DNA of 64,000 bases from Adhaeribacter radiodurans. GTDB lineage: Bacteria; Bacteroidota; Bacteroidia; Cytophagales; Hymenobacteraceae. The notes beneath the pieces were generated by a model. It was given only the letters and a program-made list of their open reading frames with translations, made no database searches and had not been told where the DNA came from. Location: positions 4,216,001-4,280,000 of the forward strand of contig NZ_CP055153.1 in assembly GCF_014075995.1 (NCBI RefSeq). The letters run 5' to 3'. Within the stretch, counting starts at the first letter, position 1. Every line of letters begins with the position of its first letter. Shown in pieces: positions 1 to 64,000 of the stretch. A program made the translations under genes and the position numbers.

Positions 1-280
1 ATCCTACACCTAAACGCGAGTCGTCATCGTCGGTAGTATCGTAGGTTACCAATAAGGCTTTTTGCTGAGTCATTACGAGGCGGGCTCTGCGCAAGGCATC
101 GCCTTCCAGGCAGCCACCGCTAATGGCACCTGTTAATTCCCCTTCTTCGGTAACCAGCATACGGGCACCAGCTCGCCGGTACGCCGACCCTTCTACCTGT
201 ACTACTGTTGCTAAGGCGGTTTTCTTATTTAATTGGCGGGCTATTCCATAAGCCCGGACAATATCTTGTATCTCTTTCAT
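1..280 (-). CDS. XdhC/CoxI family protein, N-terminal part (cut by window edge)
   Basis: Only the first 93 codons lie in the window; the gene runs off the left edge. The reading frame starts at an ATG whose complement ends at 280 and opens MKEIQDIVRAYGIA. It carries two signatures of the XdhC/CoxI family: GSAYRRAGARM at about residues 31-41 and the Cys-containing GGCLEGD at about residues 55-61. Family members help insert or sulfurate the molybdenum cofactor of xanthine/CO dehydrogenase-type enzymes in the cytoplasm. No molybdenum enzyme is visible on this side, so the partner would lie further left. The family call is firm; the specific client is unknown. Confidence 0.85.
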   Translation of the reverse strand, partial: MKEIQDIVRAYGIARQLNKKTALATVVQVEGSAYRRAGARMLVTEEGELTGAISGGCLEGDALRRARLVMTQQKALLVTYDTTDDDDSRLGVG

Positions 281-502
281 GCAAATAATAGCTAATATAA
301 GCCATTAACGAAAGATTTACGCGCAAATAGGAAATAATTTACTACAAATAGGCATTTAGTTTTACTTGAATAGCCTAAAAGACAGGTTTATCTAGTTTAA
401 AACTTACCCTACAATAAACTTTAAAATCTGCGTATAACCCAAATTTTTCCGTTTGACTGTACTCCTTATACACAAGCAAGATAACAATTGCTTTAAGTTA
501 AT

Positions 503-528
503 AAGGGCAAGCTTAATTACTTGCCCTT
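503..528. terminator. Hairpin downstream of the metallophosphoesterase gene
   Basis: A perfect 9-bp inverted repeat (AAGGGCAAG, 8-nt loop, CTTGCCCTT) lies 10 nt past the stop of the minus-strand gene ending at 538. The T-run is weak on the minus strand, so it is a plausible rather than certain intrinsic terminator. Confidence 0.5.
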
Positions 529-537
529 GTTACTTTA

Positions 538-1332
538 TTATTCTTGCTGATTGGCTACTTCCTGAACGGCTGGTTCTGGTTTAAGTTCTACTTCGTACAG
601 GTAATAGGGCACCTCATACCCTTCGCGTTGCAATATTGGTTTGGCTACGTTAAATACTTTTACTCCCGCCGAAGTTTGGCCTTCTAATGTACCTACGTGT
701 GCGTGGCCATGAAAAGCAACCAATACTTGGCGCCGGTTAATGGGCTCTACCAAACGGGAGCAGCCCAGGTACGGGAAAATTTCGGGCGGTTCTCCTACTA
801 CGGTTTCTTTAATAGGCGCATAATGTAATACTACAATTTTAGGTATATCTACGTAATCTACATCTAAGTGCGCTAAAGCCCGATCAAGTTTTAACGCATC
901 ATCTACAGCTTCCTGCACGAAACTTTTAATCATGGGTTCGCCGAACATCGACAGCATGTGCTTATCAAAACCACCGCCAAAGCCCTTTATGCCTGCAAAA
1001 CCAATCCCGTGCAGTACTATCGACTGACCATCCAAAATATGCACGTTATCGTTTTCCAACATTTTTTTGATGGTTTTCTGCTGGTCGCGCTCGTAATCGT
1101 GATTACCCAATACCGCAATAATGGGAATAGTACAGGCTTTTAACTCTTGCGCTAATACTTCGGCTTCGGCTAGGTGCCCGGTATCGGTGAGGTCGCCGCA
1201 GAGCAATAAAATATCGGCTTGCGCCGAAACCGTCTGGAAATATTCTACCCATTTGCCCTGGTCAGTTTCTTTTACATGAATATCGCCCACGGCGGCAATC
1301 CGGACAGGATTTTGCTGCTTATTTTGTTCCAT
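538..1332 (-). CDS. Calcineurin-like metallophosphoesterase
   Basis: The 264-residue protein has the ordered metal-binding motifs of the calcineurin-like fold: GDIH near the N-terminus (about 16-19), CGDLTD (about 45-50), GNHDYE (about 76-81), an LHYAPI segment (about 168) and HGHAH (about 209-213). The enzyme should use a dinuclear metal centre to hydrolyse a phosphomonoester or phosphodiester in the cytoplasm; no signal peptide is seen. The C-terminal tail is Glu/Pro-rich and probably disordered. It lies 5 nt downstream of the nucleotidyltransferase-like gene on the same strand, so the two are almost certainly co-transcribed. The substrate cannot be read from sequence. Confidence 0.88.
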   Translation of the reverse strand: MEQNKQQNPVRIAAVGDIHVKETDQGKWVEYFQTVSAQADILLLCGDLTDTGHLAEAEVLAQELKACTIPIIAVLGNHDYERDQQKTIKKMLENDNVHILDGQSIVLHGIGFAGIKGFGGGFDKHMLSMFGEPMIKSFVQEAVDDALKLDRALAHLDVDYVDIPKIVVLHYAPIKETVVGEPPEIFPYLGCSRLVEPINRRQVLVAFHGHAHVGTLEGQTSAGVKVFNVAKPILQREGYEVPYYLYEVELKPEPAVQEVANQQE

Positions 1333-1337
1333 GTTGC

Positions 1338-2078
1338 TTAAACAGTTTTGATGGTAATTACTTTATACTCGGCATCCACAATATCGGTTCGGTATTGGGT
1401 CTGGTCGATAATAGGTCCGAGACAAACTTTTTCGACGGGTAACGGCAAATCAAACTGGCCTTTAGCTTTTTCTATTAAGGTATCGAACAGCCATTTGGGA
1501 ATAATATCGCGTTCCGTTGGATATACAAACTGGAAAAGTAAAACTTGAGCCAACAATAAATGCCAATGCTGTTCCAGCCGGGTCCAGATGCGGTTCCAAT
1601 CGAGTAAATGCCCGTGTTTTACAATAATATGGTTTACATCGGCACCATCGTAGCGCTCGCGGTTTTGAACGTAAACTTTACACCACAACAATTCTTCGGC
1701 CGGAATAAATTTTACCGGTACGCCGTACGCTTCGCCGGTTACGGCATGGTCAAACCAGGTATCATCTACAGTGCAAATATTATTTACCGTATTAAAAATT
1801 ATATCGATGTAATAATTATTTTTAAAAACTTTGGCTAACCAGCGTACATCCGTTAATTCAGTTGCAAAGCCATGCTCGGCAAAAAACTTTAAAATACGGG
1901 CATAGTCACCGGCTTTACAGAATAAATCCAAATCTTTTAAATCGCGGATAATACCGGTATATTGGCGTAAGGCGAGTCCCCCTCCTACTAAAAAAGGAAT
2001 TTCGCTTTCGGAGAGTAATCGTAATGCCTCCGCAAAAAAGTTATGCGCAACCGTTTGTAATTCGTCTTCTTGTATCAT
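1338..2078 (-). CDS. Nucleotidyltransferase-fold protein
   Basis: The protein has 246 residues from the chosen start MIQEDELQTV. A longer frame reaches 2144, but its first 22 codons look non-coding (Cys/Phe-rich). Near residue 30 it shows a GGGLALRQYTG glycine loop followed by RDLKDLDLF, the GG...DxD pattern of the nucleotidyltransferase superfamily (MNT/AbiEii-like). A later acidic residue in YYIDIIF may be the third catalytic Asp. The adjoining metallophosphoesterase starts 5 nt after this stop, suggesting a functional pair: one enzyme may add and the other remove a phosphate-containing group. An AbiEii-like toxin is possible but there is no AbiEi antitoxin beside it. Confidence 0.72.
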   Translation of the reverse strand: MIQEDELQTVAHNFFAEALRLLSESEIPFLVGGGLALRQYTGIIRDLKDLDLFCKAGDYARILKFFAEHGFATELTDVRWLAKVFKNNYYIDIIFNTVNNICTVDDTWFDHAVTGEAYGVPVKFIPAEELLWCKVYVQNRERYDGADVNHIIVKHGHLLDWNRIWTRLEQHWHLLLAQVLLFQFVYPTERDIIPKWLFDTLIEKAKGQFDLPLPVEKVCLGPIIDQTQYRTDIVDAEYKVITIKTV

Positions 2079-2356
2079 ATATTTTATTGAAAGCTCGCCT
2101 TTACCAAGCAAGAAAAAACACTTATAAAGTTTCTCTGTACACAATACCTCACTTCAAAATAAAGTAAAGTAGTACATTTACTTATTTCTGAAAGATTTGT
2201 TGTAGCCTGTTTCCCGGAAAAATTAAAATAAATACCCGCTACGTTTGAAATGGCGTAAACCGGTGGAATTTTACCTTTAATTTCGGATGTTTTGTTCCTT
2301 TACGTACTTTTATAGACCGGAATGGGTTATCCGAATTTTATCTATACTTATACCTT

Positions 2357-2890
2357 ATGAACAAAAAACGTATCGCCATTGATATGGACGAAGTTATTAC
2401 CGATTCTATTGGCCGCTTTATAGAACTTTATCAAAAAGAATTTAGGGAAGACCTTTCCAGTCTTCGTTTACCAGGTCGTAATTTAACTAACACAGTACCG
2501 CCCGAACGTTTAGATATTGTAAAACAGTACCCCCACCAACCCGATTTTTTTAAAGATTTAGACCCGATCGCCGATAGTTTGAAAGTAGTGGAGCAACTGC
2601 ATCAGCGCTACGAAGTTTTTATTACTACGGCTGCTTTAGAGTTTGAGCATTCGTTTACGCCTAAGTACAATTGGTTAAAAACACATTTACCTTTTATTAC
2701 CTGGAAAAATATTGTTTTTTGTGGCGATAAAAGTATTATCCGCGCCGATTACCTGCTCGACGACCTGGAACGTAACTTAAAAACTTTTACGGGTACAGGA
2801 CTACTTTTTACGGCTCCGCATAACGCACACGTTACCGGTTATACCCGCCTAAATAATTGGCAAGGAGTAGCGGCCTATTTTCTGGATTGA
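2357..2890 (+). CDS. 5'(3')-deoxyribonucleotidase-type HAD phosphatase
   Basis: The 177-residue cytosolic protein begins with the HAD nucleophile motif IAIDMDEVITDS (Asp9/Asp11 in DxDxV/T form). It has the second-motif Thr in FITTAAL near residue 93 and the C-terminal acidic pair in YLLDDLERNL near residue 134. Size and the start MNKKRIAIDMDE fit the NT5C/5'(3')-deoxyribonucleotidase family, which dephosphorylates (deoxy)nucleoside monophosphates in nucleotide-pool balance. It stands alone on the plus strand, divergent from the nucleotidyltransferase gene. A TACGTTTG sequence at 2240-2247 is a possible -7 box, but no properly spaced -33 element is visible. Confidence 0.85.
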   Translation: MNKKRIAIDMDEVITDSIGRFIELYQKEFREDLSSLRLPGRNLTNTVPPERLDIVKQYPHQPDFFKDLDPIADSLKVVEQLHQRYEVFITTAALEFEHSFTPKYNWLKTHLPFITWKNIVFCGDKSIIRADYLLDDLERNLKTFTGTGLLFTAPHNAHVTGYTRLNNWQGVAAYFLD

Positions 2891-3059
2891 TATATCCGCC
2901 AATTTAGAGCTTGTATTTTGCTTGGTTTTCTTCTCTTGTTATTATTCTAAAATCTGTTTGAAATAAAGTAAAAGAAGAAGAACAGTTGATTGATTATTCA
3001 ATTAACTTACTGGTATTTAAAGGATATGAATCTAAAATTTATAAATCCTACTTACTTCT

Positions 3060-4151
3060 ATGCTAGCTGCTCTATTGAGAAAGTTATTTCTGATTCTGGT
3101 AATTACAGTTAAAATGACAATGCCGGTCTTTAGCCAAACGACTTACGCCGAAAAATTAGGTTATAAAAAAGGCGAACGAGTACTGATCCTACACGTCGAC
3201 GATGCTGGTATGTCGTACGACTCTAACGAGGGGGCTATTCAGGCTTTGGAAAAAGGGGTAGCTAATTCGGTTAGTGTGATGATGCCTTGCCCTTGGGTAC
3301 CTGGTTTTGTAAATTACCTGAAGCAACACCCCCAGGTAGATGCCGGCTTGCATTTAACTTTAACTTCAGAATGGAAAAACTACCGCTGGCCTCCCCTTGC
3401 CGGTACGGTTGGCACCCCTACCTTAATAGACACCGAAGGCGCTTTATGGCCGAGCGTAGGCGATGTGGTACAGCACGCTAAAGCCGAGGAAGTAGAAATC
3501 GAAATCCGAGCCCAGCTTGCCCGGGCCCGGAGCATGGGCTTTCAGCCTACTCACCTGGATTCGCACATGGGAACCCTGTTTGCTTCGCCTGCTTTTTTAG
3601 AACGTTACATCAAAGTTGGAGTCGAAAATAAAATTCCAGTTATGCTGCCCGGTGGCCATAATACTTTATTAGTACAACAACTTAAAAACGAAGCCATTGC
3701 CGAATTAAAAAGCCAGGGTAAATATCAAGGAGGAATGTCGGTGCCAACTCCTGCTATTGCCATGCAGGCAAAAGCCCTAGGCGAAAAAGTATGGCAAGCG
3801 GGCTTACCCGTACTCGACGATTTACACAATACCAGTTATGGCTGGCAACTACCCGCTACTACTCCCGTTACACCCGAGAACCTGCGGCAATTTAAAGTAC
3901 AACAATATATAGCTGGCTTAAAGGCTTTAAAACCGGGCGTTACCATGATGATTATGCATTGCACGGCTCCTACCGAAGTATTCTAGCATATTACTAATTC
4001 GGGACCGACTCGCCACGGCGATCTGCTGGCTATGCTAGACCCAAGTTTACGGAAATCGCTTCAGGACGAAAAAATTGTACTTACCACCTGGCGGGAACTC
4101 ATGCAACGCCGGTCTCAAGTTGCCAATAACAAATTGGAACAGAAACGATAA
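3060..4151 (+). pseudogene. ChbG/HpnK-type (YdjC-like) deacetylase interrupted by an in-frame TAG
   Basis: The frame opens with a signal peptide ending near VFSQ and reads a carbohydrate deacetylase of the ChbG/HpnK (YdjC) fold: HVDDAGMS (metal-binding His-Asp-Asp, about 44-51), AGLHLTLTSEW, THLDSHMG (about 168-175) and MIMHCTAPTEVF. A TAG at 3984-3986 then stops translation. The same frame continues without another stop for 54 codons (HITNSGPTRHGDLLAMLDPS... to TAA at 4149-4151) with coding character typical of the family's C-terminus. A CAG-to-TAG change would explain it. The truncated 308-residue product lacks the final strand and helix. This is either a real nonsense mutation, a sequencing error, or tolerated truncation. 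Confidence 0.85.
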
Positions 4152-4170
4152 GTATACCGGAAAATAAATA

Positions 4171-4200
4171 AAAAGGGACGGCCATTGAGCCGTCCCTTTT
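4171..4200. terminator. Bidirectional terminator
   Basis: A perfect 12-bp stem (AAAAGGGACGGC / GCCGTCCCTTTT) with a 6-nt loop is flanked by T-rich sequence on both strands. It sits between the convergent deacetylase pseudogene and the T9SS gene at 4224-7802 and should stop transcripts from both. Confidence 0.9.
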
Positions 4201-4223
4201 TTATAATAAATTCAGCATCAAAT

Positions 4224-7200
4224 CTATTCCAGTACAATTCTGGTTTGCTTTTGGCCGGAAGAACCTTGGGCTTTCAGAATGTAAATACCTGGTTTTATGG
4301 TTTTAGTAACCAACAATTCCGCCGAAGTACTTCCCTGCGCATCCATAGTTACCGTTTTGGCCTGGTATAATTGGCCAAAAGTATCGTACAAACTTAGGGT
4401 AACAGATTCTTGTTTACTAAATCCCGTTAAATCCGCGTAAATTTTTGATCCTATTGGGTTAGGATTTGGATAAACTTTAAGAGTTTGATTAACATTATTT
4501 ACCACTTTGCTTATGGTAGAAGATACAGAATCAACCAAAGAACCAATGGAAGTAGTATCACTGCCTTCGTACACAATACCTAAGCCGTACAACTCTACCG
4601 AAACCGTTTGATCTTTCTTTTTCTTGTTACTTACCGCTTCTAACTTTGCCTTTTTAAAGCCTTTTGAGGTTGGATAAAACGCCACATTAAAGGTTACCGA
4701 GCTGTTCTTGCGAATTTTTATTGGTTTATTTGGTTTTGCATCCGGCTCACCAATCATCCGGAACTCACCCGCATTTTCGCCAGTAATGCCTAAGCCTTTC
4801 AACTTTAGGTTTCCCCGTCCGGTGTTGGAAATAGTTACGGCGTGTAAGGTTACTTTCGACAAATCCGGTAAATCAGAGTCATCGTCTTTGTCCTTGTCCT
4901 TGTCTTTATCTTTATCCTTGCCCTTATCTTCGTCTTTGTCTTTGTCTTTGTCCTTATCCTTATCTTTGTCCTTGTCTTTGTCTTTGTCCTTGTCTTTCTT
5001 AGCCATAGTAGCTTGGTTCAAAGAAGTTGTAATCTGGGATACAGCTGTTTGCGTTACTCCCACCACTTCGGTAGCCGTAATTTTTTCGGGAAAAGCAGAT
5101 GCAAATCCTTCGTCATCGGAAATGCTGCTCACACGTAATAAGGTAATTTGAGAAGTTCTATCGGGTATGTTGTTCCAGTTGAATTCAATCACGTATAAGT
5201 TACCTGTTTTTACATCTTCCACAACATCTAGGGGGTTAATAAAGCCCGACATCCCCACCAAGCCACTGGTGCCTGCACCGGTATAAGAATCATCAATATT
5301 GTATTCACTGTCGGCACTGCCTTTTACCACCGAACCTGGCTCTAAAACAATTATATCGCCCCCACCACTAAAGCGACATACCAGTATTTTACCTTTCAGA
5401 GCCCCATTAAAGGCATTACTCTTGTATTCAATGGCGCCATTCGGGGAGCGGTTCAATTCAAAGTTAAAGGCTGCTCCCCGGTAGTTTTTATCTGACCCAA
5501 TAGTGCTAGGGTATTTAGGATTGTCTTTGTACCCCCGGTTGGCTACGTATTCTCCCCGTAATGGATTAGGATGACCGTAATAGCCTTTTGGTTTAATGCG
5601 GAATAGCCAATCGTTTTGCACCTGCACACCTGAAGTAGCGGGTATAGTTGGTCCGCTGTAAAAGGTACCATCCGGCCGACGGGTTCCGGCTACCGAAGGT
5701 GGCGTGCTGCCACCCGCCGCCGAGCCGTTAGCTGGTGCGTAAAGTTGGCCGTTGCTATGCCACACCAAATCGTAAGCATTCCGGACACCAGAAGCATAAA
5801 TAGTCAGTGGTGCATTTGCAGCGTACGGATTATAAGTACCATCCGAAAACCGCAACTGCGTTGAGGTAGCTTTATTAATTAAACTTTGGTTAGAAGTAGT
5901 TTTAGCGTCTAAAGTAGAGCTGCCTAATTTTACTAAATCCAAGCGCAACACCGTTCCCGATAATAAACTTTCGTTCCGTTGCCAGGATCCATCTAAAGCA
6001 CCCATCGAGCTATTACTTCCCTGCGCTATATACAAGGCTTTATCCGGACCAAAAACCAAACTATTTACTAAATGATCTTTAGCCGAGCGGGGCAAGTTCT
6101 TTACTAGTAAGCGTTCGGTAGAAAGAGTAGAACCTGTTAATTTAGAAATTTTACCATCAAAAATGGGTGCGCCTTCTAACCCGGAAGAACAATGCGAAAC
6201 ATAGGCAATCAGGTTACTAGCCGTAGAAGCCGGATCAAACACTAATCCTACAGCGGTCCGGTTCCCGTACTTGCCTACTAAAGTATTTATAGTAGTTAAA
6301 TTACTTAAGGTACCATTCGTATGATTAATCGTAAAACGCTCAATTTTTCCATCCAGGCGTAAGGCATAAAACTTATCATCTGGCCCGATTACTAAAGAAG
6401 AATACTTTTTACCTTGGGTTCCAGGAATGGGTACTTTAGTAAACTCCACTGATAAACGATCCGTTGGTTCAATGGCAGCACCGGTAGTAAAAGTAGCCGT
6501 ATACGGAATAAAGGCAGCTCCACTATAAGATTTAACGCCCTCCGTAACCATAAACTTATATGTAGTATTTCCTTCTAAAGCAAAAGTAGGCGAAAAACTA
6601 ATAGCATCTCCGCCACCGGTACCTTGTACAACTCCTGCTACCTGGGTGGTAGAAGTACCTACCACTTTTAATAGTTTTACGGTGCTGCTGGTAATGGTAC
6701 TATTATTTACCCCGCCTTTATAATTAGTTACAGTTGGCACAAACAAGTTATTGGCCGCAATACTGGAGGTGTTTACGCTTACATTGGTAGCACCTTTTGC
6801 CGGAGTAGAAGAAATTACGTAAGGACGAGGGGCACTTACCTTAACCTGAACAGTAAAAGTACCAGCAGTATAACCAGTAGCCACTGCTTTAACGGTTGCC
6901 TTATACGTACCCACCACCAGATTTTGAGCATTAGCATAATTAAAAGTTACATTCGGTTCGGTGCCCGTATGCGTTTTATTAAATGTTAACCAGTTGTTGC
7001 CATTTGCGCTGTATACGGCCGATAGTGTATACTGAACGCTTTTATTACCGGTGTTGCTTAAGTCTAAAGAAAACGTTTTATTCGCCGTAGAACTACCTTT
7101 TTCAATGGTAACTATTTGTTCATTGGCCGACCAATAAGTAATAGGTCCAGTAGTAACCGGCACAATCCGGGCCGAGTTAATTTTGGTGTTGGTTCCGCCA

Positions 7201-7802
7201 TCGGCATCAATGGTTAAGTTGCCATCGGTAACGCTTACCCGTACCGTGCCAGATTTAAAGCGGGTACTGGCGCCAACTGCTCCGGTAGGCACAAATTTAT
7301 CAATGGCCGTAGCCCCTTCTACATTTAAACTATGTCTTTCCGGGAAAGAATAAACACCGGCATCTCCCGCCGAAACAGTTACATCATAAATTCCTTTCGG
7401 CACTTTTACTTCCCAGTAACCTTCGGCTTTAGTACCATCAAAAGGACCCACAATATCATTTGATTGCATGTGCACCAAGGTAGCTTGTAGTACATTAGAA
7501 GGTTTATTCCGATCACGTCCGTTACCCGGAGTAGTACCACCAACGGAAATATTCAACAAGCTGTTATCCGAACTTTTCTTCCAGCCATAGGTCAATTTAC
7601 TGCCCTGATTGGACCCCGTCCGAAGACCATAAGCTTGACCATAATCCCGGACCCAACCACTTGGCGGTACCGTTGATGGGTTTTGGAAGTTAACCTGAAT
7701 AGTTTGAGCAAAGCCGGGTAGACCAATGACTATTCCAATTAGTAGCAATACTTGTTTAAAGGAGCGAACAACCAGAAGCAGAGGAGTGTAATTTTTTTTC
7801 AT
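4224..7802 (-). CDS. Giant T9SS-secreted protein with malectin-like, Ig-like and sugar-dehydrogenase-like propeller domains
   Basis: The 1192-residue protein has a signal peptide ending near GFAQ (residue 33). In order it holds: a malectin/carbohydrate-binding-like domain (about 34-215), a beta-sandwich (about 223-323), a Big_5/SbsA-type Ig-like domain (about 327-441), and a PQQ glucose/sorbosone-dehydrogenase-like beta-propeller (about 448-905, e.g. SLVIGPDDKFYALRLDG, HLVNSLVFGPDKALYIAQGS). These are followed by an almost pure Lys-Asp tract (about 933-973), a Hydin/ASH-like domain (HAVTISNTGRGNLKL) and a T9SS type A sorting domain (about 1108-1192, from LKVYPNPNP). It is predicted to be cell-surface attached or released and to bind or oxidise sugars. 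PQQ binding is not proven. It is a tandem paralogue of the gene at 8616-12581. Confidence 0.88.
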   Translation of the reverse strand: MKKNYTPLLLVVRSFKQVLLLIGIVIGLPGFAQTIQVNFQNPSTVPPSGWVRDYGQAYGLRTGSNQGSKLTYGWKKSSDNSLLNISVGGTTPGNGRDRNKPSNVLQATLVHMQSNDIVGPFDGTKAEGYWEVKVPKGIYDVTVSAGDAGVYSFPERHSLNVEGATAIDKFVPTGAVGASTRFKSGTVRVSVTDGNLTIDADGGTNTKINSARIVPVTTGPITYWSANEQIVTIEKGSSTANKTFSLDLSNTGNKSVQYTLSAVYSANGNNWLTFNKTHTGTEPNVTFNYANAQNLVVGTYKATVKAVATGYTAGTFTVQVKVSAPRPYVISSTPAKGATNVSVNTSSIAANNLFVPTVTNYKGGVNNSTITSSTVKLLKVVGTSTTQVAGVVQGTGGGDAISFSPTFALEGNTTYKFMVTEGVKSYSGAAFIPYTATFTTGAAIEPTDRLSVEFTKVPIPGTQGKKYSSLVIGPDDKFYALRLDGKIERFTINHTNGTLSNLTTINTLVGKYGNRTAVGLVFDPASTASNLIAYVSHCSSGLEGAPIFDGKISKLTGSTLSTERLLVKNLPRSAKDHLVNSLVFGPDKALYIAQGSNSSMGALDGSWQRNESLLSGTVLRLDLVKLGSSTLDAKTTSNQSLINKATSTQLRFSDGTYNPYAANAPLTIYASGVRNAYDLVWHSNGQLYAPANGSAAGGSTPPSVAGTRRPDGTFYSGPTIPATSGVQVQNDWLFRIKPKGYYGHPNPLRGEYVANRGYKDNPKYPSTIGSDKNYRGAAFNFELNRSPNGAIEYKSNAFNGALKGKILVCRFSGGGDIIVLEPGSVVKGSADSEYNIDDSYTGAGTSGLVGMSGFINPLDVVEDVKTGNLYVIEFNWNNIPDRTSQITLLRVSSISDDEGFASAFPEKITATEVVGVTQTAVSQITTSLNQATMAKKDKDKDKDKDKDKDKDKDKDKDEDKGKDKDKDKDKDKDDDSDLPDLSKVTLHAVTISNTGRGNLKLKGLGITGENAGEFRMIGEPDAKPNKPIKIRKNSSVTFNVAFYPTSKGFKKAKLEAVSNKKKKDQTVSVELYGLGIVYEGSDTTSIGSLVDSVSSTISKVVNNVNQTLKVYPNPNPIGSKIYADLTGFSKQESVTLSLYDTFGQLYQAKTVTMDAQGSTSAELLVTKTIKPGIYILKAQGSSGQKQTRIVLE
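4884..5003 (-). repeat. Lys-Asp hexanucleotide repeat tract within the T9SS protein gene
   Basis: On the coding (minus) strand, units of AAGGAC/AAAGAC/AAAGAT repeat for about 120 bp, encoding alternating Lys-Asp with rare Glu or Gly interruptions. The wobble positions vary between units, so the tract is not a perfect microsatellite and has probably been kept by selection on the protein. It forms a charged linker between the propeller and the Hydin-like domain. Confidence 0.95.
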
Positions 7803-8562
7803 TTTAAAAATTTAATAAGATTTTTTACTTGTACAAAAGATAAAGATGCCTTTCTTGACTTCAGCCAAATGTAGTAGAAAGATTTACTAAGCATAAAAGA
7901 GGGGGACATACTAGCAGAAAGGAGTGGCGCACGGAGAGCTTCATTTAATAAGACTTAAATAAGACTTCCTACTTCTTCTCTGATTTTTTAAAATAGCAGT
8001 TAAAACGTTAATGTATTCTGAGAACATTATTATTTAATACTATATAAAATTAAAATAATACAGTTTATTAAGTTAATATTAACGACATATACCTAAAATT
8101 AGTTCTGTATACTTAGTTAAATTATATATCCATTTTATATAAGTTATATTTTATAATTCCATTTACAGGTTACCTTATTTCCGCGGTAAGCTTTCTTTAA
8201 ATATTATTTTATAAATTGTTTAACACCAAACTTTTTCTAAACTGTAGTGGGTGTAGGTAACTCACGCTTTTTAATTTATTGAAAGGAGGGCTTTTATTAT
8301 TAGAAAATCAGAATTGATGAAATAAGGCCAGATAGTAGTTTTACTATTTTGAAGCTTCTAAAGGTGGAGATGGTAGAGCGCCTTATTTGACTTTGATATA
8401 GGATAAGAAAATCTGTTTTCGGCATTAAAGCAGAACCAGTAAAAACATTTACTAAAATCTCTTATTTAAATACAAATTATCTAATCACTGAAATTAAAAC
8501 AGAAACGTTCAAGGTATTAAGAAAATTAATTTCTTCGAAATCTTCCATTAAGATTGATTTAT
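7803..8562. other. Long AT-rich intergenic region between the two T9SS paralogues
   Basis: No convincing ORF is present. It holds the upstream region of the minus-strand gene ending at 7802. A CATACTAG octamer at 7909-7916 lies about 110 nt upstream of that start; the same octamer occurs at a similar distance upstream of the paralogue (12679-12686), so it may be a shared control site. The rest is very AT-rich with no recognised structure. Confidence 0.5.
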
Positions 8563-8564
8563 AA

Positions 8565-8593
8565 AAAAGGGAACGATGTTCTCGCTCCCTTTT
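8565..8593 (-). terminator. Terminator of the upstream T9SS paralogue
   Basis: On the minus strand a 12-bp stem (AAAAGGGAGCGA / TCGTTCCCTTTT, one G-U pair) with a 5-nt loop is followed by T residues. It lies 23 nt past the stop at 8616. The stem is weaker on the plus strand because the wobble becomes an A-C mismatch. Confidence 0.8.
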
Positions 8594-8615
8594 GAACAAT
8601 AACTTTAAATTTTAA

Positions 8616-11600
8616 TTATTCTACTACTATTTTTGTTTGTTTTTGGTTAGAAGCACCGTTAGCTTTAATTATGTAAATGCCCGGTTTCATTACCTTGTTT
8701 AAAAATATTTCAGCAGAATTACTGCCTTTTTCATCCATCCTTACGGTTATAGCCTGATACAACTGCCCATAAGTATCAAACAAGCTGAGAGTTACCGGTT
8801 CCTGAGGCGCAAAATCAGCCAGGTTCAGGTAAATCTTTGATCCCGCCGATTTCGGGTTAGGGTAAACAGTAAGCACAGGTTCTTTATCGGTAAATTTCTT
8901 GTTAACCTTACTAACTTTATCTTGTATAGCCGTTGCTAAAGAATCCACATTGGTTGTATCGCTACCTTCGTACTGAATACCAAAGCCTATTAAATCTACT
9001 GAAACTGTCTGATCATTCTTCTTCTTCTTCGTGCTTGCTGCTTCCAGCTTGGCAGTTTTCCGGCCCTGGGAGGCTGGTATAAATACCACATTAAACGTAA
9101 CCGAACTGTTCTTGCGGATTTTTACCGGTTTGTTTGGCTTAGCATCAGGTTGGCCCAGCATCCGGAACTCCCCGGCATTTTCGCCAGTAATGCCTAAGTT
9201 TTTTAATTTAAGATTACCATGGCCGGTATTAGAAATTGTTACTGCATGCGGTGTTAATCTGGAATAATCCGGTAGGTCATCATCTTTGTCTTTGTCCTTA
9301 TCTTTATCCTTGTCTTTTTTTGCTTTTTTCGCCTTCGTACTATTTGTTTGGGATGCGGCGGATGAAGGTAAAGCCGTTTCGGTTACTCCCACAACTTCGG
9401 TAGCTGTAATTTGTTCAGGAAAAGCAGTAGCAAACCCTTCCTCATCCGAAATACTGCTCACGCGCAATAAGGTAATTTGAGCTGTTCGGTCCGGAATGTT
9501 GTTCCAGTTGAACTCAATTACGTACAGGTTACCAGTTTGCACGTCTTCCACAATGTCCAAGGGATTAATAAAGCCGGACATACCCACTAATCCTGCAGTA
9601 CCGGCTCCTGTGTAAGAGTTAGTTATATCATAAAGAGTTTCGCTGTTTCCTTTAACGAGTGAGCCCGGTTCTAATACAATAATATCGCCCCCGCCACTAA
9701 AACGGCAAACTAGTAGTTTACCTTTTAAAGCCCCGTTAAAAGCATTGCTCTTGTACTCCAAAGAACCATTGGGTGACCGGTTCAGGTCAAAGTTAAAGGC
9801 AGGTACGCGGTAGTTAGCATCGGCTCCTAAAGTACTAGGGTATTTGGCATTGTCGGCAAAGCCCCGGTTAGCAACGTACTCACCGCGCAAAGGATTGGGG
9901 TGTCCGAAATAACCAACTCCTTTTAATGGATTGATGCGGAACAACCAGTCGTTTTGCACTTGCACCCCGGAGGTAGCTGCCACGACCGGACCATTGTAGA
10001 AAGTACCGTTTGGCCGCCGGGTACCCGCCACTGATAGCGGCGTGTTGCCCCCGGCAGCTGAGCCATTGGCAGCGGCGTAAAGTTGGCCGTTGCTGTGCCA
10101 CACCAGATCGTAGGCGTTCCGGATACCGGAAGCATAAATGATTAAGGGCGCATTGCTGGCATACGGATTATAAGTGTTATCAGAAAACCGGAGCTGGCTG
10201 GTGGTAGCGGCATTAATTAAACTTTGGTTAGCAGTAGTTTTAGCATCTAAAGTAGTACTGCCCAATTTTACTAAATCTAAGCGCAGCACTGCTCCCGACA
10301 ATAAACTTTCAGACCGTTGCCAGGTACCATCATAAGCCCCCATGGAACTGTTACTTCCTTGGCAAAAATAAAGCGCACCATCCGGGCCAAAGGCCAAACT
10401 ATTTACTAAATGATCTTTAGCCGAGCGAGGCAGGTTGGTTACCAGTAATTGTTCCGTAGCCAGGTTGGTGCCGGTTAATTTAGAAATTTTACCGTCAAAT
10501 TCAGGTGCACCCGACAAGCCAGATGAACAATGCGAAACATAAGCAATTAAATTGCTGGCGGTAGATTTCGGATCAAAAACCAACCCGATTGCCGACCGGT
10601 TTCCGTATCTCCCCGGTAAAGTACCAATAGTTGTTTGGAAGGTAAGGCTGCCATTCAGGTGGTTAATTGCAAAGCGTTCGATATTGCCGTCCAGCCGTAA
10701 GGCATAAAACTTATCATCGGGACCGATTACTAAAGAAGAATACTTTTTACCTTGGGTTCCGGCAATGGGCACTTTAGTAAATTCTACCAACAATGGTTCG
10801 GTTGGCTCAATGGCAGCACCGGTAGTAAAAGTAGCCGTATACGGAATAAAAGCAGCCCCACTATAAGATTTAACGCCCTCCGTAACCATAAATTTATACG
10901 TAGTATTTCCTCCTAAAGCAAAAGTAGGCGAAAAACTAATGGCATCTCCGCCGCCGGTACCTTGTACTACTCCTGCTACCTGGGTGGTAGAAGTACCTAC
11001 CACTTTTAACAATTTTACGGTGCTGCTGGTGATGGTACTGTTATCTACGCCGCCCGGATACCCGGTCACGATGGGTACAAACAGGTTATTGGCCGCAATG
11101 CTAGAAGTATTTACGCTTACATTAGTAGCCCCATTGGCGGGCGTGGAAGATATTACATAAGGGCGAGGAGCGGTTACTTCTAACCGGATATTAACGCTAC
11201 CCGCCGTAAAACCAGCCGCCGACGCTTGTATGGTGGCCTGGTAAGTACCAACGGCTAAGTTGGCAGCCGCGGCATAGTTAAAAGATACATTAGGCTCCGC
11301 TCCGGTATGGCTGGAGTTAAAGCTTAACCAGTTACTAACGGCGGGGCTGTAGACTGCCGATACGTTATATTGCACATCGGTGCGGTTGCTCGAATTACTT
11401 AAATCTAAAGAAAACGTTTTGTTCGCGGTAGAGGCACCTTTTTCAATGGTTAATAATTGCTCATTTACCGACCAAAACGTATACGGCCCACTATTAACCG
11501 GCACTATCCGGGCAGAGTTCATTTTCGTATTAAAACCACCATCGGCATCAATGGTTAAGTTACCATCGCTTACGGTTACCCGCACCGTAGCCGATTTAAA

Positions 11601-12581
11601 CCGGGTACTGGCCCCGGCAGCCCCCGAAGGCACAAAGCCATTTATTGCCTGGCGATTTTCTACATTTAACGCGTGCTTTTCCGGAATAGAATAAACGCCA
11701 CCATCTCCCGCCGAAACGGTTACGTCGTAAATACCATTGGCAACTTTTGCCTCCCAGTAGCCTTCGACTTTAGTACCGTCAAAAGTACCCGGAATATCAT
11801 CGGCTTGCATGTGAATTAAAGTAGCTTGCAGCACATTAATATCCGGGTTGAGAATTGAATTGCGATTGCGGCCGTTTCCAGGAGTAGTACCACCCACCGA
11901 AAGATCCAGTAAGCTGTTATTTGCGCGGTTTCTCCAGCCGTAGGTTAAATTACTGCCCTGATTAGCACCCGTGCGTAACCCGTATGGCTGACCGTAATCC
12001 CGCACCCAACCAGAGGTTGGTACGGTAGCCGGATCCTGAAAATTAACTTGAATAGTGGGTTGGATAACAGAATTAGTAAAAGTAAAAGTAATTGTTTTGG
12101 CAGTACCTGCGGTTCCTCCCCCACTAGCGGCTGAGTAAGGCGTTGCTGTTAACGAGTACTTTCCGAGTGTCGGTACCCAGGCGGCATAGTTGCCATTTGT
12201 ATCGCCGAATACAGCGTAAGGCGCACCGGTTTCGGTTCTGGTGGCGGATTGAGCGCCGCTTAAAACTATTTTTACGCTACCTACAGTAGCAGGAGTAGTA
12301 TTTACCCGAATATTTAAATTTTTAGTTGGTAAGGTGTTTAAGTTGATGGTGCTACCGGTATTGATCGTTTGGATCACTGTTTCGTTATCCGCATTCATTA
12401 AAGTGAAACTCGATACTACCTCTCCCGCCAGGGTTTTAACAGCAGAAGATTTTACCGACGCAGCACACAAAGGAGTTGAAATAACAGACGAGCTTAAAAC
12501 AAAGCTCATCAGCAGAAGCATTAATTGTTTAATGTTTAAGGCAGGAACAACAGGAAGCGGGAGGGTAAATTCTTTCTTCAT
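8616..12581 (-). CDS. Giant T9SS-secreted protein, paralogue of the 4224-7802 gene with an extra N-terminal module
   Basis: The start MKKEFTLPLP at 12581 gives 1321 residues; a longer frame to 12614 adds 11 residues ahead of an otherwise normal signal peptide. The architecture repeats that of the downstream paralogue: malectin-like, beta-sandwich, Big_5-like, propeller, Lys-Asp tract (about 1082-1100, much shorter), Hydin-like and T9SS tail (from LTVYPNPKS). Unlike the paralogue it carries an additional beta-rich module at residues 57-168 (SFTLMNADNETVIQ ... TFTF), which recurs in the two lyases at 14-17.6 kb. It is probably a surface sugar-binding or oxidising protein. The two genes are arranged head to tail, each with its own terminator, consistent with a tandem duplication followed by divergence. 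Confidence 0.88.
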   Translation of the reverse strand: MKKEFTLPLPVVPALNIKQLMLLLMSFVLSSSVISTPLCAASVKSSAVKTLAGEVVSSFTLMNADNETVIQTINTGSTINLNTLPTKNLNIRVNTTPATVGSVKIVLSGAQSATRTETGAPYAVFGDTNGNYAAWVPTLGKYSLTATPYSAASGGGTAGTAKTITFTFTNSVIQPTIQVNFQDPATVPTSGWVRDYGQPYGLRTGANQGSNLTYGWRNRANNSLLDLSVGGTTPGNGRNRNSILNPDINVLQATLIHMQADDIPGTFDGTKVEGYWEAKVANGIYDVTVSAGDGGVYSIPEKHALNVENRQAINGFVPSGAAGASTRFKSATVRVTVSDGNLTIDADGGFNTKMNSARIVPVNSGPYTFWSVNEQLLTIEKGASTANKTFSLDLSNSSNRTDVQYNVSAVYSPAVSNWLSFNSSHTGAEPNVSFNYAAAANLAVGTYQATIQASAAGFTAGSVNIRLEVTAPRPYVISSTPANGATNVSVNTSSIAANNLFVPIVTGYPGGVDNSTITSSTVKLLKVVGTSTTQVAGVVQGTGGGDAISFSPTFALGGNTTYKFMVTEGVKSYSGAAFIPYTATFTTGAAIEPTEPLLVEFTKVPIAGTQGKKYSSLVIGPDDKFYALRLDGNIERFAINHLNGSLTFQTTIGTLPGRYGNRSAIGLVFDPKSTASNLIAYVSHCSSGLSGAPEFDGKISKLTGTNLATEQLLVTNLPRSAKDHLVNSLAFGPDGALYFCQGSNSSMGAYDGTWQRSESLLSGAVLRLDLVKLGSTTLDAKTTANQSLINAATTSQLRFSDNTYNPYASNAPLIIYASGIRNAYDLVWHSNGQLYAAANGSAAGGNTPLSVAGTRRPNGTFYNGPVVAATSGVQVQNDWLFRINPLKGVGYFGHPNPLRGEYVANRGFADNAKYPSTLGADANYRVPAFNFDLNRSPNGSLEYKSNAFNGALKGKLLVCRFSGGGDIIVLEPGSLVKGNSETLYDITNSYTGAGTAGLVGMSGFINPLDIVEDVQTGNLYVIEFNWNNIPDRTAQITLLRVSSISDEEGFATAFPEQITATEVVGVTETALPSSAASQTNSTKAKKAKKDKDKDKDKDKDDDLPDYSRLTPHAVTISNTGHGNLKLKNLGITGENAGEFRMLGQPDAKPNKPVKIRKNSSVTFNVVFIPASQGRKTAKLEAASTKKKKNDQTVSVDLIGFGIQYEGSDTTNVDSLATAIQDKVSKVNKKFTDKEPVLTVYPNPKSAGSKIYLNLADFAPQEPVTLSLFDTYGQLYQAITVRMDEKGSNSAEIFLNKVMKPGIYIIKANGASNQKQTKIVVE
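9279..9335 (-). repeat. Short Lys-Asp repeat tract in the second T9SS paralogue
   Basis: The same AARGAY hexamer-type repeat as at 4884-5003, here under half as long, sits at the same position between the propeller and the Hydin-like domain. The length difference between paralogues shows expansion or contraction of the tract. Confidence 0.9.
12078..12413 (-). other. Shared beta-rich module (copy in T9SS protein)
   Basis: Residues 57-168 of the gene at 8616-12581 form a self-contained module. Its signature blocks are LMNADNETVIQ, LPTKNLNI, GSVKIVLSGA, APYAVFGDTNG and KYSLTATPYS. The same blocks in the same order occur in both lyase genes (15001-15336 and 16994-17329). I do not recognise a named family for it; it looks like an Ig-like beta-sandwich. 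Confidence 0.8.
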
Positions 12582-13127
12582 TTTAGCAAAGGGGTTAGTT
12601 TTAGATAGCTGCAAAAAATACAGAAGGGTTAATCTTAATTACCTCTGATAAAATAATTAAGATTTGGCGATAGAAAGCATACTAGTTGGCAGTATACTTT
12701 GGGGAGGAGTATACCATAGAAAGCTAAACCGTTAATTAGTTTAGATTTATAATTAAAGCTTTCTTAAATACCAGAAAGGTTTAATAGAGTAAAATATGGT
12801 TTCAACTAAATTTGTGTAATTGGCTAAAACATAGTATAAACCAGACAGGTAGAATTTTTAAATACCGGAATTTCTTTTTATTTACTTTATAAATTAACTA
12901 CTTCTTTTACAACAATTTAAAAGCACACTTTAAGTAAGAACAATCAGGGAAAAGTAAATATTTTAAATTATTTAACTAAATGTTAATATACTGAATTTTA
13001 TGGTATTTTATGTTATTATTTTAGAATAATTATAAGGGCCTGCCACACAAAATGCGGGTTATTATTTAATTGGATACTTTAGACTTTATCGCTCTTATAG
13101 ATTAATTCTTACTTCAACAGGATGTAA
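12582..13127. other. AT-rich intergenic region upstream of the T9SS paralogue
   Basis: No gene is apparent. Two AGTATAC sequences at 12692-12698 and 12709-12715, with CATACTAG just beside them (12679-12686), lie about 100-130 nt upstream of the minus-strand start and could be part of a promoter or operator. No terminator hairpin could be found for the 2H phosphoesterase gene. Confidence 0.4.
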
Positions 13128-13643
13128 TTAGTAAGTACCGACTTTAAAGGAGTAATCTTTCACTTTCTGCCAGGGGCCACCAAGGTACTCCCATAAACTT
13201 AACCCAATCCCTTGCAGATAAAAAGGTTGAAACGAGAAAGCTAACTGATTAAATAAAGTTTGGGCCACTTCTGGCGTTACTTTGTTTTGTACGGTAATGT
13301 GCGGCCGGAATCCCTGCCGGTCTTGGGGAGTGAGCCACTCGGACCATTGCTTTTTTAAATAGGCATGAAGTTGCGCTAGTTCTTCACTTTGCAATTTAAA
13401 GCCTACTCCCCGGCCTAGCTTTATGACTTCGGAGACTTTTACAGGAAAGTTTTTTTGTTGGGCAGTTGCCTCTTCTAGTAGGTCGGTTACCGTTGAATGG
13501 GCCGGTAAATGATGAAAAAGAGTAACATGTGTACTTAAGTAATTTATTTGGGGAGGAAAGTGCTGCTTTCTTAAATCATTAAAATAGTTAAAGGCTTGCT
13601 CATCTATTTGCAGCGTTAGAATCAAAGGAGCGGGTTGTATCAT
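13128..13643 (-). CDS. 2'-5' RNA ligase / 2H phosphoesterase family protein
   Basis: The 171-residue cytosolic protein has the two His-x-Thr motifs that define the 2H phosphoesterase (LigT-like) superfamily: THVTLFHHLP at about residues 38-47 and PHITVQNKV at about 109-117, spaced as in two-lobed family members. Such enzymes act on 2',5' or cyclic phosphodiester bonds of RNA or nucleotides; the substrate here is unknown. Length is normal. It stands alone, with no obvious partner. Confidence 0.85.
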   Translation of the reverse strand: MIQPAPLILTLQIDEQAFNYFNDLRKQHFPPQINYLSTHVTLFHHLPAHSTVTDLLEEATAQQKNFPVKVSEVIKLGRGVGFKLQSEELAQLHAYLKKQWSEWLTPQDRQGFRPHITVQNKVTPEVAQTLFNQLAFSFQPFYLQGIGLSLWEYLGGPWQKVKDYSFKVGTY

Positions 13644-14101
13644 AACCTACTTAACGAATTTCTCCGGATTAGAGAGTTAAATCAAAAGTTAAATTAGGTC
13701 TATTTCATCAGCGTATTATAAATGGCCATAATAAATTTGTTTTAACCTGCTCTAATTAATTGTAAGAGATAAACTAAAAGTCGGCTTCTAAGAAGGCAAA
13801 GTCCGCAAATAAGATTGCTCTAAAGTTTACTCTGGACTTTTGCCCTTATATAATACTTAATTTAATAAAAAAGTAAAAACGTATAAGATAGCATTTCTTT
13901 CCCTCCATTTTATCCTGCGTTACAGCCGACATTAGCATTCCTTTATTGATGAAAGCACCCGCGAAATTTTTGAAGTTTTAGTTGCTACTCTAAGCAATCT
14001 CACTTATATTAAGGATAGATCATTTTGCAACATTCTTATAACTTTCCGATAAATTGCCATTTAAGAAGACATTATTTAATCTGCTTTTATAATCTTGTCA
14101 C
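13644..14101. other. Intergenic region upstream of the first lyase copy
   Basis: 458 nt with no supported gene. It separates the divergent 2H phosphoesterase and lyase genes and must contain both promoters, but I see no clear -33/-7 pair. Confidence 0.4.
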
Positions 14102-15627
14102 ATGAAATTTAGAATTTACTTTTTTTTACCTATCCTATCCTTACTTTTAATTTCCTGTGAACAAGATGCATTTATTCAGCCTAAAGAAGAAGTTACGGAA
14201 GCCGAAGAAAGCCTCTCTGACGTAAAAATTATTTCCTCCGCAGATGGCTATCGTTCTAATTTATTAGTAGAAGGTAGATTTGAACCCACCATTGAATCTA
14301 TTTTTAATATTCATAATTACACTCCGTATGGGTTTGCTGTTAGTAGCAAACAAGCCAGAAAAGGCTCAAACGCCGTCCGGCTGGAGTTAAGAAGCAATTC
14401 ACGCCAGGTTCGTTCGGAAATTTTATTGGCCGGTGAAACCCAGAGCGAAAGATGGTACGGCAATAGCCTTTATTTACCTGCAAATGACTGGGACTCGGAT
14501 TTACACGAGGATGGCTGGGATATAATTACGCAATGGCACGCCCGAGAGGATAAAGGCGAAGCGGGTCGGTTACCTCCCATTGCTTTAGTAGTAAGTAAAG
14601 GCCGTTTAGGTATGGTGGTGTACTGGGCAAACAGGCAAAAAAACACGAATGCAACTATCAGCGGAAAAAAAATATTTGATTTAGGGCAATTAGAAAAAAT
14701 AAGTGGTTAGACATGGTGTACCACATTAACTTTTCGCACGAATCGGATGGGGTATTGGAAGTATGGAAAAACGGGATAAAAGTAATTAACTACAAAGGCC
14801 CTAATAGTTATAACGATAAAAGGTTGCCTTATTTTAAGGCGGGTATTTATAAAAGACGGTGGTATAAAATTGAGAAACGGGTAGTTTACGTAGATGAAGT
14901 AAGAGTAGGTACTAAAAAAGCTACTTATAAAGATGTGGCTCCTTCCGGCTCTACCCTGATTAATCCAATGTCAGATAAACCTGGTAAAAACAAAAAATTA
15001 AGCTTAAACCTAATGAATGCAAATTCAGATCTACTGATTAAACCAATTACCAACGGCGCTATTTTGGATCTGGCCACTTTGCCAACCAGTAATTTAAATA
15101 TCAGTGCTACTACTTCGGCAAAAGTGGGCAGTATTGCCTTTAAACTAATTGGTCCGGAAAACAAGAGGGTAGTAGAGTCAAAAGCACCTTTTTCTTTAAT
15201 CAAGGATAATAATGGCGATTACCCTTCCTGGACACCCAAAGCAGGTAGTTATTCGCTCACTGTTACTCCCTACTCCGAGGCGAAAGGGCATGGCAAAGCG
15301 GGCAATCCGGTAACCATTCGATTTAAGGTGGTTAATCTGGCTAAAGATGGCTCCGGCACTCCTAGCGTAACCATGGTGATTAATAAAAATAAACCTATTA
15401 CTAACTCCCGAAAAGCAACTTTAAGCATTAAATCGGTAAATGCTACTAAAATGCGTTTCTACGACAATAGTAACAGCAAGTGGACGAGTTGGCAGCCAAT
15501 TGCTTCTGATAAATCCTGGAATTTATCGAAGGGCGATGGTTCTAAGTGGGTAAAAATACAAGTGCGTAATGCAGCCGGCGTCATGTCCGAGTCTTATGCC
15601 GACGGTATTATCTTAAGAACAAAATAA
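14102..15627 (+). pseudogene. Lipoprotein polysaccharide lyase, frameshifted copy
   Basis: Two adjoining frames (14102-14710 and 14713-15627) together match the intact paralogue at 16103-17623 from end to end. The first frame has a lipoprotein signal (lipobox LISC, Cys19) and the start of a heparin-lyase-I-like jelly-roll domain (RWYGNSLYLPANDWDSD). It then derails after LEK. Compared with the paralogue's GAAAAAGATAAG, this copy reads GAAAAAATAAG, so one G is missing at the A6 run 14694-14699. The second frame resumes at DMVYHINFSHESDG and carries the lyase C-terminus, the shared beta module (15001-15336) and a final beta domain. It is a one-base disruption: pseudogene, sequencing slip in a homopolymer, or less likely programmed frameshifting. 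Confidence 0.85.
15001..15336 (+). other. Shared beta-rich module (copy in frameshifted lyase)
   Basis: This segment encodes LNLMNANSDLLIK, LPTSNLNISATT, APFSLIKDNNGDY and SYSLTVTPYS, in the same order and spacing as the module in the T9SS protein at 12078-12413 and in the second lyase. Confidence 0.8.
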
Positions 15628-16102
15628 AAGTAAGGCAGCTTATAAAATCAACCTTACTTAAACACTCTGTTTTCTTTTTTCCGAAGTGGTTCATTGTGCA
15701 ACTTAAAGGCAGAATACAGCTTTCCTGCGCATACAAATTCAGCCTGTAGCGTAGTAAAATAGTAAATAAACATTGATAACAATACTTCTAGCTAGTGTTT
15801 ACATAACAAGCCCAAATTTGTAATATATCTATAATCCACTAAAAAAGTTGAATTCCTATTCCATTTATTCATTTCCCCGCTTCTACATTTATTTAGTAAA
15901 TTATATCAGAATCCTCCTATAAACTAACTTAAAACTGAACTTTACTAAGTTAAATATGTTATAAGAATCAATCCAGCTCACTTATTAAATTAGTATGATT
16001 AGAATTCTACTGTTTGCATTTTTTAATCCACAGAGAGTTATCCTTCTAAGTGGAATTTAAATTTTAAAAGCATTATTTCAATCATCACTATAAGCTAGTC
16101 GC
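15628..16102. other. AT-rich intergenic region between lyase paralogues
   Basis: 475 nt with no ORF of note. No hairpin terminator is obvious after the first copy. Confidence 0.4.
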
Positions 16103-17623
16103 ATGAAACTCAAATTTCTTTTTCTCTTAATGAGTCTTTCCTGTTTACTGTTTTCTTGTGAAGAAGATTTAGTCCAACCCCAACAAGTTAATGAGTCAGC
16201 AATTGGTATTGCCAACGCTCAAATTATTAATTCAGTAGATAGTTATCGTTCTAATTTATTAGTCGAAGGTAGATTTGAACCCACTGCCGATCCTTTCCTA
16301 GTGCAAACGGGTACTTCTTATGGTTTTGATGTAAGCAGTAACCGCTCCCGGAACGGTTCTAACGCCGCCCGGTTTGAGATAAGAAACGAAGCAAATCAAA
16401 TTCGTTCCGAAATTTCGCTGGCCGGAGAAACCCAAAGTGAAAGATGGTACGGCAACAGCCTTTATTTACCTGCCAATGATTGGGATTCGGATCTAAACCC
16501 GGATGGCTGGGATATTATTACTCAATGGCACGCCCGGGAAGATAAAGGAGAAGACGCCCGGTTCCCACCCATTGCTTTAGTAGTAAGTAAAGGCCGGTTA
16601 AGCTTGGTGGTGTATTGGGCAACTCAGGCCGACAATACCAACTCTACGGTAAGCGGCAAGAAAGTATTTGATTTAGGTACTCTGGAAAAAGATAAGTGGC
16701 TGGATATGGTGTACCACATTAATTTCTCGCACGAATCGGATGGGGTATTGGAGGTATGGAAAAATGGCGAAAAAGTAATTAACTACAACGGACCTAATTG
16801 TTATAATGATAAAAGCTTGCCTTATTTTAAAGCGGGTATCTATAAGCGCAGATGGTACGATGTTACTAAACGGGTAGTGTATGTAGATGAGGTAAGAGTA
16901 GGAAATAAAAACGCTAAATATTATGATGTAGCTCCCAGCGGCTCAACCTTAGTAGCACAAGAAGAGTTAGAAAGTAACGATAATTCTAAAAAATTAAAAT
17001 TAAACCTGATCAATGCTAATTCGGACTTATTCATCCAAAGGTTAACGAAAAATTCCATTCTGGATTTAGCCAGTTTACCCACTAAAAATTTAAATATTTC
17101 GGCTACTACTTCCGAGAATATTGGTAGTGTTGTTTTCAAATTAACCGGTCGGGAAAATAAAACTGTAATCGAATCGCAGGCACCTTATACTTTGTTTGGC
17201 GATGAAAACGGTGATTTTCAATCGTGGATTCCGGCTGAAGGTGAGTATACGCTTATTGCCACTCCTTACTCCGGCGCCAACGGCGAAGGAACTGCCGGTA
17301 CGCCGGTAACTATCAAGTTTGAAGTAGTAAACCTCTCTACCGATGGTTCGGGTACACCTAAAGTAACAATGGTTATTAATAACGACGAAACTTTAACGGA
17401 TTCGCGCCGGGCTATCTTAAGAATAAAAGCCGTTAATGCTGCCGAAATGCGCTTCTACGACGATAGTGATAGTGAATGGACAGATTGGGAACCAGCTACT
17501 TCTATCAAATCCTGGACTTTATCGAAAGGCGATGGTTCTAAGTGGGTAAAAGTACAGGTTCGGAACAATGCAGCAGTAATGTCCGAATCTTATGCCGACG
17601 GCATTATACTCAGAAGCAAATAA
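16103..17623 (+). CDS. Lipoprotein polysaccharide lyase (heparin lyase I-like) with C-terminal beta modules
   Basis: 506 residues. A lipoprotein signal peptide ends in the lipobox LFSC (Cys19), so the protein is membrane-anchored, likely at the cell surface. Residues about 50-280 resemble the polysaccharide lyase domain of the heparin-lyase-I-like jelly-roll family (PF14099 type): NLLVEGRFEP, SNAARFEIR, RSEISLAGE, WDIITQWHARED, MVYHINFSHESDG and YFKAGIYKRR. Residues 298-409 are the module shared with the giant T9SS protein, and 420-506 a further beta domain (MRFYDDSDSEWT, WVKVQVRN). Predicted role: eliminative cleavage of a uronic-acid polysaccharide. Substrate and catalytic residues are not assigned. 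It is the intact member of a tandem pair. Confidence 0.82.
   Translation: MKLKFLFLLMSLSCLLFSCEEDLVQPQQVNESAIGIANAQIINSVDSYRSNLLVEGRFEPTADPFLVQTGTSYGFDVSSNRSRNGSNAARFEIRNEANQIRSEISLAGETQSERWYGNSLYLPANDWDSDLNPDGWDIITQWHAREDKGEDARFPPIALVVSKGRLSLVVYWATQADNTNSTVSGKKVFDLGTLEKDKWLDMVYHINFSHESDGVLEVWKNGEKVINYNGPNCYNDKSLPYFKAGIYKRRWYDVTKRVVYVDEVRVGNKNAKYYDVAPSGSTLVAQEELESNDNSKKLKLNLINANSDLFIQRLTKNSILDLASLPTKNLNISATTSENIGSVVFKLTGRENKTVIESQAPYTLFGDENGDFQSWIPAEGEYTLIATPYSGANGEGTAGTPVTIKFEVVNLSTDGSGTPKVTMVINNDETLTDSRRAILRIKAVNAAEMRFYDDSDSEWTDWEPATSIKSWTLSKGDGSKWVKVQVRNNAAVMSESYADGIILRSK
16994..17329 (+). other. Shared beta-rich module (copy in intact lyase)
   Basis: Residues 298-409 with blocks LNLINANSDLFIQ, LPTKNLNISATT, APYTLFGDENGDF and EYTLIATPYS. 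The block LPTKNLNI is identical to that of the T9SS copy. Confidence 0.8.
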
Positions 17624-17810
17624 TAGCTTATAAATAAAAGAGACACAAATATTAAGATAGTAGATGTTAGACTTTTCGTGCCTAAATTATTGATTATAAA
17701 TGCTACTTATTATAATCCCGACATTAAGTATATAAAATTAATTTTGTCCAGTTACTTATTACACAATCAGGAACCACATTAGCTACAACACTTCATCCTT
17801 TTTAAGCTAA

Positions 17811-17847
17811 ACAAAAGGTCTGGTTTAAAACCAGACCTTTTGTTTTT
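17811..17847. terminator. Bidirectional terminator between lyase and serine hydrolase genes
   Basis: A 13-bp stem (ACAAAAGGTCTGG / CCAGACCTTTTGT) with an A/T-rich 7-nt loop is followed by TTTT on the plus strand. It lies about 190 nt after the lyase stop and about 75 nt after the convergent hydrolase stop. Confidence 0.88.
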
Positions 17848-17921
17848 AGAACTACTAAAAAACAGCGCAATGCTGACCATATAGTACCAGGTTGTTTCAG
17901 GTAATTCCGCCAGCTTTAGAT

Positions 17922-19088
17922 TTATTTGAGTAATACTTGGTACAAGGTATCTCTTGCTGCTTCTATTCCTTTATGCAAAGGACTATCGGTTACGGTGCCC
18001 AGATTGACTCCCAGAAAAACATACATCTTTTTTTGCGGAAAATAGTAAAGTTCGCATCCGGCCCCCAAGCCACCCCCAGTATGCCCGAAAGCAATTTGAT
18101 TTCTAATAGTAGTATACTCTAATCCAAGCCCGTATTTCGGTTTATTATTTTCATCGGTTGTCCAGGTTTGCATTTGCTGCAAAGTTGCCGCAGCCAATAA
18201 TTTTCCTTCCACTAACCCTTTCAGAAATTTTACGGCATCAGTTGGCGTAGTTACAATGCCATCGTCGCCAATTAAAGAAGCAACATTAGTTTGCTGCATT
18301 TGAGAAACATTTTCGACAATACCGTTACTATACCTATCCCAATAAGAATTTACCAGATTAGAATATTTTAAGTAGCCCGGGTCATTTCTGTAAAAGGTAT
18401 TATCTAAGTCTAAAGGTTTTAATATTGTTTCCGAAATAAACTTAGCATGATCTCCGGTAATAGCATCGGCCATTAATGCCAACAGTAAATAATTAGTGTT
18501 TCGGTACGAATGCTTGCTGCCCGGAGTAAAATCCAGCTTTTTCCCTTCCACATATTTTAAGTAATCTTCCGAAGAAAACGTATGGTTGGGGTGTTGTAAT
18601 AAATACGATACATAAGCCGGGTCAAAGTTATACTCCGGAACGCCCGAGGTATGATTAAGCAGCATGCGCACGGTAATTGTTTCGGCACTGGTAATGTACT
18701 TACTATATTTTTCGGGTAGGTAACGGGTAATGGGTGCATCCAAATCAACTATGCCTTCTTCGTACAATTTTAAAATAGCCACGGCCATATACGTTTTAGA
18801 AATACTTTGCAGGTACTGTAAATGGCATAATTGCATAGGGGTTTTATCTTCGATTTTGGCGTAACCGGTTGTATTAGCCCACCAGCCTTCTTCGGAATAA
18901 ATAGCCACTACGCTACCCGGAGCTCCCGCCAGACTAAACCTTTGCATGGCGCTTTGAACGTCACCGGCTTTGGAATAATTAGAATTTATAATGGTTTTGT
19001 CGGTGCAGGAATTTACTTGTAAATCCTGCATGTAATCGGAGCAACTACTTACTATTAAAAAACACAAAAGGAACAATAAATTTTTCAT
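17922..19088 (-). CDS. Serine hydrolase, class C beta-lactamase/PBP4-like lipoprotein
   Basis: 388 residues. The N-terminus is a lipoprotein signal with lipobox VSSC (Cys16). The penicillin-binding/beta-lactamase fold motifs are present in order: S95-I-S-K98 (SxxK nucleophile), YRN in HSYRNTNYLLLA (YxN), and HTG in FGHTGGGLGAG near residue 340. It is probably a periplasmic or surface carboxypeptidase, esterase or D-amino-acid peptidase rather than a dedicated beta-lactamase. The stop of the small outer-membrane protein gene lies only 13 nt upstream, so the two form an operon. A LytTR regulator is encoded directly upstream on the same strand. Confidence 0.88.
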   Translation of the reverse strand: MKNLLFLLCFLIVSSCSDYMQDLQVNSCTDKTIINSNYSKAGDVQSAMQRFSLAGAPGSVVAIYSEEGWWANTTGYAKIEDKTPMQLCHLQYLQSISKTYMAVAILKLYEEGIVDLDAPITRYLPEKYSKYITSAETITVRMLLNHTSGVPEYNFDPAYVSYLLQHPNHTFSSEDYLKYVEGKKLDFTPGSKHSYRNTNYLLLALMADAITGDHAKFISETILKPLDLDNTFYRNDPGYLKYSNLVNSYWDRYSNGIVENVSQMQQTNVASLIGDDGIVTTPTDAVKFLKGLVEGKLLAAATLQQMQTWTTDENNKPKYGLGLEYTTIRNQIAFGHTGGGLGAGCELYYFPQKKMYVFLGVNLGTVTDSPLHKGIEAARDTLYQVLLK

Positions 19089-19101
19089 AGGATTAATCAG
19101 A

Positions 19102-19704
19102 TTATTTATAATGGATTCGGACGCCGGCCTGGAGTAAGGTTTCCGGTATAATGGGAATGCTTTTGTTGTAATTAGGTAGTACTAAAAGTTGGTAGCTCAC
19201 AAAGGGAGAAAGATAGGTATGCGCAGAATATTTATTATAGCCCACCGAAATACCTACCGGAACAGTAACCAACCCTTTTCCTTTATTACCCACCGATACC
19301 CAGTCTCCATTTTCCGGTTTGTAAGATTCAACCGGCCGGTAGGCGAGCATATAACCGGCGCCCGCTTTTACTTCGGCATAAAAAACAGAGGAAAGTTTCG
19401 GCCGCCAGGCAGTTTGGGTATAAAATAATAAACCATTCCCTACGGTCCGGTTGCGGTACCAAACACCATTTACTTGTTGTACCCAATTGTGCTTTTTATT
19501 TAAACTTACCTCGGTACCTATTCCTAAGCCAACATTGGCGAAGTTGGATTTAAGATCCTTGAAAGGAAGAGTTAAAGAGTGAAATTGAGCGGTGAGAATA
19601 ATAGGAAAATTACGGTAAGTTCTGATTGGATTCGAATCAGTTTGCGCTTGTACCTGCCCGGTAAGGCAACAACTTAGTAGTAGCGCGGCAATTTTGTTTT
19701 TCAT
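19102..19704 (-). CDS. Predicted small outer-membrane beta-barrel protein
   Basis: The start MKNKIAALLLSC at 19704 gives 200 residues with a clear signal peptide cleaved near VQAQ; a longer frame adds eight poor residues. The mature part alternates polar and hydrophobic residues with many aromatic-ended strands (WVQQVNGVWYRN, SSVFYAEVKAGAGYML, VPVGISVGYN) and ends LQAGVRIHYK, fitting a small barrel. No family name is recognised. It is co-transcribed with the serine hydrolase 13 nt downstream and follows the LytTR gene by about 105 nt. Confidence 0.7.
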   Translation of the reverse strand: MKNKIAALLLSCCLTGQVQAQTDSNPIRTYRNFPIILTAQFHSLTLPFKDLKSNFANVGLGIGTEVSLNKKHNWVQQVNGVWYRNRTVGNGLLFYTQTAWRPKLSSVFYAEVKAGAGYMLAYRPVESYKPENGDWVSVGNKGKGLVTVPVGISVGYNKYSAHTYLSPFVSYQLLVLPNYNKSIPIIPETLLQAGVRIHYK

Positions 19705-19809
19705 TTTGACTAGATTTTTTTCCGGCAATATTAGAGCAGGAAAAGCCTTTGCATAATGAAAACAAGTCCTTTTTTGGTAAAATGTAGCAAAATGGTAGGC
19801 GAACTGCTA

Positions 19810-20661
19810 TCATTCCGGCTGAAACCAGCTCTTAAATGCCGGCGCTTTGGTCCGGCTTACCGGTACTTCGGACGGGAAACATTCATGAGTTTGCAGTAAT
19901 ACCAATAACTTTCCGTTCTCAGCTCGTTTAAATCCGGAGACCATTTGCTGGTGCAAAATAAATTTCCGGTTCATCCGAAAGAAAACACCCGCAGGAAGAC
20001 TTTTTTCAATTTTATCTAAAGATTGGTCCAGATAATATTTCTTTCCCCCAAAATGACAGGCGACTACATACACATCATCCACGTAAAATCCGGCAAGCTC
20101 CTCATAACTCAGCCGGATATCTTGTTTTCCGGTTCTTACTACTAGCCCTCTTATTTTGGAGGAAGTTTCGTCGGAGTGATTTTCTGGTGGGTAGTTTTCT
20201 TGCTGTTGCCTGCTTTCTGCCTTTTGCCATTGGTGGTAGTAATGCAACCCAACGTAAACGCCGTTCACCACAAAAAACCAGATGCCGATAATAAAAAGAT
20301 CGAGAGTATAAAAATCCAGTGGCGCTGGTTCTCCTTTAGCTAGCCAGCTTACCCATTCGGTAAGTAAACTAATAATGAGTAACCCAATAAATAAAACCCC
20401 AACCTGTTGCCAGATAATTCGCCGTAAGGCTCCTTTTTGGTAAGGCAATTTTTTATCTAAGTACAAGATAAAGTAGCGCACCCCTAACCAGGCAAAATAA
20501 CCTTGTACCGTATCAATAGTAAAGGTGAGCGCCAAAAACCAGTTCAATTGGATACGGGAGTAGGTAAGATAATAGTTAATGGCACTGATAAACGGAATCA
20601 AAATCAGAAATAAAAGTATATCGGGGTAATAGCGATCTGGAAAAAGTCGTTTTTCCGGCAT
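19810..20661 (-). CDS. Membrane-anchored LytTR-family transcriptional regulator
   Basis: 283 residues. The N-terminal half has about four hydrophobic segments (for example LLFLILIPFISAINYYL and VGVLFIGLLIISLL). The C-terminal part, from about residue 170, is a LytTR DNA-binding domain: IRLSYEELAGFYVDDVYV, YYLDQSLDKIEKSLP and FFRMNRKFILHQQ, a typical LytTR core. There is no receiver domain or histidine kinase, so the membrane part may sense directly. The outer-membrane protein and serine hydrolase genes follow on the same strand and are the natural target candidates; this is inference. Confidence 0.87.
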   Translation of the reverse strand: MPEKRLFPDRYYPDILLFLILIPFISAINYYLTYSRIQLNWFLALTFTIDTVQGYFAWLGVRYFILYLDKKLPYQKGALRRIIWQQVGVLFIGLLIISLLTEWVSWLAKGEPAPLDFYTLDLFIIGIWFFVVNGVYVGLHYYHQWQKAESRQQQENYPPENHSDETSSKIRGLVVRTGKQDIRLSYEELAGFYVDDVYVVACHFGGKKYYLDQSLDKIEKSLPAGVFFRMNRKFILHQQMVSGFKRAENGKLLVLLQTHECFPSEVPVSRTKAPAFKSWFQPE

Positions 20662-20764
20662 AGATTAATTCTGTACTTTTTAAGTATTTTGAATGCAGAA
20701 ATTATTTACTTTTCTTTAAAGGTGTATTTGGCTTTGGTAAAATTACCTCTGGTTTATTAAATTC

Positions 20765-21718
20765 TCACAGCCGCTTCTCTTTTTTAATTGTAATGAGTAA
20801 AATACCCGTTAGCACAATGGCTGTTCCCACTAATTGAATACCGGAAACCGTTTCGTCGAGAAATAAATAAGCCAGTAAAATAGTAGAAATAGGACCTACG
20901 CTGCCAATAATAGCCGCATTACCGGCCCCCACTAACCGGATACCTTCGGCGATAAGGTAAGAAGGAACTACCGTAGCCAGAATGGCCATTAACAAGCTAT
21001 AGCCGTAAACGGCCGGCACGTAATTTAAAAGTGCTGCTGTACCATGATTAATTAAATAATGCGTAAACACCCCTAAAGCCGCTACCGACATGGCATAAGA
21101 ATTAAACCGCACCGAGCCAAATTTAGGAATGAGCACACCACTGCCCATTAAGTAAAGCGCGTAAGTAACGGCACTAGCAAAAATAAGCAAACCCCCTTTT
21201 ACCAAATGCTTACTTGTTTGTACCTCCACGTCGCCGAGTAACACCAGCAGCACGCCCGAATACGTTAAACCCAAGGCGATGTATTGATATTTAGTAATTT
21301 TTTTACCCAAAAATATCCAGGAAAATACTACTACCAACGTGGGATAGATAAACAAAATTAAGCGCTCTAAGCCGGCAGTAATGTATTGCAGCCCCAAAAA
21401 ATCAAATAAACTGGCCAGGTAGTACCCCATTAAACCGTAAAAAACAAGCAAGGCGTAATCCTGTAACTTTACCGGAACATCCGGCACTTCTTTTTTGCGG
21501 GTTAAAGCTCCGATCAGAATAAAAAAGGGCAGCGAAAACACCATGCGTAAGGCAAGTAAAGAAACTGAATCAATATGATAGCGGTAAGCTAACTTTACAA
21601 TTACCGCCTTCGAAGAAAAACACACCGCCGCAAATAAAACAATCAGCGCACCCACTAACTGCTTGCTGTCAAATTTTACTTTAGACGCTGATTGCTTCGG
21701 AATAACGGGTGCTTTCAT
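20765..21718 (-). CDS. EamA/DMT-family transporter
   Basis: 317 residues with about ten transmembrane segments in two homologous halves, as in the drug/metabolite transporter superfamily (EamA). Marker stretches are LVGALIVLFAAVCFSSKAVIV at the first segment, LERLILFIYPTLVVVFSW in the first half and AAIIGSVGPISTILLAYLFL DETVSG in the second half. It is predicted to move small metabolites or amino acids across the inner membrane; the substrate is unknown. It lies about 100 nt upstream of the LytTR gene on the same strand, so it may be a separate unit or weakly linked. Confidence 0.88.
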   Translation of the reverse strand: MKAPVIPKQSASKVKFDSKQLVGALIVLFAAVCFSSKAVIVKLAYRYHIDSVSLLALRMVFSLPFFILIGALTRKKEVPDVPVKLQDYALLVFYGLMGYYLASLFDFLGLQYITAGLERLILFIYPTLVVVFSWIFLGKKITKYQYIALGLTYSGVLLVLLGDVEVQTSKHLVKGGLLIFASAVTYALYLMGSGVLIPKFGSVRFNSYAMSVAALGVFTHYLINHGTAALLNYVPAVYGYSLLMAILATVVPSYLIAEGIRLVGAGNAAIIGSVGPISTILLAYLFLDETVSGIQLVGTAIVLTGILLITIKKEKRL

Positions 21719-22000
21719 GGCAGGCTGGTAGCCAATAAATAATTAATAAAGAAACTTTTGGCATAAAAGTAAGCAGCCCAAGTGGTAACTCCAACTCCGT
21801 TATAATAGCAAATTAAATTGCTAAATTTGAATAATTGAATGAGTAGCTTCTGAAATAAATAAAGAAGTACCTTCTATAATTAATATTAAAATTGGGATTC
21901 TACAAAATCCAGCTTAAAAAAGAAAACCTTGCGCAACCGGATAAGTTAAAGGAAAGAGAATATTACTTAATAGTGCAACGTTCTAATCTTTAAACAAAAC

Positions 22001-23254
22001 ATGAAAAAAATAAATAAGCTTTTACTAGTTAGTTTCCTTCTTACCTTTGGTGTTTTAGCTATTTTGCAAGCCCGCCAAAACAAGAAGGGTTCTAACCTAG
22101 CTTTAGAAAACTTAAAGCATTATGCTCCTGCTACCCCTAAAGATAAAGCCGCTGCTGGGGTGCAACTAAAAGTAGCTTTTCCGAATCTTACTTTTAATAT
22201 GCCGGTGGAGTTCGTGAGCCCCAACGATGGCACAAACCGCAATTTCGTGATTGCGCAGGAAGGCGTTATTCACGTTTTTCCGAATAACCCAGGTGTTAAA
22301 ACCACGCAAAAGTTTTTAGATATAACCAGTAAAGTAGTAAGCGGCGGCGAACGGGGCTTGCTGGGCATAGCTTTTCATCCGGATTTTAAAACCAACGGCT
22401 ATTTTTACGTAAATTATACCCGCGGCAAAGACCTGGAAACTGCCATCTCCCGGTTTCAGGTAAGTAAAACTAACCCTAACCAGGCCGATCCGAAATCAGA
22501 AGTAGTTCTGCTTACCTACGATCAACCATTTAGTAACCACAACGGCGGTAAAGTAGCTTTTGGTAAAGATGGTTACCTGTACATTGCGGCCGGTGATGGT
22601 GGTAGCGGTGGTGATCCGCATAACAATGGGCAGAACAAAACCAGTCTGTTAGGTAAAATTTTGCGCATCGACGTTAATAAATCTTCTGGTAATTTAAAAT
22701 ATTCTATTCCGGCCGATAATCCGTTTAAAGGCAATAAAGAAGGCTACCGCGAAGAAATTTACGCTTATGGTTTGCGTAACCCTTGGCGTTTTAGTTTTGA
22801 TAAAACCACTGGCGATTTGTGGGTTGGCGATGTAGGACAAAATAAAATTGAAGAAGTAGACATTGTAAAAAATGGGCAAAACTACGGTTGGCGCGTGATG
22901 GAAGCCGATGAATGTTTTAACCCCGAAGATTGCAACAAAAAAGGTTATGCTTTACCGGTTCACTCTTACCAGCAAAGCATGGAAACAGGTAAATCTATTA
23001 CCGGTGGACATGTGTACCGTGGTAAAAAGCTGGCGGCATTAAGGGGCAAATACGTGTACGGCGATTATGTTACGGGTAATATCTGGACTTTAACACCCCA
23101 AGGAAACGGAAAATATGCCAATGCTTCGTTAATGAAATTAGACGGTACTATTTCGTCGTTCGGTGAAGATGCCAATAACGAACTGTATCTCTGCTCCTAC
23201 AATGATGGCAAAATATACACTTTTGCGGCATCCGGCGCTGAAGCAGCAAAGTAA
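22001..23254 (+). CDS. PQQ-dependent sugar dehydrogenase (soluble glucose/sorbosone dehydrogenase family)
   Basis: 417 residues with an N-terminal hydrophobic signal (LLLVSFLLTFGVLAIL). It then forms a six-bladed propeller of the glucose/sorbosone dehydrogenase family: GERGLLGIAFHPDF (about 118-131), SNHNGGKVAFGKDGYLYIA (about 178-196) with the family's catalytic-type His, GDGGSGGDPHNNGQ, YGLRNPWRFSFD and GDVGQNKIEEVD. Predicted periplasmic oxidation of an aldose or related polyol with PQQ. A terminator follows at 23282-23312, so it is probably monocistronic. The same fold is embedded in the two giant T9SS proteins. Confidence 0.92.
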   Translation: MKKINKLLLVSFLLTFGVLAILQARQNKKGSNLALENLKHYAPATPKDKAAAGVQLKVAFPNLTFNMPVEFVSPNDGTNRNFVIAQEGVIHVFPNNPGVKTTQKFLDITSKVVSGGERGLLGIAFHPDFKTNGYFYVNYTRGKDLETAISRFQVSKTNPNQADPKSEVVLLTYDQPFSNHNGGKVAFGKDGYLYIAAGDGGSGGDPHNNGQNKTSLLGKILRIDVNKSSGNLKYSIPADNPFKGNKEGYREEIYAYGLRNPWRFSFDKTTGDLWVGDVGQNKIEEVDIVKNGQNYGWRVMEADECFNPEDCNKKGYALPVHSYQQSMETGKSITGGHVYRGKKLAALRGKYVYGDYVTGNIWTLTPQGNGKYANASLMKLDGTISSFGEDANNELYLCSYNDGKIYTFAASGAEAAK

Positions 23255-23281
23255 AATCACCATTTGAAATTGAGAATTTAT

Positions 23282-23312
23282 AAAAGGAACTGTTAGTAAT
23301 GCAGTTCCTTTT
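23282..23312 (+). terminator. Intrinsic terminator of the sugar dehydrogenase gene
   Basis: An 11-bp stem (AAAAGGAACTG / CAGTTCCTTTT) with a 9-nt loop and downstream T-rich tract lies 27 nt after the stop. Confidence 0.9.
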
Positions 23313-23455
23313 TATTTTTTATCAGAAAGAAGATTTATTTGTTAGATCAAGCTTGGCAATAACAAACAACAGCAATTTAACTATGAAAGGCCTTCTAAGA
23401 TTCTAATGCCTTCGGATGGCTAGATAAGCGGAAAGATTAGACTTAACCACTACTA

Positions 23456-23580
23456 TGGCGCGGATTTACTTCCGTGTCTTGCTTTACAACTACTATCGCT
23501 GCTGTGCAAAGCCCTTTGTTAGTTGTTAGCTCACCAACCGGCTAGCTTAACAAGAAAGTCACGGAAGTAAATCCGCGCCA
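23456..23580. repeat. Palindromic element with 21-bp perfect terminal inverted repeats
   Basis: The arms TGGCGCGGATTTACTTCCGT+G (23456-23476) and its exact complement (23560-23580) bracket 83 nt without an ORF. Complementarity extends imperfectly inward (TCTTG against CAAGA, displaced by 4 nt) and outward, and a short inner repeat (CAACTA / TAGTTG) could fold the centre. GC content of the arms exceeds that of the flanks. It is not placed as a simple terminator: it is 145 nt past one stop and 50 nt past the other, with no T-run. A MITE-like or REP-like interspersed element is the best guess. Confidence 0.75.
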
Positions 23581-23628
23581 TTGTAAGAAAGCTACGAAGT
23601 AATTCAACTATTCAAGCAAATTTGAAAA

Positions 23629-24702
23629 TCACTTAAGCTTTACCCGCATCAAGTACATGTGCGCCGTAATATACAAAGTGCTTTCGTCGGGAGTAAAGGC
23701 GCAATTGGCCGTCGCCTGACCAGTTTTTATAGTTCCTAAATGTTTGCCCTCCGGCGAAAAGATGAGTACCCCGCCCGGACCAGTGGCAAATAAAATTCCT
23801 TCTTTATTTATTTTTAAACCATCGGGGTTGCCGGGTTCTTTTTTTAACATTTCGGTAGCATCAAAAAATACTCTGCCATCGGCAATGTTTCCGTCGGGTT
23901 GTACGTCGTAGACCATCCAAATGGCTCGCTCCGGATCAGAATTAGCTACATAGAGAGTTTTCTCATCCGGCGAAAAGGCAATACCATTAGGCCGGCTTAA
24001 TTCTTTGGTTAATAACTGTACGGTTCCATCTGGAGTAACCCGGTAAACTCCCTGATAGGGTAATTCTTTGGCCGGATCGTCTATATTTTTTTCTAATCCA
24101 TAGGGCGGATCCGTAAAATACAGGTCGCCGTTACTTTTATACACGGCATCGTTCGGGCTATTCAGTTTTTTTCCTTCGTAGTTGTCGGCTAAAATAACAA
24201 AAGTAGGTTTAGGTGCCCGTAAAGGAGCATCCATCCGGGCCATCCGGCGGTCGCCGTGCTGGCAAAGTACCAACCGGCCTTCTTTATCCAGAATTAAACC
24301 ATTAGACCCTACTTCGCCTCCGCGCGGCTGGGTGCTGGTATAGCCCGAAGGAGACAAATATAATTCTAAACCGGACTCTTCCGTCCATTGATAAATTTTA
24401 TTTGGCGGAATATCGCAAAAAAGTAATTTATTATCCTGCGGCAACCAAAGCGGCCCCTCCGACCACGTAAAACCTTTCGCTAGAACTTCAATTGTAGCTC
24501 CGGGTTTAATAATTTTATCCAGGCGATCATCTAACTTCACAATTGACCCGGTGGTAGTAATAGGCGTTTGCGTCATAACAGTGTCGGTAGTAGCAGTGCT
24601 GTTTGTGGCGGTTGAATCGCTAGGTTCTTTCTGACTTTTTTGGCATGATCCGGCTAGCCAGCTGCCCAGCACCAGTAGTAAAGTATAATAGGTGTAGCGC
24701 AC
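23629..24702 (-). CDS. SMP-30/gluconolactonase-like lipoprotein
   Basis: 357 residues from a GTG start at 24702 that gives a clean lipoprotein signal (WLAGSC, Cys20); no better ATG exists. A Ser/Thr-rich linker follows, then a six-bladed SMP-30/gluconolactonase propeller: FTWSEGPLWLPQDNKLLFCD (about 79-98), KKLNSPNDAVYKSNGDLYFT, RPNGIAFSPDEKTLYVAN and NPDGLKINKEGILFATG. The metal ligands of the family (Glu in SEGP, Asn in SPND and PNG, Asp in PDG) are all visible. It should hydrolyse a sugar lactone at the cell envelope, the product expected from the convergent sugar dehydrogenase gene at 22001-23254. Confidence 0.9.
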   Translation of the reverse strand: MRYTYYTLLLVLGSWLAGSCQKSQKEPSDSTATNSTATTDTVMTQTPITTTGSIVKLDDRLDKIIKPGATIEVLAKGFTWSEGPLWLPQDNKLLFCDIPPNKIYQWTEESGLELYLSPSGYTSTQPRGGEVGSNGLILDKEGRLVLCQHGDRRMARMDAPLRAPKPTFVILADNYEGKKLNSPNDAVYKSNGDLYFTDPPYGLEKNIDDPAKELPYQGVYRVTPDGTVQLLTKELSRPNGIAFSPDEKTLYVANSDPERAIWMVYDVQPDGNIADGRVFFDATEMLKKEPGNPDGLKINKEGILFATGPGGVLIFSPEGKHLGTIKTGQATANCAFTPDESTLYITAHMYLMRVKLK

Positions 24703-25668
24703 GGTTTAGTTATATATTTAAGTAAATGCTTCTTCTAAAGGAAATACCTGCTAAATTCTTAAAATAAAAAAATAGTACTGCAGGAACCAGCTTATTTAAC
24801 TGCATGCTAGTATTATAAACCAGGTATCTGCTAAAAATTTAAACTAAGCTTTTTATCCACTGTACTGACCTATTGAGCAAAACTACTTTATAAATTAAGT
24901 AGCACGAGTAATAATAGGGTATACCTGATTATTTTCCAAATAAGATTTAGAACCGGTAAAAAGTAAATACCATACCCCTTTATTGTACAATTTACAAAAA
25001 GGAAACATTTATTAGCATAATTCTAATTAAATATGTAAAATTTTAATATTTGCATAATAAAACAACGGAATAACTAGTAATAAAACAATTAATTAAGAAT
25101 ATGCTACAAATTCACGGCGAGTTCTTGAATTAAACTCAGGAAAAATGTTTATATATTAACATACAAATTTCGTAATTTGTAATATCTTTGTTCCTCAATA
25201 CTGAGAATAAACAACTGACTTACTGTACTATCTGGGTATTCTGCTCTGGTAACAATGTCTACTAACAATTTTACTGCATAATGAAACTCTACTACTTCAA
25301 TGTTATGGCAAGTAGTGCTATCTGCTATAATCGATCAGGTTGATAACTTCTTCATTCCTTATTAAATAATATACTAATTTAAGATGCTCTAACCTTTACC
25401 TATTTACCTTTACTACTTATTAGCAAAGCACCATCATTCCTTAACAAACATCTATTTATAAGGCTTGTACGATGTCGTATTTATACAATTTTTACTTTTT
25501 TGAGCTAATTACTTTTACTGGGTAAAGGCAAGCCTTATGCCGTTGAAAAATTATATTCATTATAAATACTTTTAGATGCTACAAACCAACAATTAATTTT
25601 TATACTCAACTAAGAACAACTACCAACCATTTAAACTAATCCTCTAACTAACTACAATTTAATCATCC
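24703..25668. other. Long AT-rich intergenic region upstream of the GloVer protein gene
   Basis: 966 nt with no supported ORF. It holds the upstream region of the divergent SMP-30 gene and a promoter-like site at 25163-25190. If that promoter drives the downstream gene, the transcript has a leader of about 480 nt; no known riboswitch or structure is recognised in it. Confidence 0.5.
25163..25190 (+). promoter_or_regulatory. Palindromic site overlapping a Bacteroidota-type -7 box
   Basis: ACAAATT-TCGT-AATTTGT (25163-25180), a 7-bp perfect inverted repeat, is followed two bases later by TATCTTTG (25183-25190), matching the TAnnTTTG -7 consensus. No good -33 TTTG was found at the usual distance, so regulation by a factor binding the palindrome is plausible. 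Confidence 0.45.
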
Positions 25669-28600
25669 ATGAATCTACCTTTAATCAAATCCATTTATGC
25701 TCTTCTGAACCGGAGCTATTTTTTCCGGTGGCCAATTCTAATGCGTTCTGTTTATAAAACAGCCTCCTGGTCATTTTCTATTTTGGTACTATTCTCTGCT
25801 TTTATTTCCGTTGCTCAGGCGCAGGAATCTCTGGTAGGCTTCACTTCCAATGGTGGCCCGGAAGGAAAAGGAACTTTATTTTCTGTTAAAACCAATGGCA
25901 CTGGCTATTCCGTTTTAAAAGGCTTTGCGGACTGGGGTAAACAGCCCGAAGGAAATTTAGTAAAAGGCGATGATGGCAACTTTTACGGGCTTACTTCCGC
26001 TGGAGGCACCTTTAATGGTTACGGTACAGTATTTAAAGTTACCTCATCTGGCGACATTACGGTATTACACCAATTTAATTATACTACAGATGGCGGCTAT
26101 CCGCATGGTAGTTTGGTAAAAGGAGCCGATGGAAATTTTTATGGCCTTACTAGCGCTGGAGGCTCAAACACCTATGGTACTATTTTTAAAATTACTCCTT
26201 CAGGCACCTTTACCGTAATCAAAAACTTTGAATACAGCACCGGGGCTAAACCGAATGGGCACTTAACTGTAGGAAAAGACGGCAACTTTTACGGCATGAC
26301 ATATAATGGGGGCACTAACGGCACAGGCGTAATTTTTAAACTTACACCCGGCGGTACTTATTCCGTTTTGCATCATTTCAACAAACCTACGGATGGTGGA
26401 AATTCATACGGCAGTTTAACCCAAGGTAAAGACGGCAACTTTTATGGCATGACGTATTCGGGAGGTACTTTTAACTACGGTACTATTTTTAGAATTAGTT
26501 CAACCGGTACTTTTAAAGTAGTCCACCATTTACAAACCCTGGATGGAACTTACCCTGATCGCAACAACTTAGTGTCTGCTTCTGATGGAAATCTTTACGG
26601 AATGATTCGCACCGGTGGAAATAATGGTACTGGTACTATTTTTAAATTAACTACCGCTGGCGCATTCAATGTAATCAGACATTTAGATTACCGCAATGAT
26701 GGCGGTCGCCCGACCAGCAGTCTGGTTCAAGGTGCCGATGGAGCACTATATGGAACTACCTCGCAGGGCGGTACTAATGGCTACGGTACTATCTTTAAAA
26801 TTACCACTAAAGGCACATTAACGGTTTTGCACCATTTAGAAGTTAAAACAGACGGCGGTACTCCCATGGGTGCTTTGTACCGCAACAGCGACGGTAACTT
26901 CTACGGTCTAAACTCCGATGGTGGAAAAGCCTTTTACGGTACAATCTTTAAAATAACTCCTTCGGGCACTTACACTGTGCTTAATACCTTTAACGGTGCT
27001 TCTCAGGGCAATTCGCCTAGTGGCAGCATTATTCTGGCTAAAGATGGCGCTTATTACGGCACTACTAATAATGGCGGCGCTAATCAACATGGTACTATCT
27101 TTAAAATTTGCGGTGGTGTTACTACTGTTCTTCGTTCTTTTAACAAAAACACCGATGGCGGTTTTCCTTACGATGGTTTAGTTCAAGGTACTGATGGCAG
27201 CTTCTACGGTTTAACCTCGGAAGGTGGAAATTATAATAGTGGTACCATATACAGAATTACGGCTGGCGGCTCTTTTAAAGTATTATATCATTTCAACAGC
27301 TCTGTAGAGGGTAGCGGTCCGGCAGGTAGTTTAATTCAGGGCAAAGATGGTAGCTTTTACGGTACTGCAAAATATGGCGGACCAAACAGAGGCGGTACTA
27401 TTTTTAAAATAACGGCTGCTGGGGCCTTTAAAGTTTTATGGAGCTTAACCTCGTCTTCGGATGGAAGTGCGCCGGATGGTAATTTAGTGCAAGGAGCCGA
27501 TGGTAACTTATACGGCATCGCTTCTAGCGGAGGCACTAACAATAATGGTACTATTTTTAAGATTTCTCCAACGGGTACCAACTTTAAAGTTATGAAACAC
27601 TTTAATTCATTACCTGACGGAAATTATCCTTTAGGAAGTTTGGCATTAGGGAAAGATGGTAATTTCTATGGCACAACCAGTTCTGGAGGCAGCACTTCTT
27701 ACGATGGTGTTATTTTCCGGATCACTCCGGCAGGTGATTACAAAGTCTTAAAACGTTTATCTGGCCCTACCGAAGGTGAAGCTCCTAAAGGCAATCTGGT
27801 ACAGGCTAGCGATGGCAATTTTTATGGTATGACCAGCGCAGGTGGCAAGAACAATGCTGGTACCTTGTTCCGGATTACACCTTCGGGCTCTTACACGGTT
27901 TTACGGCATTTTAATTTAACAACCGATGGAGGGGAGCCTTCAGGAAGTTTAATTGTTCAGAAACCTAATCCACTGGTGGCTAACGCCCAAAGCACTACTA
28001 CCGCAGAAGACAAAGCAAAAGCTATTGTTTTAACTGGCTCTGGTGGGTCGCCCCTTACTTATAGCATCCGCTCTAACCCTAAAAACGGTACTTTAAGCGG
28101 AACCGGCGCTAATCGCACGTATACTCCTAAACCTAATTTTACCGGTAAAGATACATTTACTTTTACCGTGAGTGTAGGTTGCCAGGTTTCAGCCCCTGCT
28201 ACAGTTACTATTACAGTAAGTCCGGTAAACGATGCGCCGGTACTAGCTAGTATTGGCAAGAAAACAGTAGTAAAAGGATCTACCTTAAGCTTTACGGCCA
28301 CTGCTACCGACCCGGATGCTGGTCAAACTAAAACCTTTTCTTTAGTAGGCGCTCCTTCGGGTGCTACGATCAACGCTACTTCCGGTGCTTTCAGCTGGAA
28401 ACCATCTATTGCAGGTAGCTACAACTTTACCGTGAAGGTAACTGATAATGGTTCGCCCGCTCTCTCCGACCAGGAAGCCGTTTCGGTTACGGTTCTTAAC
28501 TCTACTAGCAGCACCGTTCGCCTGAATACCGGCGGCGAAGCTGCTACTTCTTCTTTGGGCAGCTTTAGTGCCGATAACTACTTTAGCGGAGCCACCAGCA

Positions 28601-29232
28601 TTTCGGCTACCACTTCCCCGATTGCGAACACTACCGATGATATTTTGTATCAGAACAACCGCCGGGCTACCGACGTGGGTGGCAGCTTTACTTACAACAT
28701 TCCAGTGAGCAATGGCAGCTATACCGTAAAACTGCACTTTGCCGAAACTTTTTACACTGCCGCTGGCCAGCGTAAATTTAATGTAAGTGCCGAAGGAGCG
28801 AGTTGGTTAAGCAATTACGACATTGTTGCTGCTGCCGGAGGAACGAAAGTAGCGGTAGTTGCTACTAAAAACATTAAAGTGGCCGATGGTAGTTTAACCT
28901 TACTCTTTTCTTCGGTGGTAGATAAAGCTTGTGTAGCCGCTATTGAAGTGCTGCCCGCCAGCGCTGCAGAAAGCAGTGAAGCCAATACCAACCTGATTAC
29001 GAGCCTTTATCCAAACCCGGCCGAAGATTTCCTTATGGTTACGCTACAGACCACCGGAGAGAGAGTGCAGGCAAAAATTACCAACGACCAAGGCACGGTG
29101 GTAAAAACAATTGATCAACTGGTAGATACGAACAAGCTACAAGTAGAAGTAGCGCCGTTAAAGGCGGGCTTGTATCAGTTGCACGTTCAAACTCCTACCG
29201 GCGAACAAATCTACCGATTTGTTAAAAAATAG
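25669..29232 (+). CDS. T9SS-secreted GloVer-repeat protein with Ig-like and malectin domains
   Basis: 1187 residues; a start at 25741 (MRSVYKTASW) would give a shorter and more typical signal peptide ending AQAQ. Residues about 53-765 are 14 tandem units of about 50 residues with the pattern DGNFYG(L/M)TS.GG...YGTIFKITPSG...VLHHF, the GloVer (Gloeo_Verruco) repeat seen in choice-of-anchor proteins. A cadherin/Ig-like stretch (VSPVNDAPVLASIG, SDQEAVSVTV) follows, then a malectin domain (VRLNTGGEAATSS ... LHFAETFY), then a T9SS sorting domain (SLYPNPAEDFLMVTL). It is predicted to be secreted and surface-anchored with carbohydrate-binding potential. A strong terminator follows. Confidence 0.9.
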   Translation: MNLPLIKSIYALLNRSYFFRWPILMRSVYKTASWSFSILVLFSAFISVAQAQESLVGFTSNGGPEGKGTLFSVKTNGTGYSVLKGFADWGKQPEGNLVKGDDGNFYGLTSAGGTFNGYGTVFKVTSSGDITVLHQFNYTTDGGYPHGSLVKGADGNFYGLTSAGGSNTYGTIFKITPSGTFTVIKNFEYSTGAKPNGHLTVGKDGNFYGMTYNGGTNGTGVIFKLTPGGTYSVLHHFNKPTDGGNSYGSLTQGKDGNFYGMTYSGGTFNYGTIFRISSTGTFKVVHHLQTLDGTYPDRNNLVSASDGNLYGMIRTGGNNGTGTIFKLTTAGAFNVIRHLDYRNDGGRPTSSLVQGADGALYGTTSQGGTNGYGTIFKITTKGTLTVLHHLEVKTDGGTPMGALYRNSDGNFYGLNSDGGKAFYGTIFKITPSGTYTVLNTFNGASQGNSPSGSIILAKDGAYYGTTNNGGANQHGTIFKICGGVTTVLRSFNKNTDGGFPYDGLVQGTDGSFYGLTSEGGNYNSGTIYRITAGGSFKVLYHFNSSVEGSGPAGSLIQGKDGSFYGTAKYGGPNRGGTIFKITAAGAFKVLWSLTSSSDGSAPDGNLVQGADGNLYGIASSGGTNNNGTIFKISPTGTNFKVMKHFNSLPDGNYPLGSLALGKDGNFYGTTSSGGSTSYDGVIFRITPAGDYKVLKRLSGPTEGEAPKGNLVQASDGNFYGMTSAGGKNNAGTLFRITPSGSYTVLRHFNLTTDGGEPSGSLIVQKPNPLVANAQSTTTAEDKAKAIVLTGSGGSPLTYSIRSNPKNGTLSGTGANRTYTPKPNFTGKDTFTFTVSVGCQVSAPATVTITVSPVNDAPVLASIGKKTVVKGSTLSFTATATDPDAGQTKTFSLVGAPSGATINATSGAFSWKPSIAGSYNFTVKVTDNGSPALSDQEAVSVTVLNSTSSTVRLNTGGEAATSSLGSFSADNYFSGATSISATTSPIANTTDDILYQNNRRATDVGGSFTYNIPVSNGSYTVKLHFAETFYTAAGQRKFNVSAEGASWLSNYDIVAAAGGTKVAVVATKNIKVADGSLTLLFSSVVDKACVAAIEVLPASAAESSEANTNLITSLYPNPAEDFLMVTLQTTGERVQAKITNDQGTVVKTIDQLVDTNKLQVEVAPLKAGLYQLHVQTPTGEQIYRFVKK

Positions 29233-29257
29233 TTTTTCTAATTGCTTATTTCTAATA

Positions 29258-29300
29258 AAACAAAAAGGAACACCTTATAGATAGGTGTTCCTTTTTGTTT
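29258..29300. terminator. Strong bidirectional terminator
   Basis: A perfect 18-bp stem with a 7-nt loop (core GGAACACCT / AGGTGTTCC flanked by A5 and T5) is T-rich on both sides. It separates the GloVer gene from the convergent response regulator gene. Confidence 0.93.
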
Positions 29301-29389
29301 GCTTTAAATTTTCTATTATAATTTTAATTCTCAACAGCCTAGCTTCTGCTTTTGTAAAAGCAGCCTTAAGAATTAGGACACAGAATAAC

Positions 29390-29815
29390 TTATAAATTAG
29401 TAAAATTTTCAGTGAGCAGGTGCTTTACTTTTTCTACGGTTAAGGGTTTTAAGATATAAGGAGCTGCGTATTCATTAGCTCGAACCGTATCTTGCGGGTG
29501 AGAAGAAGTAGATAACATTGCGATAACGGTATTCTGCTTCACATTATCAGCTAAATCATGATAATTTTGTAAAAATTCAAATCCATCCAGTATAGGCATA
29601 TTTACGTCCAGGAAGATTAACTCTGGCTTAAAATAATTTGGGTCAGCCGGATTAAAGTCGCCTTTCTCTATTTTCTGAAGATATTCTAAAGCATTTTGGC
29701 CATTGGTAAATACCCGAATATTTTCGGTGACTTCCATCCGGTTTAGTAGACGATGGTTCAAGAAATTACTGGTTTCATTATCATCAATTAACAAAATACC
29801 TTTTAGTTTACGCAT
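29390..29815 (-). CDS. Stand-alone response regulator (receiver domain only)
   Basis: 141 residues forming one receiver domain: acidic pocket IDDNE (about 10-14), phospho-acceptor Asp in LIFLDVNMP (about residue 70), Thr/Ser in AMLSTSS and Lys in YILKPLT. There is no output domain, so it acts like CheY/Rcp-type proteins through protein contacts. No histidine kinase is adjacent; the partner is elsewhere. Monocistronic, ending at the shared terminator. Confidence 0.92.
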   Translation of the reverse strand: MRKLKGILLIDDNETSNFLNHRLLNRMEVTENIRVFTNGQNALEYLQKIEKGDFNPADPNYFKPELIFLDVNMPILDGFEFLQNYHDLADNVKQNTVIAMLSTSSHPQDTVRANEYAAPYILKPLTVEKVKHLLTENFTNL

Positions 29816-30266
29816 AATTAAAAATCTCTTATTTTAGAGATGCAAACCCGGAAAGTGGAGCCTTCACCAGTTTACTATCTACTTCTATTTTACATAATTA
29901 AATTCCAGATTGCATTTTACAATCAACAATTCTACTCCACTTCTGTCCACATTAGCGCGTAAGCGTTTAAACAAAAAGAATATTTTTTCTCGTATTTAAT
30001 TATAGCAATGCCTTACCGTTGTCAGACATGCTATAATACTAAAATTTTAGTTAACCCTTTACCGTAATAAATGGTGTTTGCTAGGGTCTCAGGCATTTAA
30101 TTATAGCACCTACCAGGTTGTATAAATTACTTTTTAAGTTCTTACGGAAAACCAAACTGTAAGTGTTCTTTAACTTAAAGATAATTTTACCTTAGCCAAA
30201 ATAGAACAAGTACTTACTTTAAAATCAGGTAATACGTACAGGTTCTATTAATTATTGAAAAGTTAA

Positions 30267-30356
30267 AAACATAAAGGTGGAAATTTAGTAGAAGTAGATG
30301 AATTTAAAAAATTACTGGTTGGCGACGAAGTCGTGATTAGCAACCAATACAAGTAA
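30267..30356 (+). pseudogene. Possible relic of an efflux (HlyD/MacA-type) periplasmic adaptor C-terminus
   Basis: The frame encodes GGNLVEVDEFKKLLVGDEVV followed by ISNQYK and a stop. The block L-x-VGDEVVIS resembles the conserved GLKxGDEVIIS ending of RND/ABC efflux adaptors. A TAA at 30264-30266 precedes it in frame, so nothing upstream could be translated. The match is short; it could be chance. Confidence 0.3.
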
Positions 30357-30558
30357 TTGTTTGACTTTAAAAAGTAAATCTTACCTCTACCTTTAGAAGA
30401 AGTAAAGAAATATTGCTGGTATTTATTCCACTTCATTCCACGGATTAGCCTTTATTAATCCCCGGAAAATTTTCAAAGATCAGTAGCAACAACTTCTTGC
30501 GGCCAATGACTTGGCTGGCCTGAGTTAATTAAAAAAACCTGTATCTGATTTTTATAGC

Positions 30559-30590
30559 AAACCCGGTAGGTTGTAATACCTACCGGGTTT
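30559..30590. terminator. Palindrome AAACCCGGTAGG, probable terminator
   Basis: A perfect 12-bp stem (AAACCCGGTAGG / CCTACCGGGTTT) with an 8-nt loop lies 120 nt downstream of the acyl-CoA dehydrogenase stop (minus strand). T-runs are short on both sides. A related but imperfect palindrome occurs at 43986-44016, so it may belong to a repeated palindrome family. Confidence 0.6.
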
Positions 30591-30710
30591 TAGCCATAGT
30601 CATATTGCAGTTCATTTAAGTGATGGGCTTATAATACCTGTAGATTACCTCCTGTTAGATCGAATAAAACAAGAAGAGTACCTAACGATTGTCTAAAGTC
30701 TTTCCCCTTT

Positions 30711-32213
30711 TTAGTCGGTCAAATTTAACCAGGAACTATTTTCGGCAAAATCAGTAATTACTTTAATTGAATTATCTGAGTTAAACCCGGAAACTAACCC
30801 GGCTATTTCTTGTCTGACCGAAATGATACAATTATCGATTAAATCTTTTTGAAAACCTTTTTCCGCCAGTTTTAGTACGTAGCCCACGGCAACAACTCGG
30901 CCCAGGATTTTACCCAGGTCTACCATTTTACGTTGCGGCATAGTTTCAGGGAGCATAAAACTGAGTTCCTCTTTAAAAGGCTCACATGCCTCCGCCGTAA
31001 GTTTAAAATCTTTTAAAAAAGTAAAAACCTGTCTTTGTTTTTCCTTTTTCATCATCCGGGTAATCATCTCGGCTATCTGGGCGTAAAGCATTTCGTTAGA
31101 GCCTTCAAAAATCTGAAAAGGCCGGCTATCTACGATTCCCCGCCCGCCAACATTTTTTATCCGGTAACCATTCGCTCCTGACAGCTGAACTAAAATCTGG
31201 GCTGATTCCTGCATTAAGTCGGTTACTACCGCTTTCATACTGTTGGCTTCCAAGCCCTCGGCCGCTAAATTATGGTCAATGCCGCTTATTTCACTACTGC
31301 GGGCGCACATAGCCGAACAAATAGTAAAAGCTGCTTGAATCCGGGTTATTTGAAACTGCACCTGGTCCAGGGCTAATAAGTTAGCCGCTCCCACCATCCG
31401 GTTTTGGCAATGGTTAATGGCTTCATCCATCATGCGTTGAATAAAGCCCATGCCCATGCCCGGAAACTGCATCCGGCTGCGATGCAGGATATCCAGCATC
31501 ATTTTAATACCGGTGCTCTCGGGTTGTAATTTAAAGCGGGCCGGAACTTCTAAATCTAAATAATTCAGGCCGTAGGGGATCATGTAAAGCCCTAAATTAT
31601 CATAATACTCTTCTACTACTACCCGTTGTTTCTCCTGCGCTACATCACAAATAAAAAAATCAATATCCCGGCTGAGTTCTCCCCCGCCACTTTCTTTGCG
31701 GCAAGCAATTAACCAATAATTAGCCATTCCGGTGAGGCCCTGCCAATGCTTAAGGCCCTTAATTTTATATCCATCCTCGTAGGGAATATTCACCGTTTTC
31801 ATATTTAAGGCATCACTGCCGTAGTTAGGTTCGGTAATCATGAGGCCACCCATATTCTGAGCTTTCAGAAAACGATCAAAGATTTCTTTTTTCACCTTTT
31901 CATCGGCGTATTTAGAAACCGGTTCTAAGAAAAGGGCTATATTAATTCCGAATATGAGGGAAAGAGGAAGTGACTCGTAAGATGCGGCAGCTAGAATTCC
32001 TAAACATTCTTTTACATTACTTCCCCGGCCACCGTACTGTTGGGGAATGGCTACGGATAAGGGTAGCTGAGCCATGATTTCGCTCATAACTGCGGGCGGC
32101 AAACCTCTCTCCAGGCTCAATTGGTTAATATCTTCTTTGGTATGGAACAAATGTTTTAGAGTTTGCTCAAAGTTTTTTAGGAAAGCAGGAAACGGGGAAT
32201 TTACTAATTGCAT
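30711..32213 (-). CDS. Acyl-CoA dehydrogenase family protein
   Basis: 500 residues, rather longer than the usual 380-400. The ACAD fold is shown by MITEPNYGSDALNMKT (about 136-151, FAD/substrate-binding segment), the HWQGLTGMANYWLIACR block, MGMGFIQRMMDEAINHCQNR and the C-terminal RPFQIFEGSNEMLYAQIAEM (about 371-390). The Glu in FEGSNEML takes the place of the family's catalytic-base region. It should oxidise an acyl-CoA thioester in the cytoplasm with electron-transfer flavoprotein; chain-length preference is unknown. The C-terminal extension of about 100 residues resembles the long ACADs of Bacteroidota. Monocistronic as far as can be seen. Confidence 0.88.
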   Translation of the reverse strand: MQLVNSPFPAFLKNFEQTLKHLFHTKEDINQLSLERGLPPAVMSEIMAQLPLSVAIPQQYGGRGSNVKECLGILAAASYESLPLSLIFGINIALFLEPVSKYADEKVKKEIFDRFLKAQNMGGLMITEPNYGSDALNMKTVNIPYEDGYKIKGLKHWQGLTGMANYWLIACRKESGGGELSRDIDFFICDVAQEKQRVVVEEYYDNLGLYMIPYGLNYLDLEVPARFKLQPESTGIKMMLDILHRSRMQFPGMGMGFIQRMMDEAINHCQNRMVGAANLLALDQVQFQITRIQAAFTICSAMCARSSEISGIDHNLAAEGLEANSMKAVVTDLMQESAQILVQLSGANGYRIKNVGGRGIVDSRPFQIFEGSNEMLYAQIAEMITRMMKKEKQRQVFTFLKDFKLTAEACEPFKEELSFMLPETMPQRKMVDLGKILGRVVAVGYVLKLAEKGFQKDLIDNCIISVRQEIAGLVSGFNSDNSIKVITDFAENSSWLNLTD

Positions 32214-32804
32214 GTTTTTAGGTCCAGAATCTATTTTTAGTAAAACAGGAATAAAGATTTAACTTAAAAGTTTTGAATGGGTGCTATTCAAATGCTTTTG
32301 TCGAACCTACTATTAACCTACTAGTAAGTAACAGTTGGAGCACAAGGCGTATTTAGTCGGTAACCAACTAGAACCAGGTGATAAAAACTGATAATTATAC
32401 GCAACCAAACGAACGAAGATACTAGCTATTTTAATAAGGATATAGATAAAGTAGACCAGAATTAAAAATATACTCAGTTTAAAAGATCAGCCCACACCCC
32501 GATTGCCGAACCAAATTACTTTATAGCCTTTTTGAGCCAGTATCCGGCAAAGTTTAACGGGCCAGGTGGTGAGCTAGGCTCCGGTTCTTATCTTAATAAG
32601 GTTACTTCTCTTTTCTTATTTCCGAAACTATTATCCGCAATAGAAATAGTATAGACCTGACCAGTGGCGGTTTGCTAGCATTGTGCAAACAGCTGTAGTA
32701 AATGCAACAGAAGAGCCCGATGAATGCTAGTTTTATGCCGCTAATATTCCCTCTATACCTGCTAAAACTTAACCTATAACAGCTTGTTACTTGTATCTCT
32801 TTAA
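32214..32804. other. 591-nt spacer with decayed gene fragments
   Basis: No intact ORF. An alpha/beta-hydrolase relic lies at 32475-32588 on the minus strand, and a short Ig-like fragment (reading QTATGQVYTISIADNSFGNK) at 32588-32674 on the same strand. The rest shows nothing recognisable. Confidence 0.5.
32475..32588 (-). pseudogene. Relic of an alpha/beta hydrolase
   Basis: Read on the minus strand, one frame gives GA-stop-LTTWPVKLCRILAQKGYK, then VIWFGNRGVG-stop-SFKL. This follows the conserved N-terminal block of a common alpha/beta-hydrolase family, GLGAQLxxWPxxLCxxLAxxGYxVIxFDNRDVGLSxKL. Two internal stops (TAG and TGA) and loss of the rest show it is inactive. Boundaries are approximate. 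Confidence 0.6.
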
Positions 32805-33428
32805 TTATTGCTTCAGTTCGTCGAGAATTGCCTCCAGATGAGTAATAGGCTGTTTAAATCTTTTATTGTTTTCTGCTACAATGGCAGCGAGGCAAGAGCC
32901 TAATGAGAGAAGAAAACAAATAATTGCCCCAACGGGATGAGCCATAACTCCACCCGGCAGATAAATTCGGAAGAAAATCCAGATGAGGATAGCAGAGCTG
33001 AGCGGGATGAGAAAAAGTTCATACGCTTTTTTGAATTTGTAAAAGCTTGAAAGGAGAGAATGTTGTTGGGTAACATATTCATAAATGGTAAGGTCCGCCG
33101 TGTGTCTTTCGCCCATTTTAAGTAAGGCTATCTGTTTAAACTTTCTGAGGAGCATAACGGTAAAGGGAACATAGAGCAGCGCACAGAAAGCGGCTACCCC
33201 AAGTATAGCCGTATCGGACCAGTATTTAATAGCTACGTTTGTTAGCATTGCATACACAATAATTTGTAAGGTGAGTGACGCCCAAAAATATTTCATACTG
33301 ATATTCTGTTGTTTGTGAGTTCTAGCTACTAGTATTTTTTGTAATGAAGCTTGGTCATAAGCTCCGGCTGCCGTAAACGCCGTGTTGCTATTGGCCCACT
33401 TATCTTTTAGTTCTTTCATGTCTGACAT
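32805..33428 (-). CDS. Membrane protein encoded with an ECF sigma factor (putative anti-sigma or accessory)
   Basis: 207 residues. A soluble N-terminus of about 45 residues (KELKDKWANSNTAF) is followed by two hydrophobic segments (about 46-65 and 72-92), a linker, two more (about 136-155 and 165-185), and a basic tail. No named anti-sigma domain (zinc finger or FecR) is visible. Its start overlaps the sigma factor gene end by 29 nt (20 nt if MKELKD is used), meaning translational coupling. By analogy with sigma/anti-sigma operons it may hold the sigma factor at the membrane; this is inference from context only. Confidence 0.75.
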   Translation of the reverse strand: MSDMKELKDKWANSNTAFTAAGAYDQASLQKILVARTHKQQNISMKYFWASLTLQIIVYAMLTNVAIKYWSDTAILGVAAFCALLYVPFTVMLLRKFKQIALLKMGERHTADLTIYEYVTQQHSLLSSFYKFKKAYELFLIPLSSAILIWIFFRIYLPGGVMAHPVGAIICFLLSLGSCLAAIVAENNKRFKQPITHLEAILDELKQ

Positions 33429-33930
33429 TTTCTGTTTTGTTTAAATGGTTAAGTTGTTTTTCCAGTTCTATTTTTATTCTAACCAAGCGTACACTTACAT
33501 TAGAAACAGTTAACCCTGTAATCTGAGCCATTTCTTCGTAACTTAAATCTTCCAGGTACAGGAGAATCAAGGCTTTATTCACATCCGTTAATTTCCCAAT
33601 TGCCAGGTAAAGAATATCCAGGTTATCATCCGGTTGGGTATGGCTTTGGTCTGGTATCTGCAGGTGCTTGCCCGTAAGGGACTTTTCTTTGTCTTTCGTA
33701 TTTTTTCTCAGGTAAGTAATGGCGGTGTTAAGACAAACCCGGTACATCCAGGTAGAAAATCGGGCATGATGCTGAAAAGCAGGGTAGGAACGCCAAAGCT
33801 GATACATCATTTCCTGCAATAAATCTTCTCGCTCATCCAAAGCCGGGATATACATCCGGCATACTTTATGGGCAATGCCAATGTGTTGGTTAATCTCTTC
33901 AATGAATTGCGCATCTAATTGCATGGTCAT
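33400..33930 (-). CDS. ECF-type RNA polymerase sigma factor
   Basis: 176 residues with region 2 (about 13-75: DEREDLLQEMMYQLWRSYPA, STWMYRVCLNTAITYLRKN) and region 4 (about 118-168: VNKALILLYLEDLSYEEMAQ, GLTVSNVSVRLVRIKIELEK) joined by a charged linker. Size and layout fit extracytoplasmic-function sigma factors. It overlaps the downstream membrane-protein gene. The susC gene lies divergently about 840 nt away, and ECF factors often control such genes in Bacteroidota, but there is no direct evidence of that link here. Confidence 0.92.
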   Translation of the reverse strand: MTMQLDAQFIEEINQHIGIAHKVCRMYIPALDEREDLLQEMMYQLWRSYPAFQHHARFSTWMYRVCLNTAITYLRKNTKDKEKSLTGKHLQIPDQSHTQPDDNLDILYLAIGKLTDVNKALILLYLEDLSYEEMAQITGLTVSNVSVRLVRIKIELEKQLNHLNKTENVRHERTKR

Positions 33931-34773
33931 TGCTTAAATTTTACTGTTGATTTACTCTATAAGTCGAGGAGGGCTTTAAAAAACTACATGTTAGTATAAT
34001 TTTTTTATCTGCTATGCTAAGGGATGTCGCGCTTACCCTGCGGCAAGCTACAAATGTATTAGTGGAATAATGAGGTGTTATTGTTCGTTGATACGTTTTT
34101 GGTCCAAAGCAAACCCAATAACCAACTTATACCTAAAAAGATGGGAATAGCTCCGGAACCTGGTTCTTTTCCTCATACTTCCCGGTTTTTTAGTAAGTTG
34201 GTTAATTCCGGAACTTGCCGCCCTGGTTGTACCTGGATTTAAAATTTATATTGGCGTTAACCTTACAAAAATTTACTAAATCCGCTCGTTCATCCACTTC
34301 AAAGGAGAAGTCATTGCTTCTAATCAAAACCAAGTTTTTTACCTTTAAACTTGTTTTAATTTTGGAATTTTAAAAGATAGAGTTGTTTCTGGAAGGCAGA
34401 AATCCATTACATACCTTAATACAAATCTTAAAGTTAATTTTTACCTCTTATTTACTTCTCTCAGATTATTTAACCAATCTACTTTCACCACTATTCAGGT
34501 GGTGGATATCCTATTTTCAATTCAACTCTAACTTCTAGGCGGCATAAAGGTTTAAAAAATGATTAATATATTAAAGTATTGATTGTAATTCATACAATTA
34601 CCAACCCCTTATTGGTTAATAATTTCTAAATTTCACATCTCCTGTAGTATTCTTTAAACATCAATTTTAATTTAGGTAATAGTTATTGTATTAGTTACAA
34701 TATATTAAAAGTATATATTGTACTCCTACGCCTTTATATTACTAAACCTTTTTTCAACAAATTTTACCACTTT
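33931..34773. other. Long intergenic region between sigma factor and susC
   Basis: 843 nt, strongly AT-rich towards susC. A 33-codon ORF at 34141-34242 has no recognisable similarity and is not called. The only clear structure is the inverted repeat at 34696-34722. Confidence 0.5.
34696..34722 (+). promoter_or_regulatory. Perfect inverted repeat upstream of susC
   Basis: TACAATATAT (34696-34705), a 7-nt spacer and ATATATTGTA (34713-34722) form a perfect 10-bp dyad 52 nt before the susC start. It could be an operator for a dimeric regulator or a 5' untranslated hairpin. AT-only dyads can arise by chance in such sequence. Confidence 0.5.
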
Positions 34774-37700
34774 ATGCAAATTTTTATACTTAAAAGGTTG
34801 AAGTTTATCCTTACTCTTCAACTAGTACTTTTCTCAGTTTTAGGACTGCAAGCCCAAGGGCTAACTATTAAGGGTAAAGTTACCGGCGACACCGGTGAAT
34901 CTTTACCGGGAGTAACCATCCTGTTAAAAGGAACCACTACCGGTACGGTTACCGATGTAGAAGGCAATTACCAGTTGGCAGTTCCCAGTGGTACGGGTAC
35001 TTTAATTGTATCTTTTATCGGGTATCAGAACAAAGAAGTGGCCATTAACAACCAGGCCGTGATTAATGTAGCGCTGGCTTCGGATACCAAAGCTTTGGAA
35101 GAAGTAGTAGTGGTGGGTTACGGTACGCAAAAAAAGGAAACTTTAACTGGTTCCGTATCAGCGGTGAAAGGCGAAGAAGTTACCAAAAGCCCTTCGCTGA
35201 ATGTAACGAATAACTTAGCTGGCCGCTTGCCTGGTTTAACAGCGGTTGCCTCCAGCGGCGAACCAGGCAACGATGCTTCCCGGCTCCGAATTCGGGGTTT
35301 AAACTCTTTTGGTAAATCCGATCCCTTAATTGTGGTAGATGGCGTACCCGGTCGTTCTTTAGAAAGATTAGACCCGAATACCATCGAAAATATTTCGGTT
35401 TTAAAAGATGCTTCGGCGGCCATTTACGGCGCCCAGGCTGCTAACGGCGTTATTCTGGTAACTACTAAACGCGGGAAAGTGGGTAAGCCTACTATTACCG
35501 CCTCTTTTAACCAGGGTTTTGGCCGCCCTACCCGCCTTCCGGAAATGGTAGATGCCGCCGGGTATGCTACCATGTTAACGGAAATTGACCAATACGCCGG
35601 TAATGCACCGCGTTTTTCACCCGATGATATTCAGAAATTCCGGGATGGCTCTGACCCGTGGGGGCACCCGAATACCGATTGGTTTAAAGAAGTACTAAAG
35701 CCTTGGTCTGGTCAGAACCAGGCGAACGTGTCGGTATCGGGGGGTAGCGAAACCATGAAGTATTTTGTTTCATTAACTTCCCGCAATCAGCAAGGCTATT
35801 ATTATAACAGCGGTGCTAAGTACAATCAATACGACTTGCGGTCTAACCTGGATGGCAACATTACCAAAAATATCAGCTTTGGGGTAGACTTATCGGGCCG
35901 GATGGAAGACCGTAATTACCCCACCCGGAGCGCCGGTAGCATTTTTAGAATGGTTATGCGGGGCAAGCCCAACTTGCCGGCTTACTGGCCCGATGGTACA
36001 CCTGGTCCGGACATTGAATACGGGGATAACCCAGTAGTAGTGAGCACTAAAGCAACTGGTTACGACCGGGACAAACGCTATGTCGCTAATACCAACTTTA
36101 AATTAAATATAGACATACCTCAAATAAAAGGACTTTCTGTTTCAGGTAATGCCGCTATCGATAAAAACTTCCGCTTTCAGAAAACCTGGCAAACTCCCTG
36201 GTATTTATATTCCTGGGATGGACAAACCCGCGATGCTAACGGACAACCGGTGTTAGTTAAAGGTAAAAAAGGGTTTGAGAGCCCGGCTTTAACCGAAAGA
36301 ATGGAAGATGATTACCGGATACTATTAAACGGTTTGATAAAATACGACCGTACTTTCGCCGACGATCATAATGTAAACTTTCTGGCAGGTATCGAAAAAA
36401 TTACCGGCGGTTTAGACAGATTTGATGCTTACCGTCGCAATTTTGTTTCTACCGCCCTTGACCAAATGTTTGTGGGTGCTACCGACCAGTATTTAACCAA
36501 CGGCGGCTCGGGTAGTGCCAGCGCCCGTTTAAATTACTTTGGCCGGGTAAATTACGGATATAAAAATAAGTACCTGGCTGAGTTTGTATGGCGGTACCAA
36601 GGCTCTTACATTTTCGAAAAAGCCACCCGCTTTGGTTTCTTCCCGGGTGTGTCGTTGGGGTATAATATCTCCGAAGAAGATTTCTGGAAAAATAGCCTGA
36701 GCTTCATTAACTATTTTAAACTACGGGCATCGTGGGGTAAAACCGGTTGGGATGAAGTTTACTTCAACAACGTATTGCAGGAATACGCCTTTCTCTCTAC
36801 GTATAGTTTAGGTGCGGCAGGCAACGCTTTTGTAAATAATGGCGGCGCTACGCTTAGCCCAACCTTGTACGAAACCGGGGTGCCGAATGCCAATACTACT
36901 TGGGAAAAAGCAATTCAGCGCAATGTGGGTATCGATGCAGAGTTCCTGAACAATCACCTGGTTTTAACCGCTGATTATTTTGATAACCTTCGTTCCGATA
37001 TTTTATGGAGAAGAAGCGCTTCTATTCCCACTTCAACGGGTATGTCGTTACCGCCCGAAAACATTGGTAAATCAGGTAACCGCGGGTTCGACTTTAGCTT
37101 AACTTATAGAAACAGAACCAGCAGCGATTTTACTTATGAAGTAGGTTTAAACGCTGGTTATGCCAAAAACCGAATTATTTTCTGGGACGAAACGCCTGGC
37201 CGTCCGGAATATCAATTAACCACTGGTCGCCCAATCCCAAGTGATCCTTACGCCCCGGATAATGATTTATATTACCAATCCATTGGTATTTTTAAAGATC
37301 AGGCAGCCGTAGATGCGTATCCACATTGGTCAGGTGCCCGACCGGGTGATATCATCTTTAAAGATGTAAACGAAGACGGCAAAATTGATGCGAACGACCG
37401 GGTAAGAAATAGTAAGAGCAACATCCCAAGACTTACCACCGGTTTAACAGCTCGTTTAGGCTACAAAGGTTTCGATTTCTCGCTCTTAATTCAGAGTGCC
37501 ACTGGTGCCGTAAATTATATCAATACCGAATCCGGAGAAATTGGCAACTTTTTGCAAAGCTTCTATGAAGACCGCTGGACTCCAAATAATATTAATGCTT
37601 CCGGCCCGCGCACTTTTAACCGCAGCAACGAATATTGGGTAGGCAACCGCAACACGTACTGGTTGCACAAAACCGATTATGTACGCTTAAAGAACGTTGA

Positions 37701-37890
37701 ATTAGGCTACAGCCTGCCGCAGTTTACCCAGAAGTGGGGCATTCAGAAACTCAGAGTTTATGTAAATGCTTACAACCTGTTAACCTATAGCCCGGATTAC
37801 AAAGATTTCGATCCGGAATTAAGCACCGGCTCCGGTCAGGGTTATCCTTTACAAAAAATTGTGAATGGCGGTATCTCCGTTACCTTTTAA
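34774..37890 (+). CDS. susC: SusC/RagA-type TonB-linked outer-membrane receptor
   Basis: 1038 residues. A signal peptide ends near LQAQG (residue 29). A carboxypeptidase-regulatory-like domain (about 31-105: KGKVTGDTGESLPGVTILLK) is followed by the TonB-box-like EEVVVVGYGTQ, a plug (LRIRGLNSFGKSDPLIVVDG, ENISVLKDASAAIYGAQAAN) and a beta-barrel ending in GGISVTF with the terminal Phe. It should import glycan fragments across the outer membrane with TonB energy, together with the SusD lipoprotein encoded 17 nt downstream. The specific glycan is not evident. Upstream lies a perfect dyad (34696-34722) and, further, a divergent ECF sigma factor gene. Confidence 0.95.
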   Translation: MQIFILKRLKFILTLQLVLFSVLGLQAQGLTIKGKVTGDTGESLPGVTILLKGTTTGTVTDVEGNYQLAVPSGTGTLIVSFIGYQNKEVAINNQAVINVALASDTKALEEVVVVGYGTQKKETLTGSVSAVKGEEVTKSPSLNVTNNLAGRLPGLTAVASSGEPGNDASRLRIRGLNSFGKSDPLIVVDGVPGRSLERLDPNTIENISVLKDASAAIYGAQAANGVILVTTKRGKVGKPTITASFNQGFGRPTRLPEMVDAAGYATMLTEIDQYAGNAPRFSPDDIQKFRDGSDPWGHPNTDWFKEVLKPWSGQNQANVSVSGGSETMKYFVSLTSRNQQGYYYNSGAKYNQYDLRSNLDGNITKNISFGVDLSGRMEDRNYPTRSAGSIFRMVMRGKPNLPAYWPDGTPGPDIEYGDNPVVVSTKATGYDRDKRYVANTNFKLNIDIPQIKGLSVSGNAAIDKNFRFQKTWQTPWYLYSWDGQTRDANGQPVLVKGKKGFESPALTERMEDDYRILLNGLIKYDRTFADDHNVNFLAGIEKITGGLDRFDAYRRNFVSTALDQMFVGATDQYLTNGGSGSASARLNYFGRVNYGYKNKYLAEFVWRYQGSYIFEKATRFGFFPGVSLGYNISEEDFWKNSLSFINYFKLRASWGKTGWDEVYFNNVLQEYAFLSTYSLGAAGNAFVNNGGATLSPTLYETGVPNANTTWEKAIQRNVGIDAEFLNNHLVLTADYFDNLRSDILWRRSASIPTSTGMSLPPENIGKSGNRGFDFSLTYRNRTSSDFTYEVGLNAGYAKNRIIFWDETPGRPEYQLTTGRPIPSDPYAPDNDLYYQSIGIFKDQAAVDAYPHWSGARPGDIIFKDVNEDGKIDANDRVRNSKSNIPRLTTGLTARLGYKGFDFSLLIQSATGAVNYINTESGEIGNFLQSFYEDRWTPNNINASGPRTFNRSNEYWVGNRNTYWLHKTDYVRLKNVELGYSLPQFTQKWGIQKLRVYVNAYNLLTYSPDYKDFDPELSTGSGQGYPLQKIVNGGISVTF

Positions 37891-37907
37891 TTAGTGAATC
37901 TGTTATC

Positions 37908-39695
37908 ATGAAAATAAGACATAAATTACTTTTAGCAATAGCCTTAACTGGCACCACTTTTTCCTGCGATAAGGATTTTTTAGACCAGGCTCCCGTAGAT
38001 AAGTTTTCGGAAACTGCCGTTTGGAATGATGCCGCTTTGGTGCAAACTTTTGTCAACAATATTTACGTGGGCATTCCTACTGCTTTCCAAACTATTATGT
38101 TATCTAACCTGGTAGATGAGGCGCAGTTTAACGCGAACTGGGACACCGAAAACGTAACGAAAAGCTTAATCACTCCCAGCAATTTACTATTATTCGATAA
38201 TGCCGCCTCTAACGGCCACGAACGGTACATGAGCTGGGATTATTCGTACAAAAATATCCGGGCCTGTAATGTTTATTTAGAAAAAATTGACGCCGTTCCT
38301 TTCGACGATCCGGCGGCTAAAGACAAGCTTACTGGTGAGGTGTTATTCTTACGGGCTTACTTTTACCACCAGTTGTTATCGCTTTACGGCGGCGTGCCTT
38401 TAATTACAAAAGCTTACGGCCTGAACGAGGATTATACCATTACCCGGGATTCTTACGAGAACTGCATTAAATTTATTACCGAAGAATGCGATAAAGCGGC
38501 CGCTTTGTTACCAGCCACCGGCGATAAAGCCCGGGCCACCAAAGGCGCGGCACTGGCTCTAAAATCCCGAGTATTATTGTACGCAGCCAGCGACTTATAC
38601 AACAGCAATGCCGATTGGGCTGGTGGTTACGGCAATAAAGAACTGGTAAGCTTCGTAGGCGGCGATCAACAAGCGCGTTGGCAAGCCGCCAAAGATGCCG
38701 CCAAAGCCGTAATGGATTTAAATGTGTACAATCTTTTTGGTAGTGAAAATCCGGCCACAGCCGAAGAAGCTACCACTAACTACAGCAATATATTTTTAAA
38801 TAATGGCAATGCCGAAGATATCTTCATGCAGTTTAACGATAACTTGCGCAATGCTAACTGGGATGCACCCAACCCGGGCCTTTTTACGGGACCAAACGGC
38901 TGGCACACTTGGGGTGAAAGTTCTCCGATCGGGCAATTTGTAGACCGGTTCGAGATGAAAGATGGCAGTAAGTTCGACTGGAATAATCCGGCCCACAAAG
39001 TTAATCCTTACCAAAACCGCGATCCCCGGCTTTATGCGAGTGTGTTGTTCGAAGGTGCGCAGTGGCGCCCCCGCCCAGCCGATGTTAGAGCCGCCGATCC
39101 GCTAGGCATTGTACAGGTAGGTAATTATAAAAAGCCCGACGGCTCGGTAGTTCCAGGTTTAGATACCCGTAAAGGCCCCATCGAAGATTGGAATGGTTCG
39201 TACACCGGCTATTACCTGCGTAAATTTATCGACCCAACTATTGATCACCAATACGTGAAGCAAACCTATCCTTTCCGCCGTTTCCGGTACGCCGAAATTT
39301 TACTAAATTATGCCGAAGCTTGTATAGAACTGGGCCAGGAAGAAGAAGCTAAAACGTATATTAATAAAGTAAGAGCCCGCGCGGGCATGCCGCCAGTTAC
39401 TGAAACTGGTCAGGCTTTAGTAGATCGCTACCGCAACGAACGTAGCGTAGAATTAGGCTACGAAGAACACCGCTACTTTGATGTGCGCCGCTGGATGATT
39501 GCCGACCAGGCGTATGTAAATGCCGAAGGCGTTAGTGTTACGGGTAATATGGCCGCAGATGGCACTATCTCGAACCGGGCCTTTTCTGTGGTTAAAATTC
39601 AGGACAGAGCCTGGAACCCACGGTTTTATTTTCTGCCGATTAAACTCGACGAAATTAACCGGAACAATAAATTAATTCAGAACCCCCTATATTAA
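37908..39695 (+). CDS. susD: SusD/RagB-type nutrient-binding lipoprotein
   Basis: 595 residues with a lipoprotein signal (lipobox TFSC, Cys20). The N-terminal SusD-like region (DFLDQAPVDKFSETAVW, IRACNVYLEKIDAVPF, FLRAYFYHQLLSLYGGVPLI) contains the TPR-type helices. The C-terminal RagB/SusD region includes YPFRRFRYAEILLNYAEACI, RNERSVELGYEEHRYFDVRR and the terminal NRNNKLIQNPLY. It forms the lid of the SusC transporter at the cell surface and binds the glycan. The gene is in an operon with susC; a hairpin follows at 39760-39785. Confidence 0.95.
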   Translation: MKIRHKLLLAIALTGTTFSCDKDFLDQAPVDKFSETAVWNDAALVQTFVNNIYVGIPTAFQTIMLSNLVDEAQFNANWDTENVTKSLITPSNLLLFDNAASNGHERYMSWDYSYKNIRACNVYLEKIDAVPFDDPAAKDKLTGEVLFLRAYFYHQLLSLYGGVPLITKAYGLNEDYTITRDSYENCIKFITEECDKAAALLPATGDKARATKGAALALKSRVLLYAASDLYNSNADWAGGYGNKELVSFVGGDQQARWQAAKDAAKAVMDLNVYNLFGSENPATAEEATTNYSNIFLNNGNAEDIFMQFNDNLRNANWDAPNPGLFTGPNGWHTWGESSPIGQFVDRFEMKDGSKFDWNNPAHKVNPYQNRDPRLYASVLFEGAQWRPRPADVRAADPLGIVQVGNYKKPDGSVVPGLDTRKGPIEDWNGSYTGYYLRKFIDPTIDHQYVKQTYPFRRFRYAEILLNYAEACIELGQEEEAKTYINKVRARAGMPPVTETGQALVDRYRNERSVELGYEEHRYFDVRRWMIADQAYVNAEGVSVTGNMAADGTISNRAFSVVKIQDRAWNPRFYFLPIKLDEINRNNKLIQNPLY

Positions 39696-39759
39696 ACCAC
39701 ATTTTTGTTTGAATCCAGCAGAAATGTGCGTAATATTAATTCTCTTTTTTTAAGTAAAC

Positions 39760-39785
39760 GCCTCCGGACCAAAAGGTTTGGAGGC
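39760..39785 (+). terminator. Putative terminator or attenuator after susD
   Basis: GCCTCCGGACC, AAAA loop, GGTTTGGAGGC: an 11-bp stem with two G-U pairs, then TCACTTTT. It may separate susCD from the next two genes or only reduce read-through. Confidence 0.65.
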
Positions 39786-39839
39786 TCACTTTTCCTCTAG
39801 CATTAAGCATTAATTTTAAAAATTTTAAATTATTAATTC

Positions 39840-40730
39840 GTGTCTGAAAATAATTCCCGCCGGAAGGCGCTCCAAAAAATGGCCGGCTCTGTCGCTGCCG
39901 TTACTCTAGGTACTTCTCTTACAAACCGACTTGCTGCTGCCGATGCGCAAATGGGCGATAAATTAAAAGGCAAAGTAAACCATTCAGTTTGCCGGTGGTG
40001 CTACGATAAAATTTCATTAGACGATTTGTGTAAGGCCGCCACTAAAATTGGTTTAACATCTATTGAATTAGTTGGCCCCGAAGAATGGCCTACTCTTAAA
40101 AAATACGGCTTAACGTCGGCTTTGCCCTGGGGGGCCGGTATGGGCATCGATAAAGGCTTTAACGATCCGCAGTACCACGATGCCTTGATAAAAAGCTATG
40201 AAGAAGTTATTCCAAAAGCTGCCGCTGCGGGCTTTAACCAAATCATTTGCTTTTCGGGTAACCGCCGCGGCATGGACGATGAAAAAGGCATGGAGAATTG
40301 TGCCGTTGGTTTAAAACGCCTTATGTCTACCGCCGAAAAATACAAAGTAACCATGGTAATGGAGCTACTTAACAGCAAAGTTAACCACAAAGATTACATG
40401 TGCGACCGCACGCATTGGGGGGCAGCCCTGGCCGACAAAGTAGGCTCGGACCGTTTTAAATTATTATACGACATTTACCACATGCAAATTATGGAAGGCG
40501 ACGTGATTGCCACCATTAAAAAATACCAACAGTATATTTCGCATTACCATACCGGTGGCGTACCCGGCCGCAACGAAATCGACGAAACGCAGGAATTGTA
40601 TTACCCGGCCATTATGAAAGCAATTCTGGAAACCGGTTATAAAGGCTATGTCGCCCAGGAATTTATTCCGAAACGCGAAGACAAGCTGGCTTCCTTAAAA
40701 CAAGGAGTTCAGATTTGTGATGTAGCCTAA
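39840..40730 (+). CDS. Secreted TIM-barrel sugar isomerase/epimerase (hydroxypyruvate isomerase-like)
   Basis: 296 residues from a GTG start; no in-frame ATG exists upstream and the next residues (SENNSRRKALQKMAGSVAAV) form an export signal with twin Arg, suggestive of Tat. The mature part is an AP-endonuclease-2/xylose-isomerase-like TIM barrel: LTSIELVGPEEWP, FNQIICFSGNRRG, VTMVMELLNSK (metal-binding Glu), KLLYDIYHMQIMEGD and GYVAQEFIPKR (second Glu). It resembles hydroxypyruvate isomerase-like proteins. Likely acts on a keto-sugar or inositol-type compound in the periplasm. The large dehydrogenase follows 45 nt later. Confidence 0.85.
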   Translation: MSENNSRRKALQKMAGSVAAVTLGTSLTNRLAAADAQMGDKLKGKVNHSVCRWCYDKISLDDLCKAATKIGLTSIELVGPEEWPTLKKYGLTSALPWGAGMGIDKGFNDPQYHDALIKSYEEVIPKAAAAGFNQIICFSGNRRGMDDEKGMENCAVGLKRLMSTAEKYKVTMVMELLNSKVNHKDYMCDRTHWGAALADKVGSDRFKLLYDIYHMQIMEGDVIATIKKYQQYISHYHTGGVPGRNEIDETQELYYPAIMKAILETGYKGYVAQEFIPKREDKLASLKQGVQICDVA

Positions 40731-40775
40731 ATTTTTAAAATAATTTATTATCAAGCATCCGGAAAACAGCAAAAG

Positions 40776-43700
40776 ATGATATTTAAAAATTTACCCCATA
40801 CGCTACAGCCAGTTATACAGCACCGCTTATTTAAGCCGGGTGCCGGCCTGGCTTTGGCTACCTTACTCTCTGCCAGCCTGGCATTTAACCTGAATAAGGC
40901 ACATTTATTCGTGGCCGATCCTGAAACGGATGGCCTGGAAACGGCGGCTGGTTTGGAGACTAAAACGTTTGCCACGGCTCCCATGACCTTAAACTTAACC
41001 AATATGGACATTGACGCCAAAGGTAGGGTTTGGGTTACCGAAGCCATTAACTACCGGCTCCAGCATAATCCCGAAAATAAAGGCCGCCCCGAAGGCGACC
41101 GGATTTTAATTCTGGAAGATGTAGACGGCGATGGCAAAGCCGATAAGCAAAAAGTATTTTACCAGGGCAAAGACGTAGATGCCGCGCTGGGAATTGCGGT
41201 AATGGGCAACAAAGTAATTGTATCGGCTTCGCCGAATGTGTTTGTATTTACGGATACCGACGGCGACGATAAACCCGATAAAAAAGATTTACTATTTACC
41301 GGCATTGGTGGCGTGCAACACGACCACGGCATGCACTCGTTCACGTTTGGCCCCGATGGTAAATTGTATTTCAACTTTGGTAACGAAGGCAAGCAAATCA
41401 AAGACAAAAACGGTACACCTATTGTAGACCAGGCTGGTAATGTAGTAGCTGATAACGGCAAGCCTTACCGCCAGGGCATGGTATTTCGGTGCAACCCCGA
41501 TGGCAGCGAGTTTGAAGTATTAGCCCATAATTTCCGGAATAACTATGAAGTAGCCGTAGATTCTTATGGAACACTGTGGCAATCCGATAACGACGATGAT
41601 GGCAACCGCGGCGTACGCATTAATTACGTGCTGCCTTACGGCAATTACGGCTACCAGGACGAGAAAACCGGGGCCGGCTGGAGCGCTTACCGCACCGGTA
41701 TGGAAACCGAAATACCGTTGCGCCACTGGCATTTAAACGATCCAGGCTCGGTGCCTAATTTATTGCAAACCGGCGCCGGCTCTCCTACCGGTATGCTCAT
41801 TTACGAAGGCAAACTATTACCAACGCCATTCCAAAACCAAATGATTCATTCGGATGCCGGTCCGAACATAGTGCGGGCTTACCCGGTTACTCCGGATGGA
41901 GCCGGTTATAAAGCCGAAATAGTAAATATTGTGAAAGGCGTGAAAGACCAATGGTTCCGCCCATCTGATGTTACCGTAGCGCCCGATGGTTCTTTGTTTA
42001 TTGCGGATTGGTACGATCCGGGAGTAGGCGGTCACCAGCAAGGCGAAACGCAAAAAGGACGCGTATTCCGGGTAGCTCCGCCAAGCACCCCGTACACCGT
42101 GCCTAAAATGGACTTAAGTAATGCGGCCGGAGCCGTTAAAGCTTTGCAAAGCCCTAACCTCGATACCCGTTACCAGGCCTATACTGCCTTGCAGCAAATG
42201 GGTAAAAAAGGCGAGAAAGCATTAGTTAAACTATGGAAAACCGGCGAATCGCGCCAACGGGCCCGGGCTCTGTGGTTACTCAGCAAAATTAATGACCGTG
42301 GCGAAAAATACTTAAAACAAGCCTACCAGGATAAAGATGATAATATCCGGATTACTGGCTTACGCGCGGCGCAAGAATTAAAGTTAGATGTTATGCCGGT
42401 TTTAAAAGGCTGGGCAAAAGAGGCTAATCCGCAGGTTCGGCGGGAAGTAGCTTTGGCTTTACGTTACAGCAAATCGCCGGAAGCTCCTGCCATTTGGGCC
42501 GACCTGGCCAGCCAATACGACGGGAAAGATCGCTGGTATTTAGAAACCTTAGGCATTAGTTCGGATTTACAAGCCGATGCTTTCTTTACTGCCTGGGCAA
42601 GCAAAGGCGGCGCTGATGTAAGCAAAGCTAGCGACCAGGATATTATCTGGCGCTCTCGCTCTACAGAAGCTTTACCTAAACTGGCTCAGATTATTCAAAA
42701 TATCAACAACGCCGCAGAGCTACCGCATTACTTTAGGGCTTTTGACTTTCATGCGAATTCACCGGAGAAACAACAAGCTTTAGCTAGTTTACTCGATGGC
42801 AATGGACCGGTACAAAATCAAATAACCACTTTGGCCCTACAAGCCAGCGACCAATCAGCGCAAAAAGATGCCAAGTTCCAGGCCGCCTTACGTCGGACCA
42901 TTGAAGCGTCGCGGGGTACCAAACAATTTGTAATGTTGTTAGACCAATATGGTTTGCCCGAATTTAATCAGGATTTACAAGCTCTGGCACTTACTAACCC
43001 CGAAAGCGAAATAGCCCGGGATGCCGCTCGTGCGCTGGTAAAAGCTCCGGGTGGAATTGATGCCGTTGCCAAAGCGCTTAACAGTAAAGATGCGCAAGTT
43101 GCCACAGGCATGCTAACCGCCGTAGGCAATTATGAAAGCGGCAAAGTAAAAGATTTACTGCAAAGCGTCATGCTGGATACTAAACGCCCATTAGAAATCA
43201 GGCAATTGGCTTTACGCAAACTAGGAACGGGTGGCAGCGGCGAAGACCGCCTGGTAGAACTCGTTAAAAACAAACAAATTCCGGCTGAATTAGAAGAAAC
43301 AGCTGGTACGGTTCTCTTACGCGCCTGGCGGCCAGACATTAAAGAAGTAGCCGCCATTTACTTTAAAAAACCTAGTCGCGAAGGCAAACCCTTACCTCCT
43401 GTTGCGCAGTTAGCTACCCTAACCGGCGACCCAACCAATGGGAAAGCAATTTTTGCCCAAACCTGCAGCGTTTGTCACAAAGTAAATAACGAAGGAGCCT
43501 GGTTTGGTCCGGAATTATCCGAGATAGGCAGCAAATTACCGAAGCAAGCTTTGTACACCGCTATTTTACATCCGGATGCGGGTATTAGTTTTGGTTATGA
43601 AGGATATACCATTAAGCTGAAAGATGGCAGTCAGGTAGTAGGTATTATTTCCAGCCAAACCGAAGATAAAGTAGACGTTCGCTTACCTGGTGGAGCTGTT

Positions 43701-43850
43701 ATGAGCTACGCCATGAAAGATATTGTTTCTAAAAAGCAAATGGATAAATCACTGATGCCAGCTAATTTGCAACAAGGTATTTCGGAGAAAGAACTCGTGA
43801 ACCTGGTAGAATATTTAAGTTCTCTTAAAAGGGCAACGGCTAAGAATTAA
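40776..43850 (+). CDS. Haem-binding sugar-dehydrogenase-like protein with HEAT repeats and cytochrome c domain
   Basis: 1024 residues. A hydrophobic N-terminus (LALATLLSASLAFNL) is followed by a membrane-bound dehydrogenase-type propeller (about 60-440: LNLTNMDIDAKGRVWVTEAI, FTFGPDGKLYFNFGNEGKQI, VTVAPDGSLFIADWYDPGVG). Helical HEAT-like repeats (about 450-850) follow, then a C-terminal PVC-type haem-binding domain with CSVCHK, the CxxCH motif (about 897-901), and Met-rich ligand candidates (MLMPANLQ type). The architecture matches TIGR02604/TIGR02603 proteins. It probably oxidises a sugar-like substrate in the periplasm and passes electrons to the c-type haem. It is downstream of the TIM-barrel gene in the same apparent transcript and ends at a strong terminator. 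Confidence 0.9.
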   Translation: MIFKNLPHTLQPVIQHRLFKPGAGLALATLLSASLAFNLNKAHLFVADPETDGLETAAGLETKTFATAPMTLNLTNMDIDAKGRVWVTEAINYRLQHNPENKGRPEGDRILILEDVDGDGKADKQKVFYQGKDVDAALGIAVMGNKVIVSASPNVFVFTDTDGDDKPDKKDLLFTGIGGVQHDHGMHSFTFGPDGKLYFNFGNEGKQIKDKNGTPIVDQAGNVVADNGKPYRQGMVFRCNPDGSEFEVLAHNFRNNYEVAVDSYGTLWQSDNDDDGNRGVRINYVLPYGNYGYQDEKTGAGWSAYRTGMETEIPLRHWHLNDPGSVPNLLQTGAGSPTGMLIYEGKLLPTPFQNQMIHSDAGPNIVRAYPVTPDGAGYKAEIVNIVKGVKDQWFRPSDVTVAPDGSLFIADWYDPGVGGHQQGETQKGRVFRVAPPSTPYTVPKMDLSNAAGAVKALQSPNLDTRYQAYTALQQMGKKGEKALVKLWKTGESRQRARALWLLSKINDRGEKYLKQAYQDKDDNIRITGLRAAQELKLDVMPVLKGWAKEANPQVRREVALALRYSKSPEAPAIWADLASQYDGKDRWYLETLGISSDLQADAFFTAWASKGGADVSKASDQDIIWRSRSTEALPKLAQIIQNINNAAELPHYFRAFDFHANSPEKQQALASLLDGNGPVQNQITTLALQASDQSAQKDAKFQAALRRTIEASRGTKQFVMLLDQYGLPEFNQDLQALALTNPESEIARDAARALVKAPGGIDAVAKALNSKDAQVATGMLTAVGNYESGKVKDLLQSVMLDTKRPLEIRQLALRKLGTGGSGEDRLVELVKNKQIPAELEETAGTVLLRAWRPDIKEVAAIYFKKPSREGKPLPPVAQLATLTGDPTNGKAIFAQTCSVCHKVNNEGAWFGPELSEIGSKLPKQALYTAILHPDAGISFGYEGYTIKLKDGSQVVGIISSQTEDKVDVRLPGGAVMSYAMKDIVSKKQMDKSLMPANLQQGISEKELVNLVEYLSSLKRATAKN

Positions 43851-43887
43851 AAATTTTAAAATTCAACTTTTCACAAAGGTTAAAAGT

Positions 43888-43923
43888 AAAATCCCGGTTA
43901 TGTACACGTAACCGGGATTTTTT
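43888..43923 (+). terminator. Terminator of the susCD/isomerase/dehydrogenase locus
   Basis: A perfect 13-bp stem (AAAATCCCGGTTA / TAACCGGGATTTT) with an 8-nt loop and continuing T residues lies 38 nt after the stop at 43850. Confidence 0.92.
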
Positions 43924-43985
43924 ATGAGTAGAACTTTCAAGAAAATCAATTTATACTTAATAGTAAAAAGCACTTTTAAAAGTTC

Positions 43986-44016
43986 AAACCCGGCAGGTTT
44001 TAAAAACTGCCGGTTT
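43986..44016. repeat. Imperfect palindrome related to the one at 30559-30590
   Basis: AAACCCGGCAGGTTTT faces AAAACTGCCGGTTTT; the core pairs as CCGGCAG / CTGCCGG. The AAACCCGG(C/T)AGG motif is shared with 30559-30590, suggesting a dispersed palindrome family. Confidence 0.55.
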
Positions 44017-44248
44017 TATACCGCTATAATTTAACTTTTATTTTAATAGGCAACCGTTAAGTATGATGGGGTATAAGTTGTTTGTGAAGTAACCAACGAC
44101 GGCAACGCCCTAGAGCAGGGTTAGTACTACCCAATTTTGCTAAACTTCTAAGGCGAATAAAAACTTATTGGTACTTAATCGGGTATGTTTTTTAAAAATA
44201 AAAGCATCAACCCCATTCATTTTTAAATTTTACAAGTAGTTTCGAAAA

Positions 44249-45100
44249 ATGGCTTCAATCAAGAAAATAGATTTTTTTTTAACCCCAGCGCACGGCCGGG
44301 CTTTTGGCGTTGATGCCCGTTTTATTCCTGATCAGCAAGCAAAGCCAATAATTATTTTTGTGCATGGTTTTAAAGGATTTAAAGATTGGGGGCATTTTAA
44401 TTTACTGGCCGATTATTTTGCAGGACAAGGTTTTGTTTTTATCAAGCTTAATTTGTCGCACAACGGCACTACCCTTAACGGCGACGATTTAACAGATATG
44501 GAAGCCTTTGGCCGGAATAACTTTTCGATTGAGTTAGACGATTTAGGAACCTTAATCGATTATTTATTTCATTCACCTGCCGAGTTGCCGCAGGAGGAAA
44601 CGGACCTGAATAAACTGTATTTAATTGGTCATAGCCGGGGCGGTGGCTTAGTAATTTTAAAAACAGCCGAAGAACCACGGATTAAGGCTGTAGCGGGTTG
44701 GGCACCGGTTAGCGATATGGCCATGCGCTGGCCCGAGCAAGTACTAAGCGATTGGCAAAAAAATGGCGTTCATTATATCTACAATGCCCGCATTAACCAA
44801 AACATGCCGCTTTACTACCAGTTGGTCGAAGATTTTCGGGCGAACCATGCGCGTTTAGATATTCCTTCGGTAGTAGCTCGTTTACAACAGCCTTTGTTAA
44901 TATTTCACGCTGAAGACGATGAAACTTTACCAATAAGCATGGCACACGAATTAAAAGCCAATCAACCCAACGCCGAAGTAATTATTTTGCCGGAAGGCGG
45001 GCACACTTTCGGGGGCAAGCACCCCTACCCCGAAACTTCTTTGCCACCAGTTGCTCAATTTATAGCTGACCAAACCATTTCTTTCTTTCGGAAATTTTAA
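44249..45100 (+). CDS. Alpha/beta hydrolase
   Basis: 283 residues, cytosolic. It has the alpha/beta-hydrolase elements in order: oxyanion-region FVHGFKGFKDWG (about 37-48), nucleophile elbow GHSRGG (Ser129), acid in FHAEDDETLP and catalytic His in EGGHTFGG near residue 252. It resembles dienelactone hydrolase/S9-like family members with a cap between the second and third elements (SDWQKNGVHYIYNARINQN). Substrate unknown. A terminator hairpin follows. Confidence 0.88.
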   Translation: MASIKKIDFFLTPAHGRAFGVDARFIPDQQAKPIIIFVHGFKGFKDWGHFNLLADYFAGQGFVFIKLNLSHNGTTLNGDDLTDMEAFGRNNFSIELDDLGTLIDYLFHSPAELPQEETDLNKLYLIGHSRGGGLVILKTAEEPRIKAVAGWAPVSDMAMRWPEQVLSDWQKNGVHYIYNARINQNMPLYYQLVEDFRANHARLDIPSVVARLQQPLLIFHAEDDETLPISMAHELKANQPNAEVIILPEGGHTFGGKHPYPETSLPPVAQFIADQTISFFRKF

Positions 45101-45178
45101 TTTGAAATGAGAGTGCGAGCTAATAAAAAGATGTATCAAAATCAAAGCTATTTTACTTCAACTCCGTCATTCTGAAAG

Positions 45179-45211
45179 AATCTAATCAATCACCCACTGA
45201 TTAGATTGTTT
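45179..45211 (+). terminator. Terminator after alpha/beta hydrolase gene
   Basis: AATCTAATCA and TGATTAGATT form a 10-bp stem with a 9-nt loop followed by GTTTT, 78 nt after the stop. Confidence 0.75.
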
Positions 45212-45382
45212 TAAAATAACCTAATTATCCGGGCAGAAGATTGATAAACCAATTTTATTACTATTAGTTAGCTGCTAAAAAGAGTCTTTCGGTCTAACAG
45301 GTTTGAAGAGTTGATGCAAAATTAAAAAATTTAAAAAATCTCTTTCACTGTGATCTATTTACCTTGTAATCTTAACTAAAAA

Positions 45383-45865
45383 ATGCCTACTGTTTATTTA
45401 TTATTGGGGAGTAACTTGGGCAACCGCGAAGATTACCTGTTACAAGCGCGTAATTTAATTAAAGCACACTTAGGAGAAATTAAACAGCAATCCGGTATAT
45501 ATGAAACAGCGGCGTGGGGAGTAGAAAATCAACAAGCTTTTCTGAACCAAGTGTTGGCCGTAGAAACCGACCTAATACCGGAAGAATTGTTACAGGAAAT
45601 AAACTTTCTGGAGGCCGAGTTGGGCCGGGTACGACGCGAACGCTGGGGTGCCCGGGTTATTGATATTGATATTTTGTATTACGCAGATTTAGTCCTGCAA
45701 ACGCAACGTCTCACCATTCCGCATCCGGAACTGCAAAATCGCCGGTTTACCCTGGTACCACTCACCGAAATTGCTCCCGATTTTACTCATCCTGTCTTAG
45801 CACTGACTAATCAGCAATTACTAAAGCAATGTCCGGATTTATTAGAAGTTAAAAAATTTAAATAA
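45383..45865 (+). CDS. folK: 2-amino-4-hydroxy-6-hydroxymethyldihydropteridine diphosphokinase (HPPK)
   Basis: 160 residues, the usual length. It begins YLLLGSNLGNREDYL, the HPPK signature, and has the ATP/Mg motif region RRERWGARVIDIDILYY (about 82-98) and the pterin-proximal IPHPELQNRRFTLVPL (about 112-127). It transfers pyrophosphate from ATP to the pterin in folate synthesis. It stands apart from other fol genes here, convergent with fabD. Confidence 0.95.
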   Translation: MPTVYLLLGSNLGNREDYLLQARNLIKAHLGEIKQQSGIYETAAWGVENQQAFLNQVLAVETDLIPEELLQEINFLEAELGRVRRERWGARVIDIDILYYADLVLQTQRLTIPHPELQNRRFTLVPLTEIAPDFTHPVLALTNQQLLKQCPDLLEVKKFK

Positions 45866-45869
45866 GTAG

Positions 45870-45994
45870 TATGTTATAAGTGATAGGTTCTACGTTTTTC
45901 AAGTTTATCAAGTAAACCTAAGTACCAGAACAAGATTAAATTAAAACATTACTGTTCTGCTACTTAAAACTTAGAACCTATAACTTACGACATA
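45870..45994. repeat. Long imperfect inverted repeat between folK and fabD
   Basis: Arms of about 29 nt (45870-45898 and 45966-45994) match when one is complemented apart from a few positions; the core shared string is ATAGGTTCTA. A second, inner pair CAGAACA / TGTTCTG (about 45926-45932 and 45952-45958) makes a nested stem. It lies between convergent genes and could act as a bidirectional terminator or be an interspersed palindromic element. Confidence 0.7.
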
Positions 45995-46013
45995 AAACCT
46001 ACCACCAAAAACT

Positions 46014-46889
46014 TTAAAGTGCCGAGGCTACTTCTGCGTCTTTGTTTATTTTTTTTACTAAACCTTGCAAAACTTTGCCGGGTCCACACTCCACGAATAA
46101 AGTTGCGCCATCGGTAATCATGTTTTGCACGGTTTGGGTCCAGCGCACAGGTGCGGTTAATTGCTTAATTAAATTTTGCTTGATTTGCTCCGGGTCGGTG
46201 TAGGGTTTGGCGTCTACGTTTTGGTAAACCGGGCAAATAGCTTCGTTAAATTGAGTGTTTTTAATAGCTTCGGCCAATTCCGCTTCGGCGGGTTGCATTA
46301 ACGGCGAATGAAAAGCGCCGCCTACGGGTAACGGTAAAGCCCGTTTTGCTCCGGCTGCTTTTAACTTTTCGCAGGCTAACGCAACGCCCTGGTTGCTACC
46401 CGAAATTACTAACTGCCCCGGACAATTGTAATTAGCGGCCACCACAATCTCGTCAATTTGGGCGCATACTTCTTCTACGGTTCTATCATCCAGACCCAGG
46501 ATAGCCGCCATGGCCGAAGGGTTCGCTTCGCAGGCTTTCTGCATAGCTTGCGCCCGTTTAGCTACCAACAACAAAGCATCTTCAAAAGCCAGCACTTTAT
46601 TAGCTACCAACGCCGAAAATTCACCTAAGGAATGCCCTGCTACCATTTCGGGCTTAAAATCAGGGGCTACAGCAGACATGGCTACGGAATGTAAGAAAAT
46701 GGCGGGCTGCGTTACATTGGTTTGCTTTAGTTCCTCGTCGGTGCCGGAAAACATTATTTGGGTAATAGAGAATCCTAATAACGCATTGGCTTGATCAAAT
46801 AAGGCTTTAGTGGCCGGATATTGCTCGTATAAATCACGGCCCATGCCAGAAAACTGCGAACCCTGACCAGGGAAGATATATGCTTTCAT
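46014..46889 (-). CDS. fabD: Malonyl-CoA:ACP transacylase
   Basis: The start MKAYIFPGQGSQ at 46889 gives 291 residues and the canonical N-terminus; a longer frame to 46940 adds 17 unsupported residues. The nucleophile elbow is GHSLGE (Ser87), with the oxyanion-binding GQGSQ near residue 10, the conserved QPAIF at about 61-65 and the catalytic His in GGAFHSPLM near residue 196. It loads malonyl groups onto acyl carrier protein for fatty-acid synthesis. No other fab genes are adjacent. Confidence 0.95.
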   Translation of the reverse strand: MKAYIFPGQGSQFSGMGRDLYEQYPATKALFDQANALLGFSITQIMFSGTDEELKQTNVTQPAIFLHSVAMSAVAPDFKPEMVAGHSLGEFSALVANKVLAFEDALLLVAKRAQAMQKACEANPSAMAAILGLDDRTVEEVCAQIDEIVVAANYNCPGQLVISGSNQGVALACEKLKAAGAKRALPLPVGGAFHSPLMQPAEAELAEAIKNTQFNEAICPVYQNVDAKPYTDPEQIKQNLIKQLTAPVRWTQTVQNMITDGATLFVECGPGKVLQGLVKKINKDAEVASAL

Positions 46890-47313
46890 AAATAAAGGTT
46901 TAAAAATGAACTCCGACGATTTTAGTAAAACCTTAACCATACGTGGCCAATAAGGTCGCCGGAACGAGGCACAATGTTAGGCATTATTTTCAAAAAGTAA
47001 ATCTGATTTCAAATTTCCGGATTCATTAAAAGTAAAGCGGCAAAAGTATCCAGATAGTAGACTCTAGCCCATTGTATAAGTAAGTAACAGATTATCAATT
47101 TACTATTTTATTAATTTCGGTAACAAGAATTTAAAACTAATTTTGATCCGTTACCTAACTCTAGTTGGATCATTCTTTTTTATTCGAATCAGAAATAACA
47201 AGACAGTTTTAAATAAACCTGCCAGAGTTTAGACTATAATTAAAATCTGAACTAAAAACCTTGTTTCGCTCCAAAATGTAAGGTTTCTGAGTAAGGAGCC
47301 AGTAGATCCACTC
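46890..47313. other. Intergenic region between fabD and NADH dehydrogenase genes
   Basis: 424 nt with no gene. CAAAAGTA at 47041-47048 reads TACTTTTG on the minus strand, a match to the TAnnTTTG -7 consensus about 150 nt upstream of fabD; no clear -33 element accompanies it. Confidence 0.4.
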
Positions 47314-48645
47314 CTACCCTACTGCTTTTTCCGTTACAGCTTCTACCGGAATATTTTCTTTAGGCTTGCCCATAATTAACCGGATACCTTTATCGAATGT
47401 AAAGTAACTCCCCATCCAGTTTACCAGCACGAACAGCCGGTTCCGGAAACCAATAATGGAAATCAGGTGAATAAACGCCCAGATAAACCAAGCCAGAAAT
47501 CCTTGCGTTTTAATTTCTTTTGAGAAAATCTTTAAATCGGCAACGGCCTGGTTACGGCCAATAGTAGCCATGGTACCTCTATCGTTATATTGGAACTGCT
47601 TTAGAGATTTACCCGAAATTAAACTTCTTAAATTTTCACCTAAAAGATGCCCTTGTTGAATAGCGGGTTGAGCCAACATAGGATGACCTTCAGGATTTTC
47701 GGGAGTAACCATAGCGGCAATATCGCCAATGGCAAAAATATTCTGGTAACCCGTTACCCGGTTATATTCATCTACCTGCAAGCGGTTGCCTTTAAGTAAG
47801 CTTTCTTTCCGGATTCCGGCCACCGGTGCACCGGTAACACCCGCCGCCCAGATTAAAGTCCGGCTAATCAGTTTTTCTCCGGAATCTAATAATACCGTGT
47901 AGCCATCGTAGGCTTTTACCCGCCGGTTAAACCAAATTTTCACGCCAAAATTTTCCAGGTATTCCCGCGCTTTCTGCGACGCTTCCGCCGACATGCCTTT
48001 TAATAATAAATCGCCGCTCTGAATTAAGTGGATGTCCATTTTAATAAAATCCAGCTCTTTGTAATCTCTCGGAAAAACGTGTTTGCGCAACTCGCTCAAG
48101 GCACCGGCTAACTCCACGCCCGTTGGACCGCCGCCCACAATTACGTAATCCATTAAACTATTTAACTGCTCTTCATCGTCAATTTGCAAGGCTTTTTCAA
48201 AATTGCTCAGGATGGTATTACGTAGAGCTAGAGCATCCGGTATGTTTTTGATTGAGATAGCCGTTTTTTGAATTTGCTCATCGCCGTAAAAATTGGTAGT
48301 AGCACCGGTAGCAATTACTAAATAATCGTAGCGAAGCAACCCAATAGAAGTTTCGACTAATTGCCTGGAGGTATCAATGGACTGCACTTCGGCTAGCCGG
48401 AAATAAAAATTTTGCTGCTCGTCAAAAATTTTCCGGAAGGGATAAACAATCGAATCGGCTTCTACGGCGGCGGTACCCACTTGGTACAACAATGGCTGAA
48501 ACGTATGAAAATTTTGCTTATCGATTAAAACTACTTGCACATCGGCGTGCCGCAAGGCTTTTATTAATTCCAGGCCGGCAAAGCCTCCTCCAATAATGAT
48601 TACCCGAGGTTTCCCGGTTTCTGCTATTTTGGCGTTTTTTGACAT
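47314..48645 (-). CDS. Type II NADH:quinone oxidoreductase
   Basis: The start MSKNAKIAETG at 48645 gives 443 residues and a short N-terminus before the FAD-binding motif VIIIGGGFAGLE; a longer frame to 48723 adds 26 unlikely residues. The second Rossmann motif for NADH is YVIVGGGPTGVELAGAL (about 165-181), and DYLVIATGATTNFYG and NIFAIGDIAAM are the standard ATG and GD blocks. The C-terminus (FIWAFIHLISIIGFRNRLFV) is the amphipathic/hydrophobic membrane anchor of NDH-2. It should pass electrons from NADH to menaquinone without proton pumping. Monocistronic as far as visible. Confidence 0.92.
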   Translation of the reverse strand: MSKNAKIAETGKPRVIIIGGGFAGLELIKALRHADVQVVLIDKQNFHTFQPLLYQVGTAAVEADSIVYPFRKIFDEQQNFYFRLAEVQSIDTSRQLVETSIGLLRYDYLVIATGATTNFYGDEQIQKTAISIKNIPDALALRNTILSNFEKALQIDDEEQLNSLMDYVIVGGGPTGVELAGALSELRKHVFPRDYKELDFIKMDIHLIQSGDLLLKGMSAEASQKAREYLENFGVKIWFNRRVKAYDGYTVLLDSGEKLISRTLIWAAGVTGAPVAGIRKESLLKGNRLQVDEYNRVTGYQNIFAIGDIAAMVTPENPEGHPMLAQPAIQQGHLLGENLRSLISGKSLKQFQYNDRGTMATIGRNQAVADLKIFSKEIKTQGFLAWFIWAFIHLISIIGFRNRLFVLVNWMGSYFTFDKGIRLIMGKPKENIPVEAVTEKAVG

Positions 48646-49133
48646 ATAGATAGCCGCAATCCTTGGTTTTTGTATTATGCTGTAATGGCCTTGGTTGCTC
48701 AATGGCTGTCCTACCCAGGCCAAAATTCTATCTTGCTTTACTTCTTCCGGCTCGCAAAGGTTATTAGACCTAAACAGGTACTTTTAAAACCGGTGAGCTG
48801 CTTTACCACTCACTTAACTGCCCGGCTTGGTTCTCGTATAAAAACGGATCAGGCTTTTAAACTACCTCCGTATAAAATTTTAGCACTACGGAAAGAAGCA
48901 GAACTTATACTGATTTTCCCCTTTTTACTCTCATTTTAACGTTAAGGATGTCCGGTTTTTCGTAGGATGTCCTTGAACTTTCCCTCAGGAACTTATTTAT
49001 TAATAAATTTTTCATTTTTTATGCTGCTGATTTTTAGCAGGAACCATTCGGCTAAACCGGCTTTACTCCCCCGCTGGTTATACTATTTTATGCCTTCAAC
49101 GTACATGCAATCCAAATTAATTTGTTTAACATT
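48646..49133. other. Intergenic region between NADH dehydrogenase and glgX
   Basis: 488 nt of divergent promoter space. An 89-codon frame at 48670-48939 overlaps the alternate upstream start of the NADH dehydrogenase gene and has no protein-like features, so it is not called. Confidence 0.45.
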
Positions 49134-51311
49134 ATGAATGAAAACGACTCGACACTTTATTCGTACGAACCTGTAATGACTAGAAGTCCTGCTATATATC
49201 CCGGAAAACCATATCCTTTAGGAGCAACCTGGGACGGAGAAGGAGTTAACTTTGCTCTTTACGCCGAGAATGCCACTGGAGTAGAACTTTGCTTATTTGA
49301 TTCGGAAGAAAGTCAAAGAGAAAGCCATATAATTTTAATTTCGGAACGTACGCACCAGGTGTGGCACGTCTATTTGCCTTGGGCAAAGCCCGGACAATTA
49401 TATGGCTATCGGGTTCACGGCCCTTTTGATCCCTTAAATGGCCATCGGTTTAATCCCAACAAAGTACTAATCGACCCTTACGCGAAAGCTATTTCAGGTA
49501 CTATTCAATGGCACGAATCCATGTTCGGCTACGAAATGGATCACCCCGAAAAAGATTTAACCTTTAATGATAAAGACAATGCGCCTTACATTCCTAAATC
49601 CGTAGTTATTGATCCTTACTTTGACTGGGACGGCGATAAAGCTCCGCGTACCCCTTATCATAAATCCATTATCTATGAAACGCATGTAAAAGGCTTTACC
49701 AAATTGCACCCGGCTATTCCGGAAGAAATTAGAGGTACGTATGCCGCCTTAGCGAACCCGGTAACCATTCAATACCTTACTTCTCTGGGAATTACGGCCA
49801 TAGAATTAATGCCGGTGCATCATTTTATAAACGATAGTATTTTACAGGACAAAGGTCTTTCCAATTATTGGGGGTATAATACTATTGGTTTCTTTGCCCC
49901 GGATGTTCGCTACTCCAGCAGTGGGGTTATGGGAGAACAAGTAGCCGAATTTAAAAATATGGTGAAAGAGTTCCACAAAGCGGGCATTGAGGTAATTCTG
50001 GATGTGGTGTATAACCATACCGGCGAAGGCAATCACATGGGTCCCACGCTTTCTTTCCGGGGTATTGATAATGCTTCTTATTACCGGCTGGTCCCGGAAG
50101 ATAAACGGTATTACATGGACTATACCGGCACGGGTAATACCTTGAATGCCATGCTACCCAGTACCTTGCGCCTGATTATGGATAGCCTCCGTTACTGGAT
50201 TTTAGAAATGCACGTAGATGGTTTCCGGTTTGATTTGGCCTCGGCTTTAGCCCGCGAATTGCACGATGTAGACCGGCTGGGTTCTTTCTTTGATATTATT
50301 CACCAGGACCCGGTTATTTCGCAGGTAAAATTAATTGCGGAGCCTTGGGATATTGGAGAAGGCGGTTACCAGGTAGGAAAGTTTCCGCCGGGCTGGACCG
50401 AATGGAACGGAAAATACCGCGACTGCATGCGCGATTTCTGGCGCGGCGAACACGCCATGCTGCCCGAATTTGCCAACCGTTTAACCGGCAGCTCCGATCT
50501 GTATTTCGACGATTACCGCCGTCCTACGGCCAGCGTTAACTTTATTACCGCGCACGATGGTTTTACCCTAAACGATTTAGTATCCTACAACGAAAAACAT
50601 AACTGGGACAACGGCGAAGAAAACAACGACGGCGAAGATCATAACCGTTCCTGGAATTGCGGCGTAGAAGGCCCGACTGATGATGAATGGGTTAATACTA
50701 TCCGGAACCGGCAAAAGCGCAATTTATTAACTACCTTATTTCTGTCGCAGGGAGTGCCCATGTTGGTAGCCGGCGACGAAATTAGCCGGACGCAGAACGG
50801 TAACAATAATGCTTATTGCCAGGATAACGAAATTTCGTGGTTAAACTGGGATAAAGCAGATACCGGATTGCTAAACTTTACCCGTAAACTGATCCACTTG
50901 CGTAAAAATCATCCTATTTTCCGGCGCCGCCGTTGGTTCCAAGGGCAACCCATTAAAGGAATCGGGGTAGAAGATATTGCCTGGTTTTTACCTGATGGCT
51001 CCGAAATGAGCGAAGAACATTGGAACCAGGATTACGCTAAATCTTTGGCAGTGTATTTGAGCGGGGTTGGCCTCCATTCCAAAGGCCCGAAAGGCGAACA
51101 CGTATTCGACGATTCGTTTTATATTATTTTTAACGCTTCGGATATTCCGCTGGACTTTACGCTGCCTTCTAAAAAATACGGCGACAAGTGGACGAAAATA
51201 TTGGATACCAGCGAAAATGTTGTAGACGAACCAATAGGTGTTTTCAAAGACGAAGAATCCATTCGGGTAGACTCCCGTTCCATTGTACTCTTGCAACATC
51301 CAATTATATAG
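49134..51311 (+). CDS. glgX: Glycogen debranching enzyme
   Basis: The ATG at 49134 (MNENDSTLYSYEP) gives 725 residues; a TTG four codons upstream is a poorer choice. It has an N-terminal CBM48 (YPLGATWDGEGVNFALYAEN) and a GH13 barrel with its conserved regions: DVVYNHTGEGNH, DGFRFDLASAL (nucleophile Asp), KLIAEPWDIGEGGYQVG (acid Glu) and ITAHDGFTLNDLVSYN. The isoamylase-like GlgX layout is clear. It cleaves alpha-1,6 branches of glycogen-type glucans, giving linear maltodextrins for the TreY/TreZ enzymes encoded next. First gene of the trehalose locus. Confidence 0.94.
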   Translation: MNENDSTLYSYEPVMTRSPAIYPGKPYPLGATWDGEGVNFALYAENATGVELCLFDSEESQRESHIILISERTHQVWHVYLPWAKPGQLYGYRVHGPFDPLNGHRFNPNKVLIDPYAKAISGTIQWHESMFGYEMDHPEKDLTFNDKDNAPYIPKSVVIDPYFDWDGDKAPRTPYHKSIIYETHVKGFTKLHPAIPEEIRGTYAALANPVTIQYLTSLGITAIELMPVHHFINDSILQDKGLSNYWGYNTIGFFAPDVRYSSSGVMGEQVAEFKNMVKEFHKAGIEVILDVVYNHTGEGNHMGPTLSFRGIDNASYYRLVPEDKRYYMDYTGTGNTLNAMLPSTLRLIMDSLRYWILEMHVDGFRFDLASALARELHDVDRLGSFFDIIHQDPVISQVKLIAEPWDIGEGGYQVGKFPPGWTEWNGKYRDCMRDFWRGEHAMLPEFANRLTGSSDLYFDDYRRPTASVNFITAHDGFTLNDLVSYNEKHNWDNGEENNDGEDHNRSWNCGVEGPTDDEWVNTIRNRQKRNLLTTLFLSQGVPMLVAGDEISRTQNGNNNAYCQDNEISWLNWDKADTGLLNFTRKLIHLRKNHPIFRRRRWFQGQPIKGIGVEDIAWFLPDGSEMSEEHWNQDYAKSLAVYLSGVGLHSKGPKGEHVFDDSFYIIFNASDIPLDFTLPSKKYGDKWTKILDTSENVVDEPIGVFKDEESIRVDSRSIVLLQHPII

Positions 51312-51314
51312 CCG

Positions 51315-51388
51315 AAAGACCATAGTCGATGTTTAACGGACTATAGTCTATGGACTATGAACCAAAGACTATGGTCTATCGACTATCA
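51315..51388. repeat. Nested palindromic repeats of ACTATAGTC-type units
   Basis: The stretch contains AGACCATAGTC (51317-51327) with its complement GACTATGGTCT (51367-51377), and between them GACTATAGTC (51339-51348, itself a palindrome) and ATAGTC-TATG-GACTAT (51343-51358). Units of about seven bases (GACTATR / GTCTATG) recur in alternate orientation. It fills the gap between glgX and treZ and can form several alternative hairpins. Confidence 0.8.
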
Positions 51389-51406
51389 GCCAATAACAAC
51401 ACTAAA

Positions 51407-53260
51407 ATGAATTTAATAGATACCAGCAAACGCACGGTGGGAGTTAATTTTACGCCTGCCGGCGAGGCTTCCGTAATTTTATGGGCACCGCTTTTAAAAA
51501 ATGTGGCGATTAATGTTGTGGGAAAAGAAAAGCTACCACTTCAACAACAAGAATACGGATATTGGGAATTAACTACTAACCAAATTCAGCCTGGCGACCG
51601 GTACAAATTTGTATTAGACGGCGAAAACGAGTTCCCCGATCCGGCTTCTTTGGCCCAACCGGAAGGTGTACACGGTAATTCGGAAGCCATAGATATTACT
51701 AATTTTACCTGGACGGATGCGCAATGGAACAACATTCCGCTCGCCGATTATATACTTTACGAACTTCATACCGGTACATTTACTCCGGATGGTACTTTTG
51801 CGAGTCTGGCCGAAAAGCTGGATTACTTAAAAGATTTAGGAGTAAATGCCATTGAAATTATGCCGGTGGCGCAATTTCCGGGTTCCCGCAACTGGGGCTA
51901 CGATGGCGTATTTCCGTACGCGGTGCAACATTCCTACGGTGGCGCTCGCGGCTTGCAACAATTAGTAAATATCTGCCACCAAAAAGGAATAGCCGTGGTA
52001 CTGGATGTGGTGTATAATCACATGGGCCCTGAAGGAAATTACCTGGGCACCTACGGGCATTACTTCACCGATAAGTACAATACACCGTGGGGCAACGCTA
52101 TTAATTTTGACGATGCCTGGTGCGATGGCGTGCGCGAGTTTTTTGTGCAGAATGTATTAATGTGGTTCCGCGATTTTCACGTGGATGCTTTGCGCTTAGA
52201 TGCCGTTCATGCCATTAAGGATTTTAGTGCGGTGCATATCCTGCGGGAAATTAAGCTGCACGTAAATCAATTAACGAAAGAAACCGGCCGCACCCACCAC
52301 TTAATTGTAGAATTAGACCTGAATGATCCGAAGTTTATTAACCCCTTAGAGGAGCAAGGCTTCGGCATGGATGCCCAATGGATTGATGAATTCCATCATG
52401 CCTTACGCGTATCCGCTACCGGCGAACAAACCGGTTATTATTCTGATTTTACCGGAATTAGCCATTTAGCCAAAACCTACCAGGATGCTTACGTGTACGA
52501 TGGGCAATATTCACCGCATCGGTTTAAAAAATTTGGTTTAAAAGCCGAAAACAACCCGGGGCAGCAATTCATTGTATTTTCACAAAATCACGACCAGGTA
52601 GGTAACCGCATGCTGGGCGAGCGCACCAGCCAACTGGTTAGTTTCGAAATGCAAAAGTTAATGGCGGGTGCCGTATTAGTAAGTCCGTACGTACCCATGT
52701 TGTTTATGGGAGAAGAATACGGCGAATCGAACCCGTTTTTGTACTTCGTAAGCCACACCGATACGGACCTGGTAGAAGCCGTACGGAAAGGCCGCAAAGC
52801 TGAATTTGCCGCTTTTCACGCGTTAGGCGAAGCACCCGATCCGCAATCCGAAGACACGTATAACCGCTCCAAGCTGCAATGGAATTTAATTCCGGAAGGG
52901 CAACACCAGGTTCTATTTCGCTACTACCAGGCACTTATTAGCCTCCGGAAAACGCATCCGGCTTTGCGCCAACTTAACCGGCAACAACTGGATGTAGTGA
53001 GTAACGAAGCAACCAACACCTTGCTCCTACACCGTTGGCACGAGAACCAACACGTACTTTGCCTGATGAATTTTTCCAATACAACGCAAACCATTACGCT
53101 CCCTACTTACGCTGAAAGCTGGCAAAAGCTTTTCGATTCCGCCGACCTGCAATGGAGCGGTCCGATCGGCTCACCTAATACTATTACCAGCGGAATAAGT
53201 ATTTCGCTGCAACCCGAATCCCTGGTTATTTATAGTACTACTCAGCCCACTATCAGCTAA
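51407..53260 (+). CDS. treZ: Malto-oligosyltrehalose trehalohydrolase
   Basis: The ATG at 51407 (MNLIDTSKRTVGVNF) gives 617 residues, the normal length; an upstream frame start at 51350 lies inside the repeat element. The N-terminal CBM48-like domain (VNFTPAGEASVILWAPLL) precedes a GH13 barrel: LDVVYNHMGPEGNYLG, DALRLDAVHAIKD (nucleophile Asp), HHLIVELDLNDPKF (acid Glu) and FSQNHDQVGNRMLGER. These are TreZ-type. It releases trehalose from the maltooligosyl-trehalose made by TreY, encoded downstream. Confidence 0.93.
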   Translation: MNLIDTSKRTVGVNFTPAGEASVILWAPLLKNVAINVVGKEKLPLQQQEYGYWELTTNQIQPGDRYKFVLDGENEFPDPASLAQPEGVHGNSEAIDITNFTWTDAQWNNIPLADYILYELHTGTFTPDGTFASLAEKLDYLKDLGVNAIEIMPVAQFPGSRNWGYDGVFPYAVQHSYGGARGLQQLVNICHQKGIAVVLDVVYNHMGPEGNYLGTYGHYFTDKYNTPWGNAINFDDAWCDGVREFFVQNVLMWFRDFHVDALRLDAVHAIKDFSAVHILREIKLHVNQLTKETGRTHHLIVELDLNDPKFINPLEEQGFGMDAQWIDEFHHALRVSATGEQTGYYSDFTGISHLAKTYQDAYVYDGQYSPHRFKKFGLKAENNPGQQFIVFSQNHDQVGNRMLGERTSQLVSFEMQKLMAGAVLVSPYVPMLFMGEEYGESNPFLYFVSHTDTDLVEAVRKGRKAEFAAFHALGEAPDPQSEDTYNRSKLQWNLIPEGQHQVLFRYYQALISLRKTHPALRQLNRQQLDVVSNEATNTLLLHRWHENQHVLCLMNFSNTTQTITLPTYAESWQKLFDSADLQWSGPIGSPNTITSGISISLQPESLVIYSTTQPTIS

Positions 53261-53295
53261 TCCGGCGTAGTTTAAAGAACAACTCTAAAACTAAA

Positions 53296-53331
53296 TACCC
53301 GTACTTTCAGTTTTTATCTGGAGTACGGGTA
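53296..53331 (+). terminator. Hairpin between treZ and treY-malQ
   Basis: TACCCGTACT and AGTACGGGTA form a perfect 10-bp stem with a 16-nt loop, 35 nt after the treZ stop. The following sequence is not T-rich, so it may be a processing or attenuation signal rather than a full terminator. Confidence 0.55.
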
Positions 53332-53414
53332 ATATTTCCTGTAAAAATCAGCCCTGATTTTAGATTTACGTACTAGTACCTCTAAAAGCCTTTTCAATTA
53401 TTTTTAATAAAACT

Positions 53415-56400
53415 ATGTATAACCCTGTAGCAACTTACCGCCTACAATTTCATAAAGAATTTACTTTCGAGGATTTTGCAACTATTATTCCGTACCTGCA
53501 AAAACTGGGAGTAAGCACTATTTACGCTTCGCCAATTTTAGAAGCCACTCCCGGAAGTACCCACGGGTACGACGGCGTTAACCCCCACCGGGTTAATCCT
53601 GAAATCGGGAACGAAGATCAACTGAAAGATTTAAGTAAAAAATTAAAAGAACAAGGCATTGGCTGGTTGCAGGATATTGTACCCAACCACATGGCTTTTC
53701 ACCCGCATAACACTTGGTTGATGGATGTACTGGAAAAAGGTCCCCAGTCGGCCTACGCCAAGTTTTTTGACGTAACGCAAACCAGCGACACTATGAAAGG
53801 TCGGATAATGGTGCCTTTTTTAGGTTCCCCGCTGGAAGATGTTATAAAAAACAAAGAATTAAAAGTTGCCTACCACGAAGAGCAGCAACGCCTGGTTTTA
53901 CAATACTACGATAGCGCTTACCCGTTGGGCTTCCATTCCTACGAAACTATTCTGGGATTGGGAGAGCCTTCGCAAGCCATTCAGCAAATATTGGCTACCC
54001 TGGAGCAATTGCATCAAACCGAAGAAGCAACTTCTTATACCGCTGCATTTACCGATTTTCAGCAACAGTTGGCTGGTTTAATGAAAAATGAAGCAGTACG
54101 TTCTTCCGTAGAAAAATCGTTGGCGGAAATAAATAACAGCCCGGAAAAGCTTACCCAAATTACCGATGAGCAGGCTTATCGTTTGTGCCATTGGCAGGAA
54201 ACCGACCAACAAATTAACTACCGGCGCTTTTTTACCGTTAACGGCCTTATTTGTTTAAATATTCAGGACTCCGAAGTTTTTGATACTTATCATCAGTACA
54301 TTCAGGCATTGCGCGAAGAAGGCATTTTCCAGGGCTTACGCATCGACCACATCGACGGCTTATACGATCCTACCGGCTATTTAGAACAACTCCGGAAATC
54401 TACCGGGGAAGAAACCTACCTGATTGTTGAAAAAATACTCGAGCCCGGCGAAGACATTCCGGAGAATTGGCCTATTCAGGGAAATACCGGTTACGACTTT
54501 CTATCGTTGGTAAATAACCTGTTTACTCAAAAAAGCAGCGAACAAGCTTTTACCCATTTTTACCACCAATTAGTAGGCGAAGGCGCCGAAGTGCAGGAAC
54601 AAATTCACGAAAAGAAAGCCTATATCCTGAAAGAACACTTGGGCGGCGAACTGGAGAATTTATACCAGCTTTTCCTGGATTTAAACTTACTGGAAGAAAA
54701 TCAGCTTCATTCGCTGGAGCCAAACGTTTTAAAAGAGACCATTGGTGAGTTCCTGGTACAATGCCCCATTTACCGGTTCTACGGCAATCAGTTTCCGTTA
54801 ACCGAGACTGAAACCGCAGAAGTAACAGAAGTTTTGGACCGCATCCGGAATAGTAAACCTGATTTGGCTGCGGCAGCCGATATGTTGGATGAAATATTTC
54901 TGAAAAAACCTTTAGAAGCCGACGGAGAATATAACCTGCGGGTGCAAAAGTTCTACCAGCGCTGGATGCAGTTTAGCGGCCCATTAATGGCCAAAGGCGT
55001 GGAAGATACGCTTATGTACACCTACAACCGTTTTGCGGGCCACAACGAAGTTGGCGACTCGCCGGAGGCTTTTGGTCATTCGCCGGCAGAATTCCACGAC
55101 CGCATGTTAGATCGCCAGAAAAAATGGCCTTTAAGTATTAACGCTACTTCTACCCACGATACCAAACGGGGCGAAGATGTACGGGCGCGCTTAAACGTGC
55201 TCACCGATTTGCCGGAAGAATGGCTGGAAAAAGTACAGGAATGGCAGCAACTCACCGCCGAATCAAAAAAAGTAAATAAACCCGATAGTAACGACGAATA
55301 TTTTATCTATCAGACCTTAGTAGGAGCTTATCCGTTTCCCGGCGAAGACGAAGCTGGTTTTGGCTCCCGTTTAGAAGAATATTTACAGAAAGCCTTACGC
55401 GAAGCCAAAATAAACTCCAACTGGACCACCCCGAACGAAGAATACGAACAAGCGGCCAAGACTTTCGCGACTAATTTGTTAGATAAAAGTACGCCGTTCT
55501 GGCAAAGCTTCGAACCCTTTTATAAGAAAGTAGTTGATTTAGGAATTGTTAATTCTTTAGCCCAGGTAGTATTAAAATTCACTTGTCCTGGTGTACCAGA
55601 TACTTACCAAGGCACCGAATTATGGGATTTAAGCCTGGTAGACCCGGATAACCGTAGGGCGGTAAATTACGAACAGCGCCAAAGCTACCTCGAAGAATTA
55701 GATGCCTATGATTTAAATAAGCAGGAAGCCCTTTGGGCCGATTTATGGCAAAACCGAAACGATGCCCGCATAAAACTCTGGCTTACCCGTAATTTATTAC
55801 TCGAACGCCGGAATAATGCCGATCTTTTTGCGAAGGGTAAGTATATACTGTTAGAAGTAGAGGGCACCTATAAAGATAATGTTTTTGCCTTTGCCCGCAA
55901 GCACTTGCGTACCTGGTACGTGGTGGCTGTGCCGCTGCATGTTGGAGTACTTTGTCAGGAACAAGGAGTTGAAGTTTCTGATATTGATTGGAAAGACACG
56001 AAAATAGTTTTACCAAAAGACGCCCCGGCCGATTGGCAGAACATGTTCCTCCGGACATCGGGTAAATATGCGCACGAGCTTTCTGCTAAAGATTTATTTA
56101 GTGTACTACCGGTGGCTTTGTTAAAGCTGCAGGCCGTAAACGAAAGAGGCGCCGGTATTTTAATGCATATTACCTCCTTACCTTCGCCGTTTGGCATTGG
56201 CGATTTAGGTCCGGAAGCACGGAACTTTGCCAAATTTTTACACCGCAGCAATCAAAAATACTGGCAATTGCTACCGCTTAACCCCATCGAGCAAGGGCAG
56301 GGCTACTCGCCTTATTCATCTATTTCCAGCCGGGCCGGCAATCCTCTGCTTATTAGTCCTGAGTTGCTGGTAAAGGATGGTTTATTGCCCAATGTGGATC

Positions 56401-57638
56401 TGCAACCATACTATTTACCGCAAACTGGTTCGGTGGATTTCCAGGAAGCCCAACGGGTAAAAGACGAAATTTTAGAACTAGCCTGGCAAAATTTTAAAGC
56501 CGGCGACTTTATTACGGTGCAGCAGCAGTTTCTGGATTATTGCCTCACCGAAGCGGCCTGGCTCGACGATTTTGCCTTATACATGGTACTCAAAAGCCAA
56601 AATGGTGGTTCGGCCTGGTTCCAGTGGCCCGAAGAATTTAAACAACGCGAATTACAAGCCTTAGCCGACTTAACCGAACAAAATCAGGAAACACTGGATA
56701 AAATAAAATGGGTGCAGTTTATGTTTGCAAAACAATGGAAACGCCTGCGTACCTATTGCAATAACCGGGGTATCCAGCTTTTCGGCGACATGCCGTTTTA
56801 CATTTCCTACGACTCGGTGGATGTGTGGAGTAATCCTGAGATTTTTGCTATTGACGAAGAAGGTAATATGACGGGAGTAGCCGGAGTGCCACCCGATGCT
56901 TTCAGCGATGATGGCCAGTTGTGGGGCATGCCTGTGTTTAAATGGGATGCATTGAAAGAACGCGACTACGATTGGTGGGTAGGTCGTTTGCGGAAGAACA
57001 TAGAGTTGTACGATATTGTGCGTTTAGACCACTTTAGGGCTTTCGCCGATTACTGGGAAGTTCCTGCTGGCGATACTACGGCCCGTAACGGGGAATGGAA
57101 AACCGGCCCCGGCGCTGATTTCTATACCTTCATGGAAAAAGAACTGGGCAGTCTGCCATTTGTTGCCGAAGATTTAGGCGAGATAAACGACTTAGTATTA
57201 AAACTACGCGACGATTTTAACTTGCCGGGCATGAAAATTCTGCAGTTCGCTTTCGGCGACGAAATGCCGCAGAACGATTACATTCCGCATAACTACGCCC
57301 GCAACTTTATTGCCTACACCGGCACCCACGACAACAATACCGTTTTAGGTTGGTACCGCCAGGAAGGTCATAAATACCACGATCAGATAGAACACTACGT
57401 AGGCCGCGACTTAACTGAAGAAGATATGTATTGGGTTATGAGCCGCCTGGCTTATGCGTCGGTAGCAAAAACCGCCATATTACCTATGCAAGATGTGCTC
57501 GGCATTGATGAACAAGGCCGCATGAACACGCCCGGCCAGGGAGAAGGCAATTGGGGCTGGCGCCTCTTACCCGACCAGGTAACTCCCGAAGCCGAAAGTT
57601 TACTAAAAGAATGGACCTGGTTGTATAACCGGGGATAA
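53415..57638 (+). CDS. Fused malto-oligosyltrehalose synthase / 4-alpha-glucanotransferase (TreY-MalQ)
   Basis: 1407 residues, far longer than either family alone. Residues 1 to about 905 are a complete TreY: ATYRLQFHKEFTFEDF, IVPNHMAFHPHNTW (about 88), GLRIDHIDGLYDPTGY (nucleophile Asp, about 309-312) and ATSTHDTKRGEDVRARL (about 577). Residues about 908-1407 are a complete MalQ (GH77): GILMHITSLPSPFGIGDLG, RLDHFRAFADYW (nucleophile Asp, about 1203), FVAEDLGEIND (about 1250) and YTGTHDNNTVLGWY (about 1302). The joint follows the TreY C-terminal domain directly with little linker. TreY makes the trehalose linkage at the reducing end; MalQ would disproportionate short leftover maltodextrins back into substrates. 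Both active sites look intact. Ends at a bidirectional terminator. Confidence 0.93.
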   Translation: MYNPVATYRLQFHKEFTFEDFATIIPYLQKLGVSTIYASPILEATPGSTHGYDGVNPHRVNPEIGNEDQLKDLSKKLKEQGIGWLQDIVPNHMAFHPHNTWLMDVLEKGPQSAYAKFFDVTQTSDTMKGRIMVPFLGSPLEDVIKNKELKVAYHEEQQRLVLQYYDSAYPLGFHSYETILGLGEPSQAIQQILATLEQLHQTEEATSYTAAFTDFQQQLAGLMKNEAVRSSVEKSLAEINNSPEKLTQITDEQAYRLCHWQETDQQINYRRFFTVNGLICLNIQDSEVFDTYHQYIQALREEGIFQGLRIDHIDGLYDPTGYLEQLRKSTGEETYLIVEKILEPGEDIPENWPIQGNTGYDFLSLVNNLFTQKSSEQAFTHFYHQLVGEGAEVQEQIHEKKAYILKEHLGGELENLYQLFLDLNLLEENQLHSLEPNVLKETIGEFLVQCPIYRFYGNQFPLTETETAEVTEVLDRIRNSKPDLAAAADMLDEIFLKKPLEADGEYNLRVQKFYQRWMQFSGPLMAKGVEDTLMYTYNRFAGHNEVGDSPEAFGHSPAEFHDRMLDRQKKWPLSINATSTHDTKRGEDVRARLNVLTDLPEEWLEKVQEWQQLTAESKKVNKPDSNDEYFIYQTLVGAYPFPGEDEAGFGSRLEEYLQKALREAKINSNWTTPNEEYEQAAKTFATNLLDKSTPFWQSFEPFYKKVVDLGIVNSLAQVVLKFTCPGVPDTYQGTELWDLSLVDPDNRRAVNYEQRQSYLEELDAYDLNKQEALWADLWQNRNDARIKLWLTRNLLLERRNNADLFAKGKYILLEVEGTYKDNVFAFARKHLRTWYVVAVPLHVGVLCQEQGVEVSDIDWKDTKIVLPKDAPADWQNMFLRTSGKYAHELSAKDLFSVLPVALLKLQAVNERGAGILMHITSLPSPFGIGDLGPEARNFAKFLHRSNQKYWQLLPLNPIEQGQGYSPYSSISSRAGNPLLISPELLVKDGLLPNVDLQPYYLPQTGSVDFQEAQRVKDEILELAWQNFKAGDFITVQQQFLDYCLTEAAWLDDFALYMVLKSQNGGSAWFQWPEEFKQRELQALADLTEQNQETLDKIKWVQFMFAKQWKRLRTYCNNRGIQLFGDMPFYISYDSVDVWSNPEIFAIDEEGNMTGVAGVPPDAFSDDGQLWGMPVFKWDALKERDYDWWVGRLRKNIELYDIVRLDHFRAFADYWEVPAGDTTARNGEWKTGPGADFYTFMEKELGSLPFVAEDLGEINDLVLKLRDDFNLPGMKILQFAFGDEMPQNDYIPHNYARNFIAYTGTHDNNTVLGWYRQEGHKYHDQIEHYVGRDLTEEDMYWVMSRLAYASVAKTAILPMQDVLGIDEQGRMNTPGQGEGNWGWRLLPDQVTPEAESLLKEWTWLYNRG

Positions 57639-57656
57639 AATAATTTATGATTATAA

Positions 57657-57703
57657 AGCAAAGCTTCCTGGCTGGTACTTTCAACCGGCTAAGAAGCTTT
57701 GCT
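57657..57703. terminator. Nested hairpin terminator between treY-malQ and the 1490-residue protein gene
   Basis: An outer perfect 11-bp stem (AGCAAAGCTTC / GAAGCTTTGCT) encloses an inner short stem (GCTGGT / ACCGGC with one wobble). It lies 18 nt after one stop and 19 nt after the convergent one, so it may serve both genes; T-runs are short. Confidence 0.7.
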
Positions 57704-57721
57704 CATTTAATGCTACCGCAA

Positions 57722-60700
57722 TTACTCACTTTTACTCTCTTTATTCGCCAGAAATGAGGGAATTAGTAAACTAAAGCGGGGTAATATACTCAGGAAGGTA
57801 GAAACTGCCGTAAGTACAGCAATAATATTTGCCCAACTGGTTTTCTGGGTAAAAAAGAAAAATAATATAGCGCCAATCAATACTAAAAGAAGCGGTGTTT
57901 TGTATACCGCCCAACTACTACCCTGCGTTGAATTCTTCTCAAGGCGCAAAGCATCCTCCGGATTCACGGCTACCAGTATAAAGTTTTTAAAGCTCTCGTT
58001 CATAATTTTTAATAACCCATCTTTATCAACTATTAATAATCCTTTGCCTAGTAACGACGATAATACCTGTACATTCTTCGAATTTACTAAACCATCCTGG
58101 GCCATATCAAACAAAAAATATTGCTCTTCGGCCGTACAGGAATGCCATAAACTCCAGTAATAAAACTGAGCTAAATTTTGCAATCTTGAAACAACGTCGG
58201 CTCTTTGCAGAGTAATGGTTGAGTAATTTTCGTGCACGAAATTTTGCATTACTTTTATATAATGCTTCTCTAAGTATTCCGCGGCGGCGCATTCCTTTTC
58301 TATCAACCCTAACAAATCAGCTTTAGAATTTACTAAATATTCCGGGGCAATTTTATAATTCCACAACAATTTATGCTCAGCCGGAAGGAATGATACAGGG
58401 TGTTGCAGCGGTTGGTACATTTTGGTGTACGTATTCAGGAGCACCAGCAATTGTTGCAGCAAATGCGTGTACTCCGTATCAACCAAAACACGGCCGCTTT
58501 CCAGTTGTTTCTCTTTTAAGCTATCCTCCCAAACGGATGGATGCAGCGTAGATTGCAGAATTATTTTAGCATCCGGAAATGTAAGCAATGCCCGTAATAT
58601 ATAAATTTTAAGCTCCAGCGAAGTTTTAGAAAACAATTCGTAATCAAAGTTCTGAATTAACAGAAATACAACCGGAGGCCGCTTCTTGAACTTTAAGGAA
58701 TAGTAAATTCTCTCTTTCTTTAACAGAGAAGTAAGTACTTTTAGAGTAGTGTTAAACTTATTTTTAGCTGTAATTAGGTCATCGGCATTGCCGCTTGTAT
58801 CCAGATTAAATTCTTTAAACAGGCAATTATAACCTTTATTTTCTTCAGAAATTATCTCTTTTATGTCCGGCGAATGCGGCAAGGAAATCAGGAAAATTTT
58901 GTTTTTATCAGTTACCTGCAACAAACTTAAATCCCAGTGCTTTGTTTGCGCATTGGCGACCAAATCTATATTAAACAACCGCTTAATTACAAAAGAAATT
59001 AACGTATAAAACAAAACCAGTAAAACGCTTATATCTATCCAAAAAATCCAACCCGATTTACTAAATAAGGAAGGAACCTTGTACTTAGGCATATAAGAAG
59101 AAAGCCAGATATGGTTCTCCTGATTCTGATAACTGAACTGCAAATAATGGCGATTGATTGGTTCCCAACGGTCAGTATAGCTGGTTTTCAGAAAATAGCC
59201 ATTGGCTAACACATTCTGAAAAATAGGTTGCAAAACAGGAATAAAATTATTTAATAAATCCGTTTCTCCGTTTAACTGTGGCCATGCGAGCCCTACTATA
59301 TTACTTACTTGTACTTTTTGATTAGGCGGTTGTGGAGGTTCAGGCGTTAAAGCAATAATTGGCGTAAACTTGTTTGATTTAGTAAAAATATAAGCGATCG
59401 GATAGTAAATGCGTTTAGATACAACCGAATTAGTAGAATAAGTAGTTTGGTTAAAAAAACGAGTATAAGGATAACCCATTTTGGTTAGAATTTTAACAGA
59501 ATCGGGCACTACCGATTTACGCAAAGAATCTAGCACAGTAGCTTTATTTCCCCGCAATGAGTAAAATACCTTCATGTATTCGGGGCAATAAGGTTTTGTT
59601 TGTTTTCGAAAAACTACTGCCGGAGGAATATAGCCTAAAATCTCGGTAATGGCTGTATATCCGTAATTGTAATTTTTTACGTTTTCTAAATCTTGCGCTA
59701 AGTAGGCTTGATTGTATCTTACCGCTAACTCGGCCTCGTAATTGTAGGCTACCCGAAACAGCATAAAAGCAGGTAACCCACTTATTAGGATAGACCAAAA
59801 AACCAGCATGGCCACATAAATGCGGCAGTACTTTTGAGCTTCCGGTAAAATATATTTAATTACTTTTAACTGACAACAGGAATGAAGTAGTTTGTTTATT
59901 TTGGGATTTTGATCAATAGTTAAAAAAAGTAAAATTACCAGAATCTGAAATAGTCCTGCCAGAAGGAATACACTAAAACTAACCAGCAGTCCAATAACAT
60001 TAAAGCCAACTAAAATGAGCCACGACTTACGTAAGGTTACCCGGAAAGAAGTGCAGTTTAAAGTACTGTAAATAAAAACAAAAGTATAAAGAGCGGCATA
60101 AACATGAATAAAGTAAACGCTTATCTGATAACGGATATTCGCAATTAACAATATCAGGGAAATTATAAAAACCAGCGCAACTGTTATTTTAAAATAATAG
60201 AAACTAATATCTCGTTTGGGCCATAACCATTTAAACGAAATATCAAATAAACCTTCGTTCAGATAAATAATAAAGGCCGTTAAAATAGCAATAGAAACCA
60301 GGTACAGCGAAAGAAACATGGCCGTGAGTACCACCAAATTCAAGTTAAAAGCGCGGTGGTACGCATCATTCACAAATGTTACCAGAAAAAAAGGCAGATC
60401 CTTAATAGGCGACACAAATAACTGCTGCTGGTTGCCTTGGTAATTACTCGCAAAATGAACGGGAATCTGCCCGTAAAGTGCCGCTTTTAAGTAAGGATTA
60501 TTGCCGGTTTCTTCCAGCAGATTTTCATTTAAATTAAGATTCTGATTTTGGTGGAATAATACTTTCCCGGATTTATCTATCAGGCAAAAGCCATAACCCG
60601 GCGGCAATAAAGTTTTATATAGCGAGGATAACTTGGTAGCGAGCGCTACTACCCGGATTTGATTTTCTGTATCGGTAGTGAGATTACTTTTTGTGCTCAG

Positions 60701-62194
60701 GACGGCGTATTTCTCTCCATCGGTGGTAGAGGTAATAGATTCTAAAACAAATTTAGGCGTTTCCGTACCTAAAGCCCAACCCCCATTTGCCTGAATTACT
60801 CTAAAATAAGGGCGGTAACCCACATAAGCGCGGGTATTATTTTGATTTAGGGGTGCCCAGGAATTAGTCATCATCCCATTTCTGTCAGACCAGAACACGC
60901 GGTAAAATGCCGGAAAATAATTTTCTGATGTTTTTTTTATTCGGTTATTCTGGTCAACGGATAACCAAAATGGGTTAGGTTTAAACCTGGAATCTTTAGC
61001 AGAGGCAGCCTCTTCAAAAACCTTAATTTGCGCTAAAAGGAATTTTATCTCTTTCTTAAGATTGTGTTGTAATTCTTTCGAAAATTGTTCTAACCGTTCT
61101 TTTTCGGTAAACCGGTCTACTCCATAATAAGAATAGCAATCAAAAATCAACAATACAACAAGAGCCACTCCGAGCACCAGCGAGAGGAAAGACAGGAGAA
61201 CATCTTGCCGGTACAAACGCTCTTGTTTGTTCATGAGGGCCAATTTCAGAAATGGGAAACCCATAAAAACCAGCACTACCATTAAAGCTGCCAGGCTTAC
61301 GATGTGAATAGGAATAGCCCGGCTTTCTGCTTCGTACTTTTCGGCTGGCATGGCGCCATACAAAATCCATTTTTCGTCAAAACCTACCCGTTGCGTAAGA
61401 GTAAATAACTTATAAGGCACCCCGGCAATACTGGCCTGCGCCGGACCATTTTCCGTGGATTTATTAGCTAAAACCCCCAGAGTATCTAATGGTATTAAAT
61501 CAGCACTGTGCCCGGAATTATAAACAAGGGTATAAGGAGGAACCATCCGTTTTTTTTCATCTTCTTTGGTTCCGGATTGCCTTAATACAATCAGGTAATC
61601 AAATGCATCTCCGCGCATCAGCGAGTTCAGCAAAGAATCTACCGGTACTTTAATATAATATTCATTATTCCTGATCTTCCCGCTTAACTTTCCTTTTCTT
61701 GAAATTTCATCCTCTAATAAGCGAAAGGCCCGCCCGCTTATTTTGGTTTTAAAATGCAAATAGAGCTGGCCATTTTCTTCCTGGTAATCGATTTTTTTGG
61801 TTGTATTTGGTTCTTCGGCTTTTTGCCCGGAGTCTTTAAAGTGAAACCGCAAACCAAATTTTCCGGTTAAAGAATCCCTTCGGTCGGCTGTTCTTAGAGC
61901 AGTCAATAGTGTTTCATTACTAAGGCTATCTGCTTCTTCAAACAGGTTCATATCAGATACTGTTTTTAAAATAGCATTTGATACAAAACTACTGCCCACG
62001 TATAAATTGTAGTTTCTGACCGAAGTACTCATATTTTCGCCTATTCGCTGAAGTACCCGGTAGCTGCGGGCATTTATGCGCTTTTCATTTTCCGGTACAT
62101 AGCCAAATACATAAATTAAAGTAAAGGCAATTATACCCAAGCTGGTAAGCAGTAATACCGTAAAGTGGCGCGTTTGTCGGCTAATAGCGGGCAT
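57722..62194 (-). CDS. Very large multi-pass membrane protein with Cache-like sensor regions and a degenerate P-loop-like cytosolic domain
   Basis: 1490 residues. Hydrophobic segments: 13-32, 297-318, 333-352, 618-645, 667-687, 692-711, 724-760, 792-814, 1049-1071, 1434-1450 and 1456-1478. Three large exposed regions lie between them: 33-295; 365-612, which looks like a Cache sensor (FWSDRNGMMTNSW, GYRPYFRVI, GYGFCLIDKSGKVLFHQNQN); and 815-1045. Region 1080-1430 should be cytosolic. Strand FLISLPHSPDIKEII (1101-1115) sits where an NTPase P-loop would be but lacks GxxxxGKS. VVFLLIQNFDYELF (1175-1188) resembles Walker B, and AKIILQSTLHPSVW (1209-1222) a sensor-1 strand. A winged-helix-like end follows (about 1340-1405). 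No kinase, cyclase or methyl-accepting domain is visible. Function unknown; a signalling scaffold is likely. Confidence 0.75.
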   Translation of the reverse strand: MPAISRQTRHFTVLLLTSLGIIAFTLIYVFGYVPENEKRINARSYRVLQRIGENMSTSVRNYNLYVGSSFVSNAILKTVSDMNLFEEADSLSNETLLTALRTADRRDSLTGKFGLRFHFKDSGQKAEEPNTTKKIDYQEENGQLYLHFKTKISGRAFRLLEDEISRKGKLSGKIRNNEYYIKVPVDSLLNSLMRGDAFDYLIVLRQSGTKEDEKKRMVPPYTLVYNSGHSADLIPLDTLGVLANKSTENGPAQASIAGVPYKLFTLTQRVGFDEKWILYGAMPAEKYEAESRAIPIHIVSLAALMVVLVFMGFPFLKLALMNKQERLYRQDVLLSFLSLVLGVALVVLLIFDCYSYYGVDRFTEKERLEQFSKELQHNLKKEIKFLLAQIKVFEEAASAKDSRFKPNPFWLSVDQNNRIKKTSENYFPAFYRVFWSDRNGMMTNSWAPLNQNNTRAYVGYRPYFRVIQANGGWALGTETPKFVLESITSTTDGEKYAVLSTKSNLTTDTENQIRVVALATKLSSLYKTLLPPGYGFCLIDKSGKVLFHQNQNLNLNENLLEETGNNPYLKAALYGQIPVHFASNYQGNQQQLFVSPIKDLPFFLVTFVNDAYHRAFNLNLVVLTAMFLSLYLVSIAILTAFIIYLNEGLFDISFKWLWPKRDISFYYFKITVALVFIISLILLIANIRYQISVYFIHVYAALYTFVFIYSTLNCTSFRVTLRKSWLILVGFNVIGLLVSFSVFLLAGLFQILVILLFLTIDQNPKINKLLHSCCQLKVIKYILPEAQKYCRIYVAMLVFWSILISGLPAFMLFRVAYNYEAELAVRYNQAYLAQDLENVKNYNYGYTAITEILGYIPPAVVFRKQTKPYCPEYMKVFYSLRGNKATVLDSLRKSVVPDSVKILTKMGYPYTRFFNQTTYSTNSVVSKRIYYPIAYIFTKSNKFTPIIALTPEPPQPPNQKVQVSNIVGLAWPQLNGETDLLNNFIPVLQPIFQNVLANGYFLKTSYTDRWEPINRHYLQFSYQNQENHIWLSSYMPKYKVPSLFSKSGWIFWIDISVLLVLFYTLISFVIKRLFNIDLVANAQTKHWDLSLLQVTDKNKIFLISLPHSPDIKEIISEENKGYNCLFKEFNLDTSGNADDLITAKNKFNTTLKVLTSLLKKERIYYSLKFKKRPPVVFLLIQNFDYELFSKTSLELKIYILRALLTFPDAKIILQSTLHPSVWEDSLKEKQLESGRVLVDTEYTHLLQQLLVLLNTYTKMYQPLQHPVSFLPAEHKLLWNYKIAPEYLVNSKADLLGLIEKECAAAEYLEKHYIKVMQNFVHENYSTITLQRADVVSRLQNLAQFYYWSLWHSCTAEEQYFLFDMAQDGLVNSKNVQVLSSLLGKGLLIVDKDGLLKIMNESFKNFILVAVNPEDALRLEKNSTQGSSWAVYKTPLLLVLIGAILFFFFTQKTSWANIIAVLTAVSTFLSILPRFSLLIPSFLANKESKSE

Positions 62195-62780
62195 AACTAA
62201 ACTTTTATATTATTGTAAATATTGATCGTGCATGCCGCTTAAATTTTATTTAGTAAATATTTACCAGTAAAAACAGGTAATACAGGGTGCGAAAGGAAGA
62301 ATATAAAGTGGCTTTGCCTGGCTCCTACCAGCAGACATTTAGTAATGTATTAAATTTAACTTTGAATAGTAAACGCTAACAGTTTAATTAATAATTGATT
62401 GGCAAATAGCTATTTACGTGATCAATAACTGATTCTAAAATACACTGCTCATAGAGCATTCGCAATACTCATTTTTCAGTATTTTTTATACGATTTACCT
62501 TATTTTATAAGCAAAATGGATAGTCTGGAGCTTGCTCCAGTCAAAATAGAGGATAAATAAGACAGATATGTTGCACGCTCTACTAAAAGCCAGCTTGAAG
62601 AGGAAATTAAATGGAAAGGAAATAAGTAGGCCCGTTCTAGAAAAAACAGAAAGAAATAAGAGAAAATTGTTTAATGGCTTTTTTATTAAGGGATAAACCA
62701 ATAGCTTTCTTATCAAAACACATTGGTAAAAACTGCCATCTAACTTAAGAGTTAATAATTACGCCTACTAGCCTTAAAAC
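62195..62780. other. AT-rich divergent intergenic region
   Basis: 586 nt separating the 1490-residue protein gene and the SMP-30 gene. A 73-codon minus frame at 62495-62716 is Phe/Leu-rich in a purely AT-rich context and is not called. No clear promoter pair was found. Confidence 0.4.
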
Positions 62781-63782
62781 ATGAAACATAGCCTTAAAAC
62801 AAGCGTTAGCATCCTATTTACTTCCCTTACTATCAGTTCTTTTATTTTTGCTTCTCCTGATAAACTAATAAAACCTTTTCCCACGAAATTAAGCTTTAAA
62901 ATTAGCAGCGTGAGCAATGCCGTACACCCACTACCTGATTTAATTTCGAATCAAACAGGTGACCTTTTTGAGGAGGGTGCGCAGCCAGAACTAATTGCTA
63001 AACAATTTAAATTTACCGAAGGACCAGCAGCAGATAAGCAAGGCAACGTGTATTTTACCGACCAACCCAACGATAAAATCTGGAAATACTCTACCGATGG
63101 TAAACTGTCGGTGTTTATGGAAAAAACGGGGCGCTCCAACGGTTTGTACTTTGATAAACAAGGCAACTTACTTTCCTGCGCCGACGAAAATAACCAATTA
63201 TGGTCGATTAGTCCCAAAGGTAAGGTAACAGTACTGATAAAAGATTTTAAAGGCCAGAAACTAAACGGCCCGAACGATTTGTGGGCGCATCCGAAAAGCG
63301 GTGCTATTTACTTTACCGATCCTTTTTACCCCCGCGATTACTGGGCCCGCAAAACGCCCGAAATAACCGGCCAAAAAGTTTACTACCTGCCAAAAGGAAA
63401 ATCAGAGCCCATTATAGCCGATGAAAACCTGGAGCAACCCAATGGTATTATTGGCTCCGGTGATGGTAAAACTTTATACGTAGCCGACATAAAAGCGAAT
63501 AAAACTTATAAATACGAGATTGCCGCCGACGGTAAATTAACCAACCGGCAATTATTTGTAGAGCAAGGCTCCGACGGCATGACGATAGATAGCCAGGGCA
63601 ATGTCTACCTCACGGGCAAAGGAGTAACTGTATACTCTCCTGCCGGCGAAAAAATAACTAATATTCCCGTACCTGCCGGCTGGACGGCCAATGTTACTTT
63701 TGGCGGTAAAGACCGCAAAATGTTATTTATCACGGCTTCTGAAGGAGTGTATAAATTACCCATGCTGGTAAAGGGCGTGTAG
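62781..63782 (+). CDS. SMP-30/gluconolactonase family protein, exported
   Basis: 333 residues with an N-terminal signal (VSILFTSLTISSFIFASP). The SMP-30 propeller shows FKFTEGPAADKQGNVYFT (metal-ligand Glu, about 75), KLNGPNDLWAHPKSGAIYFT, QPNGIIGSGDGKTLYVAD and SDGMTIDSQGNVYLTG. It probably hydrolyses sugar lactones at the cell envelope. It differs from the lipoprotein at 23629-24702 by having a cleavable signal rather than a lipobox. A hairpin follows at 63816-63877. Confidence 0.9.
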   Translation: MKHSLKTSVSILFTSLTISSFIFASPDKLIKPFPTKLSFKISSVSNAVHPLPDLISNQTGDLFEEGAQPELIAKQFKFTEGPAADKQGNVYFTDQPNDKIWKYSTDGKLSVFMEKTGRSNGLYFDKQGNLLSCADENNQLWSISPKGKVTVLIKDFKGQKLNGPNDLWAHPKSGAIYFTDPFYPRDYWARKTPEITGQKVYYLPKGKSEPIIADENLEQPNGIIGSGDGKTLYVADIKANKTYKYEIAADGKLTNRQLFVEQGSDGMTIDSQGNVYLTGKGVTVYSPAGEKITNIPVPAGWTANVTFGGKDRKMLFITASEGVYKLPMLVKGV

Positions 63783-63815
63783 TAGTATTTTTTAGGGGCA
63801 AAAGAATTACAAACC

Positions 63816-63877
63816 AGGGCTGTTTCGGTGTTGCTACAGAGGCTTAAAAGCTTTGTTGACAGTACCGAAACAGCCCT
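63816..63877. terminator. Long-armed inverted repeat between convergent genes
   Basis: AGGGCTGTTTCGGT (63816-63829) and ACCGAAACAGCCCT (63864-63877) form a perfect 14-bp stem around a 34-nt loop that itself contains GCTTAAAAGC. It lies 33 nt after the SMP-30 stop and 10 nt past the convergent stop. There is no strong T-run, so it could be a terminator or a palindromic repeat. Confidence 0.65.
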
Positions 63878-63887
63878 ATCGTATTCT

Positions 63888-64000
63888 CTACTTCACCCGC
63901 ATTTTCATTTTAATGCCGGCTTGGTTAATAATGGAGATGTTTATTTCGCCACCATTACGGGTAATTTTGATATCTGCCGGGGTAAGCGGCACATCCGGAT
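63888..64000 (-). CDS. C-terminal end of an unidentified protein (cut by window edge)
   Basis: The minus-strand frame encodes PDVPLTPADIKITRNGGEIN followed by ISIINQAGIKMKMRVK and TAG (complement at 63888-63890). The beta-strand pattern with Gly turns looks like the final domain of a secreted or beta-rich protein. Too little is present for a family call; whether it is an envelope protein or enzyme cannot be told. Confidence 0.6.
   Translation of the reverse strand, partial: PDVPLTPADIKITRNGGEINISIINQAGIKMKMRVK

What the first reader, a model, noticed from the sequence alone, without database searches (positions are those of the whole stretch)
57722..62194. 1490-residue sensor-like protein with a ruined P-loop ATPase-like domain
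The protein joins three extracytoplasmic regions, one Cache-like, with about eleven membrane segments and a cytosolic part in which P-loop, Walker-B-like and sensor-1-like strands can be traced though the GKS/T loop is lost. It ends with a winged-helix-like segment and two further membrane segments. No known output domain is present. This is the strongest candidate here for an undescribed signalling system: ligand sensing coupled to a pseudo-ATPase scaffold.
Basis: inference. Interest (0 to 1): 0.75.

Follow-up and report, generated by a model that had tools for sequence, protein, structure and literature searches.

The report
Membrane sensor with broken ATPase core
A large, apparently undescribed membrane receptor of Bacteroidota joins an outward-facing small-molecule sensor to a worn-out, NLR-like ATPase core inside the cell, and in a good part of its relatives the gene sits beside genes for enzymes that attack membranes, cell walls or proteins, so it may be a trigger for self-destructive or conflict responses.

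Summary

The P-loop erosion is graded: 24 of 56 aligned rows keep GxxxxGK, 1 of 56 keeps GKS, and the window has lost both. The winged helix is conserved better than the ATPase core.

New here: close same-strand neighbours are enriched for patatin and Tle1-like phospholipases, peptidoglycan hydrolases and subtilase-caspase proteins (18 of 43, against 17 of 788 other gene pairs in the same loci). This adjacency changed at least 12 times on the family tree. But 46 of 68 loci, the window among them, have no such gene within five genes.

Best reading: a transmembrane pseudo-STAND receptor gating separately encoded effectors. Ligand and control step are inferred.

The parts
57722..62194 (-). 1490-aa membrane receptor gene (whole ORF)
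   Evidence: full-length homologues
62096..62158 (-). TM helix 1 (residues 13-33)
   Evidence: hydropathy; helix in model
61310..62095 (-). outside region 1 (residues 34-295), alpha/beta, PAS/Cache-like order of elements; fold not tested by itself
   Evidence: secondary structure of model; pLDDT under 50 at 106-135 and 137-139
61136..61306 (-). TM helices 2 and 3 with short cytosolic loop (residues 297-353)
60350..61135 (-). dCache domain (residues 354-615)
59750..60349 (-). TM bundle, TM4-TM9 (residues 616-815); six helices if the stretch 732-754 is counted as two
59060..59749 (-). outside region 3 (residues 816-1045), no fold assigned
   Evidence: topology; 17-20% identity to four Hymenobacter-type relatives
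58979..59059 (-). TM10 (residues 1046-1072)
58400..58927 (-). degenerate STAND/AAA+-type P-loop domain (residues 1090-1265)
   Evidence: family motifs
58856..58900 (-). position of the lost Walker A loop (residues 1099-1113)
   Evidence: alignment with GxxxxGK-bearing relatives
58640..58672 (-). Walker-B-like strand (residues 1175-1185); NHFE in 23 of 56 rows, DxF/L[DE] in 7 of 56
58538..58567 (-). sensor-1-like strand (residues 1210-1219); SxxHP in 37 of 56 rows
57920..58342 (-). winged-helix domain (residues 1285-1425)
57755..57919 (-). two C-terminal TM helices (residues 1426-1480)

Best explanation
It is an inner-membrane receptor. The dCache domain, and perhaps outside region 1, sense a small molecule or envelope state outside the cytoplasm. 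The signal passes through the TM bundle to a cytosolic STAND-like module, a P-loop domain plus winged helix, held to the membrane on both sides. The P-loop domain has lost most or all catalysis, so the module would work as a conformational or assembly platform and not as an ATP-driven switch. It carries no recognised enzyme of its own. In part of the relatives the likely output is a separately encoded, cytosolic-looking enzyme in the adjacent gene: patatin or Tle1-like phospholipase, peptidoglycan hydrolase, or subtilase-caspase-hydrolase. Receptor activation would release or recruit these enzymes to damage the cell's own envelope or proteins, as in conflict or abortive systems. Shown: gene, topology, predicted folds, graded motif loss, recurrent gene adjacency. 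Inferred: ligand binding, coupling, activation of partners, self-damage. For the window's copy a partner in trans is assumed; none was found.
Against: 46 of 68 loci have no such enzyme gene within five genes, including the window (L022) and the same-genus copy L017. A Hymenobacter partner patatin has no match in the window's genome, in a search without positive control. The labels come from seeds chosen in these same neighbourhoods, and the loci are not independent. Two loci sit in clusters with GMC oxidoreductase and acetoacetate-decarboxylase genes that look metabolic. Foldseek TM-scores of the cytosolic model are low (0.21-0.30 by query length for the 18 matches under E 0.001). The same-genus copy in G003 is split into two frames, so the gene may be dispensable in this lineage. 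No experiment.
Confidence: 0.5

Rival explanations
1. A nutrient or lipid sensor that regulates lipid turnover: the neighbouring hydrolases and oxidoreductases are metabolic enzymes for lipids, and the protein adjusts them to supply.
For: GMC oxidoreductase, acetoacetate-decarboxylase-like and patatin genes cluster with two members; dCache domains commonly bind metabolites (several of the best matches are amino-acid chemoreceptors).
Against: The partners also include peptidoglycan hydrolases, phage-type lysozyme, subtilase-caspase fusions and a papain-type peptidase, which are not lipid metabolism; most partners lack obvious export signals (29 of 32, crude test).
Confidence: 0.17
2. An adaptor or guard for exported effectors: the neighbours are cargo of a contractile injection system and the receptor holds or times them.
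For: Tle1-like lipase, patatin, amidase and lysozyme without signal peptides resemble injected cargo (recalled); an eCIS_core protein lies beside L057/L129; Phage_sheath matches in 5 of 10 tested genomes, 2 over cut-off.
Against: VipB 0 of 10 genomes (the control rang in 1 of 14, E. coli, so other T6SS types may be missed). 5 of 10 genomes have no sheath match, among them G125, G389 and G361, whose loci have adjacent enzymes (G361 a haem peroxidase).
Confidence: 0.13
3. A structural or transport membrane protein in which the P-loop fold is a relic; neighbouring enzymes are incidental.
For: Large TM bundle, GxxxxGK lost in 32 of 56 rows, 46 of 68 loci without enzyme neighbours.
Against: Adjacency enriched and recurrent, with unrelated enzyme families in the same slot; a sensory-type dCache domain.
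Confidence: 0.12
4. In the window's lineage the gene is an orphan on the way out, whatever relatives do.
For: 3 of 8 genus genomes carry it, the window's own included; one of these is split; no partner gene nearby; P-loop lost.
Against: The window ORF is intact over 1490 codons, and it keeps 65% identity in dCache and 54% in TM4-9 with its nearest relative L002.
Confidence: 0.1

Closest known systems
iSTAND (inactive STAND) proteins of MoxR-vWA ternary conflict systems (Kaur et al. 2020, PMC7159879; passages and section 20 read)
   Same: Inactive STAND-type domain, linked to peptidase effectors and, in a subset of systems, to the membrane; [quoted passage not shown]
   Different: Here the domain sits in a 12-TM receptor with a dCache domain. 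MoxR and vWA genes were not among the neighbour families shown, but 23 of 48 and 134 of 159 families were not shown.
Plant NLR resistosomes (RPP1, WRR4A) and other STAND NTPases
   Different: Those bind ATP/ADP and carry C-terminal repeat sensors (recalled); here Walker A is lost and the sensor is an extracytoplasmic dCache.
[not shown]
   Same: dCache ligand-binding domain between two TM helices.
   Different: No kinase, methyl-accepting or cyclase domain over cut-off in the window protein; Pfam dCache_1 is under cut-off in the relatives where it appears.
Phospholipase effectors in PADLOC (PDLC00758; CapV of CBASS, link recalled)
   Same: Two of three adjacent patatins tested match these effector models.
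   Different: No search for a cyclase gene was made; none is among the neighbour families shown. The proposed trigger is a membrane receptor.

Membership tests
STAND NTPase | P-loop core of ASCE/AAA+ type | tested here: met
   [not shown]
STAND NTPase | winged helix following the P-loop domain | tested here: met
   RPP1 alignment spans model 26-363, covering both domains; conserved WH block
STAND NTPase | intact Walker A GxxxxGK[ST] | tested here: not met
   window has lost it; 1 of 56 rows keeps it
STAND NTPase | Walker B acidic pair | tested here: not met
   window reads QNFD; DxF/L[DE] in 7 of 56 rows, NHFE in 23 of 56
STAND NTPase | recognised by a Pfam STAND model over cut-off | tested here: not met
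   window none; nSTAND1 15.5 bits against 27.1 in L099
dCache sensor domain | double-Cache fold between two TM helices | tested here: met
dCache sensor domain | Pfam dCache_1 over cut-off | tested here: not met
   no hit for the window; 21 bits against 45 in L107
dCache sensor domain | binds a ligand | not testable with these tools
   needs purified domain
iSTAND MoxR-vWA ternary system | MoxR and vWA genes in the operon | tested here: inconclusive
   not among the 25 of 48 neighbour families shown
Contractile-injection cargo island | sheath genes in the genomes that hold an enzyme-receptor pair | tested here: inconclusive
   VipB 0 of 10 with a weak control; Phage_sheath 5 of 10, 2 over cut-off

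The most novel reading that the evidence does not exclude
A bacterial transmembrane counterpart of an NLR: a dCache receptor senses an extracellular small molecule and, through an ATP-independent pseudo-STAND/winged-helix platform, fires a programmed-lysis cassette made of a cytosolic phospholipase plus an endolysin-like peptidoglycan hydrolase, sometimes with a conserved multi-TM protein (GAPFWFDLLNK motif) as a third part. It would tie death of one cell directly to an outside signal instead of an intracellular phage cue.
Probability: 0.25. Interest if true: 0.85.

Novelty: new variant of a known kind. Interest (0 to 1): 0.6.

Why it matters
STAND/NLR-type switches are generally thought to need nucleotide binding and to sense cues inside the cell (recalled). 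This family puts the same fold behind an outward-facing small-molecule sensor and tolerates loss of the nucleotide site in many members. It offers a ready test of whether NLR-like platforms can signal without ATP. It also names a receptor candidate for orphan cytosolic phospholipases, peptidoglycan hydrolases and caspase-like proteins of Bacteroidota.

Tried and rejected
Sequence-only look-ups of the window protein gave nothing: Pfam, NCBIfam and PADLOC no family over cut-off, PDB by sequence none up to E 1, genome contigs with the single protein 0 relatives among 14 matching stretches. Profile against PDB sequences: NSF at E 0.63-0.68 behind myosin at 0.015 and others, not used as evidence; the profile of residues 1-640 hit one Cache protein at E 0.0011.

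Weak Pfam hits to RseC/MucC, DUF4767 and NorB were rejected as below cut-off. In the phylum sample 7 of the 14 matching genomes had only short weak matches (E 1e-5 to 5e-4) and were dropped; the other 7, the window's own included, were kept. A general link with T6SS or sheath genes was not found, but the tests are weak. Association with response regulators (cluster c2, at +1 in 5 loci) was set aside: none shows at +1 in the same-strand list as far as printed (cut). My first neighbour label set counted a DUF5675 gene (unknown function, taken as endolysin-like from recall) and a haem peroxidase as lytic: 20 of 43 against 18 of 788, 17 of 62 tree rows, 13 changes, 23 of 68 loci. Without them: 18 of 43 against 17 of 788, 16 of 62, 12 changes, 22 of 68; the report uses the stricter set. 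Seven divergent members were left out of A6 and eight of A7, and one half each of the split G003 gene was added as its own row. The tree is a quick one with several long branches, so single rows are placed unsurely. VIA lists other AAA+ proteins at Z within 1 of the NLR match, so the structure search does not by itself choose STAND over AAA+.

Literature: five searches. None of the titles and abstract openings listed (12-15 per search, out of 421, 21, 159, 244 and 110 papers) is about this family. Only PMC7159879 was opened (passages; section 20 whole); other papers were seen as search listings only. Absence in print is therefore weakly supported.
Full report
What is there. The minus-strand ORF 57722-62194 encodes 1490 residues from an ATG start. 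The flanking genes are ordinary: a fused amylase-type/4-alpha-glucanotransferase gene converging on it and an SMP-30/gluconolactonase gene diverging from it. The gene therefore appears to stand alone.

Family. Counting the window's own genome each time, homologues were found in 3 of 8 genus genomes, 7 of 150 family genomes, 18 of 291 order genomes and 14 of 395 phylum genomes, of which 7 are long convincing matches and 7 short weak ones that I dropped. A scan of species genomes returned 47 named loci, among them Dyadobacter, Mucilaginibacter, Pedobacter, Hymenobacter, Taibaiella, Hufsiella, Pinibacter, Maribellus, Draconibacterium and one Ignavibacteriae MAG. Of 27 family proteins compared all against all, L053 (Microscillaceae) and several others match every one.

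Fate of the P-loop. In 56 aligned rows, 24 keep GxxxxGK. Most of these read G-x-P-G-S/A-G-K followed by L or M in place of S/T; one row, L094, reads GVPIVGKS and also has an Asp-bearing Walker B strand. Of seven divergent members outside that alignment, the five inspected show no GxxxxGK. The window reads LISLPHSPDIKE there. Against four Hymenobacter-type relatives the P-loop domain is 12-19% identical, the dCache 25-29% and the winged helix 30-40%; against the two same-genus relatives it is 40-41%, 44-65% and 46-49%. So the nucleotide site decays while the winged helix is held. The sensor-1-like strand ends in S-x-x-H-P in 37 of 56 rows.

Neighbours. After dropping seven duplicate loci, 68 loci were examined. 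Proteins annotated by Pfam near members include Patatin, T6SS_Tle1-like, DUF900 and DUF7379 hydrolases, Amidase_2 and CHAP with PG_binding, phage lysozyme, papain-type peptidase, subtilase-caspase fusions, animal haem peroxidase, GMC oxidoreductase and ADC. Other neighbours scanned had no Pfam match or ordinary ones. By homology to the enzyme seeds, 22 of 68 loci have a phospholipase/hydrolase, peptidoglycan hydrolase or subtilase-caspase gene within five genes; with a DUF5675 gene and a haem peroxidase also counted it is 23 of 68, by position 15 of 65 at -1, 5 of 68 at +1, 0 of 57 at -5 and 0 of 62 at +5. Among close same-strand neighbours (under 150 bp), 18 of 43 are of the strict kind, in 17 loci, against 17 of 788 other close same-strand gene pairs in the same loci. 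The seeds came from these loci, which biases this test, and related loci are not independent. The unbiased Pfam tally gives Patatin 11 of 43 and Tle1-like 3 of 43. In 102 same-strand genes at positions 4-5 neither appears among the 25 of 159 families shown, a list that ends at two members, so at most 2 of 102 each; Fisher p for Patatin is 2.7e-5 at that limit. PG_binding_1 (3 of 102) and Amidase_2 (2 of 102) do appear in the control, probably because the enzyme clusters reach that far. On a 62-row tree 16 rows have such a neighbour and at least 12 changes are needed, so the pairing arose or was lost repeatedly, with unrelated enzymes in the same slot. 29 of 32 same-strand enzyme genes lack a strong N-terminal hydrophobic stretch by a crude measure. 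Two of three tested patatins match PADLOC phospholipase effector models.

Against. 46 of 68 loci have no such gene nearby, including the window and its same-genus relative G003, whose copy is split into two frames. The window's genome gave no match to a Hymenobacter partner patatin, in a search without a positive control. Two clusters look metabolic.

Mechanism. Shown: the parts, their predicted folds and topology, loss of the nucleotide site, and recurrent linkage to enzymes. Inferred: an outside ligand changes the dCache domain; the TM bundle moves the cytosolic module; the winged-helix platform releases or recruits a cytosolic enzyme that damages membrane, wall or proteins. For the window the partner is unknown.

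Comparison. Inactive STAND proteins are already known from MoxR-vWA ternary systems, a subset of which is predicted to act near the membrane (PMC7159879, section 20), and these also use caspase-like effectors. The present family differs in its 12-TM, dCache receptor build and in its neighbours. The window protein fails the catalytic-motif tests for a STAND NTPase while meeting the fold tests, so it may work like a STAND scaffold without being an active one. I rate it a new variant of a known kind.

Noticed in passing
window 53415-57638 (+): One ORF of 1407 aa fuses an N-terminal amylase-type (maltooligosyl-trehalose-synthase-like, recalled) part to a C-terminal GH77 4-alpha-glucanotransferase.
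   Followed up: partly
L017:7954-10920 and 10980-12260: The same-genus copy of the receptor gene (G003) is split into two ORFs in different frames; described only.
   Followed up: partly
L113:3519-4745, L056:4269-5522, L099:5927-7168, L122:6563-7744, L057:924-2150, L133:15340-16401: A multi-TM protein family (c4), without Pfam match in the four members scanned and with a near-invariant GAPFWFDLLNK motif, lies within five genes of the receptor in 10 of 68 loci.
   Followed up: partly
L057:10112-13573 (= L129): A protein with an eCIS_core domain lies next to the receptor gene in Dyadobacter psychrophilus; that genome also has a Phage_sheath match over cut-off.
   Followed up: no
L104:13994-19747 and L137:4301-9829: Proteins of 1917 and 1842 aa join subtilase, caspase and a DUF7379 domain and abut the receptor gene in two Dyadobacter strains.
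   Followed up: no
L018, L019 upstream: In two Hymenobacter-type loci a CdaA-like gene and a DHPS-like gene (names recalled from sequence) lie upstream of the receptor gene.
   Followed up: no
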